38,349 bases of DNA from Planctomyces sp. Lineage in GTDB: Bacteria > Planctomycetota > Planctomycetia > Planctomycetales > Planctomycetaceae. Below are positions 1 through 38,349 of the stretch, one piece after another. Below the pieces are notes generated by a model. It was not told the origin of the DNA, did not search any database, and was given only the letters and a program-made list of their open reading frames with translations. The translations under genes and the position numbers were made by a program. How positions within the stretch are numbered: the stretch's first letter is position 1; every line of letters begins with the position of its first letter. The stretch spans positions 1 to 38,349 of the forward strand of contig SYJG01000448.1 in assembly GCA_005798445.1 (NCBI GenBank). The letters are read 5' to 3'.

Positions 1-3000
1 ACGAACGCGGCGTGACACTCACCAAGACCGCCCTCCAAAAATACGCTCCTCACATCCAACGCTCCGACACCTTGCCCAAATGGAGCCTGACAATCCGCCC
101 GCAATAACCGGTAGAACATTTCAGACCGGCTGCCTAAGACTGAACGGATCGGGACTGGCTTGAGTCGGCCGCGTGAATCGACTTCCGCAAGTTGCAGTTT
201 GGTCGGATGAATTTGCGACCGGTCGGTGACGCCGGTCAGTGTCAGCGTGAGGCTGGGGATCGTGCGGCGGCTGCCGGTGCCTCGGAACTGCGGCGTGAAG
301 TCGGTGACGTTCAGATCGTTGTCCCGAATTCTGAGAATCTCGATGTTCCCGAACACAAAACCGTTGTAGTTGGCGTCGGAGCTGGAAATGGTGGGCGTGA
401 TCGTGTCGGCGTGGTTCCCCTCACGTCGCGAATCGTCGATGGCCGTGATCGTGACGAGTTGCGGTGTGAACCAGTTCTCCGGCGTGAAGGTCAAGGTCTG
501 CGGCTGGAATGAGCCTTCCCCGTTCCCCAGTTGCACGCGGACTTGCCCCCCGTTCGAGCGGAACTCGATCCGCACGTCGGACTGCGGCTGGCTCATCAGC
601 ACGACCGTGAACGTGTCGGACTCGCCTCCTTCGGTGACTTGATTGCTGCCGCCGTTGGGTGTGACGAGCACGGCGAATTGCGGCGTGTCGAGGTCGCGGC
701 GGACCATGACTTGCGGCGCGCCGTGGCCGTTGGGTTCGTTGTTGGGGTGATTCGGGCTGTGATCGGTCCAGACGACGAACGGCGCACCGGATTCGGCACT
801 CATCAGGTCCGTGGTGATCGTGAGTTGATCGACGGAGCCGCCGGTTTCGCTGAGGCCCGTGCCGCTGGCGTCGTGAGTCAGCCGTTCCTCGAATTCGCGG
901 CTGTCGGTTTGCGCGGTTAGCACGAACAGGTGCGATTGGCCGTCGCCGGAGTTTTGCACGCCGTCGTCCATCCAGGCCACGAAGACGTGAGTCGCGGAGG
1001 CGGCGATGTCGGGCTTGGCGGCGTAGCCCTCGGTGTCGGAGAGGCTGTTGGCATCGGTGCGAGCGGATTCACCGTGATACCTCGGGATCAGCTTGTGCCA
1101 ATCGCGCGGTGTGGAGTTGTTCGGCCAGCGGGCGACCTGGCCGATGACTTGATCTTGGCGATCGTCCTCGCGATGCCAGGCGACGTAGATGTCGTGAACG
1201 TACTCCGGTGCCTCGACGGTGCCTCGGTTCTCGACGATGCGCAGGCCGATGGCGGGATCGGTCGCATCACCGGCGGAGAATCTGTTGGCCTCGTCGAACA
1301 CGAATCGACTGAACGACGGGCCGACAGGAGTGACGTCGGGCATGTAGTTGGGGGGAACGGGGACAGGGGGCGGAAGCAGGTCAACGACGCGGTACTGCGC
1401 ACCGGGGCCAGAGTATGCCACGGCAACGTCGTGATCGCCCGGTTCTCCGAACGACGAAGCAACGACCGTGCGCAGGCCTGCGTTGGCGATGTCGAATTGC
1501 GTGACGTGTGCTCCCAACGGCGACGCGGGTTGCGGTGCGAACACGCCGGCTGGCGATTCGGCCAAGAAGCCTTCATGGAGGGTCGGCTCGAAGACGTATT
1601 GATCGACGAGCACGCGCGTGTTCGGCAGCGATGAATCGAGCCACGCGAGCAGCGCGGTTTCGTCGGACGGGTTGTTGACGGTGTTGAACGGGACAAGCCG
1701 CGCGTGATCCGATTTGCTGGCGTGCGCGGGTGTCTCGAACCGCGTCCAGCCTGTGCCGACGCCGGTGAGATCATTGACGATATTGCGGCGGAATTCGATG
1801 TGGCTGTTGCCGTCGTCGTCGATGCTGGTCCAAGCGACGAGCACTTGCCGGTTCTGATGCACGGTGCCGTAGCCTTGCGGCTTGATGACCGTAACCGTCG
1901 GCCGCCGCGATTGGGCGTCGTCCGCCGAGATACCGCCGCCGTGAGCGCTGTTGCTGAGTTCCTGCCAGCCGCCGAGTTCGTTGTCGCGGTACGCGAGGTA
2001 AATCTCGGTGTTACCGTTGCGCCAATCGACCCAGGCGACGTACACGCCGCGGTCGGTCGCAAACGCGGATTGTTCGAAGCCGCCGACCTGCGTCAGTCCA
2101 CCGTCGGTCGCCGAGCCGGCCAGTTCCGCCCAGTGACCGCCGACCTTCGGGCCGGTCGAAAGATTCAGCGTCGCCATCGGGCCGGGGAGCGGTGTGCCGT
2201 CGATCGTGTCGTCGTGTGTGCCGTCGGTCACGGAATCTTGATCGCTGACGAAGCCGGCTTGCCGGATCGCTCGGTGCGGCGCGGTGCTGCCGGCGTTGTA
2301 GATCGCGGTGATCTCGTGGTCGCTCAGCGCGCGATCCCAAATCGCCGCGTCGTCGAGCAAGCCGTTGACGGGAAACGCTCGGAAGTCAGCGATGCTGCGG
2401 CGGCCGATTAGGAGCGAGGAATTCGTTTCCGGCAGCGTCATCGTGACGTCGGTCGCCGTCGCGACGACCGTGCCGTCAAAGTGCAGCGTGATCGTCGAGC
2501 CGTCGCGGCGGACCAGCACATGATGCCAGCCCGGCTCTATCGTCAGCGGTTCGGACACGACAGCCACTTCGCCGTTCGCGTAGAACTGCAACCGCTGAGT
2601 GTCTTGCTTGATCAGCGACCAGCCTTCAAACGTTGCAGTCGGCAAATGGACGTGCAGTTTTTCCATCAGGACTTGCTCGCCCGATTTGTCGGCGAAGTTC
2701 ACCCACGTTTGCAGCGTGTACGCCGTGCCGGTCAGTTCGTATTCGGAGTCGTCCGGATCGCGGATCGCAAAGTGACCGACGTTGCCATTCACCGCCAGCG
2801 CGTCGTTGAACAGTCCCGGCGTCGTCTGCGTCCCGCCGAACAACCGCACGTCGCGATCCGCGCCGGATTCATCCGAGCCGTCGCCGTTGAACGGCCAATA
2901 ACCAACCAGCCCGGTTGTCAGCGTCGAGGCCGCCCCTTGCCCGACGGTGATGACATCCGCACCGCCAAGCGATTCGATCACGTCGTCTCCCGGCCCGCCG

Positions 3001-6000
3001 TCGATCACGTCGCCGGTGAGCGTCGGCCCGCCGGGCACCACATCGCCGCCAGCATCCGAACCGACGATGTGATCGCGTCCGTTGTCGCCGTTCAAATAAT
3101 TGATGATCCCGTCTCCGGCCATCAGAAAATCGTCGTCGTCGCCGCCGGAGAGCGAATCCTCGCCGCCGTCGCCGTACAGCGCGTCGCGACCGCTGCCGCC
3201 GAACGCCGTGTCCTTGCCGTCGCCCCCTTCGAGGATGTCGTCGCCGTGATCGCCGATCAGCGAATCGTTTCCGTCCTCGCCGAACGCGCGATCATTCCCT
3301 TCGCCGCCGATGAGCGTGTCGTTGTCGAGCTTGCCGTAAAGCACATCATCGCCGTCATTGCCGTTGAGTTCATCGTTCCCCGCGTTGCCGATGACCAGAT
3401 CGTGCCCCTCGCCGCCGCTGGCCGTGTCGTTGTCGCCGCCGCCACGAATCACATCGTTCGCGCCGTTGCCGCTGAGCGAATCGTCGCCATTGTCGCCGTA
3501 GATCACGTCTTCATCGGGACCGCCTTGAATCGTGTCGCGCTGTTCGCCGCCGCCGATCGTGTCGCGACCGTCACCGCCGAACATCTCGTCGTGGCCGTCA
3601 TTCCCTTCGAGCGAATCGTCGCCGTTGTTGCCGCTAACGAGATCCTGCCCGTTGCCGCCAGTGATGGTGTCATCGCCGCTGTTGCCGTAGAGCGAATCCG
3701 CGTCACCGTTCCCTTTGATGACATCGGCTCCGATCCCGCCGTCGATCTCGTCCGCTTGAGCGCCTCCTTCGATCTCGTCATCGCCGCCGTCGCCGAAGAT
3801 CGAATCTTCGCCGGCTTGCCCAAAGATCGTGTCGTTGTCCGGGCCACCGCGCAGCGAGTCGTCTCCTTCACCGCCGTCGATCGTGACTTCTTCGCCAAGC
3901 CCTCCTTGAATGACGTCGTTGCCGTCATCGCCGTACAGGAAATCGCCGGCGTCGCCGCCGTCGATCGTGTCGTTGCCACCATCGCCATTGATGATGTCGC
4001 GGCCCGCTTGGCCAAGAATCGAATCGGCCGAACGCCCGCCGGAGATGATGTCAACTCCCGCGCCGCCGTCGATCGTGTCGGCATCCGGAAGGAGGAGCGG
4101 GTTGAGCGGATCCTCGGTTTCGGTGTCGTCCTCGGACTCGCCGTAGATCACATCATCGTCGTCTTCGCCGAACAGCAGATCGGCTCCCGTGCCGCCGGAG
4201 ATTTGATCGACGTGGCCTTGCCCGTGAATCGTGTCGTTGTCGTCGCCGCCGTCGAGCACATCGTCGCCGTCGCCCCCTTCGATCGTATCGGCTCCGGCCT
4301 TGCCGAGGATGCGGTCGTTGCCCTCCTCGCCGCGCATCAGGTCGTTCCCTGCGTCGCCGCGCATCCGATCGTTGTCCGCACCGCCGAAGATGCGATCGTC
4401 GCCCTCGCCCCCGTGCAGCGTGTCGATGCCGTTGTTCCCTTCGATGTAGTCTTCGCCGTTGCCGCCGTCGATGAAGTCCGCCACATCGACGTCCGCCCGA
4501 ATGACGTGAATCGCGCCATCGGAGAATTCACCATACAGCACATCGTCGCCGCTGTTGCCGAAGATCGTGTCGCCGCCCAAGCCCCCGATGATCGTGTCAC
4601 GCCCTTCGCCACCGAGCACACTGTCGTTCCCTTCGTCACCGAGCAGCACATCGAGATTGTCGCCGCCGTCGAGCGTGTCGTTGTCTTCGCCGCCGTAAAG
4701 TGCGTCGTGACCCAAGCCGCCGTCGAGCGTGTCTTCGCCACCGTTCCCTTCGAGCGTGTCCGCGCCGTCGCTGCCAGTGATCGAGTCGTCACCCGCGTCG
4801 CCGAACACCAGATCGTCGCCGAGTCCCGCTTCAATCGTGTCGCCGAGGTCGTTCAGCTCCAAGCCAATGTCGCTGCCACCGCGAATCGTGTCGTTCCCGT
4901 TGCCTCCCGCGATCGAATCGGCTCCCGCGCCGCCGAAGATCGAGTCGTCGTTTTCACCGCCGAAGAGCGTGTCGTCGCCATCACCACCCGCGAGGCAATC
5001 GTGGCCAAAGAAGCCGCCGATCTCGTCGTTGTCGCGTCCGCCGAAGATCGTGTCGTCGCCGATGTTCCCTTGAATCGTGTCGCGGCCGGCGAAGCTTTCG
5101 ACGTAGTCATCTCCCGGTCCGCCGTCGATCGAGTCCCGACCGCCGCCGGTGACAATCACGTCGTCGCCGTCACTGCCGAGAATCGTGGCCGGTTTCGTGA
5201 CGCCGTCGAAACGGAGCGCGTCGTCGCCGTTGCCGAAGTCGGCGAAAATCTCATCCACGTCGCCGGCGTTGAAGACTTGATGCCGTCCGAACGCCACCAC
5301 GGTCAGGCTGCCGGTGCCACCTTCGAGAACCTGGAACAGTTCGTCGGTTTCAAATTTGGCGACGTTCCGCCTCGACGCCAGTTCGCCGACGTGCAGCGTC
5401 AGCCGCCCGTTCTCCAACGTCGCGAGATTCGCGGCTTCGCCCGCGGTCAGGTCGGCTCCGTCGAACAAATCAGGAAACCGAACCAGGAAGTTGAATCCGC
5501 CCAGCGCCTTTTCGGCGAGTGGAAAGTCCTGACGGAACCGATCGAGCAACTCCACATACGCTTCGAGCTTGATGCCAATTTCGCCGTCCAAGAACAGTCC
5601 CGATTTTCCCGAAACGATTTCGCTGCCGCGGACCTTGCCGTCGTGGTTCGGGTCTTTGAGATCGACGTCGATCTTCGCAAAGATGCCGCCCCCCACTCCG
5701 GCCTCGGCGACGACCGCATCCAGCGCCAGCGTCGCCAGCAAGTCGCCGCCGACCTTCAGTTCCGGAACATCCGGCCCTGTGCCGTCCGGGTTCGCGGTGT
5801 CGCTGATGAAGAAGCCCTCGGCCAGCGAATGAAAATCGCGCGATTGATTGAACAGCCTCAAGCCCGCCGTGTCGAAGCCAATCGACAGCGCGGCCTCCAC
5901 GTCGATTGAACCGCTGATTCCCGCCTTCAACGCGGGGAAGATCGGCACCAACAGAGAGAACGGCAACGACCCGCGCACCGACGGCAAACCCAGCCCGATG

Positions 6001-9000
6001 ATCGTCGCGTCGCCGAAGCCCAACAAGAACTGGAATAACGACAGCGGCGTTTCGAGGAACGGAAACGTCAGACTCGCGCCCGGAGTCTCGACGAGAAGGT
6101 CGAGGTTCGCCGACAACCGATTGAGTCGCGGCGTGTTGAGCGACGCGGCAAAGCCGCCAATCGCCTCGACCAGTTGCACCGGGTTCAGCTCCAAGTGGTA
6201 GTCTGGGTCTTCCAAGTTGATGTTCAGTTCCGGCAACGACTGTGTGAAATCGACTGTGTCTTCCGAATCAAACTGCAACCTGCCCAAGCAGACTTCGCCC
6301 AATTCGCCCGGAGCAAAACTCGCCGCGACTTCCACGATCGGCTCGATCGCGCTGACAACAGCTCCGAGATCATCGAGCAAACCTGGCAGCGGGTTGTTGG
6401 GCATCAACGCTCCGGCAAGCGACAGCAACGTCACCGGGTCTTCTTCGTTGAGCAAATCGGAAATGATCGGCAACTCGGCGCGCAACACATCCAGCACCGT
6501 ATCCAAGGTGCTCACAGACGTGTACAGCGGTCGGAAAACCGGCTGAATCGTCTTGCTCAGGAACTGTCCGACATCGACGCAGACTTCGTAATCGACCGCC
6601 GGTGTCACGGTGCCGAAGTCACTGAGCTTCGTGAACTCGCCGTAGTCCCAATCGAGATTCAGATGCGCGATGATCGCCGGCAGGAACAACAACGTCGTGT
6701 CGGCCGTCGCCTTCAAGCTCAAGTGCGCACCGCCGCTCAAGCCCGTGAGCTCTTCGTTGATCAGCGAACCGGGATCGCGCGCCGCGTCGTCCAATTCGCC
6801 GACCGTCAGTTTGTCATCGCCATTCGGATCGATCAGGTCGATGTGAAACGTCAGATCGAACACGGTCGGTATCGGGTACTCGTTCTCGACGGTGACATCG
6901 ATCAGCCCCAGCGTCCCTCGGAATTCCGGCCCGCCCAGGTTTTCCGTGAGATTCACGATCACGTTGGCCGACATCACTTCGTTGTTCGTCAGCAGATACA
7001 CGCCGTCGGTGTCGTTCACTCCAAAGGTGAGCGTCACGCCATAACTCACGGCCGCTTGCAGCTTCGTCTTGTCCGACACCTGAAAACCGAGCCACGGCAA
7101 TCCGAAATCGCTGCCAAGTTCGATTTCTTGCTCAAACAACTCGTTTTGCAGTGTCAGTTGAAACTGCACGTGATGAATCGGATCATTCAACGCCAGGTCG
7201 TCCTCCGTTGGGAGCACGATCTCAAAATTCGCACCAGGAAAGTACAGCTCCATTTGCGCTTCGATATTGTTGAGCGCTAAGCCGGCGAAGCCATTGAGCG
7301 CCAGATCAAACTTCGACTGCAAGTGGCCAATGAAGTTCGTCAGGTTCGGCAGCCCGACGCCGACGAACGGCAACTGCAGACCAAAAATCCCCGCATCGAA
7401 CGCCGCCGAAATCCCGCCAAACAACCCGTGCAGACCGCTCGGCAACGAATCCAAATTGACCTTCAAGTCGATGTCGCCAAGGCCCGAGAAGTCCGGCAGT
7501 TCAGAAAAATCAAAGAAATCCAATGGCCCCGCACTCAGATCGGGAATGCGGAAGTGCAGTTTTCCCACATCGACATTGTCCGGATTTGGTTCGACCGTGA
7601 GCTGGACGTTGAACTCCACCGCCCCGACCGCGGACGTGTCGAGCGAAAACATTCCGAGATCAGCCAAAGGCACGCACGCGGGAATCGGATTGCCGTCGTC
7701 GTCGGTTTGTTTGAGATGAACCGTGACCGTCGCCGGATCTCCACGATTCGATTCCTCAAGCCCCGCCGCAATGACGATGCTTTCCGCAACCAGCGTCGCA
7801 CTGAACACCCCGATCGACGCTTCCGCGTTCAATTCGCCGGGCACGCCCGGAGCGTCAACGTGAACGCCAATCGCCAAATTGGTCCGTTCGGGATCGGTCA
7901 GCACGCAGACATCCGGCCCGCGATCCAGCGCCAACACCAACTCCACACCCACATTGAGAGTCAGTGTGACTTCGGCTTCGACCGCATCGAACGATCCCGC
8001 GAACTCGCCAATCCCTTGCAGTGCCGCTCCGTCCGGATCGCTTCCAAGCTCGCCCAAATTCAGTCCGAGATTGAACGGACGCGAACCCGTGCCAAACATC
8101 ACCGAGAAATCCAGATCGACGACGGCTCGGTCGGCGGGAACGCTCACAACAAGCGACAGTATGGGAACCGGCAGACCCAAGTTCTCGAATTCCTGCGCCA
8201 CGCGCGGCGCGACGTAGTCGCTGACGACCTCATCCCAATCCTGCAACCGCGCGGGACCACGCTCCCGTTCGAATGCATCCAGCCCCGCTTGCACCTGATC
8301 GGCAATCACCTCGAATCGCTCGGTCGAAATGAAGTCGGACGCGCTCAACGCCAGCGCTTCCAATTCGTCAATCCGCGCCGACCCCCAACCCGCCACGCTC
8401 CGCAAACTCTCGGAGATCGAATCGACGAGAGCCGAATTCCCAAGGTGCTTGAAGTACAGCAACTTGCCCAGATGCTTGATGTCCTCGACGGGATCGGTGT
8501 CATTCACGGTCGGCTCCGTCCCCGCCGCGAACGCCGGCAGGTCCGCGACGCTGACCGTCAGCGACGGCGGGCCTTCCAAGCCGAAATCGAAATCATTGAC
8601 GTCCAGCGCGAACAACCCGTCTTCAATCTCCGCGATGGGGAAAAAGAACTCGGCCGATCCCTGCAGTTCGAGCGGATTCGGAATCTCGGTCGGCGCGGCG
8701 ACGCGCAGGTTTTGTCCGACACCGGAATTCAACGACCCGATCAACGACTCAGGGTTCGACAATCCGGTCATCAACTGGCGCAGCGACACGCGCGACTCGC
8801 TGGGGTTGACCGGATTCACAATCGTCGCGTGAAACGCAGCCTCGACGACGGGCGACGCCTGCGGGGTGGATTCAATTCCGACGGTTCCATAGCGTGCCGT
8901 GCCGGACAAATTCGCGTTCCGCAGGGTCGCGCTTCCCGACAATTCCAACCCGTCCACCAAAAAGCGATCCAAGGTGCGCTCGCTCGCCAATCGTTCCGGT

Positions 9001-10484
9001 GTGCGCGGACGCGGGCGCGGGTCCGGCGGCGGCGTCAAGTCGAACATCGCGCGTCCGCTGGTGGTGAACTCCGAAGCGACGAGCAAACCATCGCTAAACA
9101 AGAAATCCGTCAAGGGCGACCTGTCCTCAATGGACACTCTCTCGGATTTGATTCGGTTGGCACTGAAGGGAGCATTCATCGACAACAGATGATGTTCCGG
9201 GTCGTAATCGAAGCCGATATTGATGTCGGCGAATTCCTGAAGTGAATCGATCGCGGCAAAGTTCCTATCTTCCGGCAATTCCGCGAACCCGTCCACGAAC
9301 TCTTGCCCCAAGACCAGCGTGTTGCCGACCGTCGCATCTTTGATGATCGGCAACTTCACGGCGAACGGATCGGTCTTCGAGAACGCATCGAGCCAGGTGG
9401 CGAAACCCTGCAGACCTCGCAGGATTTGCGCCCTGTCGATATTCCGAAAAAAATACAACTCGGAGTCCTCGCCCGTCGTGACGACGTTTGGTTCCACGCC
9501 GATCGCACTCCCGCGAAACTCGATCACGGTCGGCTCGCCTTGGATCCAATTGCCAAGTTCCGGCTGCAACAGAAGTGTGACATTCGCTTGATCGACCGCG
9601 CGCGAAAAACGCAGAACCTGCGAACTGGAATTCTCGGTCAGCTCGGTCAACGTCACGCTGCCAAAGTCTCCAGGCTCAAGGTCGTTGAACCCCGCGATTA
9701 ATGAAACCGCGTAGTCGAAGTCCGCCGTCGTCGCTGGAACATCCAGAAAGCCGAAACGACTGCCGCAAACCGTGTAGTCGTCGAGCTGCAGGATCATGTT
9801 CATCGAGAAGTCGCGCACGAAGAACGCCTGCGCGAAGTTCTCGCCATCCAGATTCTCGAGATTGATTCCAAACGACATTCGCATGTCGAACTGGAAGTTG
9901 CCGTTTCCCCCCAAGTTCAATAACGAGTCGCTCGTGGAATCAAGTCCCAGTTCAGCGGCTTCAGAACCCAAGTCGAGTCGAAAATCGCCGAAGGGCGTGT
10001 CCGTGAGTTTGATAATGTCAAAGCGCAATTCGGTGCGCGGGTCGATGGTCAGTCCTCCCGTGACGAACAGATACCCATCACCCGTCAGTTGATCGACGAG
10101 ACCCTGCGTGGAATACGTCGTGGTCTGCTCAGAACCAAAGTAGTTTTGTACGCTGGACGCCAGACGCCTGAGCGAGTCGCTCGGTCCGAACAATTCGATC
10201 AACGAAATTGGACTTCCATCAGGATCCTTCAACATCGCCAACGGTGAACTCAAAGTCTCGGCCTGACTAATTTCGTCACCATAGAGGGCCAGACCCTCCA
10301 TGCCTGCTAACAACTTCTCTCGCTCCGCCGCGGTGAAGTCGTGATCGATGTAACTTCCCGTCAACAAAGTCCGCTCTTCCAGCACTTCCGGCGTCCACCG
10401 CCGCCCCAACCGTCCCCGCCGCGGTTTCCGGCAGCGCCGTTGCAATGCCGACTTGATCAATGCTGCCCATCGTGACTTACTCAT
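1..10484 (-). CDS. Giant secreted RTX / LamG / Calx-beta surface protein (3' end outside window)
   Basis: One frame stays open from the ATG at 10484 to the left edge, at least 3494 codons, so the C-terminus is missing. A GGAG lies 7 nt before this ATG. Residues 1-45 are Arg-rich and end in [12 protein letters not shown], which matches the planctomycete LEPR-XLL export motif. Residues 50-1760 are a beta-rich region I cannot assign, with two EF-hand-like loops (near 1219 and 1611). Residues 1765-2509 are RTX nonapeptides of the GGxGxDxx type. Residues 2525-2739 resemble a LamG/concanavalin domain ([12 protein letters not shown]). Residues 2776-3259 contain repeated VAWxD-type segments like a BNR/beta-propeller. 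Residues 3269-3375 resemble Calx-beta. The protein probably acts outside the cell as a Ca-dependent adhesin or matrix protein; that role is inferred. It lies downstream of a kinase and an ECF sigma factor on the same strand. The last 45 or so codons look foreign. Confidence 0.9.
3..107 (+). mobile_element. Possible transposase C-terminal tail (partial, off left edge)
   Basis: A plus-strand frame enters from the left edge and stops at TAA 105-107. It encodes 34 residues ending [12 protein letters not shown] tail of the W-x-x-T-I-x-P kind is typical of planctomycete transposases such as ISAzo13-like ones. The opposite-strand reading of the giant protein changes character over the same stretch. 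A short CCGGT...ACCGG inverted repeat follows the stop (108-129). The piece is only 34 codons long, so it could be chance. Confidence 0.33.
360..680 (-). other. Calx-beta-like domain within the giant protein
   Basis: Residues about 3269-3375 contain [14 protein letters not shown] followed by a DVRIEF strand, [19 protein letters not shown] and a late NYNGF. This matches the pattern of bacterial Calx-beta-type and related Ig-like repeats found in large adhesins. Family assignment is by pattern only. Confidence 0.6.
2270..2912 (-). other. LamG-like (concanavalin A-type) domain within the giant protein
   Basis: Residues about 2525-2739 of the giant protein begin with [16 protein letters not shown] and include [14 protein letters not shown] and [17 protein letters not shown]. 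These are the usual landmarks of bacterial LamG / LamGL jelly-roll domains, which often bind glycans or Ca2+. The domain follows directly on the RTX block. Confidence 0.8.
2960..5190 (-). repeat. RTX (hemolysin-type) calcium-binding repeat block
   Basis: About 2.2 kb encodes roughly 740 residues of near-continuous Gly/Asp nonapeptides such as [10 protein letters not shown] and [10 protein letters not shown]. This is the hemolysin-type Ca-binding pattern, which forms parallel beta-rolls that fold on binding Ca2+ outside the cell. The codon pattern leaves the complementary strand open for over a thousand codons, which is a composition effect and not a gene. Such repeats are often associated with type I secretion, but no type I transporter is visible in the window. 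Confidence 0.92.
5619..5654 (-). other. EF-hand-like calcium loop in the giant protein
   Basis: Residues 1611-1622 read [12 protein letters not shown], which fits the 12-residue EF-hand loop: acidic or amide side chains at loop positions 1, 3 and 5, Gly at 6, a hydrophobic residue at 8 and Glu at 12. It lies about 150 residues before the RTX block. Confidence 0.6.
6795..6830 (-). other. Second EF-hand-like calcium loop in the giant protein
   Basis: Residues 1219-1230 read [12 protein letters not shown]. Positions 1, 3, 5, 8 and 12 fit an EF-hand loop, but position 6 is Asp instead of the usual Gly, so this match is weaker than the loop at residue 1611. Confidence 0.45.
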
Positions 10485-10574
10485 GGCCTGTCTCCGCCGA
10501 ATGGCACCTCGAACAAAACCGTCCAAAGCGTCATGCGCCGAAAACCGGCGAAATGGATCATCCATTTTCCCGTA

Positions 10575-10595
10575 GGTTGGCTCTCCGAGCCGACC
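10575..10595. repeat. Short hairpin repeat (9-bp stem)
   Basis: GGTTGGCTC and GAGCCGACC pair over 9 bp with one G-T pair, around a three-base loop. It resembles the short dispersed palindromes of planctomycete genomes. Either strand can form the hairpin. Confidence 0.6.
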
Positions 10596-10664
10596 CGCAG
10601 ACATCCGACTGCGCATCCAGCGTCGATTGCAGCACATTCAGCCAAAGACGGCAGCGAATTGGAT

Positions 10665-10747
10665 GGCACGACCCTGACCATCGGGAAGGGCGTGCGAATT
10701 GCGGATGGCCCGTCGTTCCACGCCCTTCCCGTTGGTCAGAGCGTGCC
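10665..10747. repeat. Long imperfect inverted repeat, REP-like
   Basis: The left arm begins GGCACG at 10665 and the right arm ends CGTGCC at 10747. The arms are about 29 bp and match closely, including an exact CGGGAAGGGCGTG block, with a loop of about 24 bases. I recognise this as a dispersed planctomycete-type element. It lies 20 bases past the kinase stop and may act as an attenuator or RNA-stabilising structure. Confidence 0.75.
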
Positions 10748-10767
10748 ATCAACTGCGAGCGCGCCGG

Positions 10768-13700
10768 TTACTTTGCGGGACGAAGTTCCTTGCGCCATTT
10801 TGCGGCTTCGTCCGGCTTGTCCCAGGCGTCGTAGAGTTCGACGAGATGCTGGACGGTTTCGAGGAGGTATTTTTTGCCCCAGGGCGGGAGCAGTTCTCGG
10901 CTTTTGGTGAAGCCCTGATAGGCGGCCAGCAATAGCGGCTCGGCGGCGGCGTGCTTTTGTTGGCCGAGCAAGCTGGCAGCGAGCCGCATTTGGTCGAGGC
11001 TGTGACCCCAGTTATCGGGCTGCTTGGCCGCGTCGATGACGAGTGCCTCGCGCAGCAGCGGTTCGGCGTCGGCGAAGCGTTCTTGACGAATCAGCGTCTC
11101 GGCCAGTTCGCCCAGTGTCTGTGCGACATCCAGATGTTCGTCACCGACCAACCGCCGCCGCGCGGTGAGCAGCTCGCGAAACGTTGACTCGGATTCGTCA
11201 AAACGTTTCAAGTCGCGATACAAAACGCCGAGGTTGTTCAGCGAAGCCAGCGTCGTGGGATGATCCGGCGTCAGATTGCGACGAAATCCTTCCAGGGCTT
11301 CGCGCCACACCGATTCGGCCTCCGTCAGCCGATTCTGGTTGTAGTAGAGCAGTCCCAAATCGAGCAGCACCGCGAGTGCCGCGGTGTGTTGCCGGCCTTG
11401 CGTGCGAGTGACGGTTTCGAGCCGCTCGCGAATCAGTTTCTCCGCTTCGTCAAAGCGGCCGCGTTCCAGCAAGAAGTTGGCGAGTCGATTCATGGAAGTG
11501 ATCGTCAGGTCGCTATTGAGTCCGGTCAGCCGCCGATGCGAGTTCAGCACATCGGTGAGCGTCCGTTCGGCTTCGTCAAAATGACCGGCCCGCCATTGCA
11601 CGAGCGCCAGGTTGCTGCGCGCGATCAGCGTGTCTTGGTTCTCCAGACCCTGTTGCTCGACGCGGGTGGCGACGACGACCTTCAGCAGCGCCGCGGCCTG
11701 CGCGAAATCGCCGTTGGTTTCGAGCAAGTTCGCCGTGTTCATCGTGAGCGTCAGCGTGTCGGGGTGCAGCGGCCCGCGCGAGCGGCGAAACCCGTCGAGC
11801 GCTTGCTGAAAATAGTCAGCCGCTTCGCGCAGCCGGCCTTGCTTCTGGTAGGTCACGCCCAAATTGTTGAGCGCCGTCAACGTCGCTTCATGATCCAAAC
11901 CGTGAACTCGACGCCCTACTTCGACCACCCCCAGCCACAGCCCTATCGCGTCGGGCTGGCCTTGATTGTCGTGCCAGTTCGCCAGCCGGTTGATAGCCAT
12001 CAACGTCTCCGCCGCTTCGGGTCCGAGACCTTTTCGGTACAACTCCAGCGCCCGCTCCAGATGCGGCCGCGCGGCGGAATACTCACCGAGCTGGCGGTAG
12101 GAATCGCCGATCGTCGAGCGAATCGCCGCCTCGACCAACGGCTCGTCGGCGAACCGCGTTCCGATCCGCTTGGCCGCACGGGCCAGCGCGTCGCGCACCG
12201 TGAGATTCGGGTTCGGCTGCTCTGCCGGATCACGTTGATTACCGAGTGCCGCCAAGGCCAAAACGTCTTCACGAAGAAAATCATTGACCGCCTTGGCGAC
12301 GGCCGCCTGCTTGTTGGCGCGATTCCGTTCGCCCGATACGGCGATCAGTGCCGTGTCCAACTTTTGCTTTTCGTTTTGCAAATCCACCAGAGCACGGTCT
12401 CGCGTCGTCAGCGCCGCGCTGATCCGCGCATAGCTGACGCCGAACATCGTCAAGCCGGCAATGACGAGCACGGCCGAGGCGATGGCCGCCGTCGTCACCG
12501 TCGCTCGGTGCCGTCGCACAAACTTGCTCGCGCGATACCACGCGCTCGGCGGCCCGGCAGCGATCGGCTCGTGGTTCAAGTAGCGCTCGATGTCCGCCGC
12601 CAGCTCGCTCACCGTCTCGTATCGCCGCGCTCGATCCTTCTCCAAGGCCTTCATCACGATCCAATCGAGATCGCCACACAGTATTCGTGACAGCGACTGC
12701 GCCGCTCCCTTCCGTAGGATGGGCACTCCTGTCCGTCCCTTGTTCGCGGCGGGCATTCCGCTCCATGTCCGTTCTTCAATCGGGACGGGCAAGAGTGCCC
12801 ATCCTACGGCGCATCGAACGCGCTGCGACGGCTTCACCGGTTCTTGATCGCGAATCGCCCGCAACATCTCCTCGAAACTCGGCCGCGATGCCGCATCCGT
12901 TTGCAACGGCGTCGCGCCGGTCAGCAGCTTGTAAAGCACGCCACCGAGCGCGTAGATGTCCGCCCGCGTGTCGATGTCGCCGTCCAGCGTGACTTGTTCA
13001 GGACTCATGTATTCCGGAGTGCCGAGCATCGCGCGAAACTCTCGCGTGGCCGACAGGTTCGCCGGCTGATGCAACGCCTTCGCAATCCCGAAGTCGATGA
13101 CCTTCGCCATCGGAGCCGAATCGCCCTCGCCGCTCACAACGAGCAAGTTCGACGGTTTCAAATCGCGATGCACGAGTCCCTTTTGATGCGCGTGCTGCAC
13201 CCCTCGGCAAACCTGCACGAACAGTCGCAGCCGATCCGGCACGCTCAGCCGCCGCGATTCGCAAAACTCGTCGATCGGCAACCCGGCGACCAACTCCATC
13301 ACGAAATAGGGCCGCCCCGCTGTCGTCGATCCCGCGTCGAGTACCGTCGCCACGTTGACATGATTCATCAACGCCAGCGCCTGCCGCTCCGCCTCGAACC
13401 GGCGGATGATCTCGCGTGAATCCATCCCCGGCTTGATGATTTTGAGAGCCACATCCCGCCGCACCGGCTCAATCTGCTCCGCGCGATACACCGCGCCGAA
13501 CCCTCCTTCGCCGATCCGTTCGACAATCCGATACCGCCCAATGACCGTCCCCGGTTGCTCGGCTGCTTCGACATTGGCTGGCGGAAACAGGCTCACCGCC
13601 GGCGTGGTCAGCACATCGTCTTGCGTGTCGTGAAACCGCAACAATTCCTCGACCGCCGACCTGAGCGTCGAGTCGCCTCCGCACGTTTCATCCAGATACG

Positions 13701-13776
13701 CTTTCCGCGCCACCGCGTCATCCAACTGAATCGCCGCGTCAAAAATCGCTTCTTCTTTGGTCGTGTCGGTACTCAT
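10768..13776 (-). CDS. Serine/threonine protein kinase with TM segment and TPR tail
   Basis: 1002 residues from the ATG at 13776; a GAGG lies 7 nt upstream, which favours this over the TTG at 13782. The kinase domain spans about 80-400: Gly loop GEGGFGAVY (89-97), catalytic Lys112 in ALKII, HRDLKPSN with Asp205, DFG with Asp228, and TPEYMSPEQ. A membrane segment lies at about 428-448. The rest (470-1000) is TPR repeats of kinesin-light-chain type. The layout is that of a membrane Hanks-type kinase with a sensing or scaffold tail. Residues 323-356 come from an inserted palindromic repeat that keeps the frame, in the loop before GDLDWIVMKALEKDR. It lies 58 bp downstream of the ECF sigma gene, a pairing common in Planctomycetes. 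Its substrate is unknown. Confidence 0.93.
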   Translation of the reverse strand: MSTDTTKEEAIFDAAIQLDDAVARKAYLDETCGGDSTLRSAVEELLRFHDTQDDVLTTPAVSLFPPANVEAAEQPGTVIGRYRIVERIGEGGFGAVYRAEQIEPVRRDVALKIIKPGMDSREIIRRFEAERQALALMNHVNVATVLDAGSTTAGRPYFVMELVAGLPIDEFCESRRLSVPDRLRLFVQVCRGVQHAHQKGLVHRDLKPSNLLVVSGEGDSAPMAKVIDFGIAKALHQPANLSATREFRAMLGTPEYMSPEQVTLDGDIDTRADIYALGGVLYKLLTGATPLQTDAASRPSFEEMLRAIRDQEPVKPSQRVRCAVGWALLPVPIEERTWSGMPAANKGRTGVPILRKGAAQSLSRILCGDLDWIVMKALEKDRARRYETVSELAADIERYLNHEPIAAGPPSAWYRASKFVRRHRATVTTAAIASAVLVIAGLTMFGVSYARISAALTTRDRALVDLQNEKQKLDTALIAVSGERNRANKQAAVAKAVNDFLREDVLALAALGNQRDPAEQPNPNLTVRDALARAAKRIGTRFADEPLVEAAIRSTIGDSYRQLGEYSAARPHLERALELYRKGLGPEAAETLMAINRLANWHDNQGQPDAIGLWLGVVEVGRRVHGLDHEATLTALNNLGVTYQKQGRLREAADYFQQALDGFRRSRGPLHPDTLTLTMNTANLLETNGDFAQAAALLKVVVATRVEQQGLENQDTLIARSNLALVQWRAGHFDEAERTLTDVLNSHRRLTGLNSDLTITSMNRLANFLLERGRFDEAEKLIRERLETVTRTQGRQHTAALAVLLDLGLLYYNQNRLTEAESVWREALEGFRRNLTPDHPTTLASLNNLGVLYRDLKRFDESESTFRELLTARRRLVGDEHLDVAQTLGELAETLIRQERFADAEPLLREALVIDAAKQPDNWGHSLDQMRLAASLLGQQKHAAAEPLLLAAYQGFTKSRELLPPWGKKYLLETVQHLVELYDAWDKPDEAAKWRKELRPAK
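12712..12809. repeat. Palindromic repeat inserted in frame in the kinase gene
   Basis: The arms start CCGTAGGATGGGCACTC and match over 28 bp with two differences, joined by about 42 bases. On the coding strand it is read as AVGWALLPVP...RTGVPILRK. The same peptide flavour is familiar from planctomycete proteins carrying this dispersed element. It replaces or extends a variable loop and leaves the flanking kinase motifs intact. Confidence 0.85.
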
Positions 13777-13834
13777 GTGCAATCCTCAAAGAGAAGCTCA
13801 CAAGCACTCATGCGCCGTTTCATCGAAACCTGGA

Positions 13835-14440
13835 TCAAAAATCGCCGGAGGATGGCTCGTCACCCTTGCTGATCTCCCGCAGGAGCCACGCACGGGCATA
13901 GGCCCAATATCGTTTGACGGTCGGCGTCGAGATTTCCAGCGCAGCCGCCGTCTCATCAATGCTCAGCCCGGCAAAGTAGCGGAGTTTGACGACTTCCGCT
14001 TTCATTTTGTCCTGGGCTTCCAACTTCGCCAGCGCGTCGTCGAGCGCCAGGATTTCTTCCGACGGCGGCTCAACAGAAATCTCGGCCACCTCCAATTCGA
14101 CTCGGCGGAAATCACCACCTCGTTTGATCCGCTGTTTGCGCCGAGCCTGCTCAACCAGAATCCGCCGCATCGCTTCGGCCGCCGCACCAAAGAAATGTCT
14201 GCGCGAATTCCACACGGGAGACACGTTCGGCCCAACCCCTGGCTGTCCCGTCCCGCCGAGCAACCGCAAATAGACTTCATGCACCAGCGCCGTGGCCTGC
14301 AACGTCTGCCCCGGCGTTTCGCGAGCCAACGCCGCGTTGGCCAGCCGCCGCAGCTCGTCGTACACAATCGGCAACAGCTCTTCGGCGGCTTGGGGATGGC
14401 CCCGATCAATCTCAGCCAGCAGTTTCGTGACGTCGTTCAT
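13835..14440 (-). CDS. RNA polymerase ECF-type sigma factor
   Basis: 201 residues from the ATG at 14440 (MNDVTKLLAEIDRG). The frame is open further upstream but that part overlaps the end of glnA. The Sigma70 region 2 part (about 10-90) contains LLPIVYDELRRLA and TALVHEVYLRLLG. The region 4 part (about 140-195) contains VVKLRYFAGLSIDETAAAL and a helix-turn-helix. The pattern fits the ECF subfamily common in Planctomycetes and Acidobacteria (TIGR02999 type). No anti-sigma gene is present. The kinase directly downstream is the likely functional partner. No strong Shine-Dalgarno is visible before the chosen start. Confidence 0.9.
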   Translation of the reverse strand: MNDVTKLLAEIDRGHPQAAEELLPIVYDELRRLANAALARETPGQTLQATALVHEVYLRLLGGTGQPGVGPNVSPVWNSRRHFFGAAAEAMRRILVEQARRKQRIKRGGDFRRVELEVAEISVEPPSEEILALDDALAKLEAQDKMKAEVVKLRYFAGLSIDETAAALEISTPTVKRYWAYARAWLLREISKGDEPSSGDF

Positions 14441-14558
14441 GGACCGTTGCGACTCCGCATGAGTGCCGCGTCCGGCGACAAATTTCGGGTCGTCGCGGAA
14501 ATCGAGAGACTTCCGTCCGACTTCGCAGAAGACTTTCAACTTTGACGCGCCCGCAGAC

Positions 14559-15971
14559 TCAAGCGTCGTAGTACATGGTGAACTCAAATGGATGCGGTCG
14601 TTGACGGAGAGCATCGACTTCATTCGTCGTCTTGTACCAAATCCAAGTGTCGATCACGTCTTCGGTGAAGACGTCACCCTTCAAGAGGAACTCATGATCG
14701 CGGCGGAGTACAGCGAGGGATTCGTCCAACGACGAAGGGACTTTCGGGACGGACTTCAACTCTTCTGGTTCGAGGTCGTACAAGTCCTTGTCGAACGGCG
14801 GGCCAGGATGTGTCCGATTTTGGATTCCATCGAGCGCGGCCATCAGCACCGCGCTCATCGCGAGGTAGCCGTTGCACGAGGCGTCGGGGATGCGGAACTC
14901 GATCCGGCGGCTTTCGGGGTTCGGATTGTGAACCGGGATGCGAATGGCGGCCGAGCGGTTGCGGTAGCTGTATGCCAGATTGATCGGAGCCTCGAAGCCG
15001 GGGACGAGCCGCTTGTAGCTGTTCGTCGTCGGGCAGCAGAACGCCATCAACGCCGGCCCGTGTTTTAGAATCCCGCCGATCGCGCACATCGCCAGATCGC
15101 TGAGTCCTCCGTAACCGGAACCAGCGAACAACGGTGAACCGTTCTTGAACAGCGAGAAGTGCAGATGCAGGCCAGAACCGTTGTCGTTCCAAAGCGGCTT
15201 GGGCATGAAGGTCGCCGACTTGCCGTGTCGCGCGGCGACGTTCTTCACGAGGTACTTATAGAGCAGCAGGTTGTCGGCGGTGCGCAGCAGCGGAGCGTAG
15301 CGCATGTCGACTTCGCACTGGCCGGCAGTCGCGACTTCGTGGTGCTGCCCTTCGACCTCGATGCCGCACTCCATCAGCTTGAGCATGATTTCGGTGCGCA
15401 AGTCTTGCAGCGTGTCGGCGGGCGGCGTCGGGAAGTAGCCCTCCTTGAAACGAATCTGATAGCCGGCATTCGGTCCCGTCGAGCCTTTTCCGCGGTTCCA
15501 TTGACCCTCGACGCTGTCGATGTGGTAGTACGCCTCGTGTTCGTTCTGATCGAAGCGGACGTCGTCAAAAACGAAGAACTCAGCGGCAGGTCCGAAATTG
15601 GCGACGTCAGCGACGCCGGTTTGCAACATGTAGTTCGTCGCCTTGCGAGCTACGTTTCGTGGGTCGCGAGGGTAATCCTGCCGAGTGGTCGGGTCTTGGA
15701 TGTTGCAGGTCATCGCCAACGTCTGGCTGAGGAACGGATCGACGATCGCGGTCTCGGCGACAGGGACCAGCAGCATGTCGCTCTCGTTGATCGACTGCCA
15801 ACCACGCAGCGAGCTGCCGTTGAAGCCAAAGCCGTCCTCGAAACTGCGTTCCTTCAGGATCTTGCAGGGGATCGTGACATGTTTTTGAGTCCCTGGAAAA
15901 TCCATAAAGCGCAAGTCGATCGCCTGGATTTCCCGTTCACGGCAGAGAGCCAGCACTTCGCGCGGTGTCAT
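14559..15971 (-). CDS. glnA: Glutamine synthetase, type I
   Basis: 470 residues from the ATG at 15971 (MTPREVLAL), the usual GSI length; the longer open frame upstream has no family similarity. It makes glutamine from glutamate, ammonia and ATP in the cytoplasm. Visible landmarks are FMDFPGTQKH, GFNGSSLRGW, AAEFFVFDD, the NDNGSGLHLHFSLFKNG ATP/metal region, the NRSAAIRIP segment and DLYDLEPEE. Tyr398 in that last motif matches the adenylylation site of the GSI-beta group, so control by adenylylation is possible. No glnB or ntrBC neighbour is present. A divergent 66-residue gene starts 351 bases upstream. Confidence 0.97.
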   Translation of the reverse strand: MTPREVLALCREREIQAIDLRFMDFPGTQKHVTIPCKILKERSFEDGFGFNGSSLRGWQSINESDMLLVPVAETAIVDPFLSQTLAMTCNIQDPTTRQDYPRDPRNVARKATNYMLQTGVADVANFGPAAEFFVFDDVRFDQNEHEAYYHIDSVEGQWNRGKGSTGPNAGYQIRFKEGYFPTPPADTLQDLRTEIMLKLMECGIEVEGQHHEVATAGQCEVDMRYAPLLRTADNLLLYKYLVKNVAARHGKSATFMPKPLWNDNGSGLHLHFSLFKNGSPLFAGSGYGGLSDLAMCAIGGILKHGPALMAFCCPTTNSYKRLVPGFEAPINLAYSYRNRSAAIRIPVHNPNPESRRIEFRIPDASCNGYLAMSAVLMAALDGIQNRTHPGPPFDKDLYDLEPEELKSVPKVPSSLDESLAVLRRDHEFLLKGDVFTEDVIDTWIWYKTTNEVDALRQRPHPFEFTMYYDA

Positions 15972-16322
15972 CGGTCGAGTCCCAATCCCAGGTGTCTGAC
16001 GAGGTGGCGTATCGTAACGGCCAGCGAGAAGGAATGAAGAATGCCGAGCCAAGCTGCTCAGGCAAACCCTGCCGACGACGCCCGAAACGGCGACCGTTCC
16101 CGGCACAGCGGCTGTGCGCATCCTCCGGTCAACGGCGGGACTTGCCGGTCTAATTCGGCCAGAGAACAGAGTCGATGGCAAGCCCGCAATCCAAGCTGGA
16201 CGATGAATCTGCCCGGTTGAGAAGCCCGAATTGCACCGATATCATCTCGGCCCGTCGGAGGCTGCCGCCGCCACCGAATTTGCCGAACATGCGGCGAGAC
16301 ACTCGTCGTTAAGGTTTTCCGA
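15972..16322. promoter_or_regulatory. Divergent intergenic region between glnA and the small-protein gene
   Basis: 351 bases separate two divergent genes, so promoters for both must lie here or close by. I saw no clear sigma-70 or sigma-54 (TGGCAC-N5-TTGC) box, riboswitch or terminator. An AAGG about 8 bases before the ATG at 16323 can serve as ribosome binding site. Confidence 0.45.
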
Positions 16323-16523
16323 ATGAGCGAATCAATCACCCTGGAGCTGACCAAAGACCAAAAGGAGATCCTCTTAAAGGGTCTTCGCTTTGTGCGTAGC
16401 TCGATCATGCTGGACATCAACGATCTGCCGACCAACGAGTCGGAAGACGAACGCCGCGCGAATCTTCGCCAAGTGACGGAGTTGGCCGAGCACGTCAATC
16501 GCGCTCCGGTTATGGCGCACTGA
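16323..16523 (+). CDS. Small hypothetical protein, 66 residues
   Basis: [20 protein letters not shown]... is mostly charged and helical, with no signal peptide or membrane segment. The Leu/Lys-rich start and an acidic middle (NESEDERR) suggest a small cytoplasmic protein. It has an AAGG before its ATG and ends 5 bases before the KAS III gene, so the two are likely co-transcribed. I do not recognise the family. Confidence 0.7.
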
Positions 16524-16528
16524 GCACA

Positions 16529-17581
16529 ATGCTTTACGAGCACGTTTGCGTCGAGAGTCTCGCCTACGAATTGCCGCCGCACGTCGTCACGTCCGACGAC
16601 ATCGAGCAGCAACTCGCTCCGGTTTATGAACGACTTGGTTTGCCGTTCGGCCGGCTCGAACTGATGACCGGCATCCGCGAACGTCGCTTCTTTGATCGGG
16701 GCGTGAAGCCGAGTCAAATCAGCTCGATCACCGCTCGCAAGGCGCTCGAAGCTTCGGCACTGAAGCCCGAAGACATCGGCCTGCTTGTTCACGGTTCGGT
16801 GTGCCGCGATCAACTTGAACCGGCGACCGCCAGTGGTGTCCATCACGCGGTCGGACTTCCGAAGACCGCCTCGATTCTGGATGTCAGCAATGCGTGCCTC
16901 GGATTGCTCAACGGGATGCTCGTGCTGGCGAACATGATCGAACTCGGACAGGTCCGAGCCGGCATCGTGGTCGGGACAGAAGACGGACGCGATCTTGTCG
17001 AAGGGACGATCCACTCGCTGTTGAATAGCCCGGATGTGACTCGGCAGAGCATCAAGCTCGACTTCGCATCGCTGACGATTGGATCGGGTTCGGCAGCGAT
17101 CGTGCTTTGTCATCGAGACCTCAGCCGCAGCGGCCACCGTTTGCTCGGCGGAGTCTGTTTGACGGACACCAGCCACCACGAACTCTGCGCCGGCGGCGTC
17201 GAGGCCGTCACTGCCGATGGCCGACCGCGCATGCAGACCGACTCCGAAGCGTTGCTGCACGCGGGCATCGAATTGGCCGGAGCAACCTGGGATCGCTTCC
17301 AAGCCGAACTCGGCTGGCCAGCGACCGACGTCGACAAAGTCTTCACGCACCAAGTCGGCAAAGCCCATCGCAAACGACTGCTGGACCGATTGGGCCTGTC
17401 GGCGGAGATCGACTTCCCAACCGTCGAGTTCATCGGCAACACGGGAGCCGTCGCGCTGCCAACCGCTTTCGCCCTCGGCGTCGAACGCGGGCACGTCGCA
17501 CCCGGTGACCGAGTCGCGCTATTGGGCATCGGCAGCGGCCTGAGTTCGATCATGCTGGGAATCGAGTGGAACGCCGTCTAA
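16529..17581 (+). CDS. 3-oxoacyl-ACP synthase III family protein (KAS III / OleA-like)
   Basis: 350 residues of the thiolase fold. Catalytic Cys123 lies in [12 protein letters not shown], His274 in FTHQVGKAH and Asn304 in [12 protein letters not shown], the Cys-His-Asn triad of KAS III enzymes. The family condenses an acyl-CoA with malonyl-ACP (FabH) or joins two acyl chains head to head (OleA). The [11 protein letters not shown] start and [11 protein letters not shown] active site fit the broader KAS III / OleA-like group rather than classical FabH. No oleBCD genes are adjacent, so the substrate is not settled. Its stop codon is the first part of an inverted repeat (17579-17667). Confidence 0.85.
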
Positions 17582-17667
17582 CCCACAGCGCCAGCGAGGG
17601 CGGACGCTTCCCGAAACTCCGATTTCAAATCCACTGGAGCGCTCGCCCTCGCTGGCGCTTCGGGTTA
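17579..17667. repeat. Inverted repeat overlapping the KAS III stop codon
   Basis: The arms read TAACCC(AC/GA)AGCGCCAGCGAGGGCG and pair over about 24 bp with two differences. The left arm starts in the TAA stop codon. The AGCGCCAGCGAGGGCG core is a dispersed element I recognise from planctomycete genomes. It could end or stabilise the KAS III transcript. It lies 53 bases before the DUF1549 gene. Confidence 0.8.
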
Positions 17668-17720
17668 GTGTGTCGAGCATCCGAAATCCGTCCGGCAAAG
17701 CCGATTGAGGAACCGCTGGA

Positions 17721-20217
17721 ATGAGTCGAGTCTTTGGCTTTGGTTTGTCTGTCATCGCGATCTGCTCGTGGACCTCGTTGCGCGCAGAAGAGCCAACCAC
17801 CGATCCCGAAGCGATCAAATTCTTCGAGTCGAAAGTTCGCCCGGTGCTGGTTGCGAGATGCTTGAAGTGCCACGGCGAGGCTCAGCAAAAGGGTCAACTG
17901 CGACTCGATTCGCGCGAAGCCGTTCTGAAAGGTGGCGAGAGCGGTGAAATCGTCATTAGCGGCAAGCCGGCCGAGAGTCTGCTCATCGAAGCAATCAACC
18001 GGACGGGCCTTGAAATGCCGCCCGATGCGCCGTTGAAGGAAAACGAAATCGCCGCGCTGACCGAATGGGTGCGACGCGGCCTGCCGTGGCCGACCGACAA
18101 TGGCAAGTCGCGAATCCTCACGCCTGGCGGCAAAGGAATCACCGAAGCCGACAAGCAATACTGGGCCTTCCAGCGGATCCGCGATCCAGCCGTCCCCGAT
18201 TTGAAATCAGAAATTTCAAATCTGAAATTTCAGATCCGCAATCCCATCGATCACTTCATCGTCGCGAAACTTTCTGCCGACGGATTCACCCCCGCCCCCG
18301 AAGCCGACCGCCGCACGTTGATCCGACGTCTGACATTCGACCTCACCGGCCTCCCACCAACTCCCGTCGAGATTGCCGAGTTTGAAAGCGACTCGCGCGA
18401 CGATGCCTACGAGCAACTCGTTGATCGGTTGCTCGACAGTCCGGCCTACGGTGAGCGTTGGGCGCGGCATTGGCTCGACCTCGTCCGCTACGCCGAGTCC
18501 GACGGCTATCGCAAGGACGACTATCGGCCACACGCCTGGCGGTATCGCGATTACGTCATCCGCTCGTTCCAAACCGACAAGCCGTTCGACCGCTTCGTGC
18601 GGGAGCAAATCGCCGGCGACGAGATCGACCCCAACAACCCAGACGCCCTCGCCGCGACCGGTTACTTGCGGCTGTCGCTCTACGAATACAACCAACGCGA
18701 CGCACGGACGCAGTGGAACGAAATCCTCAATGACATCACCGACGTGACCGGTGACGTGTTCCTCGGATTCGGCATGGGCTGCGCGCGGTGTCACGATCAC
18801 AAGTTTGATCCAATCTTGCAGAAGGATTATTTCCGTCTGCGAGCCTTCTTCGCGGGCATCCTGCCTCAAGACGCTCAGCCGCTGGCGACCAAATCCGAGA
18901 TCGAAGCTCACCAAGCCAAGCTGTCCGAGTGGGAAGCGAAGACCGCCGACATCCGCACAAAGCTGGCCGAACTCGAAGCACCTCATCTCGCCAAGCTGAA
19001 AGCCAGCGCGATCTTCAAGTTTCCAGCGGAGATTCAAGCGATCCTCAAGACGGATGACGTCGGCAAGTTGGCACCACTCGACCGGCAGCTTTACGACTTG
19101 GCCTACCGCCAAGTGCAGTACGAGCACGATCAAATCGGAGCGAAGCTCAAGGACGACTCCAAAAAGAAATGGGACGAACTGCGAGCGGAATTGAAAAAGT
19201 TCGACGACTTCAAGCCCGCCCCGTTGCCGACCGGCTACGCCGTCGCGGACGTCGGCCCCATCGCGCCGCCGACGGTGATTCCCGGCGACAAATCCGAGAC
19301 CGACATCGTTCCGGGGTTGCTCTCCGTGCTCGACGATTCGCCAGCCACGATTATGCCGGCTCCGAACGCGCCGCAGTCCACCGGTCGGCGAACCACGTTG
19401 GCCCGTTGGCTGACCTCGCCCGACAATCCGCTCACGCCGCGCGTGATGGTCAATCGCATCTGGCAGTACCACTTCGGCAAAGGCTTGGTCGCAACCACCA
19501 GCGACTTCGGCCGCCTCGGCGAATCGCCAAGTCACCCAGAGTTGTTGGATTGGTTGGCCAGCCGCTTCGCCGGCCGCGCTCGGCGCGGGACTCACTCCCT
19601 GGTCCTTCAAATCGCTGCATCGACTGATCGTCACGTCCGCGACGTATCGGCAGTCGGCGACGAATCCGAACGCCGAGCAGCAACAACTCAAAGACCCAAC
19701 GAACCGCTTGCTGTGGCGAGCGAACATTCGCCGGCTCGATGCCGAACAAATCCGAGACTCGCTGCTGTTGGTCGCCGGCAAGCTGGATGCGACGTCAGGT
19801 GGGCCGAGCGTTCCGGCCTCGAAGCCACGACGTTCGATCTTCACCGAGCAGCGTCGCAACTCGCCCGATGCGCTGCTGGACGTCTTCGATTCCGCAGACG
19901 GTTTTTCGAGCACTCCCGAACGCAACGTGACCACGACGCCGACTCAAGCGTTGCTGATGATCAACAGCAAAGATTCGCTCGCCCATGCCGCGGAGTTCGC
20001 TCGACGAGTGCAATCCGAAGCGGGCAGCGAACGCGATGCGCAAATCATCGTCGCCCACCGCTTGGCCTTTGGACGAGAACCGAACGTCACGGAACTCAGC
20101 GCTGCGACCGAGTTCCTCAATCGGCAAGCGGCTCGCAATGCGGCCGCAGCGTCGTCCACTCTGACCGACTTCTGCCAGGTGCTGTTGAACTCCAATGAGT
20201 TTCTGTACGTCGACTGA
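17721..20217 (+). CDS. DUF1549/DUF1553 planctomycete cytochrome c-type protein (frameshifted)
   Basis: Starts at the ATG 17721 with a signal peptide ending near residue 22 (LRAEE). A PSCyt1-type haem site CLKCH is at residues 47-51, and CARCHDHKFDP gives a second possible site. DUF1549 spans about 165-375 (ALxRRLTFDLTGLPP-type start), and DUF1553 starts near 560. The frame changes near 19565-19600. Up to ELLDWLASRFA the first frame is right; from PWSFKSLHRLIVTSATYRQS the true C-terminus is in the next frame and ends at 20217 (SNEFLYVD). The first frame runs on as nonsense to 20198. One extra base would explain this. Members are exported proteins, usually next to a DUF1501 gene, which is absent here. 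Residues near 160-176 come from an inserted AT-rich repeat. Confidence 0.85.
18198..18236. repeat. AT-rich palindromic mini-repeat inside the DUF1549 gene
   Basis: GATTTGAAAT (18198) pairs with ATTTCAAATC (18213-18222), and CTGAAATTTCAG at 18222-18233 is a perfect 12-base palindrome. It is much more AT-rich than its surroundings and is read in frame as LKSEISNLKFQIRN. Similar sequence lies upstream of hpnH. Confidence 0.75.
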
Positions 20218-20222
20218 CTTCG

Positions 20223-20242
20223 TCGGGGAATCATCCCGCCGA
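20223..20242. terminator. Possible bidirectional hairpin between convergent genes
   Basis: TCGGGGA and TCCCGCCGA can pair over 7 bp with a two-base bulge and a four-base loop. It lies in the 42-base gap between the convergent DUF1549 and usp genes. There is no clear T-run, so a terminator role is tentative. Confidence 0.3.
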
Positions 20243-20259
20243 TACCCTTGCATCTCGAT

Positions 20260-20694
20260 TCAGTTCTGACGCCGCAACACAAGGATTGGGCATTTGGCAT
20301 GCCGCAAGACTCGTTCGGTCACTGAGCCGAGCAGTACACGCGCGACTCCGTGATAGCCATGTGATGGCATCACGATCAGGTCCGCGTGGGCTTCGTCGGC
20401 ATAGTCGGCGATCATTAACCCGGGGTCGCCTTCGCGGATGAACTGCGAGACATCAGAGGCTTGATGCTCGGCCAAGAACTTCGACAAAAGTTGGGTTGCG
20501 GCGCGCGTTCGTGAGGGAGTGTCCTCCTCCGCCCAACTTTCCGGAGACATTATTGTCGCCGATGGCAATGTGACGTAGAGGACATGCAAATCCTTTGGCT
20601 GCGCCACCAATTGCATCGCTGTCTGCAGCGCGTCCGCGGAGGCCGTCGAAAAGTCCACGGGAACCACGACGACTTTCTTCGGCAGCCAACTCAT
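20260..20694 (-). CDS. Universal stress protein, UspA family
   Basis: 144 residues from the ATG at 20694, with GGAG six bases upstream; this is the normal single-domain Usp length. It starts with KKVVVVPVDFS, including Asp14 of the nucleotide site. It ends with SHGYHG-x9-GSVTERVL and CPILVL, the G-x2-G-x9-G-S/T ATP-binding pattern. Such cytoplasmic proteins support survival under stress, often as dimers. It lies 48 bases downstream of the response regulator, so it is a probable last gene of that operon and a candidate output of the two-component system. Confidence 0.92.
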   Translation of the reverse strand: MSWLPKKVVVVPVDFSTASADALQTAMQLVAQPKDLHVLYVTLPSATIMSPESWAEEDTPSRTRAATQLLSKFLAEHQASDVSQFIREGDPGLMIADYADEAHADLIVMPSHGYHGVARVLLGSVTERVLRHAKCPILVLRRQN

Positions 20695-20742
20695 GATGTA
20701 CTCCAATCGGTTTGTCGGACGTTTGGTGAGCCACAAAAAACG

Positions 20743-21414
20743 CTAGTGGTTTTCCTCGACCCAGTGCAGGGCGCGCCGGAAAAGTTCTTTGCTGTCGGTG
20801 ATGTTGAGTTTCTCTTTCATGCGGAACCGGTACGTCTCGACGGTCTTGGGACTGACGTTGAGTCGCGTGGCAATCTCTTGGGTGTCCAGACTGCTGCCGA
20901 TGAGCTGGAACACTTCCAATTCGCGATCGGAAAGGCACTCTTCGGGGCGATGGCCTTGCCCGAGCGCGCTGCCGGCCTGAATGCGGATGAGCAATTTCTC
21001 AGTCATGGCTTCGCTCAGATAAATCTTGCCATCCAGAACTCGCCGGATGGCGTCCACGATTTTGTCGGTTGCCTGTTCTTTGGTGATGTAGCCCAAGGCT
21101 CCGGCTTGCAGAACGCGCTCGGCGTACAACGATTCCTGGTACATCGACCAGACCAGCATCCGCACAGTCTCGCCGCGTGCTTTGATGCGCTTGATGAGAT
21201 CGAGTCCGTTGCCGGTCTTCAGGCCAATGTCGATGACAGCCACATCGGGCTTTGTCTCGCTGATGAGTTGCAACGCCTCGGCCAAATCGGAGGCTTCGCC
21301 GCAGACGAGCAGATCGGCGTTCCGAGAAATGCGCAGCGCCAGAGCTTCACGAACTGCGGGATGATCATCGACGATCAGAACGCGGGCCGGCTTGGCGGAT
21401 TCATTTCGAGGCAT
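20743..21414 (-). CDS. Response regulator, NarL/FixJ (LuxR-type HTH) family
   Basis: 223 residues. The receiver domain (about 11-125) starts RVLIVDDHPAVREAL, has its phosphoacceptor Asp62 in AVIDIGL and Lys in GYITKEQ. The C-terminal LuxR-type HTH (about 155-215) contains LSDRELEVFQLIGSSLDTQEIA and SPKTVETYRFRMKEKL. It is a DNA-binding transcription factor activated by phosphorylation. It lies 95 bases downstream of the histidine kinase and before usp, which makes a cognate pair very likely. Confidence 0.95.
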   Translation of the reverse strand: MPRNESAKPARVLIVDDHPAVREALALRISRNADLLVCGEASDLAEALQLISETKPDVAVIDIGLKTGNGLDLIKRIKARGETVRMLVWSMYQESLYAERVLQAGALGYITKEQATDKIVDAIRRVLDGKIYLSEAMTEKLLIRIQAGSALGQGHRPEECLSDRELEVFQLIGSSLDTQEIATRLNVSPKTVETYRFRMKEKLNITDSKELFRRALHWVEENH

Positions 21415-21509
21415 GTTGTTCGTTCCTCAATTCGACGGCGAAAAACGCTCTTAGACCTGGAATCGACGGAACGGGAGCGATCGATTACGGGCGCGTCTCA
21501 CACCAAGAT

Positions 21510-24467
21510 TCACGCTCGATGTCTCATTCCTGTTGTCAGAGTGCAAGTCACAACCGTCCCTTTGGGCTTGGCTCGATCAATGGTCAGGGTCGCGCCGATC
21601 ATGTCGGCCCGATTTCTCATGATCCGCTGTCCGAGTCCTTCGCGTTGCGGCAACGGCCTCGGAATTCCGTGGCCATCATCTTGGATTCGCAGGACGATTT
21701 GCAATTCGTTTTGCTGAAGACTGATGCGAACTTCACGAGCCAGAGCGTGTCGTAACGCATTGCTCAGCGCTTCCTGAGCAATATGAAACAGATGAGTTCC
21801 CACGACATTGTCTTCAATGGCGACTGGACTTTCGCAGTCGAAAGTGCAGGACACTCGCGATTGCAGACCCGTCTGTTCGACCAGATCCGTCAGAGCCACC
21901 ATGAGTCCCTGCGAGTCGACTGGAACGGGATTCAAGTTTCGGCTGATGGAACGGACCTCTTCGAGCGTTTTTTGCAAATCCCGCCGCAGCCGTTCGGCCA
22001 GTTCGGCCGGCGACAGGCGGGACAGATTCGGTAACAGTTTGGACTGGTCGAACTCTCGCCGTTGTGAGTCGGATGCGCATGCATCAGGGGAAAACGACTC
22101 GACGAAATCCTGGGCCACCATCGTCAATGCCGTGAGTTGCTGCCCTACGCTGTCGTGCAAATCTTGCCCGATGCGGCGCTGCTCGAAAGCGGTTGCCTCA
22201 GCCACGTCCCGTTCGAGCCGCTTGTTTTCCGAGAGATCGCGAAGAATTCCGCAGTACAGACCGAGATGCGCAATCTCGCTCACCGCTAAATCCGCTGGAA
22301 ATGTCGAACCATCTTGACGTCGAGCGACCACTTCGACGCTGTTGCCGATGACGCCTGCCAATCCGATTTCCGGTTGACTCCATCCGTCACCACTCTGCGT
22401 TTGACCTTCGGTCAGTGGGACAAACTGTTGAAAGCGCTGGCCGATCATCTCGTCGAGGGAGTAGCCGAACATATTCAGGGCCGCGAGATTGACCGATTCC
22501 ACTCGTCCTTGCGGGTCAACCGTCAGCACGGCATTGAAGTCGTTGTTGAGAATCGCTTGCAGGCGTTCCTGTTTGGCGTACAGCACACGAGTCCGTTCGG
22601 CGACCCGTTCCTCGAGTTCATCGTTGAGTTGACGCAAAGAATCTTCGGTTCGTTTGCGTTCGGTGATGTCGAGGCAGGCACCTACGAGCCTCCACGGGAC
22701 GCGGCCAACCGGTGTGTCACGGAACTCCACCTGCCCGTGGGTCGCAAGCCAGCGCACTTCTCCCCCCAGACGAACGATGCGAGTTTCGATCCGTTGGCGG
22801 CCGTCTCCTGCCGGGTCGATCGCCGCATCGAAGCTTGCGCGGACCTGGCGAAGGTCTTCCAGTTTCACAAATTGAAATCCGTCCTCCAATCTTCGTTCAA
22901 TGCCGACTTCCACGCCGAGCATGGCGCACAATTCGGGTGAATAGCGAACGCAGTCGGTCTCAAAATCGGCGAAATAGGTGCCGATATTGGCCGTTTCATT
23001 GGCCAACCGCAGCCGCTTTTCACTTTCACGCAGTGATTCCTCGACCTCCTTTCGAGTGGTGATGTCGAGGTGAATGCCGATCATGCGGACAGGCTGACCG
23101 GTCGGGCCATCGATCAACGTGGCGAGTGCAAGAATCCAGCGCCAGGAACCATTTTTGTGGCGCATACGAAACTCGACTTCGTAACCCGGCCACGGCTTTT
23201 CCAGATACTTTCGAACTTTGGCCAACGTTGCTTCGAGATCGTCTGGATGCACACGCGATTGCCATTCATCGAAGCGATCTCCGATTTCGTCTTCCGCATA
23301 ACCGAGTTGTCCCTTCCATTCTCGAGAGTAACGAACGGAGTCTCCCCCGAGTTCCCAGTCAAACAGGCCAACATTCACTCCTTGGATCACAAGCGAGAGA
23401 CGTTGCTCGCTTTTGCGGAGTTCGTCCTCGATCCGTTTGTGTTCGGTGAGGTCCACGCCGAGACCACCGACAAATCGCTTCCCACTTTCGTCCCGGTACG
23501 GAAACTTGTGGCACAACCACCAAGACTGCTTGCCGTCAGCGGTCTTGCCTTCTTCCAGAACTTCGATGGCACGATCCGCCGCAAGCACGCTCTGATCATT
23601 CGCGTGAAACTGTTTGGCGGTCTCGTGGGGCCAGTAATCAAAGTCGGTCTTGCCCAGGATGTCCTCAGACTGCATACCCAGATGCCGCACATAATTCTTG
23701 CTGAGAAAGACGTACTTTCCCTCTTCGTCTTTCATCCAGCCATAGACCGCGCTGTTGTCCAGGAATGATCGCAGTTGCCTCTCCGTAGCACGCACTTTTT
23801 CTTCGGCCTGTTTGCGGTCCGAGATGTCATTGATCACTGCTGCCGTTCGTAATGGCCGGCCAGTAGGATCGTGGATGAGGTTGACGGTGACGTCCCCCCA
23901 TAGGTGACCATCCCCCCCTTTGCGGACATAGCGAACTTCGGCGTGATACTCCGAGATTTCTCCACGCCACAGACGGTTCATTCCGTCGAGAACGAACTCT
24001 CGGTCCCCGGGGTGTAGGATGTCCTGGTACGGCGCGTTCAAAAGTTCCGCTTGGCTGCAGCCCAACATGCGGCAAAAGCGATGATTGACTCGCAGCAGTT
24101 GCCCGGTGATCAGGTCAGCCTGGTACATCCCGACCGCAGCGCCTTCAAAGGCCGCGCGGTAGCGCATCCCACTTTCCGGCTCCTGTTCCTCGCCCTGCAT
24201 TCGCTCGACAGAGCTTTCAGGCGGCGGTTCGTTTGATGCGACCAGGCTGCGACTGATTGCCACGCACGTCGCCACCGCAATGGCTCCAGCAGAGACAAGG
24301 AAAAGCAGAGTGATGCCAAAGCTGACGCGGATGTCTCGAAGGATCGCTTCCCGGCCGGCGTTGAGACTTTCATCAGACGGCCAACGCACCAGCAACGTCA
24401 GGCCACAAAGTCCCAAGAGAACCAGCGTTGTTCCGAGTCCGAACCAGAGTTTTCTTGAGGTTGTCAT
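21510..24467 (-). CDS. Membrane sensor histidine kinase with five PAS domains (NarL-type HK)
   Basis: 985 residues from the ATG at 24467. Two membrane segments (about 8-28 and 50-74) flank a short outside loop of only about 20 residues. Five PAS/PAC units follow at about 103-225, 232-345, 356-475, 485-605 and 635-750; the PAC ends read DISDRKQ, DLTEHKR, DITTRKE, DITERKR and DLSENKR. A HisKA_3 dimerisation domain holds the phospho-His771 in RIGQDLHDSVGQQL. The HATPase domain (about 870-980) has FHIAQEALSNALRHA, IQDDGHGI and GLGQRIMRNRADMIGATL. The small outside loop suggests it senses mainly inside the cell, for example redox state or small ligands. It partners the NarL-type regulator directly downstream. 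Confidence 0.95.
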   Translation of the reverse strand: MTTSRKLWFGLGTTLVLLGLCGLTLLVRWPSDESLNAGREAILRDIRVSFGITLLFLVSAGAIAVATCVAISRSLVASNEPPPESSVERMQGEEQEPESGMRYRAAFEGAAVGMYQADLITGQLLRVNHRFCRMLGCSQAELLNAPYQDILHPGDREFVLDGMNRLWRGEISEYHAEVRYVRKGGDGHLWGDVTVNLIHDPTGRPLRTAAVINDISDRKQAEEKVRATERQLRSFLDNSAVYGWMKDEEGKYVFLSKNYVRHLGMQSEDILGKTDFDYWPHETAKQFHANDQSVLAADRAIEVLEEGKTADGKQSWWLCHKFPYRDESGKRFVGGLGVDLTEHKRIEDELRKSEQRLSLVIQGVNVGLFDWELGGDSVRYSREWKGQLGYAEDEIGDRFDEWQSRVHPDDLEATLAKVRKYLEKPWPGYEVEFRMRHKNGSWRWILALATLIDGPTGQPVRMIGIHLDITTRKEVEESLRESEKRLRLANETANIGTYFADFETDCVRYSPELCAMLGVEVGIERRLEDGFQFVKLEDLRQVRASFDAAIDPAGDGRQRIETRIVRLGGEVRWLATHGQVEFRDTPVGRVPWRLVGACLDITERKRTEDSLRQLNDELEERVAERTRVLYAKQERLQAILNNDFNAVLTVDPQGRVESVNLAALNMFGYSLDEMIGQRFQQFVPLTEGQTQSGDGWSQPEIGLAGVIGNSVEVVARRQDGSTFPADLAVSEIAHLGLYCGILRDLSENKRLERDVAEATAFEQRRIGQDLHDSVGQQLTALTMVAQDFVESFSPDACASDSQRREFDQSKLLPNLSRLSPAELAERLRRDLQKTLEEVRSISRNLNPVPVDSQGLMVALTDLVEQTGLQSRVSCTFDCESPVAIEDNVVGTHLFHIAQEALSNALRHALAREVRISLQQNELQIVLRIQDDGHGIPRPLPQREGLGQRIMRNRADMIGATLTIDRAKPKGTVVTCTLTTGMRHRA

Positions 24468-24507
24468 GGCTGACTTCGCGGAGATGACTCGTCTGAGCCC
24501 GATGGCA

Positions 24508-27500
24508 TCAGCGGGCTGTGGTTGCCGACGGCGGTGTCGATGATCCACCCAGGCTCTTGAGGTACGCCAGTAGATCAGCAAAGTCGGACGAGCGGAATTC
24601 TTTGAGCAAACCGCCGGGCATCAGCGACTGTGGAAGCGTGCGCCGGGTTTCGATGTCCGTCGTTTCGATGCGGATCGTCTGGTTGGTTGAGTTCCGCAGC
24701 AGGAAGCCCTCGGCCGATTCGTAGACAATCAGGCCGGTATGGACTTTCCCGCGCTTGGTCTCGAACAGCGTCGTTTGGTAGCGGGTCGAGACATCGCGAT
24801 TTGGCAACACGATCGCGACAAACAAATCGTGGCGTGAGAAACGGCTGCTGACACCGGCCAAATCGGGGCCAAGCCCGCGCCGGCCACCGTGACATTGAGC
24901 ACACGACCGTTTCTCAAAGAGTTGTCGGCCGCGCTCGACATCGCCGACAGTCCAATCCACGAGCGCGAGCTGTTCGGTCAACCATGTCAGCGTCTCGGCA
25001 TCGCCTCCCAGCGCGCGTGCCGATTCGGCGGGAAACATCTTCGTCACGAATTCGGTCCAGCGCTGAACCGCTTCATTCTGTGGCCGATATCCGGGCTGGC
25101 CAAAGACGAACCCCAGGTCTCTTCCGAAGTTTCGAGCCAGTAACTTCGCAGCCTTATCGCGGATCGGGAACTCCTTCTCATCGGTGCCCAACCGCCGCAA
25201 CGCCTTCAAGAGTGCGAGCTGCTCGTCGGCAGTCTGGTTGGGTTTGAGCGCGGCCAGCGCGTCGAGGCAGGCCGTCAGCACCTCCACTCGTGATTCGTCC
25301 AAGCCCTCGACGAATCGGTCCCGGTCCCGTTCCTCCGGCTGCTGCGCGAGGATGACCAGAACCGCTCCACGAACCTTGAACTGCTCCAATTGCCGCCGCA
25401 GCAATTCGCGATGTTCGGGTTGTTTCGATTCGCCGATCAGAAACACGACATCGTTGTTCCACGGATAATCGGCATCGTCCGAGATAGCTTGGACGTACCT
25501 GTCGATGACCTTTGGTAGCAGATCCTGCGGCAACTGCGAGAGGAACAAAACGTGTCCCGGCCGACCGAACTCCGGTTGCGCGACCAGTTGATCGGCGAGA
25601 TCGTTGTCGAGCTTCGCCAGCTCGCGATACAGCTCGCCGACGCGGTCGTCCCAGTTGAGGTCCTGGTGCATCTTTCGCGCGACGATCTTCGGTTCCAGCC
25701 GAACCAAGCCGCGAGCGATCGCCTCCGCCTGAGCTCGATTGCGAGGCGTCGGGATGCGTGCCGCGACCAGCAAATAGTGAATGTCCTCGACCGGATCACT
25801 GTCGTCGGTGATCTTGGCCAGCACTTTGTCGAGCAACTTCGTGTTCGCGATCGAAAGCATCGTCAGCGCTCGCGACAATTCGCGATCGACATCGGGGTCG
25901 CCAGTCGGAAACGACTCGGTCAAACGGACTCGCAACGGATCGAGATCACGCTCGAAGGCCGACAGGTCGAGCCGCGTCGAATACGCCTCGAACGCCGGAG
26001 CCGTGCCTGCGGGAGGCACCATGTCCCCCAGCGCCAGTTGCAGCAATCGCGCGGCTTGCAGTTTCAGACTCGCCGGGTGATCGCCGTCGAGCACTCGCAC
26101 CGCGAGTTGAATGCCATACTTCGTCGAGGCGGTTGAACGCGGCAGATAACCGACTGCGTACATCAAGGTTCCTTGCCAGCCCGTCTTCACGACCGCTTGC
26201 GACAGCGATTGAAAACTGACTTGATCCAATCTCGCAACGAGCCGGCTAGCCGTTAGACGATTGAAGCGGTCGTCACCGCTGAGTTGTTGCACGATCCCGT
26301 CCACGAGCAGCGACCAATCGCTGATGTTCTCTGCCGACAAGATCGCCTCGAGCGCCGCGCGAGTCACGAGCGGATCACGATCCTGAAGAAATGAATTCGT
26401 GACATTGGCGTCGAGCGGCTTGACGCGTGTGCGTCCCAACGACCAGATCGCCTTCGCGCGAACTTCTGCCGGCGTGGCTTGCGACAACTCCGCTGCTTCG
26501 GTTTCGCTGATGCCGCCGAACAACTCGGTGAGCACGTCGATGGCTCGCAACCGCACGGCTGGCAACAAGGCATCGTTGTTCGCGGCCTCGACAAACGGCT
26601 CGCGGCCAAGCTGCCGCACCAACGGTTGCCAGTGTGCTCGCGACCAACTGCTCAATGGCTGCGGAGCGGTCAAACAGGCGTTGAGCTTGTCGGTTGCCGA
26701 CGAGTCTTCGGTCAATTCGTCAACGGTCAGTTTGTCTTTTCGTCCTGCGGGATACGACACGCGCCAGACGCCGCCGCGAGTGCCTCGGCCACCCACGCTC
26801 ACGAACAAACTGCCGTCGGGGCCGACTTCGGCGTCGGTCGGCGCGAAACCGTGATCTCCGGCCGAAGACAGGAACAATTCCGGTTCAGCTTTCCAAACGG
26901 AACCTTTTCGCACGAGCGGCAACGCGAGCACTCGGCCGAACGTCCAGTCGAGCACGAACAGCGACTCGCGGTATTTCTCTGGAAACTGCCGATGCTGATA
27001 GCAGACGACGCCGGTCGGTGATCCTCGTCCGGCAGCCGCGACCACGGGGGGCATGTCGAGAAACTCATCGGGACGCTTCCAACTTCGCGTCACCCATCCT
27101 GCGTGTGATCCCGGCAGCAACTGAAACACGCGCGTCGGCCGATACCACGGCAGCGAAACATCGCGCTCGTCATCGCTGTCGAACGTGAAGGCATCCGCTG
27201 TGCGGTTGAACGCGAAGTCGTACGAGTTCCGCAACCCGTGAGCAACCACCTCACCGCCGCTGAGGTCCGGCTTGAGCCGATACAGCACACCTGCTTCCGG
27301 CCGTTTGATCGGCGCTGTCGGCAGCGTGACATATTTGGAGTCGATCCCGGTGTCGTTGCCGGCAATCAAATACCACCACCCGTCCGGTCCGCGCTGAATC
27401 GAGTGTGCATGATGCTCTCCACCGCATTTGACCTTCAGCAGCACATCCGGCGGGCCATCGGCTTTGTCGTCGCCATCGCGATCGCGGAACCTCAACACCC

Positions 27501-27873
27501 CCTCACCGCCAACGGCCAAGAGATCGGAGCCGTGCCAGTACATGCCCTGCACTCCGATGGCTGGACCTTCCGCAAAGAGTTCCGATTTGTCCGCAACACC
27601 ATCGGCGTCAGAGTCGATCAACCGCTTGATGAACCCGTTCCCCGCGACGGTGATTCGTCCGCGCGAGTCGATCGTCAGGCAGTGAATGTCGTGAGCAAGT
27701 TCGTCATCCGCGAACAACTGCACGTCGAATCCGGCGGGAGCTTTGATCGCGGATTCCGCAGCGACCAGAGTTTCTCCACTCAGACTCACTCCAACGAGCA
27801 TCGCGCATGCGAGGACCAGTGAATGAGTCCAACCATCCTTGAGCCGGCGGTAATGGCGGAGCACCTGAGACAT
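24508..27873 (-). CDS. PVC-type haem-binding dehydrogenase-like protein
   Basis: 1121 residues from the ATG at 27873, with AAGGGA five bases upstream. A signal peptide ends near residue 41 (LVAAES). The first 400 or so residues form a glucose/sorbosone-dehydrogenase-like propeller (FDVQLFADDELAHDIHCL, GGEHHAHSIQRGPDGWWYL, GFAPTDAEVGPDGSLFVS). HEAT-like helical repeats follow at about 430-930. A C-terminal cytochrome c-like domain has the haem site CAQCH near residue 995, followed by GLGPDLAGV and ending FADLLAYLKSLGG. This is the common planctomycete exported oxidoreductase architecture; the substrate is unknown, perhaps sugars. It ends 40 bases before the histidine kinase gene, so the two may be co-transcribed. 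Confidence 0.9.
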   Translation of the reverse strand: MSQVLRHYRRLKDGWTHSLVLACAMLVGVSLSGETLVAAESAIKAPAGFDVQLFADDELAHDIHCLTIDSRGRITVAGNGFIKRLIDSDADGVADKSELFAEGPAIGVQGMYWHGSDLLAVGGEGVLRFRDRDGDDKADGPPDVLLKVKCGGEHHAHSIQRGPDGWWYLIAGNDTGIDSKYVTLPTAPIKRPEAGVLYRLKPDLSGGEVVAHGLRNSYDFAFNRTADAFTFDSDDERDVSLPWYRPTRVFQLLPGSHAGWVTRSWKRPDEFLDMPPVVAAAGRGSPTGVVCYQHRQFPEKYRESLFVLDWTFGRVLALPLVRKGSVWKAEPELFLSSAGDHGFAPTDAEVGPDGSLFVSVGGRGTRGGVWRVSYPAGRKDKLTVDELTEDSSATDKLNACLTAPQPLSSWSRAHWQPLVRQLGREPFVEAANNDALLPAVRLRAIDVLTELFGGISETEAAELSQATPAEVRAKAIWSLGRTRVKPLDANVTNSFLQDRDPLVTRAALEAILSAENISDWSLLVDGIVQQLSGDDRFNRLTASRLVARLDQVSFQSLSQAVVKTGWQGTLMYAVGYLPRSTASTKYGIQLAVRVLDGDHPASLKLQAARLLQLALGDMVPPAGTAPAFEAYSTRLDLSAFERDLDPLRVRLTESFPTGDPDVDRELSRALTMLSIANTKLLDKVLAKITDDSDPVEDIHYLLVAARIPTPRNRAQAEAIARGLVRLEPKIVARKMHQDLNWDDRVGELYRELAKLDNDLADQLVAQPEFGRPGHVLFLSQLPQDLLPKVIDRYVQAISDDADYPWNNDVVFLIGESKQPEHRELLRRQLEQFKVRGAVLVILAQQPEERDRDRFVEGLDESRVEVLTACLDALAALKPNQTADEQLALLKALRRLGTDEKEFPIRDKAAKLLARNFGRDLGFVFGQPGYRPQNEAVQRWTEFVTKMFPAESARALGGDAETLTWLTEQLALVDWTVGDVERGRQLFEKRSCAQCHGGRRGLGPDLAGVSSRFSRHDLFVAIVLPNRDVSTRYQTTLFETKRGKVHTGLIVYESAEGFLLRNSTNQTIRIETTDIETRRTLPQSLMPGGLLKEFRSSDFADLLAYLKSLGGSSTPPSATTAR

Positions 27874-27904
27874 CCGAGTCCCTTTGGTTGAGAAGTCCGT
27901 TGAG

Positions 27905-28903
27905 TTATTTGGGCTTGGTCCCACGACTGTGCGAGGATTTCGACGGGGAGAACCTTTTCGAGTCGTCGAACGGCGGCTCCAAGCGAGAAAAGAACTCCAC
28001 CAAGCGACGATCGTACTCATCGGGATTCACTGAGCGAGCGAGATTGTGTTTGGCTTTTGCAACCGTCCATAACGCCTCCGGCTGACCGATTAAGCGCGTG
28101 ATCTCCCGCGCGACTCCGGGCAACACGTACGTGTCGCGCTGGCCCGCAATCACGAGTGTCGGTCTGCCAACCAATTGCGGAAGGACTCGTTCAAGCATCG
28201 CATAGCGGCAACGTCGCCGCCGCTGGCTGATCCAGCGTGCGAGCGTGATGGTCACCTTGTAATGCCATTTGGGAAATAGCTTCGCCATCACTTCGGGAGC
28301 GGCGATCGCAACAAACTGTTGAGCGTGCGCCATCATCAACATTTCCGAGCCGAAGGCTCCTTCCGTAGCGACTTGCAACACTTCCGGGCGTTGCGCGGCG
28401 ACATACAGCGCGGCACCGCCACCACGGCTGATCCCGAACAAACCCAATGGGAGTTCGTTGAGGTCGGGTTGCGAATAGACATGGTCGATCACCGCATTGA
28501 GGTCCATCACCTCGAAGTGCGTTAACCAATGCAAAGGGACATAGCCGGGCATCGAATCACTGTCGCCGTGATTGCGAAAGTCAAACGTCAACACATGGAA
28601 GCCGGCTCGCGATAACGCCGAGCAATACAGCATCGCCGACCGATGATTGCTGGCGAACTCCGGGCAAAACACGATCAATCCACGAGGTTTTTGCTCGGTG
28701 TGGCGGTACAGGCAACCTCGCAACGTGACGCCGTCCCGCGTTTGGACACTGAATGGCTCTGCGTCCGGATCGGGCGGCAGTGACTCGACACGAAATGGCG
28801 GCGAGTTCTCAATCAACGCCAACACGACGCGCACGGCGTTCCACTGAATCAGCACATCGGCCAGAACAAGAAATGCCAAAAATCCAACGATTGCCCAAAT
28901 CAC
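27905..28903 (-). CDS. Membrane-anchored alpha/beta hydrolase
   Basis: About 332 residues if started at the GTG at 28903; the open frame runs further upstream, but that part overlaps fabF and is not protein-like. Residues 2-20 are a hydrophobic anchor. The alpha/beta hydrolase core shows a GIVFCPEF-like strand (GLIVFCPEFASNHRS), FDFRNHGDSD, nucleophile Ser159 in GISRGGG, Asp257 in AGQRDTY and His286 in KAKHNLA, giving a full Ser-Asp-His triad. It probably hydrolyses an ester or peptide substrate at the membrane. It lies 31 bases upstream of the haem-binding protein gene. The start is uncertain because no good Shine-Dalgarno is visible. Confidence 0.8.
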   Translation of the reverse strand: MIWAIVGFLAFLVLADVLIQWNAVRVVLALIENSPPFRVESLPPDPDAEPFSVQTRDGVTLRGCLYRHTEQKPRGLIVFCPEFASNHRSAMLYCSALSRAGFHVLTFDFRNHGDSDSMPGYVPLHWLTHFEVMDLNAVIDHVYSQPDLNELPLGLFGISRGGGAALYVAAQRPEVLQVATEGAFGSEMLMMAHAQQFVAIAAPEVMAKLFPKWHYKVTITLARWISQRRRRCRYAMLERVLPQLVGRPTLVIAGQRDTYVLPGVAREITRLIGQPEALWTVAKAKHNLARSVNPDEYDRRLVEFFSRLEPPFDDSKRFSPSKSSHSRGTKPK

Positions 28904-29007
28904 GGTGATGACTTCTAGGTGGTGATGATGATCGAGTCTCGCGTGTCCGTGCTGGTTATTGGGTACTTCCTCACAGTCAGGCCGAACTCCAGTCTGACCG
29001 CGTCCGA

Positions 29008-30294
29008 TCAGTCTCGGAACTCTCGCAGAATCAAGCTCACATTCTGACCGCCGAAGCCGAAGCTGTTGGAGATCGCGACTTTGGCTTTGTCTTCTCGCGG
29101 CTGATTCGGAATGTAATCCAGATCGCAATCGGGATCGGGATTCGCGTAGTTGATGGTTGGCGGCAGCACGTCGTCGGCAATCGCCAGCAGACAAGTCATC
29201 GCCTCGACCGCTCCGGCGGCGGCGATCAAATGTCCCATCATGCTTTTGGTGCTGGAGACCGGCGTCTTGAACGCTCGCTCGCCGAGCGCCCGTTTGATCG
29301 CCATCGTTTCCGTGCGATCGTTGACCGACGTGCTGGTCCCGTGAGCGTTGATGTAGTCAATGTCTTCCGGATTCACCTGCGCGTCTTCCATCGCCATCTT
29401 GATGCATGCGGCCGCGCCGCGGCCTTCGGGGTGGATGTCGGTGATGCGGTACGAATCTGCCGTCGAACCGTAACCCACGATCTCGCCGTAGATCTTCGCT
29501 CGCCGCCGCTTGGAGTGCTCCAGTTCTTCGAGGATCAGCATTCCGGCACCCTCGCCCAGCACGAAGCCGTCCCGTTCACGGTCGAAGGGCCGGGAGGCTC
29601 CCTGCGGGTCGTCGTTCCGAGTCGACAATGCCGTCAGCAGATTGAATCCCGTGACGCCAAACGGATGAATCATGCTGTGCGCTCCGCCGCTGAGCATGAT
29701 GTCCGCGTCGCCGCGACGAACCAGTTCGGTAGCTTCGCCCAACGCCTGGCTGCTGGCTGCACATGCCGTGAGACAATTCAAATTCGGTCCTTGTGCATTG
29801 AACAAGGCCGCCAGATGTCCCGGAGTCATGTTTGGCTCTTGTTGCTTTTCTTTTTCGCCGTTGAGCCGTTCCAGGCTGAGCTTGGTGAAGCGTTCAAAGT
29901 CCAATTCGCCATCCGGCTTTTTCGAGAGGGCGATCATCGACATGAACGTTGGAAAATCCTGCTGCCCCTCGCCCGCACCGAGATACACGCCGAAGCGAGT
30001 CGGATCAATGTCTCGTTCGTCAAGCCCCGAATCTTTCATGGCCTGAGTCGCCGCCCCGATCGCAAATTGGATGTTTCGTCCGCAATGCTCGTAGCGCTCC
30101 GGGTTCGGGACGAAGTCGTCCAGCCGGTAGTTTTTGACCTGCGAGGCGAACTTGGTGGGAAACTGCGACGCATCAAAATAGGTGATCGGCCCCACGCCAC
30201 TGGCGCATTCTTTCAAGGAAGTCCACATCTCACCGACAGTGTTCCCAACCGGCGTGATGCAGCCCATGCCTGTGACGACGACTCGACGTTTCAT
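29008..30294 (-). CDS. fabF: 3-oxoacyl-ACP synthase II (KAS II)
   Basis: 428 residues. It extends acyl-ACP by two carbons from malonyl-ACP in fatty-acid synthesis. It starts KRRVVVTGMGCITPVG. The Cys178 nucleophile is in LTACAASSQA, and the two His are His318 in INAHGTST and His355 in KSMMGHLIAAAGA. Residues about 120-155 form a charged stretch longer than in E. coli FabF. A GGA lies 7 bases before the ATG. The usual fab partners (acpP, fabG, fabD) are not in the window, so it may be a second copy or a dedicated enzyme. Confidence 0.93.
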   Translation of the reverse strand: MKRRVVVTGMGCITPVGNTVGEMWTSLKECASGVGPITYFDASQFPTKFASQVKNYRLDDFVPNPERYEHCGRNIQFAIGAATQAMKDSGLDERDIDPTRFGVYLGAGEGQQDFPTFMSMIALSKKPDGELDFERFTKLSLERLNGEKEKQQEPNMTPGHLAALFNAQGPNLNCLTACAASSQALGEATELVRRGDADIMLSGGAHSMIHPFGVTGFNLLTALSTRNDDPQGASRPFDRERDGFVLGEGAGMLILEELEHSKRRRAKIYGEIVGYGSTADSYRITDIHPEGRGAAACIKMAMEDAQVNPEDIDYINAHGTSTSVNDRTETMAIKRALGERAFKTPVSSTKSMMGHLIAAAGAVEAMTCLLAIADDVLPPTINYANPDPDCDLDYIPNQPREDKAKVAISNSFGFGGQNVSLILREFRD

Positions 30295-30400
30295 GCTTCA
30301 ATCCGTGGAAACTGGCGACTCCGAAGACCGAGCCACTGTAGCCGTGGTTGCACGGATCGGCAAACTTGAGAACAGGGTGAGGGACACTCGTGGTCCGAAG

Positions 30401-31431
30401 TTATTGCTCGAAGATCCTGATCTGAACCTGACCGTCACGAGTGATACAACCGCGATACATTCCCTCGGTGTTGTAGGAGGAATAATAACGGCCTTTGTAG
30501 TCGAGACAAATCACGCCCCCTTCGCCGCCGGCCGCTTTGAGCTTTTTGCGGATGACTTCGTTGGACGCGGCGTCGATGGCGAGTCCCTTATATTTCATCA
30601 TTGCGACGATGTCGTGCGCGACGCTGTAGCGGATGAAGTACTCGCCGTGACCGGTCGCGGAGATCGCACAAGCTTCGTTATCGGCATACGTTCCCGCTCC
30701 GATGATCGGCGAGTCTCCGACCCGCCCCCAACGCTTGTTCGACATCCCACCGGTCGATGTCCCGGCCGACAAGTGACCAGCCTTGTCGAGTGCGACCGCG
30801 CCAACTGTGCCAAACGAGAAGCCGGGCAAATGTCGCTCTGGAATTTCTTATGACCTCTGACCTCTGATCTCTTCTTTTCCTCCTCAAGTTGCTTCTGGAG
30901 TTGCTTCCAACGTTCCTCAGTCCAGAAGTATTTCGGATCGACGATCTCCAGCCCCTTCTCAGCCGCGAACGCTTCCGCCCCGCGACTGACGAGAAGGACG
31001 TGCTTCGATTTCTCCATGACCGCTCGCGCGGCCGTGATCGGGTTCTTGACGTTTGTGACTCCAGCAACGCTGCCAGCCTTGAGCGTCTTGCCTTCCATGA
31101 TCGACGCATCCAGTTCGTTGCGGCCGTCGTGAGTGAAGACAGCTCCGCGACCGGCGTTGAATTGCGGTGAGTCTTCCATCAGGCGAATCGCCGCTTCGAC
31201 CGCATCGAGTCCCGTCGCATTCGGTTTGTTGAGCGCGGCGAAGCCGGCTCGCAGTGCTTGCTCCAGTTCGGCACGGACTCGCTTGTCGATTTCCGGAGTC
31301 ATCTCGACTTTGTCCAAGCCGATCCCTCCGTGAATGGCAAACACGACATTCTCGACCACGGCATCCTCCGCACGAGTGCTGTGAATCATCGTGATGACCA
31401 ACAACAACCCGAACCCAACGAATCGAAACAT
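30401..31431 (-). CDS. Isoaspartyl peptidase / L-asparaginase, Ntn-hydrolase (frame broken at alpha/beta junction)
   Basis: The gene starts at 31431 with a signal peptide (residues 1-21, HSTRAED) and a normal alpha part (VVFAIHGGIG, NAGRGAVFTHDGRNELDASIM, GVTNVKNPITAAR). The alpha frame enters a short repeat at 30841-30874 and then runs as nonsense to 30598. The beta part is intact in another frame, 30829-30401: GTVGAVALD with the nucleophile Thr, TSTGGMSNKRWGRVGDSPIIGAGTYAD. In this family the precursor cuts itself just before that Thr. So the break falls in the natural linker. Either the gene is broken, or the two chains are made separately; the beta frame has a TTG at 30829 but no clear Shine-Dalgarno. 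Its location would be outside the cytoplasmic membrane. Confidence 0.85.
30841..30874. repeat. Tandem-heptamer mini-repeat in the asparaginase gene
   Basis: On the coding strand, CAGAGGT is repeated twice in tandem between an AAGAAGAG start and a CATAAGAAATTCC end. It is read as KRSEVRGHKKFQ. Its seven-base period is not a multiple of three, so a change in copy number would shift the frame, as seen here. Confidence 0.7.
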
Positions 31432-31524
31432 GATTTCTCTCCCGACAGATCATTCCGGCCGACCGCTGTCTGCCGACAGCCGATCGCCGCGATACCGTTT
31501 TTGAAAACCAGGGAAGAAGGATAA

Positions 31525-31557
31525 CGGCTTTCGGCCTTCAGCGATCGGCTTTCGGCC
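31525..31557. repeat. Direct repeat CGGCTTTCGGCC, two copies
   Basis: Two exact 12-base copies start at 31525 and 31546, spaced 21 bases apart. They lie just past the end of hpnH (stop at 31560), in the 128-base gap before the asparaginase gene. They look like another short dispersed planctomycete element and no function is evident. Confidence 0.55.
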
Positions 31558-31559
31558 GC

Positions 31560-32675
31560 TCAGTCCAATACGGTCAATTCAACCAGGCTTGAACGTCGCG
31601 GTTCGCTGAAGTGCGGTTTCGGAACCGTCGAGACCGGCTCTGCGAGCGGCTTGTTCTTCTTGCTGGGTCCGAACAAGAACAGCTTCGCGACCGTCATCAA
31701 TCCGCGCAGCGAGCCAAACGTATCGGCGACCGCGCTCGGTTCGTAGCCGCAGTGAACCATACAGTCGGTGCATTTCGAGTTGCCACTGGCTCGGCCGTAT
31801 CGCTCCCACTCGGTCGTTTCCATCATCTCGCGAAAGCTGGAGGCGTAACCCTCGCTGAGCAGATAACACGGCTTCTGCCATCCGAAGAGGTTGTAGGCCG
31901 GACTGCCCCACGGTGTGCATTCGAGTTCCCAGTTCCCTTTCAAGAACTCGATGAACAACGGCGACTGATTGAACCGCCAACTCCGCTTCGCTCCGTCGAG
32001 CAACCGCCGGAACAGGCTGACCGTCTCGCGAGCGTGCAGGAAATGTTCTTGGTCGGGAGCTTTCTCATACGGATAGCCCGGCGAGACCATCATCCCCTCG
32101 ACTCCCATCTCCATGAGCGTGTCGAAGAACTCGTGATAGCGTTCCGGCTGAGCGTTGTTGAACAGCGTCGAGTTCGTCGTCACACGGAAGCCCGCCTTGA
32201 TCGCCGCTTTGATCGCACTAATCGCGATGTCGTAGGTGCCATCGCGGCAGACAGCGAAGTCATGCTCCTCGGCCGGCCCATCGAGATGCACCGAGAACGA
32301 CAAATACTTCGACGGCGTGAACTGCGTCAGATGCTTCTCCAGCAGCAGCGCGTTCGTGCAAAGATAGACGTACTTCTTGCGAGCCACCAAACCGCTGACG
32401 ATCTCGCCGATCTGCGGATGCAACAACGGCTCGCCGCCGGGGATCGAGACCATCGGAGCACCGCACTCCTCGACCGCCGCGAAACACTCCTCCGGCGTCA
32501 GTTGTTTGCGGAGAATTTCAACCGGATGCTGAATCTTCCCGCAACCCGCACATGCCAAATTGCAGCGAAACAACGGTTCGAGCATCAACACCAACGGATA
32601 CCGCTTCACCCCGCGCAGCTTTTGGCCGAGGACGTAAGTCGCGACCGTCCACATTTGCGAAATCGGAACACCCAT
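31560..32675 (-). CDS. hpnH: Adenosyl-hopene transferase, radical SAM protein HpnH
   Basis: 371 residues from the ATG at 32675, with an excellent GGGAGG seven bases upstream; the earlier start at 32723 lies in a repeat. HpnH adds an adenosyl group to diploptene, giving adenosylhopane, the first step to side-chain-extended hopanoids. The radical SAM cluster Cys38, Cys42 and Cys45 sit in CNLACAGCGK. Other strong matches to the family are MVSIPGGEPLLHPQI, VYLCTNALLL, HDFAVCRDGTYD, MMVSPGYPYEKAPDQ and the C-terminal cysteines in CTDCMVHCGYEPSAV. No squalene-hopene cyclase or other hpn gene lies in the window. Confidence 0.96.
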   Translation of the reverse strand: MGVPISQMWTVATYVLGQKLRGVKRYPLVLMLEPLFRCNLACAGCGKIQHPVEILRKQLTPEECFAAVEECGAPMVSIPGGEPLLHPQIGEIVSGLVARKKYVYLCTNALLLEKHLTQFTPSKYLSFSVHLDGPAEEHDFAVCRDGTYDIAISAIKAAIKAGFRVTTNSTLFNNAQPERYHEFFDTLMEMGVEGMMVSPGYPYEKAPDQEHFLHARETVSLFRRLLDGAKRSWRFNQSPLFIEFLKGNWELECTPWGSPAYNLFGWQKPCYLLSEGYASSFREMMETTEWERYGRASGNSKCTDCMVHCGYEPSAVADTFGSLRGLMTVAKLFLFGPSKKNKPLAEPVSTVPKPHFSEPRRSSLVELTVLD

Positions 32676-33172
32676 GAAGCAACCTCCCTGCTGACATTTC
32701 AAACCCCAGATTTCAAATCTCAAATCAAGGGAGGTGATAGCAACTCGGTCATCAATCTGTCAGCCCCAAGATCGCAGTCCATCTCAGAACCGTGTGGCAG
32801 GTTTTGAAATCGCTGACTCTTTGACTTGACATTAAAGTTAAGGTGAACGATTCTGCTCACGTGCTGTCAGCATTAACTGACGGACCCACTCGCGGAATCG
32901 CGTGTGGTGGAGATAAATATTTAATAATAAGAAGTGAAGGCACTACTCGCCTTCGGGCTAATCGGCGAAACACGCGCCGTGCGCCCCAAATAGTCATTTA
33001 GACAGTTTTGCCTCGTTGGCACGTTACACCGGTTTTTGTTCACATCGAATTCGTTTTCTTCATCGTCGTGTTGGATGAGAAGACGCACCACTTGGGAGCT
33101 GCGGAATGATTGCCGCCACTTCAGTGCTGCGTTTTTCTCGCAGGCTCCCACCAGATCAAGGGGAACTGCGAG
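32676..33172. other. Divergent intergenic region upstream of hpnH and the nucleotidyltransferase gene
   Basis: About 500 bases without a convincing gene. Near hpnH it holds an AT-rich piece (about 32696-32726) like the mini-repeat at 18198. A TTGACA is at 32826-32831, but the region 17 bases on (GATTCT) is a poor -10. A small hairpin GTCAG-CATTAA-CTGAC is at 32866-32881, and an AT-rich patch is at 32916-32935. A minus-strand open frame at 32921-33274 looks like a chance reading. Confidence 0.5.
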
Positions 33173-33754
33173 ATGAACGTGCGAAAAAATCCTAAAGGTT
33201 GGCGATTGCCGGCCTTCACGGCGGAGGGTGTTCTTCCACCGGGAGATTACGAGCTCACCCTGGAGGAGTTGCAAGATTCATTCTTGATTCTTGGTCCGGA
33301 TGATCCTGCGCAGTGTCCGAATTGGGATTCGGCGTGGCGACTCCAACTCTTGGAGAACGCGGCGATCCTGGTTCGGCAGTTGTGGCAAGTTGGAATCAGC
33401 GCGATCTTTCTCGACGGTTCCTTTGTCGAAGAGAAGGATCATCCAAACGACATCGACGGTTATTTCACATGCGACCGGAGCCACTTTGAGAATGGTCGTT
33501 TGCAGCAAGAGTTGAATCTGATCGACCCGCATAAAGTTTGGAGTTGGGCTTCGGAATCTCGCAGAAAAGGGCCAGCGACACGCAAACAACAGTTGCCGAT
33601 GTGGCATCGATACCGTGTCGAACTCTACCCGCATTGCGGAATACCGAGTGGGATTCTCGACCGATATGGCAACAACCTGGAGTTCCCCGCCGCCTTTCGA
33701 CTTTCCAGGCAGGGGATTCCCAAAGGCATCATCAAAATCGTGCGGGATGGTTGA
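33173..33754 (+). CDS. Nucleotidyltransferase-fold protein (DUF6932-like), putative toxin-type partner
   Basis: 193 residues from the ATG at 33173, with AGGGG about 10 bases upstream. The key stretch is IFLDGSFVEEKDHPNDIDGYF: Gly82-Ser83 followed by Asp93 and Asp95, the hGS...DxD signature of nucleotidyltransferase-fold enzymes. Further conserved-looking segments are LPPGDYELTLEEL, LVRQLWQVGI and MWHRYRVELYPH. I recall similar proteins under the name DUF6932. They are often beside an XRE regulator, as here (next gene 51 bases on). Such pairs resemble toxin-antitoxin or defence modules. Neither the activity nor the target is known from the sequence. Confidence 0.75.
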   Translation: MNVRKNPKGWRLPAFTAEGVLPPGDYELTLEELQDSFLILGPDDPAQCPNWDSAWRLQLLENAAILVRQLWQVGISAIFLDGSFVEEKDHPNDIDGYFTCDRSHFENGRLQQELNLIDPHKVWSWASESRRKGPATRKQQLPMWHRYRVELYPHCGIPSGILDRYGNNLEFPAAFRLSRQGIPKGIIKIVRDG

Positions 33755-33805
33755 TCGCCGCACTCTCTCGACTCCGCAACCGATGAGTTGCGGCCAAGTA
33801 AAACC

Positions 33806-34261
33806 ATGATTCGAAACGAAGTTGAGTACAAATCGACGGTTCGCCGCGTGCAGGAACAAGCGGAGCGGCTGATGCAGCAAGTCGCTGAGTTGAAAAGCAC
33901 GGGTTTGACCAAAGACCAGATCAAGCGTGTGACCGATCCGGTGCGATCGTTTCACGAACAGCTCAAGGAAGAAATTGAAAGCTACGAGCGGCTGAAACGT
34001 GGTGAGTTTGATGAATTGCAGAACTTGTCCGGCTTCGGAGAACTGCTGGTTGCCGTGCGAATCGCCAAAGGGGTGACTCAACGCGAACTCGCCAAGCGGC
34101 TGGGAGTCAGCGAGTCACAAGTGTCGCGCGACGAACGCAACGAATACCACGGCATCACCATCGACCGAGCGAATCGCATCCTCGAAGCGCTGGACGTGGA
34201 GATCACCACAGAAGTCTCATCGCTAGGCCGCTCGCGGCGACCACGGTTGGTTCGCTCCTAA
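33806..34261 (+). CDS. XRE-family helix-turn-helix regulator, putative antitoxin
   Basis: 151 residues from the ATG at 33806 (MIRNEVEYKSTV); a TTG at 33788 is an alternative start. Residues about 10-75 are a charged, probably coiled-coil helix. An HTH_3 domain follows at about 88-140: LLVAVRIAKGVTQRELAKRLGVSESQVSRDE and ITIDRANRILEALDVEI. The tail is basic (RSRRPRLVRS). It probably binds DNA and controls its own operon with the nucleotidyltransferase-fold protein, in toxin-then-antitoxin order as in HigBA-type systems. That role is inferred from gene order. Confidence 0.85.
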   Translation: MIRNEVEYKSTVRRVQEQAERLMQQVAELKSTGLTKDQIKRVTDPVRSFHEQLKEEIESYERLKRGEFDELQNLSGFGELLVAVRIAKGVTQRELAKRLGVSESQVSRDERNEYHGITIDRANRILEALDVEITTEVSSLGRSRRPRLVRS

Positions 34262-34358
34262 AGCTGGTTTGGAAGCCGAACCGCTTGACGCTGTCCAGCG
34301 AGAGTTGAATCATCTCGCCTTCTCGGACCTTGCCTCACCCTCCCTTCAGGAGCCTGCC

Positions 34359-35066
34359 ATGAGTCACTTGCTGCGCTGGTGTATGTGCTTTGCGTTCGCT
34401 GTTGGATTGATCGCGTTGTCGACCGCCGAAACGAACGCTCAAGAGAACAAGGAAGCCCCGGTCGTGCCGCCGCGCCAGGGAAAGCGAGAAAAAGTCCGAA
34501 TCTTTGACGGCAAGAGTCTGGATGGCTGGATTGGTCACCCGCAGTATTGGTCCGTCAAAGACGGCGTCATCATCGGCAAGAACACGGACAAGGTGCCGGT
34601 CAGCAACTACCTGCTCACCGAGCGGAAGTTTTCGGACTTCCGACTGATCTTCGAGTCCAAGTTGGTCACGTCCGAGATGCACTCCGGCATCGCCATGTGG
34701 GGTCGTATCGCTCCCGATCAAGGAGACAAGTTTACCTACGCCGGGCACCTCGTGATGTACCCGTCGGGCTACGGCTTCCACGACCTCTACGGCCGCAAGA
34801 ACATTCACAATAACGGCGAGGCCGCGAAGAAGGTCGGCAAGCAACACGACTGGAACAAAATGGAAATCCTGGCCCAAGGCAACCGTATTCGCTTCGTGCT
34901 CAACGGCACGCTGATCTCCGACTGGCGCGAACCAGAACCGGATCGCATCAAGGAAGCTCCGATCGGATTGCAGTTGCACTCGAACCAAGTCCCGCAGGAG
35001 ATCCAGTGGAAGGGCCTCGAATTGGAAACCTTTCCGGAAGACAAACTGCTGACGGTCAAAGAGTAA
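34359..35066 (+). CDS. DUF1080 (3-keto-disaccharide hydrolase-type) exported protein
   Basis: 235 residues from the ATG at 34359, with AGGAG six bases upstream. The signal peptide ends near residue 28 (ETNAQ-EN). The single DUF1080 domain shows FDGKSLDGWIGHPQYWSVKDGVI, LLTERKFSDFRLIFESKL, HSGIAMWGR, the Asn/Trp segment HDWNKMEILAQGNRIRFVLNG and GLQLHSN. The fold is concanavalin-like and members act on carbohydrates outside the cytoplasm, some as 3-keto-glycoside hydrolases. It is followed by a strong terminator. The gap from the regulator gene is 97 bases, so it may be a separate unit. Confidence 0.9.
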   Translation: MSHLLRWCMCFAFAVGLIALSTAETNAQENKEAPVVPPRQGKREKVRIFDGKSLDGWIGHPQYWSVKDGVIIGKNTDKVPVSNYLLTERKFSDFRLIFESKLVTSEMHSGIAMWGRIAPDQGDKFTYAGHLVMYPSGYGFHDLYGRKNIHNNGEAAKKVGKQHDWNKMEILAQGNRIRFVLNGTLISDWREPEPDRIKEAPIGLQLHSNQVPQEIQWKGLELETFPEDKLLTVKE

Positions 35067-35081
35067 CTCGCTCAAAACGAA

Positions 35082-35119
35082 GCAGCCCGGCCGCACCAAA
35101 GCGACCGGGCTGCAATTTT
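35082..35119 (+). terminator. Intrinsic terminator after the DUF1080 gene
   Basis: GCAGCCCGG (35082-35090) pairs perfectly with CCGGGCTGC (35105-35113) across a 14-base loop, followed by AATTTT. It begins 15 bases after the DUF1080 stop codon. Confidence 0.8.
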
Positions 35120-35130
35120 GCACCTCAAAG

Positions 35131-35178
35131 GGTGGCCAAGCGGATTTGGACCGCCGTCCTCCGGATCCACAATCCGGT
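35131..35178 (-). tRNA. tRNA-His(GTG) 3'-half fragment, degenerate
   Basis: Read on the minus strand, CCGGA-TTGTGGA-TCCGG (35161-35177) is a perfect anticodon arm with T33 and anticodon GTG. It is followed by a variable loop, a T-arm GGCGG-TCCAAAT-CCGCT, and an acceptor strand TGGCCAC with discriminator C, as expected for tRNA-His. The matching 5' acceptor GTGGCCA is absent upstream and the D-arm is not recognisable. T55 of the T-loop is C. It is therefore a remnant and not a working tRNA. Confidence 0.65.
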
Positions 35179-35365
35179 GCAACAGGTTTCCAACCAACGA
35201 ACGCCAAACGAGTTGCAAAGCGGTGTTCGCGCCGTTGCAGGAACGATTGCGATCGCTCACCGGAAAACGAGCGCGGCGAAGTCGTCGACGACTCGGTTTC
35301 GAGTCGGGCGGAGTCTCCCGATCAAAGCGGATTCGTACTCTGCCGTGCTGGCGATGATGGCTTTG

Positions 35366-35639
35366 CTACCGTTGTCGGATGCTGAGAAGGCGGGCCTCTG
35401 GCTTCCCATCAAGCCGTTGGGCAATCGGTGGTGTAGGACGAATCATTTCGACGGTCCTAGTCCGGCAACAGAACGCTTCCGCAATCCGTTCGTCCGTCCA
35501 ATTCGGTCGCTCCGCATCCGCCTTCAACGGAACCTGAGCCCGTTTCACTTTACTGACTGGTCCCCTTGAGCTTTTGGGTGACGGTATCGAGTTCATCCCG
35601 CTCCTGATCTGTCAGTCGCACGACATACTTCTTCTGCAT
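35366..35639 (-). pseudogene. Broken IS630-family transposase, N-terminal part
   Basis: A good Shine-Dalgarno (AAGGAGGTG) precedes the ATG at 35639. The frame MQKKYVVRLTDQERDELDTV...KLKGTSQ then hits a stop. In the next frame the family sequence goes on as VKRAQVPLKADAERPNWTDERIAEAF, the helix-turn-helix start of IS630 transposases. A one-base insertion explains the break. The sequence then degenerates and ends at 35366, so the catalytic DDE part is missing. Confidence 0.75.
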
Positions 35640-35841
35640 GGCACACCTCCTTGTGCCACATCGATTCCTCGATTTGCTCGACTCGACGAACCCGAAAACC
35701 TAGAAGTGACACAGCACTAGCTCTATCGCAGTGGATTTTTGCAGTCTTCCCAATGATTGGCTGTTCCCCAATTTTGCAGACAGCTAAAGGTAGTCTCGGT
35801 TGACGGTCGCGATGATTCGACCGGCTCAGAATGGACAGCCG
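35640..35841. other. Intergenic region between IS630 remnant and ABC permease
   Basis: About 200 bases that may hold the left end of the IS630 remnant and the promoter of the permease gene. No clear promoter box or complete terminal inverted repeat was found. Confidence 0.35.
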
Positions 35842-38208
35842 ATGCGGGCGATTGATCGCAAGTTGGTGCGGGATGTGTTCCTGATGAAGGGGCAGGTGCT
35901 GGCGATCTGCGCGGTGATGGCTTGCGGGGTCGCGACGTTCGTGATGTCGACCAGCGCGATGGTCTCGTTGCAGGGGACGATGGACGGGTTCTACGCTGAC
36001 AATCGCTTCCCGCAGGTGTTCGCCAATATGAAGCGTGCACCGCTGACGTTGGCCGAGCGAATCGAGGAGATCCCCGGTGTCGCTCGCATTCAGACACGCG
36101 TGGTTGAGGAAGTGACGCTCGACGTGCCGTCGTTTGCGGAGCCAGTCGCCGGGCGGTTGGTGTCGATCCCGGAGCATCCGCAGCCGACGGATTTGTGCTC
36201 GCTGTTTCTGCGGAAGGGGCGCTTCATCGAATCGCGGCGCGATGACGAGGTGCTTGCCAGCGAAGGGTTCGTGAAGGCTCACAAGCTGCAACTCAACGAT
36301 CAGATTTCGGCGGTCATCAACGGCAAGAAGAAGAAGCTGCGGATCGTCGGCATCGCGCTGTCGCCGGAGTACGTCTATCAAATCAAGTACGGGCAGCTCG
36401 TACCGGATGACAAGCGGTTCGGCATCTTGTGGATGAGCCGCGAGGCGCTCGAAGCGGCGTTCGACATGAAAGGGGCGTTCAACGACGTGCTCGTCGAATT
36501 GTTGCCCGGTACGGCGGAGGCGGCGGTGACGCGGCCGTTGGATCGGCTGATCGAAAAGCATGGCGGCTTCGGGTCGTACGCGCGAGCGGATCAAATCTCG
36601 CACCGCTTTCTGTCGGACGAGATCAGCAATCTCAAGCGGATGGGAATGATCGTGCCGTCGATCTTCCTCGGTGTCGCGGCGTTTTTGCTGAACGTCGTGC
36701 TCAGCCGCATCATCGCGTTGCAGCGCGATCAGATCGCGGCGCTCAAGGCGTTCGGGTATTCGCACTGGGCGGTCGGCCGGCACTATCTGAAACTGGTGCT
36801 GCTGATCTGCGTGATCGGCGGCCTCGTCGGCACGATCGCGGGAATGTTCATCGGCCAGAAGATGATGGGCATCTACGCCGAGTTCTACCGCTACCCAGAG
36901 CTGCACTATCAACTGCCACCGGAGGTCATCTTGGGGGCGTTCGGCGTTTGCTTCGGGTTCTCGATGCTGGGCACGCTGGGCGTTGTTCGTCGAGCGGTGA
37001 TGTTGCCTCCGGCCGAGGCGATGCGGCCAGAGGCTCCCGCCGATTTTCGGCCGACGATCCTTGAGCGGCTCGGCTTTGAAAACTGGATGTCGCAGATCGG
37101 ACGGATCGTGATTCGCAACATCGAGCGGCGGCCGGTCAAGGCGTTGCTGTCGGTCTGCGGGATCGCGATGGCGGCGGCCATTCTGGTGCTCGGTCGGTTC
37201 TCGGCCGACTCGCTGGAGTTTCTGGTGCGGATGCAGTTCGAGTACATGAATCGGCACGACATCGACGTCTCGCTGAACGAGCCGACGTCGCGCCGGGCAC
37301 TCAACGAAATCCAGCAGCTTCCCGGAGTCATCCTGGCCGAGCCGCGGCGCGGCGTCGGCATCAAGCTATTCAAGGACCAGGTCGAGAAGCGGACGTTTCT
37401 GCTCGGCATCGACCTCAATGCCAAGCTGAATCATTTGATCGACGATCAGGATCAGCCAGTCGCCGTGCCGCCGGAAGGGATCGTGCTCAATCAGAAGTTG
37501 GCGCAGGTGTTGGGGGTCCGCATCGGCGATACGCTGCGGCTGGAGATCATGGCCGGCAGTCGCCGCGTGCGCCCGGTGCGAGTCGCGGCGTTCAGCCAGG
37601 AGTATCTCGGCACGGTCTGCTACATGGAGATGCGAGCGCTCAATCGGTTGATCGGCGAGGCTCCGGCCGTGACCAGCGTGGCGATCACCGCTGATCCGAA
37701 CGCCGTCGAGGACTTGTACCACCGCTTGAAAGCCACGCCGCGCGTGGCCAGCGTGATGCTCAAGGGAGCGTCGATCCAAGGCTTCCGAGACACCGTGATG
37801 AACAACCTGCTGACCATGCAGGCGTTCAACGTCGTCTTCGCCTGCATCATCGCGTTCGGCGTGGTCTACAACACGGCACGCGTTGCGCTCTCCGAACGAG
37901 GTCGCGAACTGGCGAGCCTTCGCGTGCTGGGACTGACGCGCGGGGAGATTTCTCAGATTCTGCTGGGCGAACTCGCGCTGCTGACGGCAGCGGCGATTCC
38001 GGTGGGACTGTTCTTCGGCAACCGGCTGGCAGGACTCGTCTGCTGGTTCATGGACACCGAGCTGTACCGCATCCCGCTGATCATCGAGCCGCGAACGTAC
38101 TCGTTTGCGACGACGGTGGTGCTGATTGCCGCTATCCTGTCGGGCCTGTTGGTCCGACGTCGGTTAGACCACTTGGACTTGATCGCCGTGCTGAAGACAC
38201 GGGAATGA
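35842..38208 (+). CDS. ABC transporter permease, MacB/FtsX type with two permease halves
   Basis: About 788 residues from the ATG at 35842 (MRAIDRKLVRDV), the start that best fits the usual N-terminus; an ATG at 35812 is possible. A membrane segment at about 15-40 is followed by a MacB-type periplasmic core (about 45-260). A first FtsX domain with three membrane segments (about 270-410) begins PSIFLGVAAFLLNVVLSRIIALQ. A second half follows, with a membrane segment near 450, an outside region, and a last FtsX domain (about 665-785) containing GRELASLRVLGLTRGEI and ending LDLIAVLKTRE. Such permeases pair with a separate LolD/MacB-like ATPase, often also a membrane fusion protein. None is in the window; they may lie to the right. 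Cargo unknown. Confidence 0.92.
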   Translation: MRAIDRKLVRDVFLMKGQVLAICAVMACGVATFVMSTSAMVSLQGTMDGFYADNRFPQVFANMKRAPLTLAERIEEIPGVARIQTRVVEEVTLDVPSFAEPVAGRLVSIPEHPQPTDLCSLFLRKGRFIESRRDDEVLASEGFVKAHKLQLNDQISAVINGKKKKLRIVGIALSPEYVYQIKYGQLVPDDKRFGILWMSREALEAAFDMKGAFNDVLVELLPGTAEAAVTRPLDRLIEKHGGFGSYARADQISHRFLSDEISNLKRMGMIVPSIFLGVAAFLLNVVLSRIIALQRDQIAALKAFGYSHWAVGRHYLKLVLLICVIGGLVGTIAGMFIGQKMMGIYAEFYRYPELHYQLPPEVILGAFGVCFGFSMLGTLGVVRRAVMLPPAEAMRPEAPADFRPTILERLGFENWMSQIGRIVIRNIERRPVKALLSVCGIAMAAAILVLGRFSADSLEFLVRMQFEYMNRHDIDVSLNEPTSRRALNEIQQLPGVILAEPRRGVGIKLFKDQVEKRTFLLGIDLNAKLNHLIDDQDQPVAVPPEGIVLNQKLAQVLGVRIGDTLRLEIMAGSRRVRPVRVAAFSQEYLGTVCYMEMRALNRLIGEAPAVTSVAITADPNAVEDLYHRLKATPRVASVMLKGASIQGFRDTVMNNLLTMQAFNVVFACIIAFGVVYNTARVALSERGRELASLRVLGLTRGEISQILLGELALLTAAAIPVGLFFGNRLAGLVCWFMDTELYRIPLIIEPRTYSFATTVVLIAAILSGLLVRRRLDHLDLIAVLKTRE

Positions 38209-38215
38209 AACTCGT

Positions 38216-38239
38216 AACCCGAAGAGGTTGTGATTTTTT
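38216..38239 (+). terminator. Weak possible terminator after the permease gene
   Basis: AACC and GGTT can pair around six bases, then a T-run (TTTTTT at 38234-38239) follows. The stem is only about 4 bp, so it is weak. If real it would separate the permease from the next gene. Confidence 0.3.
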
Positions 38240-38294
38240 ATCAAGCGGCCTACTCGGAAGAAATTGATCGCGCTATAAGTGTCGCATGAATGAA

Positions 38295-38336
38295 TCCGCT
38301 TTACCAAATGACGTGTCCACTTTACCAAATGACGTT
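38295..38336. repeat. 21-base tandem direct repeat, two copies
   Basis: TCC-x-CTTTACCAAATGACGT occurs twice with a 21-base period. Two overlapping frames start here, at ATG 38286 (MNESALPNDVSTLPNDV) and ATG 38290, and both run to the window edge, so a partial gene may begin here. Either frame would carry a seven-residue repeat. Confidence 0.6.
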
Positions 38337-38349
38337 TCCGTGGTTCGAG

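Follow-up and report, generated by a model that had tools for sequence, protein, structure and literature searches.

A REP doublet read in frame within a planctomycete protein kinase gene, and REP family turnover at coding sites of the same genus

REPs inside genes: described systems and the present locus

GTAG-type REPs and REPINs are described together with RAYTs (Nunvar 2010, PMC2817692; Bertels and Rainey 2011, PMC3116915; Di Nocera 2013, PMC3733652), and the choice of the cleavage site has been ascribed to the GTAG guide, including cleavage at CC with GTGG (PMC8266576). REPs in Planctomycetes have already been reported (PMC3733652), and intragenic REPs are known from Opitutus terrae, from recB of Xanthomonas and from other genes, with dimers that are translated in frame as 20-30 amino acids (Di Nocera 2013, PMC3733652). 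At about the same recB site, two Xanthomonas species carry different REPs (PMC3733652). A change of REP class at orthologous positions between related strains, termed REP orthoswitch, was found at RAYT genes (Nunvar 2013, PMC3686654). Moreover, the Rickettsia RPE elements RPE-4 and RPE-6 have CGTC tags and belong to a class that lacks a transposase of its own (PMC3733652).

Here, we analysed a 38,349-nucleotide stretch of DNA from Planctomyces sp. (contig SYJG01000448.1; the window), in which a palindrome lies within a kinase gene. The family to which this palindrome belongs, hereafter F1, resembles GTAG REPs and REPINs in its 5' GTAG tag, its imperfect hairpin, its many copies and its inverted doublets with variable spacer, and also in that it flanks RAYT genes, in relatives. 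Unlike a typical member of this class, it has no cognate RAYT in its own draft genome, and the kinase copy is intragenic. F1 was not matched to a published REP consensus, as the published consensus figures lay outside the comparison. As for the intragenic REPs of Di Nocera 2013, these are REP dimers in frame in real genes, and the present work goes beyond that study in tracing orthologous loops through a genus at three genes. The likeness to Rickettsia RPE lies in palindromic repeats being in frame in many unrelated proteins, whereas the F1 tag is GTAG and not CGTC, and both sequence and phylum differ. Finally, while REP orthoswitch concerns RAYT genes, the switching reported here takes place at in-frame sites inside proteins. 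With intragenic REPs published, the kinase REPIN is a known kind of event.

The REP doublet and its kinase host

The element and its host gene comprise the following features of the window:

12712-12809, no strand assigned: REPIN (inverted doublet of two REPs) with in-frame read-through; 28-nt arms, 26/28 complementary
12714-12738, plus strand: REP arm GTAGGATGGGCACTCCTGTCCGTCC, 23/25 against the family consensus
12739-12782, no strand assigned: 44-nt spacer separating the two REPs; none of the 37 own-genome doublets has a longer one (median 12)
12783-12807, minus strand: REP arm GTAGGATGGGCACTCTTGCCCGTCC, 25/25 against the consensus
10768-13782, minus strand: host gene, a Ser/Thr protein kinase followed by TPR repeats, 1004 amino acids from a TTG (ATG at 13776), by open frame and Pfam
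12883-13533, minus strand: Pfam Pkinase match, residues 84-300, upstream of the insert, catalytic motifs intact
12631-12675, minus strand: C-lobe segment GDLDWIVMKALEKDR (alphaH and following), just after the insert, by homologue alignment

The original prediction, made from the letters of the window, had described a near-perfect inverted repeat with 28-bp arms that is read through in frame inside the kinase gene. Both parts were borne out: the arms (12712-12739 and 12782-12809, 28 nt each, with 42 nt between them) are 93% complementary, and the reading frame on the minus strand is open throughout. Both arms are REPs in their own right, in which a GTAG tag precedes the imperfect hairpin GATGGGCA-CTCT-TGCCCGTC, so that we describe the feature as a REP doublet (REPIN/BIME) and not as a single, simple palindrome. 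Its hairpin has a fold of -69.6 kcal/mol, compared to -42.0 +/- 3.9 for shuffled sequences (z = -7.1), and both strands fold far better than shuffles (z of -7.1 and -8.1). A simple chance palindrome was ruled out by this fold and by the copy number. An Rfam search with the hairpin returned no family above the gathering score; a match to MIR918, far below that score, reflected hairpin resemblance only. Within the spacer lies a further palindrome, short and imperfect or degenerate, which may be the remnant of a third REP. The core GTAG...CTAC (12714-12807) codes for the peptide VGWALLPVPIEERTWSGMPAANKGRTGVPILR, which corresponds to residues 326-357 when counted from the TTG or to residues 324-355 from the ATG two codons on.

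When the kinase was aligned with PknB and with four homologues, drawn from the genus and the family, the insert fell between alphaG, which ends with ...PSQRV, and alphaH. At this position, the linker of the four homologues is short and variable and carries no insert, in agreement with the predicted location in a variable loop. Homologues L088-L090 read PS.RL-SS..TLP..A..R..EP..L...VRGDLDW here, and the window kinase has 22 extra alignment columns relative to these. In an AlphaFold model, built on a shallow alignment, residues 313-368 are predicted to be unstructured (pLDDT < 50) between helices. The proposed comparison with kinases lacking the repeat could be made in part, with four insert-free homologues and no close orthologue: neither the own genus nor the 170 family genomes yielded a kinase orthologue (best match 47% identity), so that the insertion is visible only against homologues. 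Because the native linker, some 14 residues long, can no longer be made out next to the insert, we consider the event to be an insertion with loss or divergence, not a clean insertion. The kinase gene adjoins an ECF sigma factor gene (13835-14623).

The replacement of the native linker by a long loop would be consistent with the view that the insertion had damaged the kinase and the gene were a pseudogene in the making. This is highly unlikely, given that all 1004 codons are open, that codon usage before and after the insert is that of coding sequence, and that the TPRs, the alphaH segment and all catalytic motifs (GEGGFG, VALK, HRDLKPSN, DFG and SPEQ), the latter as originally predicted, are intact. 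The kinase with the loop probably still works. A different possibility is that the REPIN peptide was domesticated as a selected part of the kinase, such as a regulatory loop or docking segment. The kept frame would be consistent with this, as would the position of the insert, since CMGC kinases carry an insert of their own between alphaG and alphaH. However, the insert was seen in one species only, and the kinase-copy arm that departs from the consensus does so by two changes that both alter amino acids.

F1 copies, RAYT genes and genic depletion

As anticipated in the original prediction, the palindrome is a genomic repeat and not unique: F1 occupies about 41 places in the own draft genome (7.96 Mb, 90% complete), where the exact word GTAGGATGGGCA occurs 40 times and its reversed control 0 times. 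The 40 places that were read in detail comprise 77 REP arms, and 37 of these places are inverted +/- doublets whose spacers measure 1-44 nt. The GTAG tag is strongly conserved across the 77 arms (G in 76, T in 70, A in 74 and G in 75), and within the nine-pair stem of the hairpin both pair 6-23 (A-T in 61, T-A in 15) and pair 7-22 (T-G in 64, C-G in 11) covary. F1 was carried by 25 of the 170 family genomes, in 9 of 58 genera, and by all 12 genomes of the own genus.

In relatives, F1 is found next to RAYT genes. F1 doublets lie on either side of a RAYT gene in G070 (L098, which matches Pfam Y1_Tnp), and near-F1 REPs lie on either side of another in G090 (L092). The own draft genome, which is 90% complete, gave 8 Y1_Tnp hits, none of which was flanked by F1, and we infer local F1 mobility from the relatives. 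Three own-genome RAYT genes (L034, L035 and L037) are each flanked by pairs of their own GTAG REP, namely GTAGCCGCCTCGCTCCCGCGAGGCGG, GTAGCAGGCACACTCCGTGTGCC and GTAGGACGGCCTTTCCAGGCCGTC.

When genic copies were called by a codon model together with an open-frame rule, 8 of the 39 own-genome copies scored (21%) were in frame within genes, compared to about 60% for random sites (P = 6e-7). F1 is predominantly extragenic in the wider sample as well, as 70 of 79 sampled copies were not in-frame genic, with about 40% expected. The suggested count of in-frame copies hence revealed depletion: genic F1 insertions are strongly depleted and the surviving ones keep the frame, which makes the kinase copy a tolerated survivor. 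The eight hosts are an HrpA helicase, a HAD hydrolase, an AcrB-type transporter, an AP_endonuc_2 TIM barrel, a 1633-aa ORF, a DUF7133/HEAT protein, a PSCyt/PSD1 protein and this kinase; an SDR protein (L074) was judged by eye to be a ninth. The kinase had been called a clear case of a repeat turned into protein sequence, and this holds for the read-through. It is not special, since about eight other own-genome genes carry F1 and intragenic REPs have been published (PMC3733652). Genic F1 copies used two reading frames equally (4 and 4 of 8), which counts against a domesticated peptide.

We therefore consider it well supported, with a probability of roughly 0.85, that an F1 REPIN entered a planctomycete Pkinase-TPR gene at the linker between alphaG and alphaH, where its translation would give a disordered, tolerated surface loop of about 32 residues. 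Its mobilisation would most likely be due to a RAYT (TnpA-REP), an HUH single-strand transposase of the IS200/IS605-like type. Translation as a loop would be possible because the REP arm is stop-free in five of six reading frames and the host frame is unbroken, and tolerance by the linker would explain why the insert persists. There is no sign of selection for a function of the peptide, which is presumably neutral. Such an event would illustrate a route by which bacterial proteins gain loops from small mobile palindromes.

A second coding REP family and turnover at shared loops

The genus harbours a further, GTGG-tagged REP family, F3 (GTGGGGCAGGTTTCCAACCTGCCC; L288-L347 and L388-L407), which is stop-free in all six frames and in-frame genic at 27 of 80 places sampled in the genus. 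Among 24 five-prime arms in genes, 20 shared one reading frame, VGQV[FS]NLP (pattern VGQV[FS]NLP...GQVENLPH), and doublets had a length of 3n in 19 of 22 genic cases versus 23 of 46 outside genes (P = 0.007; this and the following P value are somewhat too small because some F3 copies are non-independent, with L294/L320 and L330/L388 looking like orthologous pairs). This frame bias speaks for some peptide selection and, to that extent, for domestication. Pure peptide selection was nevertheless rejected as its cause, as F3 inserts between C and G (C^G) and this flank context alone predicts 12.5 of 22 copies in phase, thereby explaining part of the bias. The excess over this prediction (19 of 22, P = 0.003) makes some selection on the allowed peptide likely, at least against bad frames. 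We also rejected the idea that the stop-free F3 is more often genic than F1: the difference within the genus (27/80 versus 8/39) was not significant (P = 0.20), and the overall difference (P = 0.001) was confounded by F1 copies from other genera.

Three of the F1 hosts, HrpA, AP_endonuc_2 and PSCyt, were followed across the genus, with orthologues of mostly 84-90% identity. The in-frame palindrome loops were:

L004, 1501-1567
L039, 1501-1552
L071, 2252-2315
L107-L142: the orthologues

At all three hosts, palindromes also occurred in frame in the orthologous loops, only a few bases at most from the corresponding position, and they often came from another REP family. F1 was present at shared loops in the own genome and G006, F2 (GTAGGACGGACAATCCTGTCCGTCC) in G010 and G011, and F3 in G009 and G003 and, for PSCyt, in G006, G007 and G010, while F4 (GTAGGTTGGGACTCTGTCCCGACC) was found at AP_endonuc_2 in G007, G009 and G010. 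The remaining orthologous loops were decayed or empty, and the outgroup species G004 and G005 were empty at HrpA and AP_endonuc_2. The resident family thus turned over at all three host genes, and the genus offers a natural series at fixed protein sites (empty, F1, F2, F3, F4, decayed) that is useful for studying REP turnover and the choice of insertion target. F3 is abundant, with 239 exact copies in G009, and F2 is rare; the loci from the F4 scan belonged to records labelled Planctomycetes or Kuenenia-type anammox bacteria, and the gene content, with cytochrome families typical of planctomycetes, likewise points to Planctomycetota.

In most orthologous doublets the arms were complementary at 18-22 of 22 positions, with two decayed AP_endonuc_2 copies, and between families 4-16 of 22 positions differed in both arms. 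At the HrpA site, four pairs had changed on both sides (four sequences only), and the spacers of the F1 and F2 copies looked homologous. F1 and F4 shared their boundaries at AP_endonuc_2, and those of F1 and F3 differed by a few bases. At HrpA, G010 and G011 both have F2 together with a 6-nt deletion in the flank, despite belonging to different clades.

Arms that change together while staying complementary, including the four HrpA-site pairs, could mean that the hairpin is kept for a nucleic-acid role in the gene, such as attenuation of transcription or translation, mRNA stability or a gyrase site, and the very stable fold of the kinase copy would suit such a role. Yet RAYT-driven replacement or conversion of whole REPs would generate the same covariation with no benefit to the host, the site is empty or decayed in several species, and the host proteins are unrelated, all of which renders a host function of the hairpin very improbable.

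In these sequences, the DNA palindrome persists and the peptide does not. A persistent palindrome with a changing peptide at three hosts speaks against peptide domestication, which, with sister species carrying different palindromes and peptides at these three other hosts, we regard as very unlikely indeed. Of the original wording, a repeat domesticated or at least tolerated, tolerance is supported; domestication is not, considering the single species, the depletion in genes and the peptide that often differs at the three other sites. As a comparative test of domestication against tolerance, a persisting palindrome with a changing peptide would, if true, point to selection on the DNA element.

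To our minds, nothing in the finding is of greater interest than this turnover of coding REPINs within one genus. The palindromes at the shared loops may have been replaced or converted, or a tolerant loop may have taken up insertions repeatedly. It is conceivable, at somewhat less than even odds, that certain protein loops serve as long-lived REPIN docking sites in this one planctomycete genus, where other REP families would repeatedly replace the palindrome in place, or convert it one arm at a time, with the frame kept. Proteins would then pass on the DNA element, and the peptide would turn over with the resident transposase system.

Elsewhere in the window, a 3545-aa ORF that runs off the contig end (3-10637, minus strand) encodes a Laminin_G_3 domain as well as numerous calcium-binding repeats of the RTX type, and a weak single F4 REP match (10572-10595, 19/24) lies close to the 5' end of this RTX gene.
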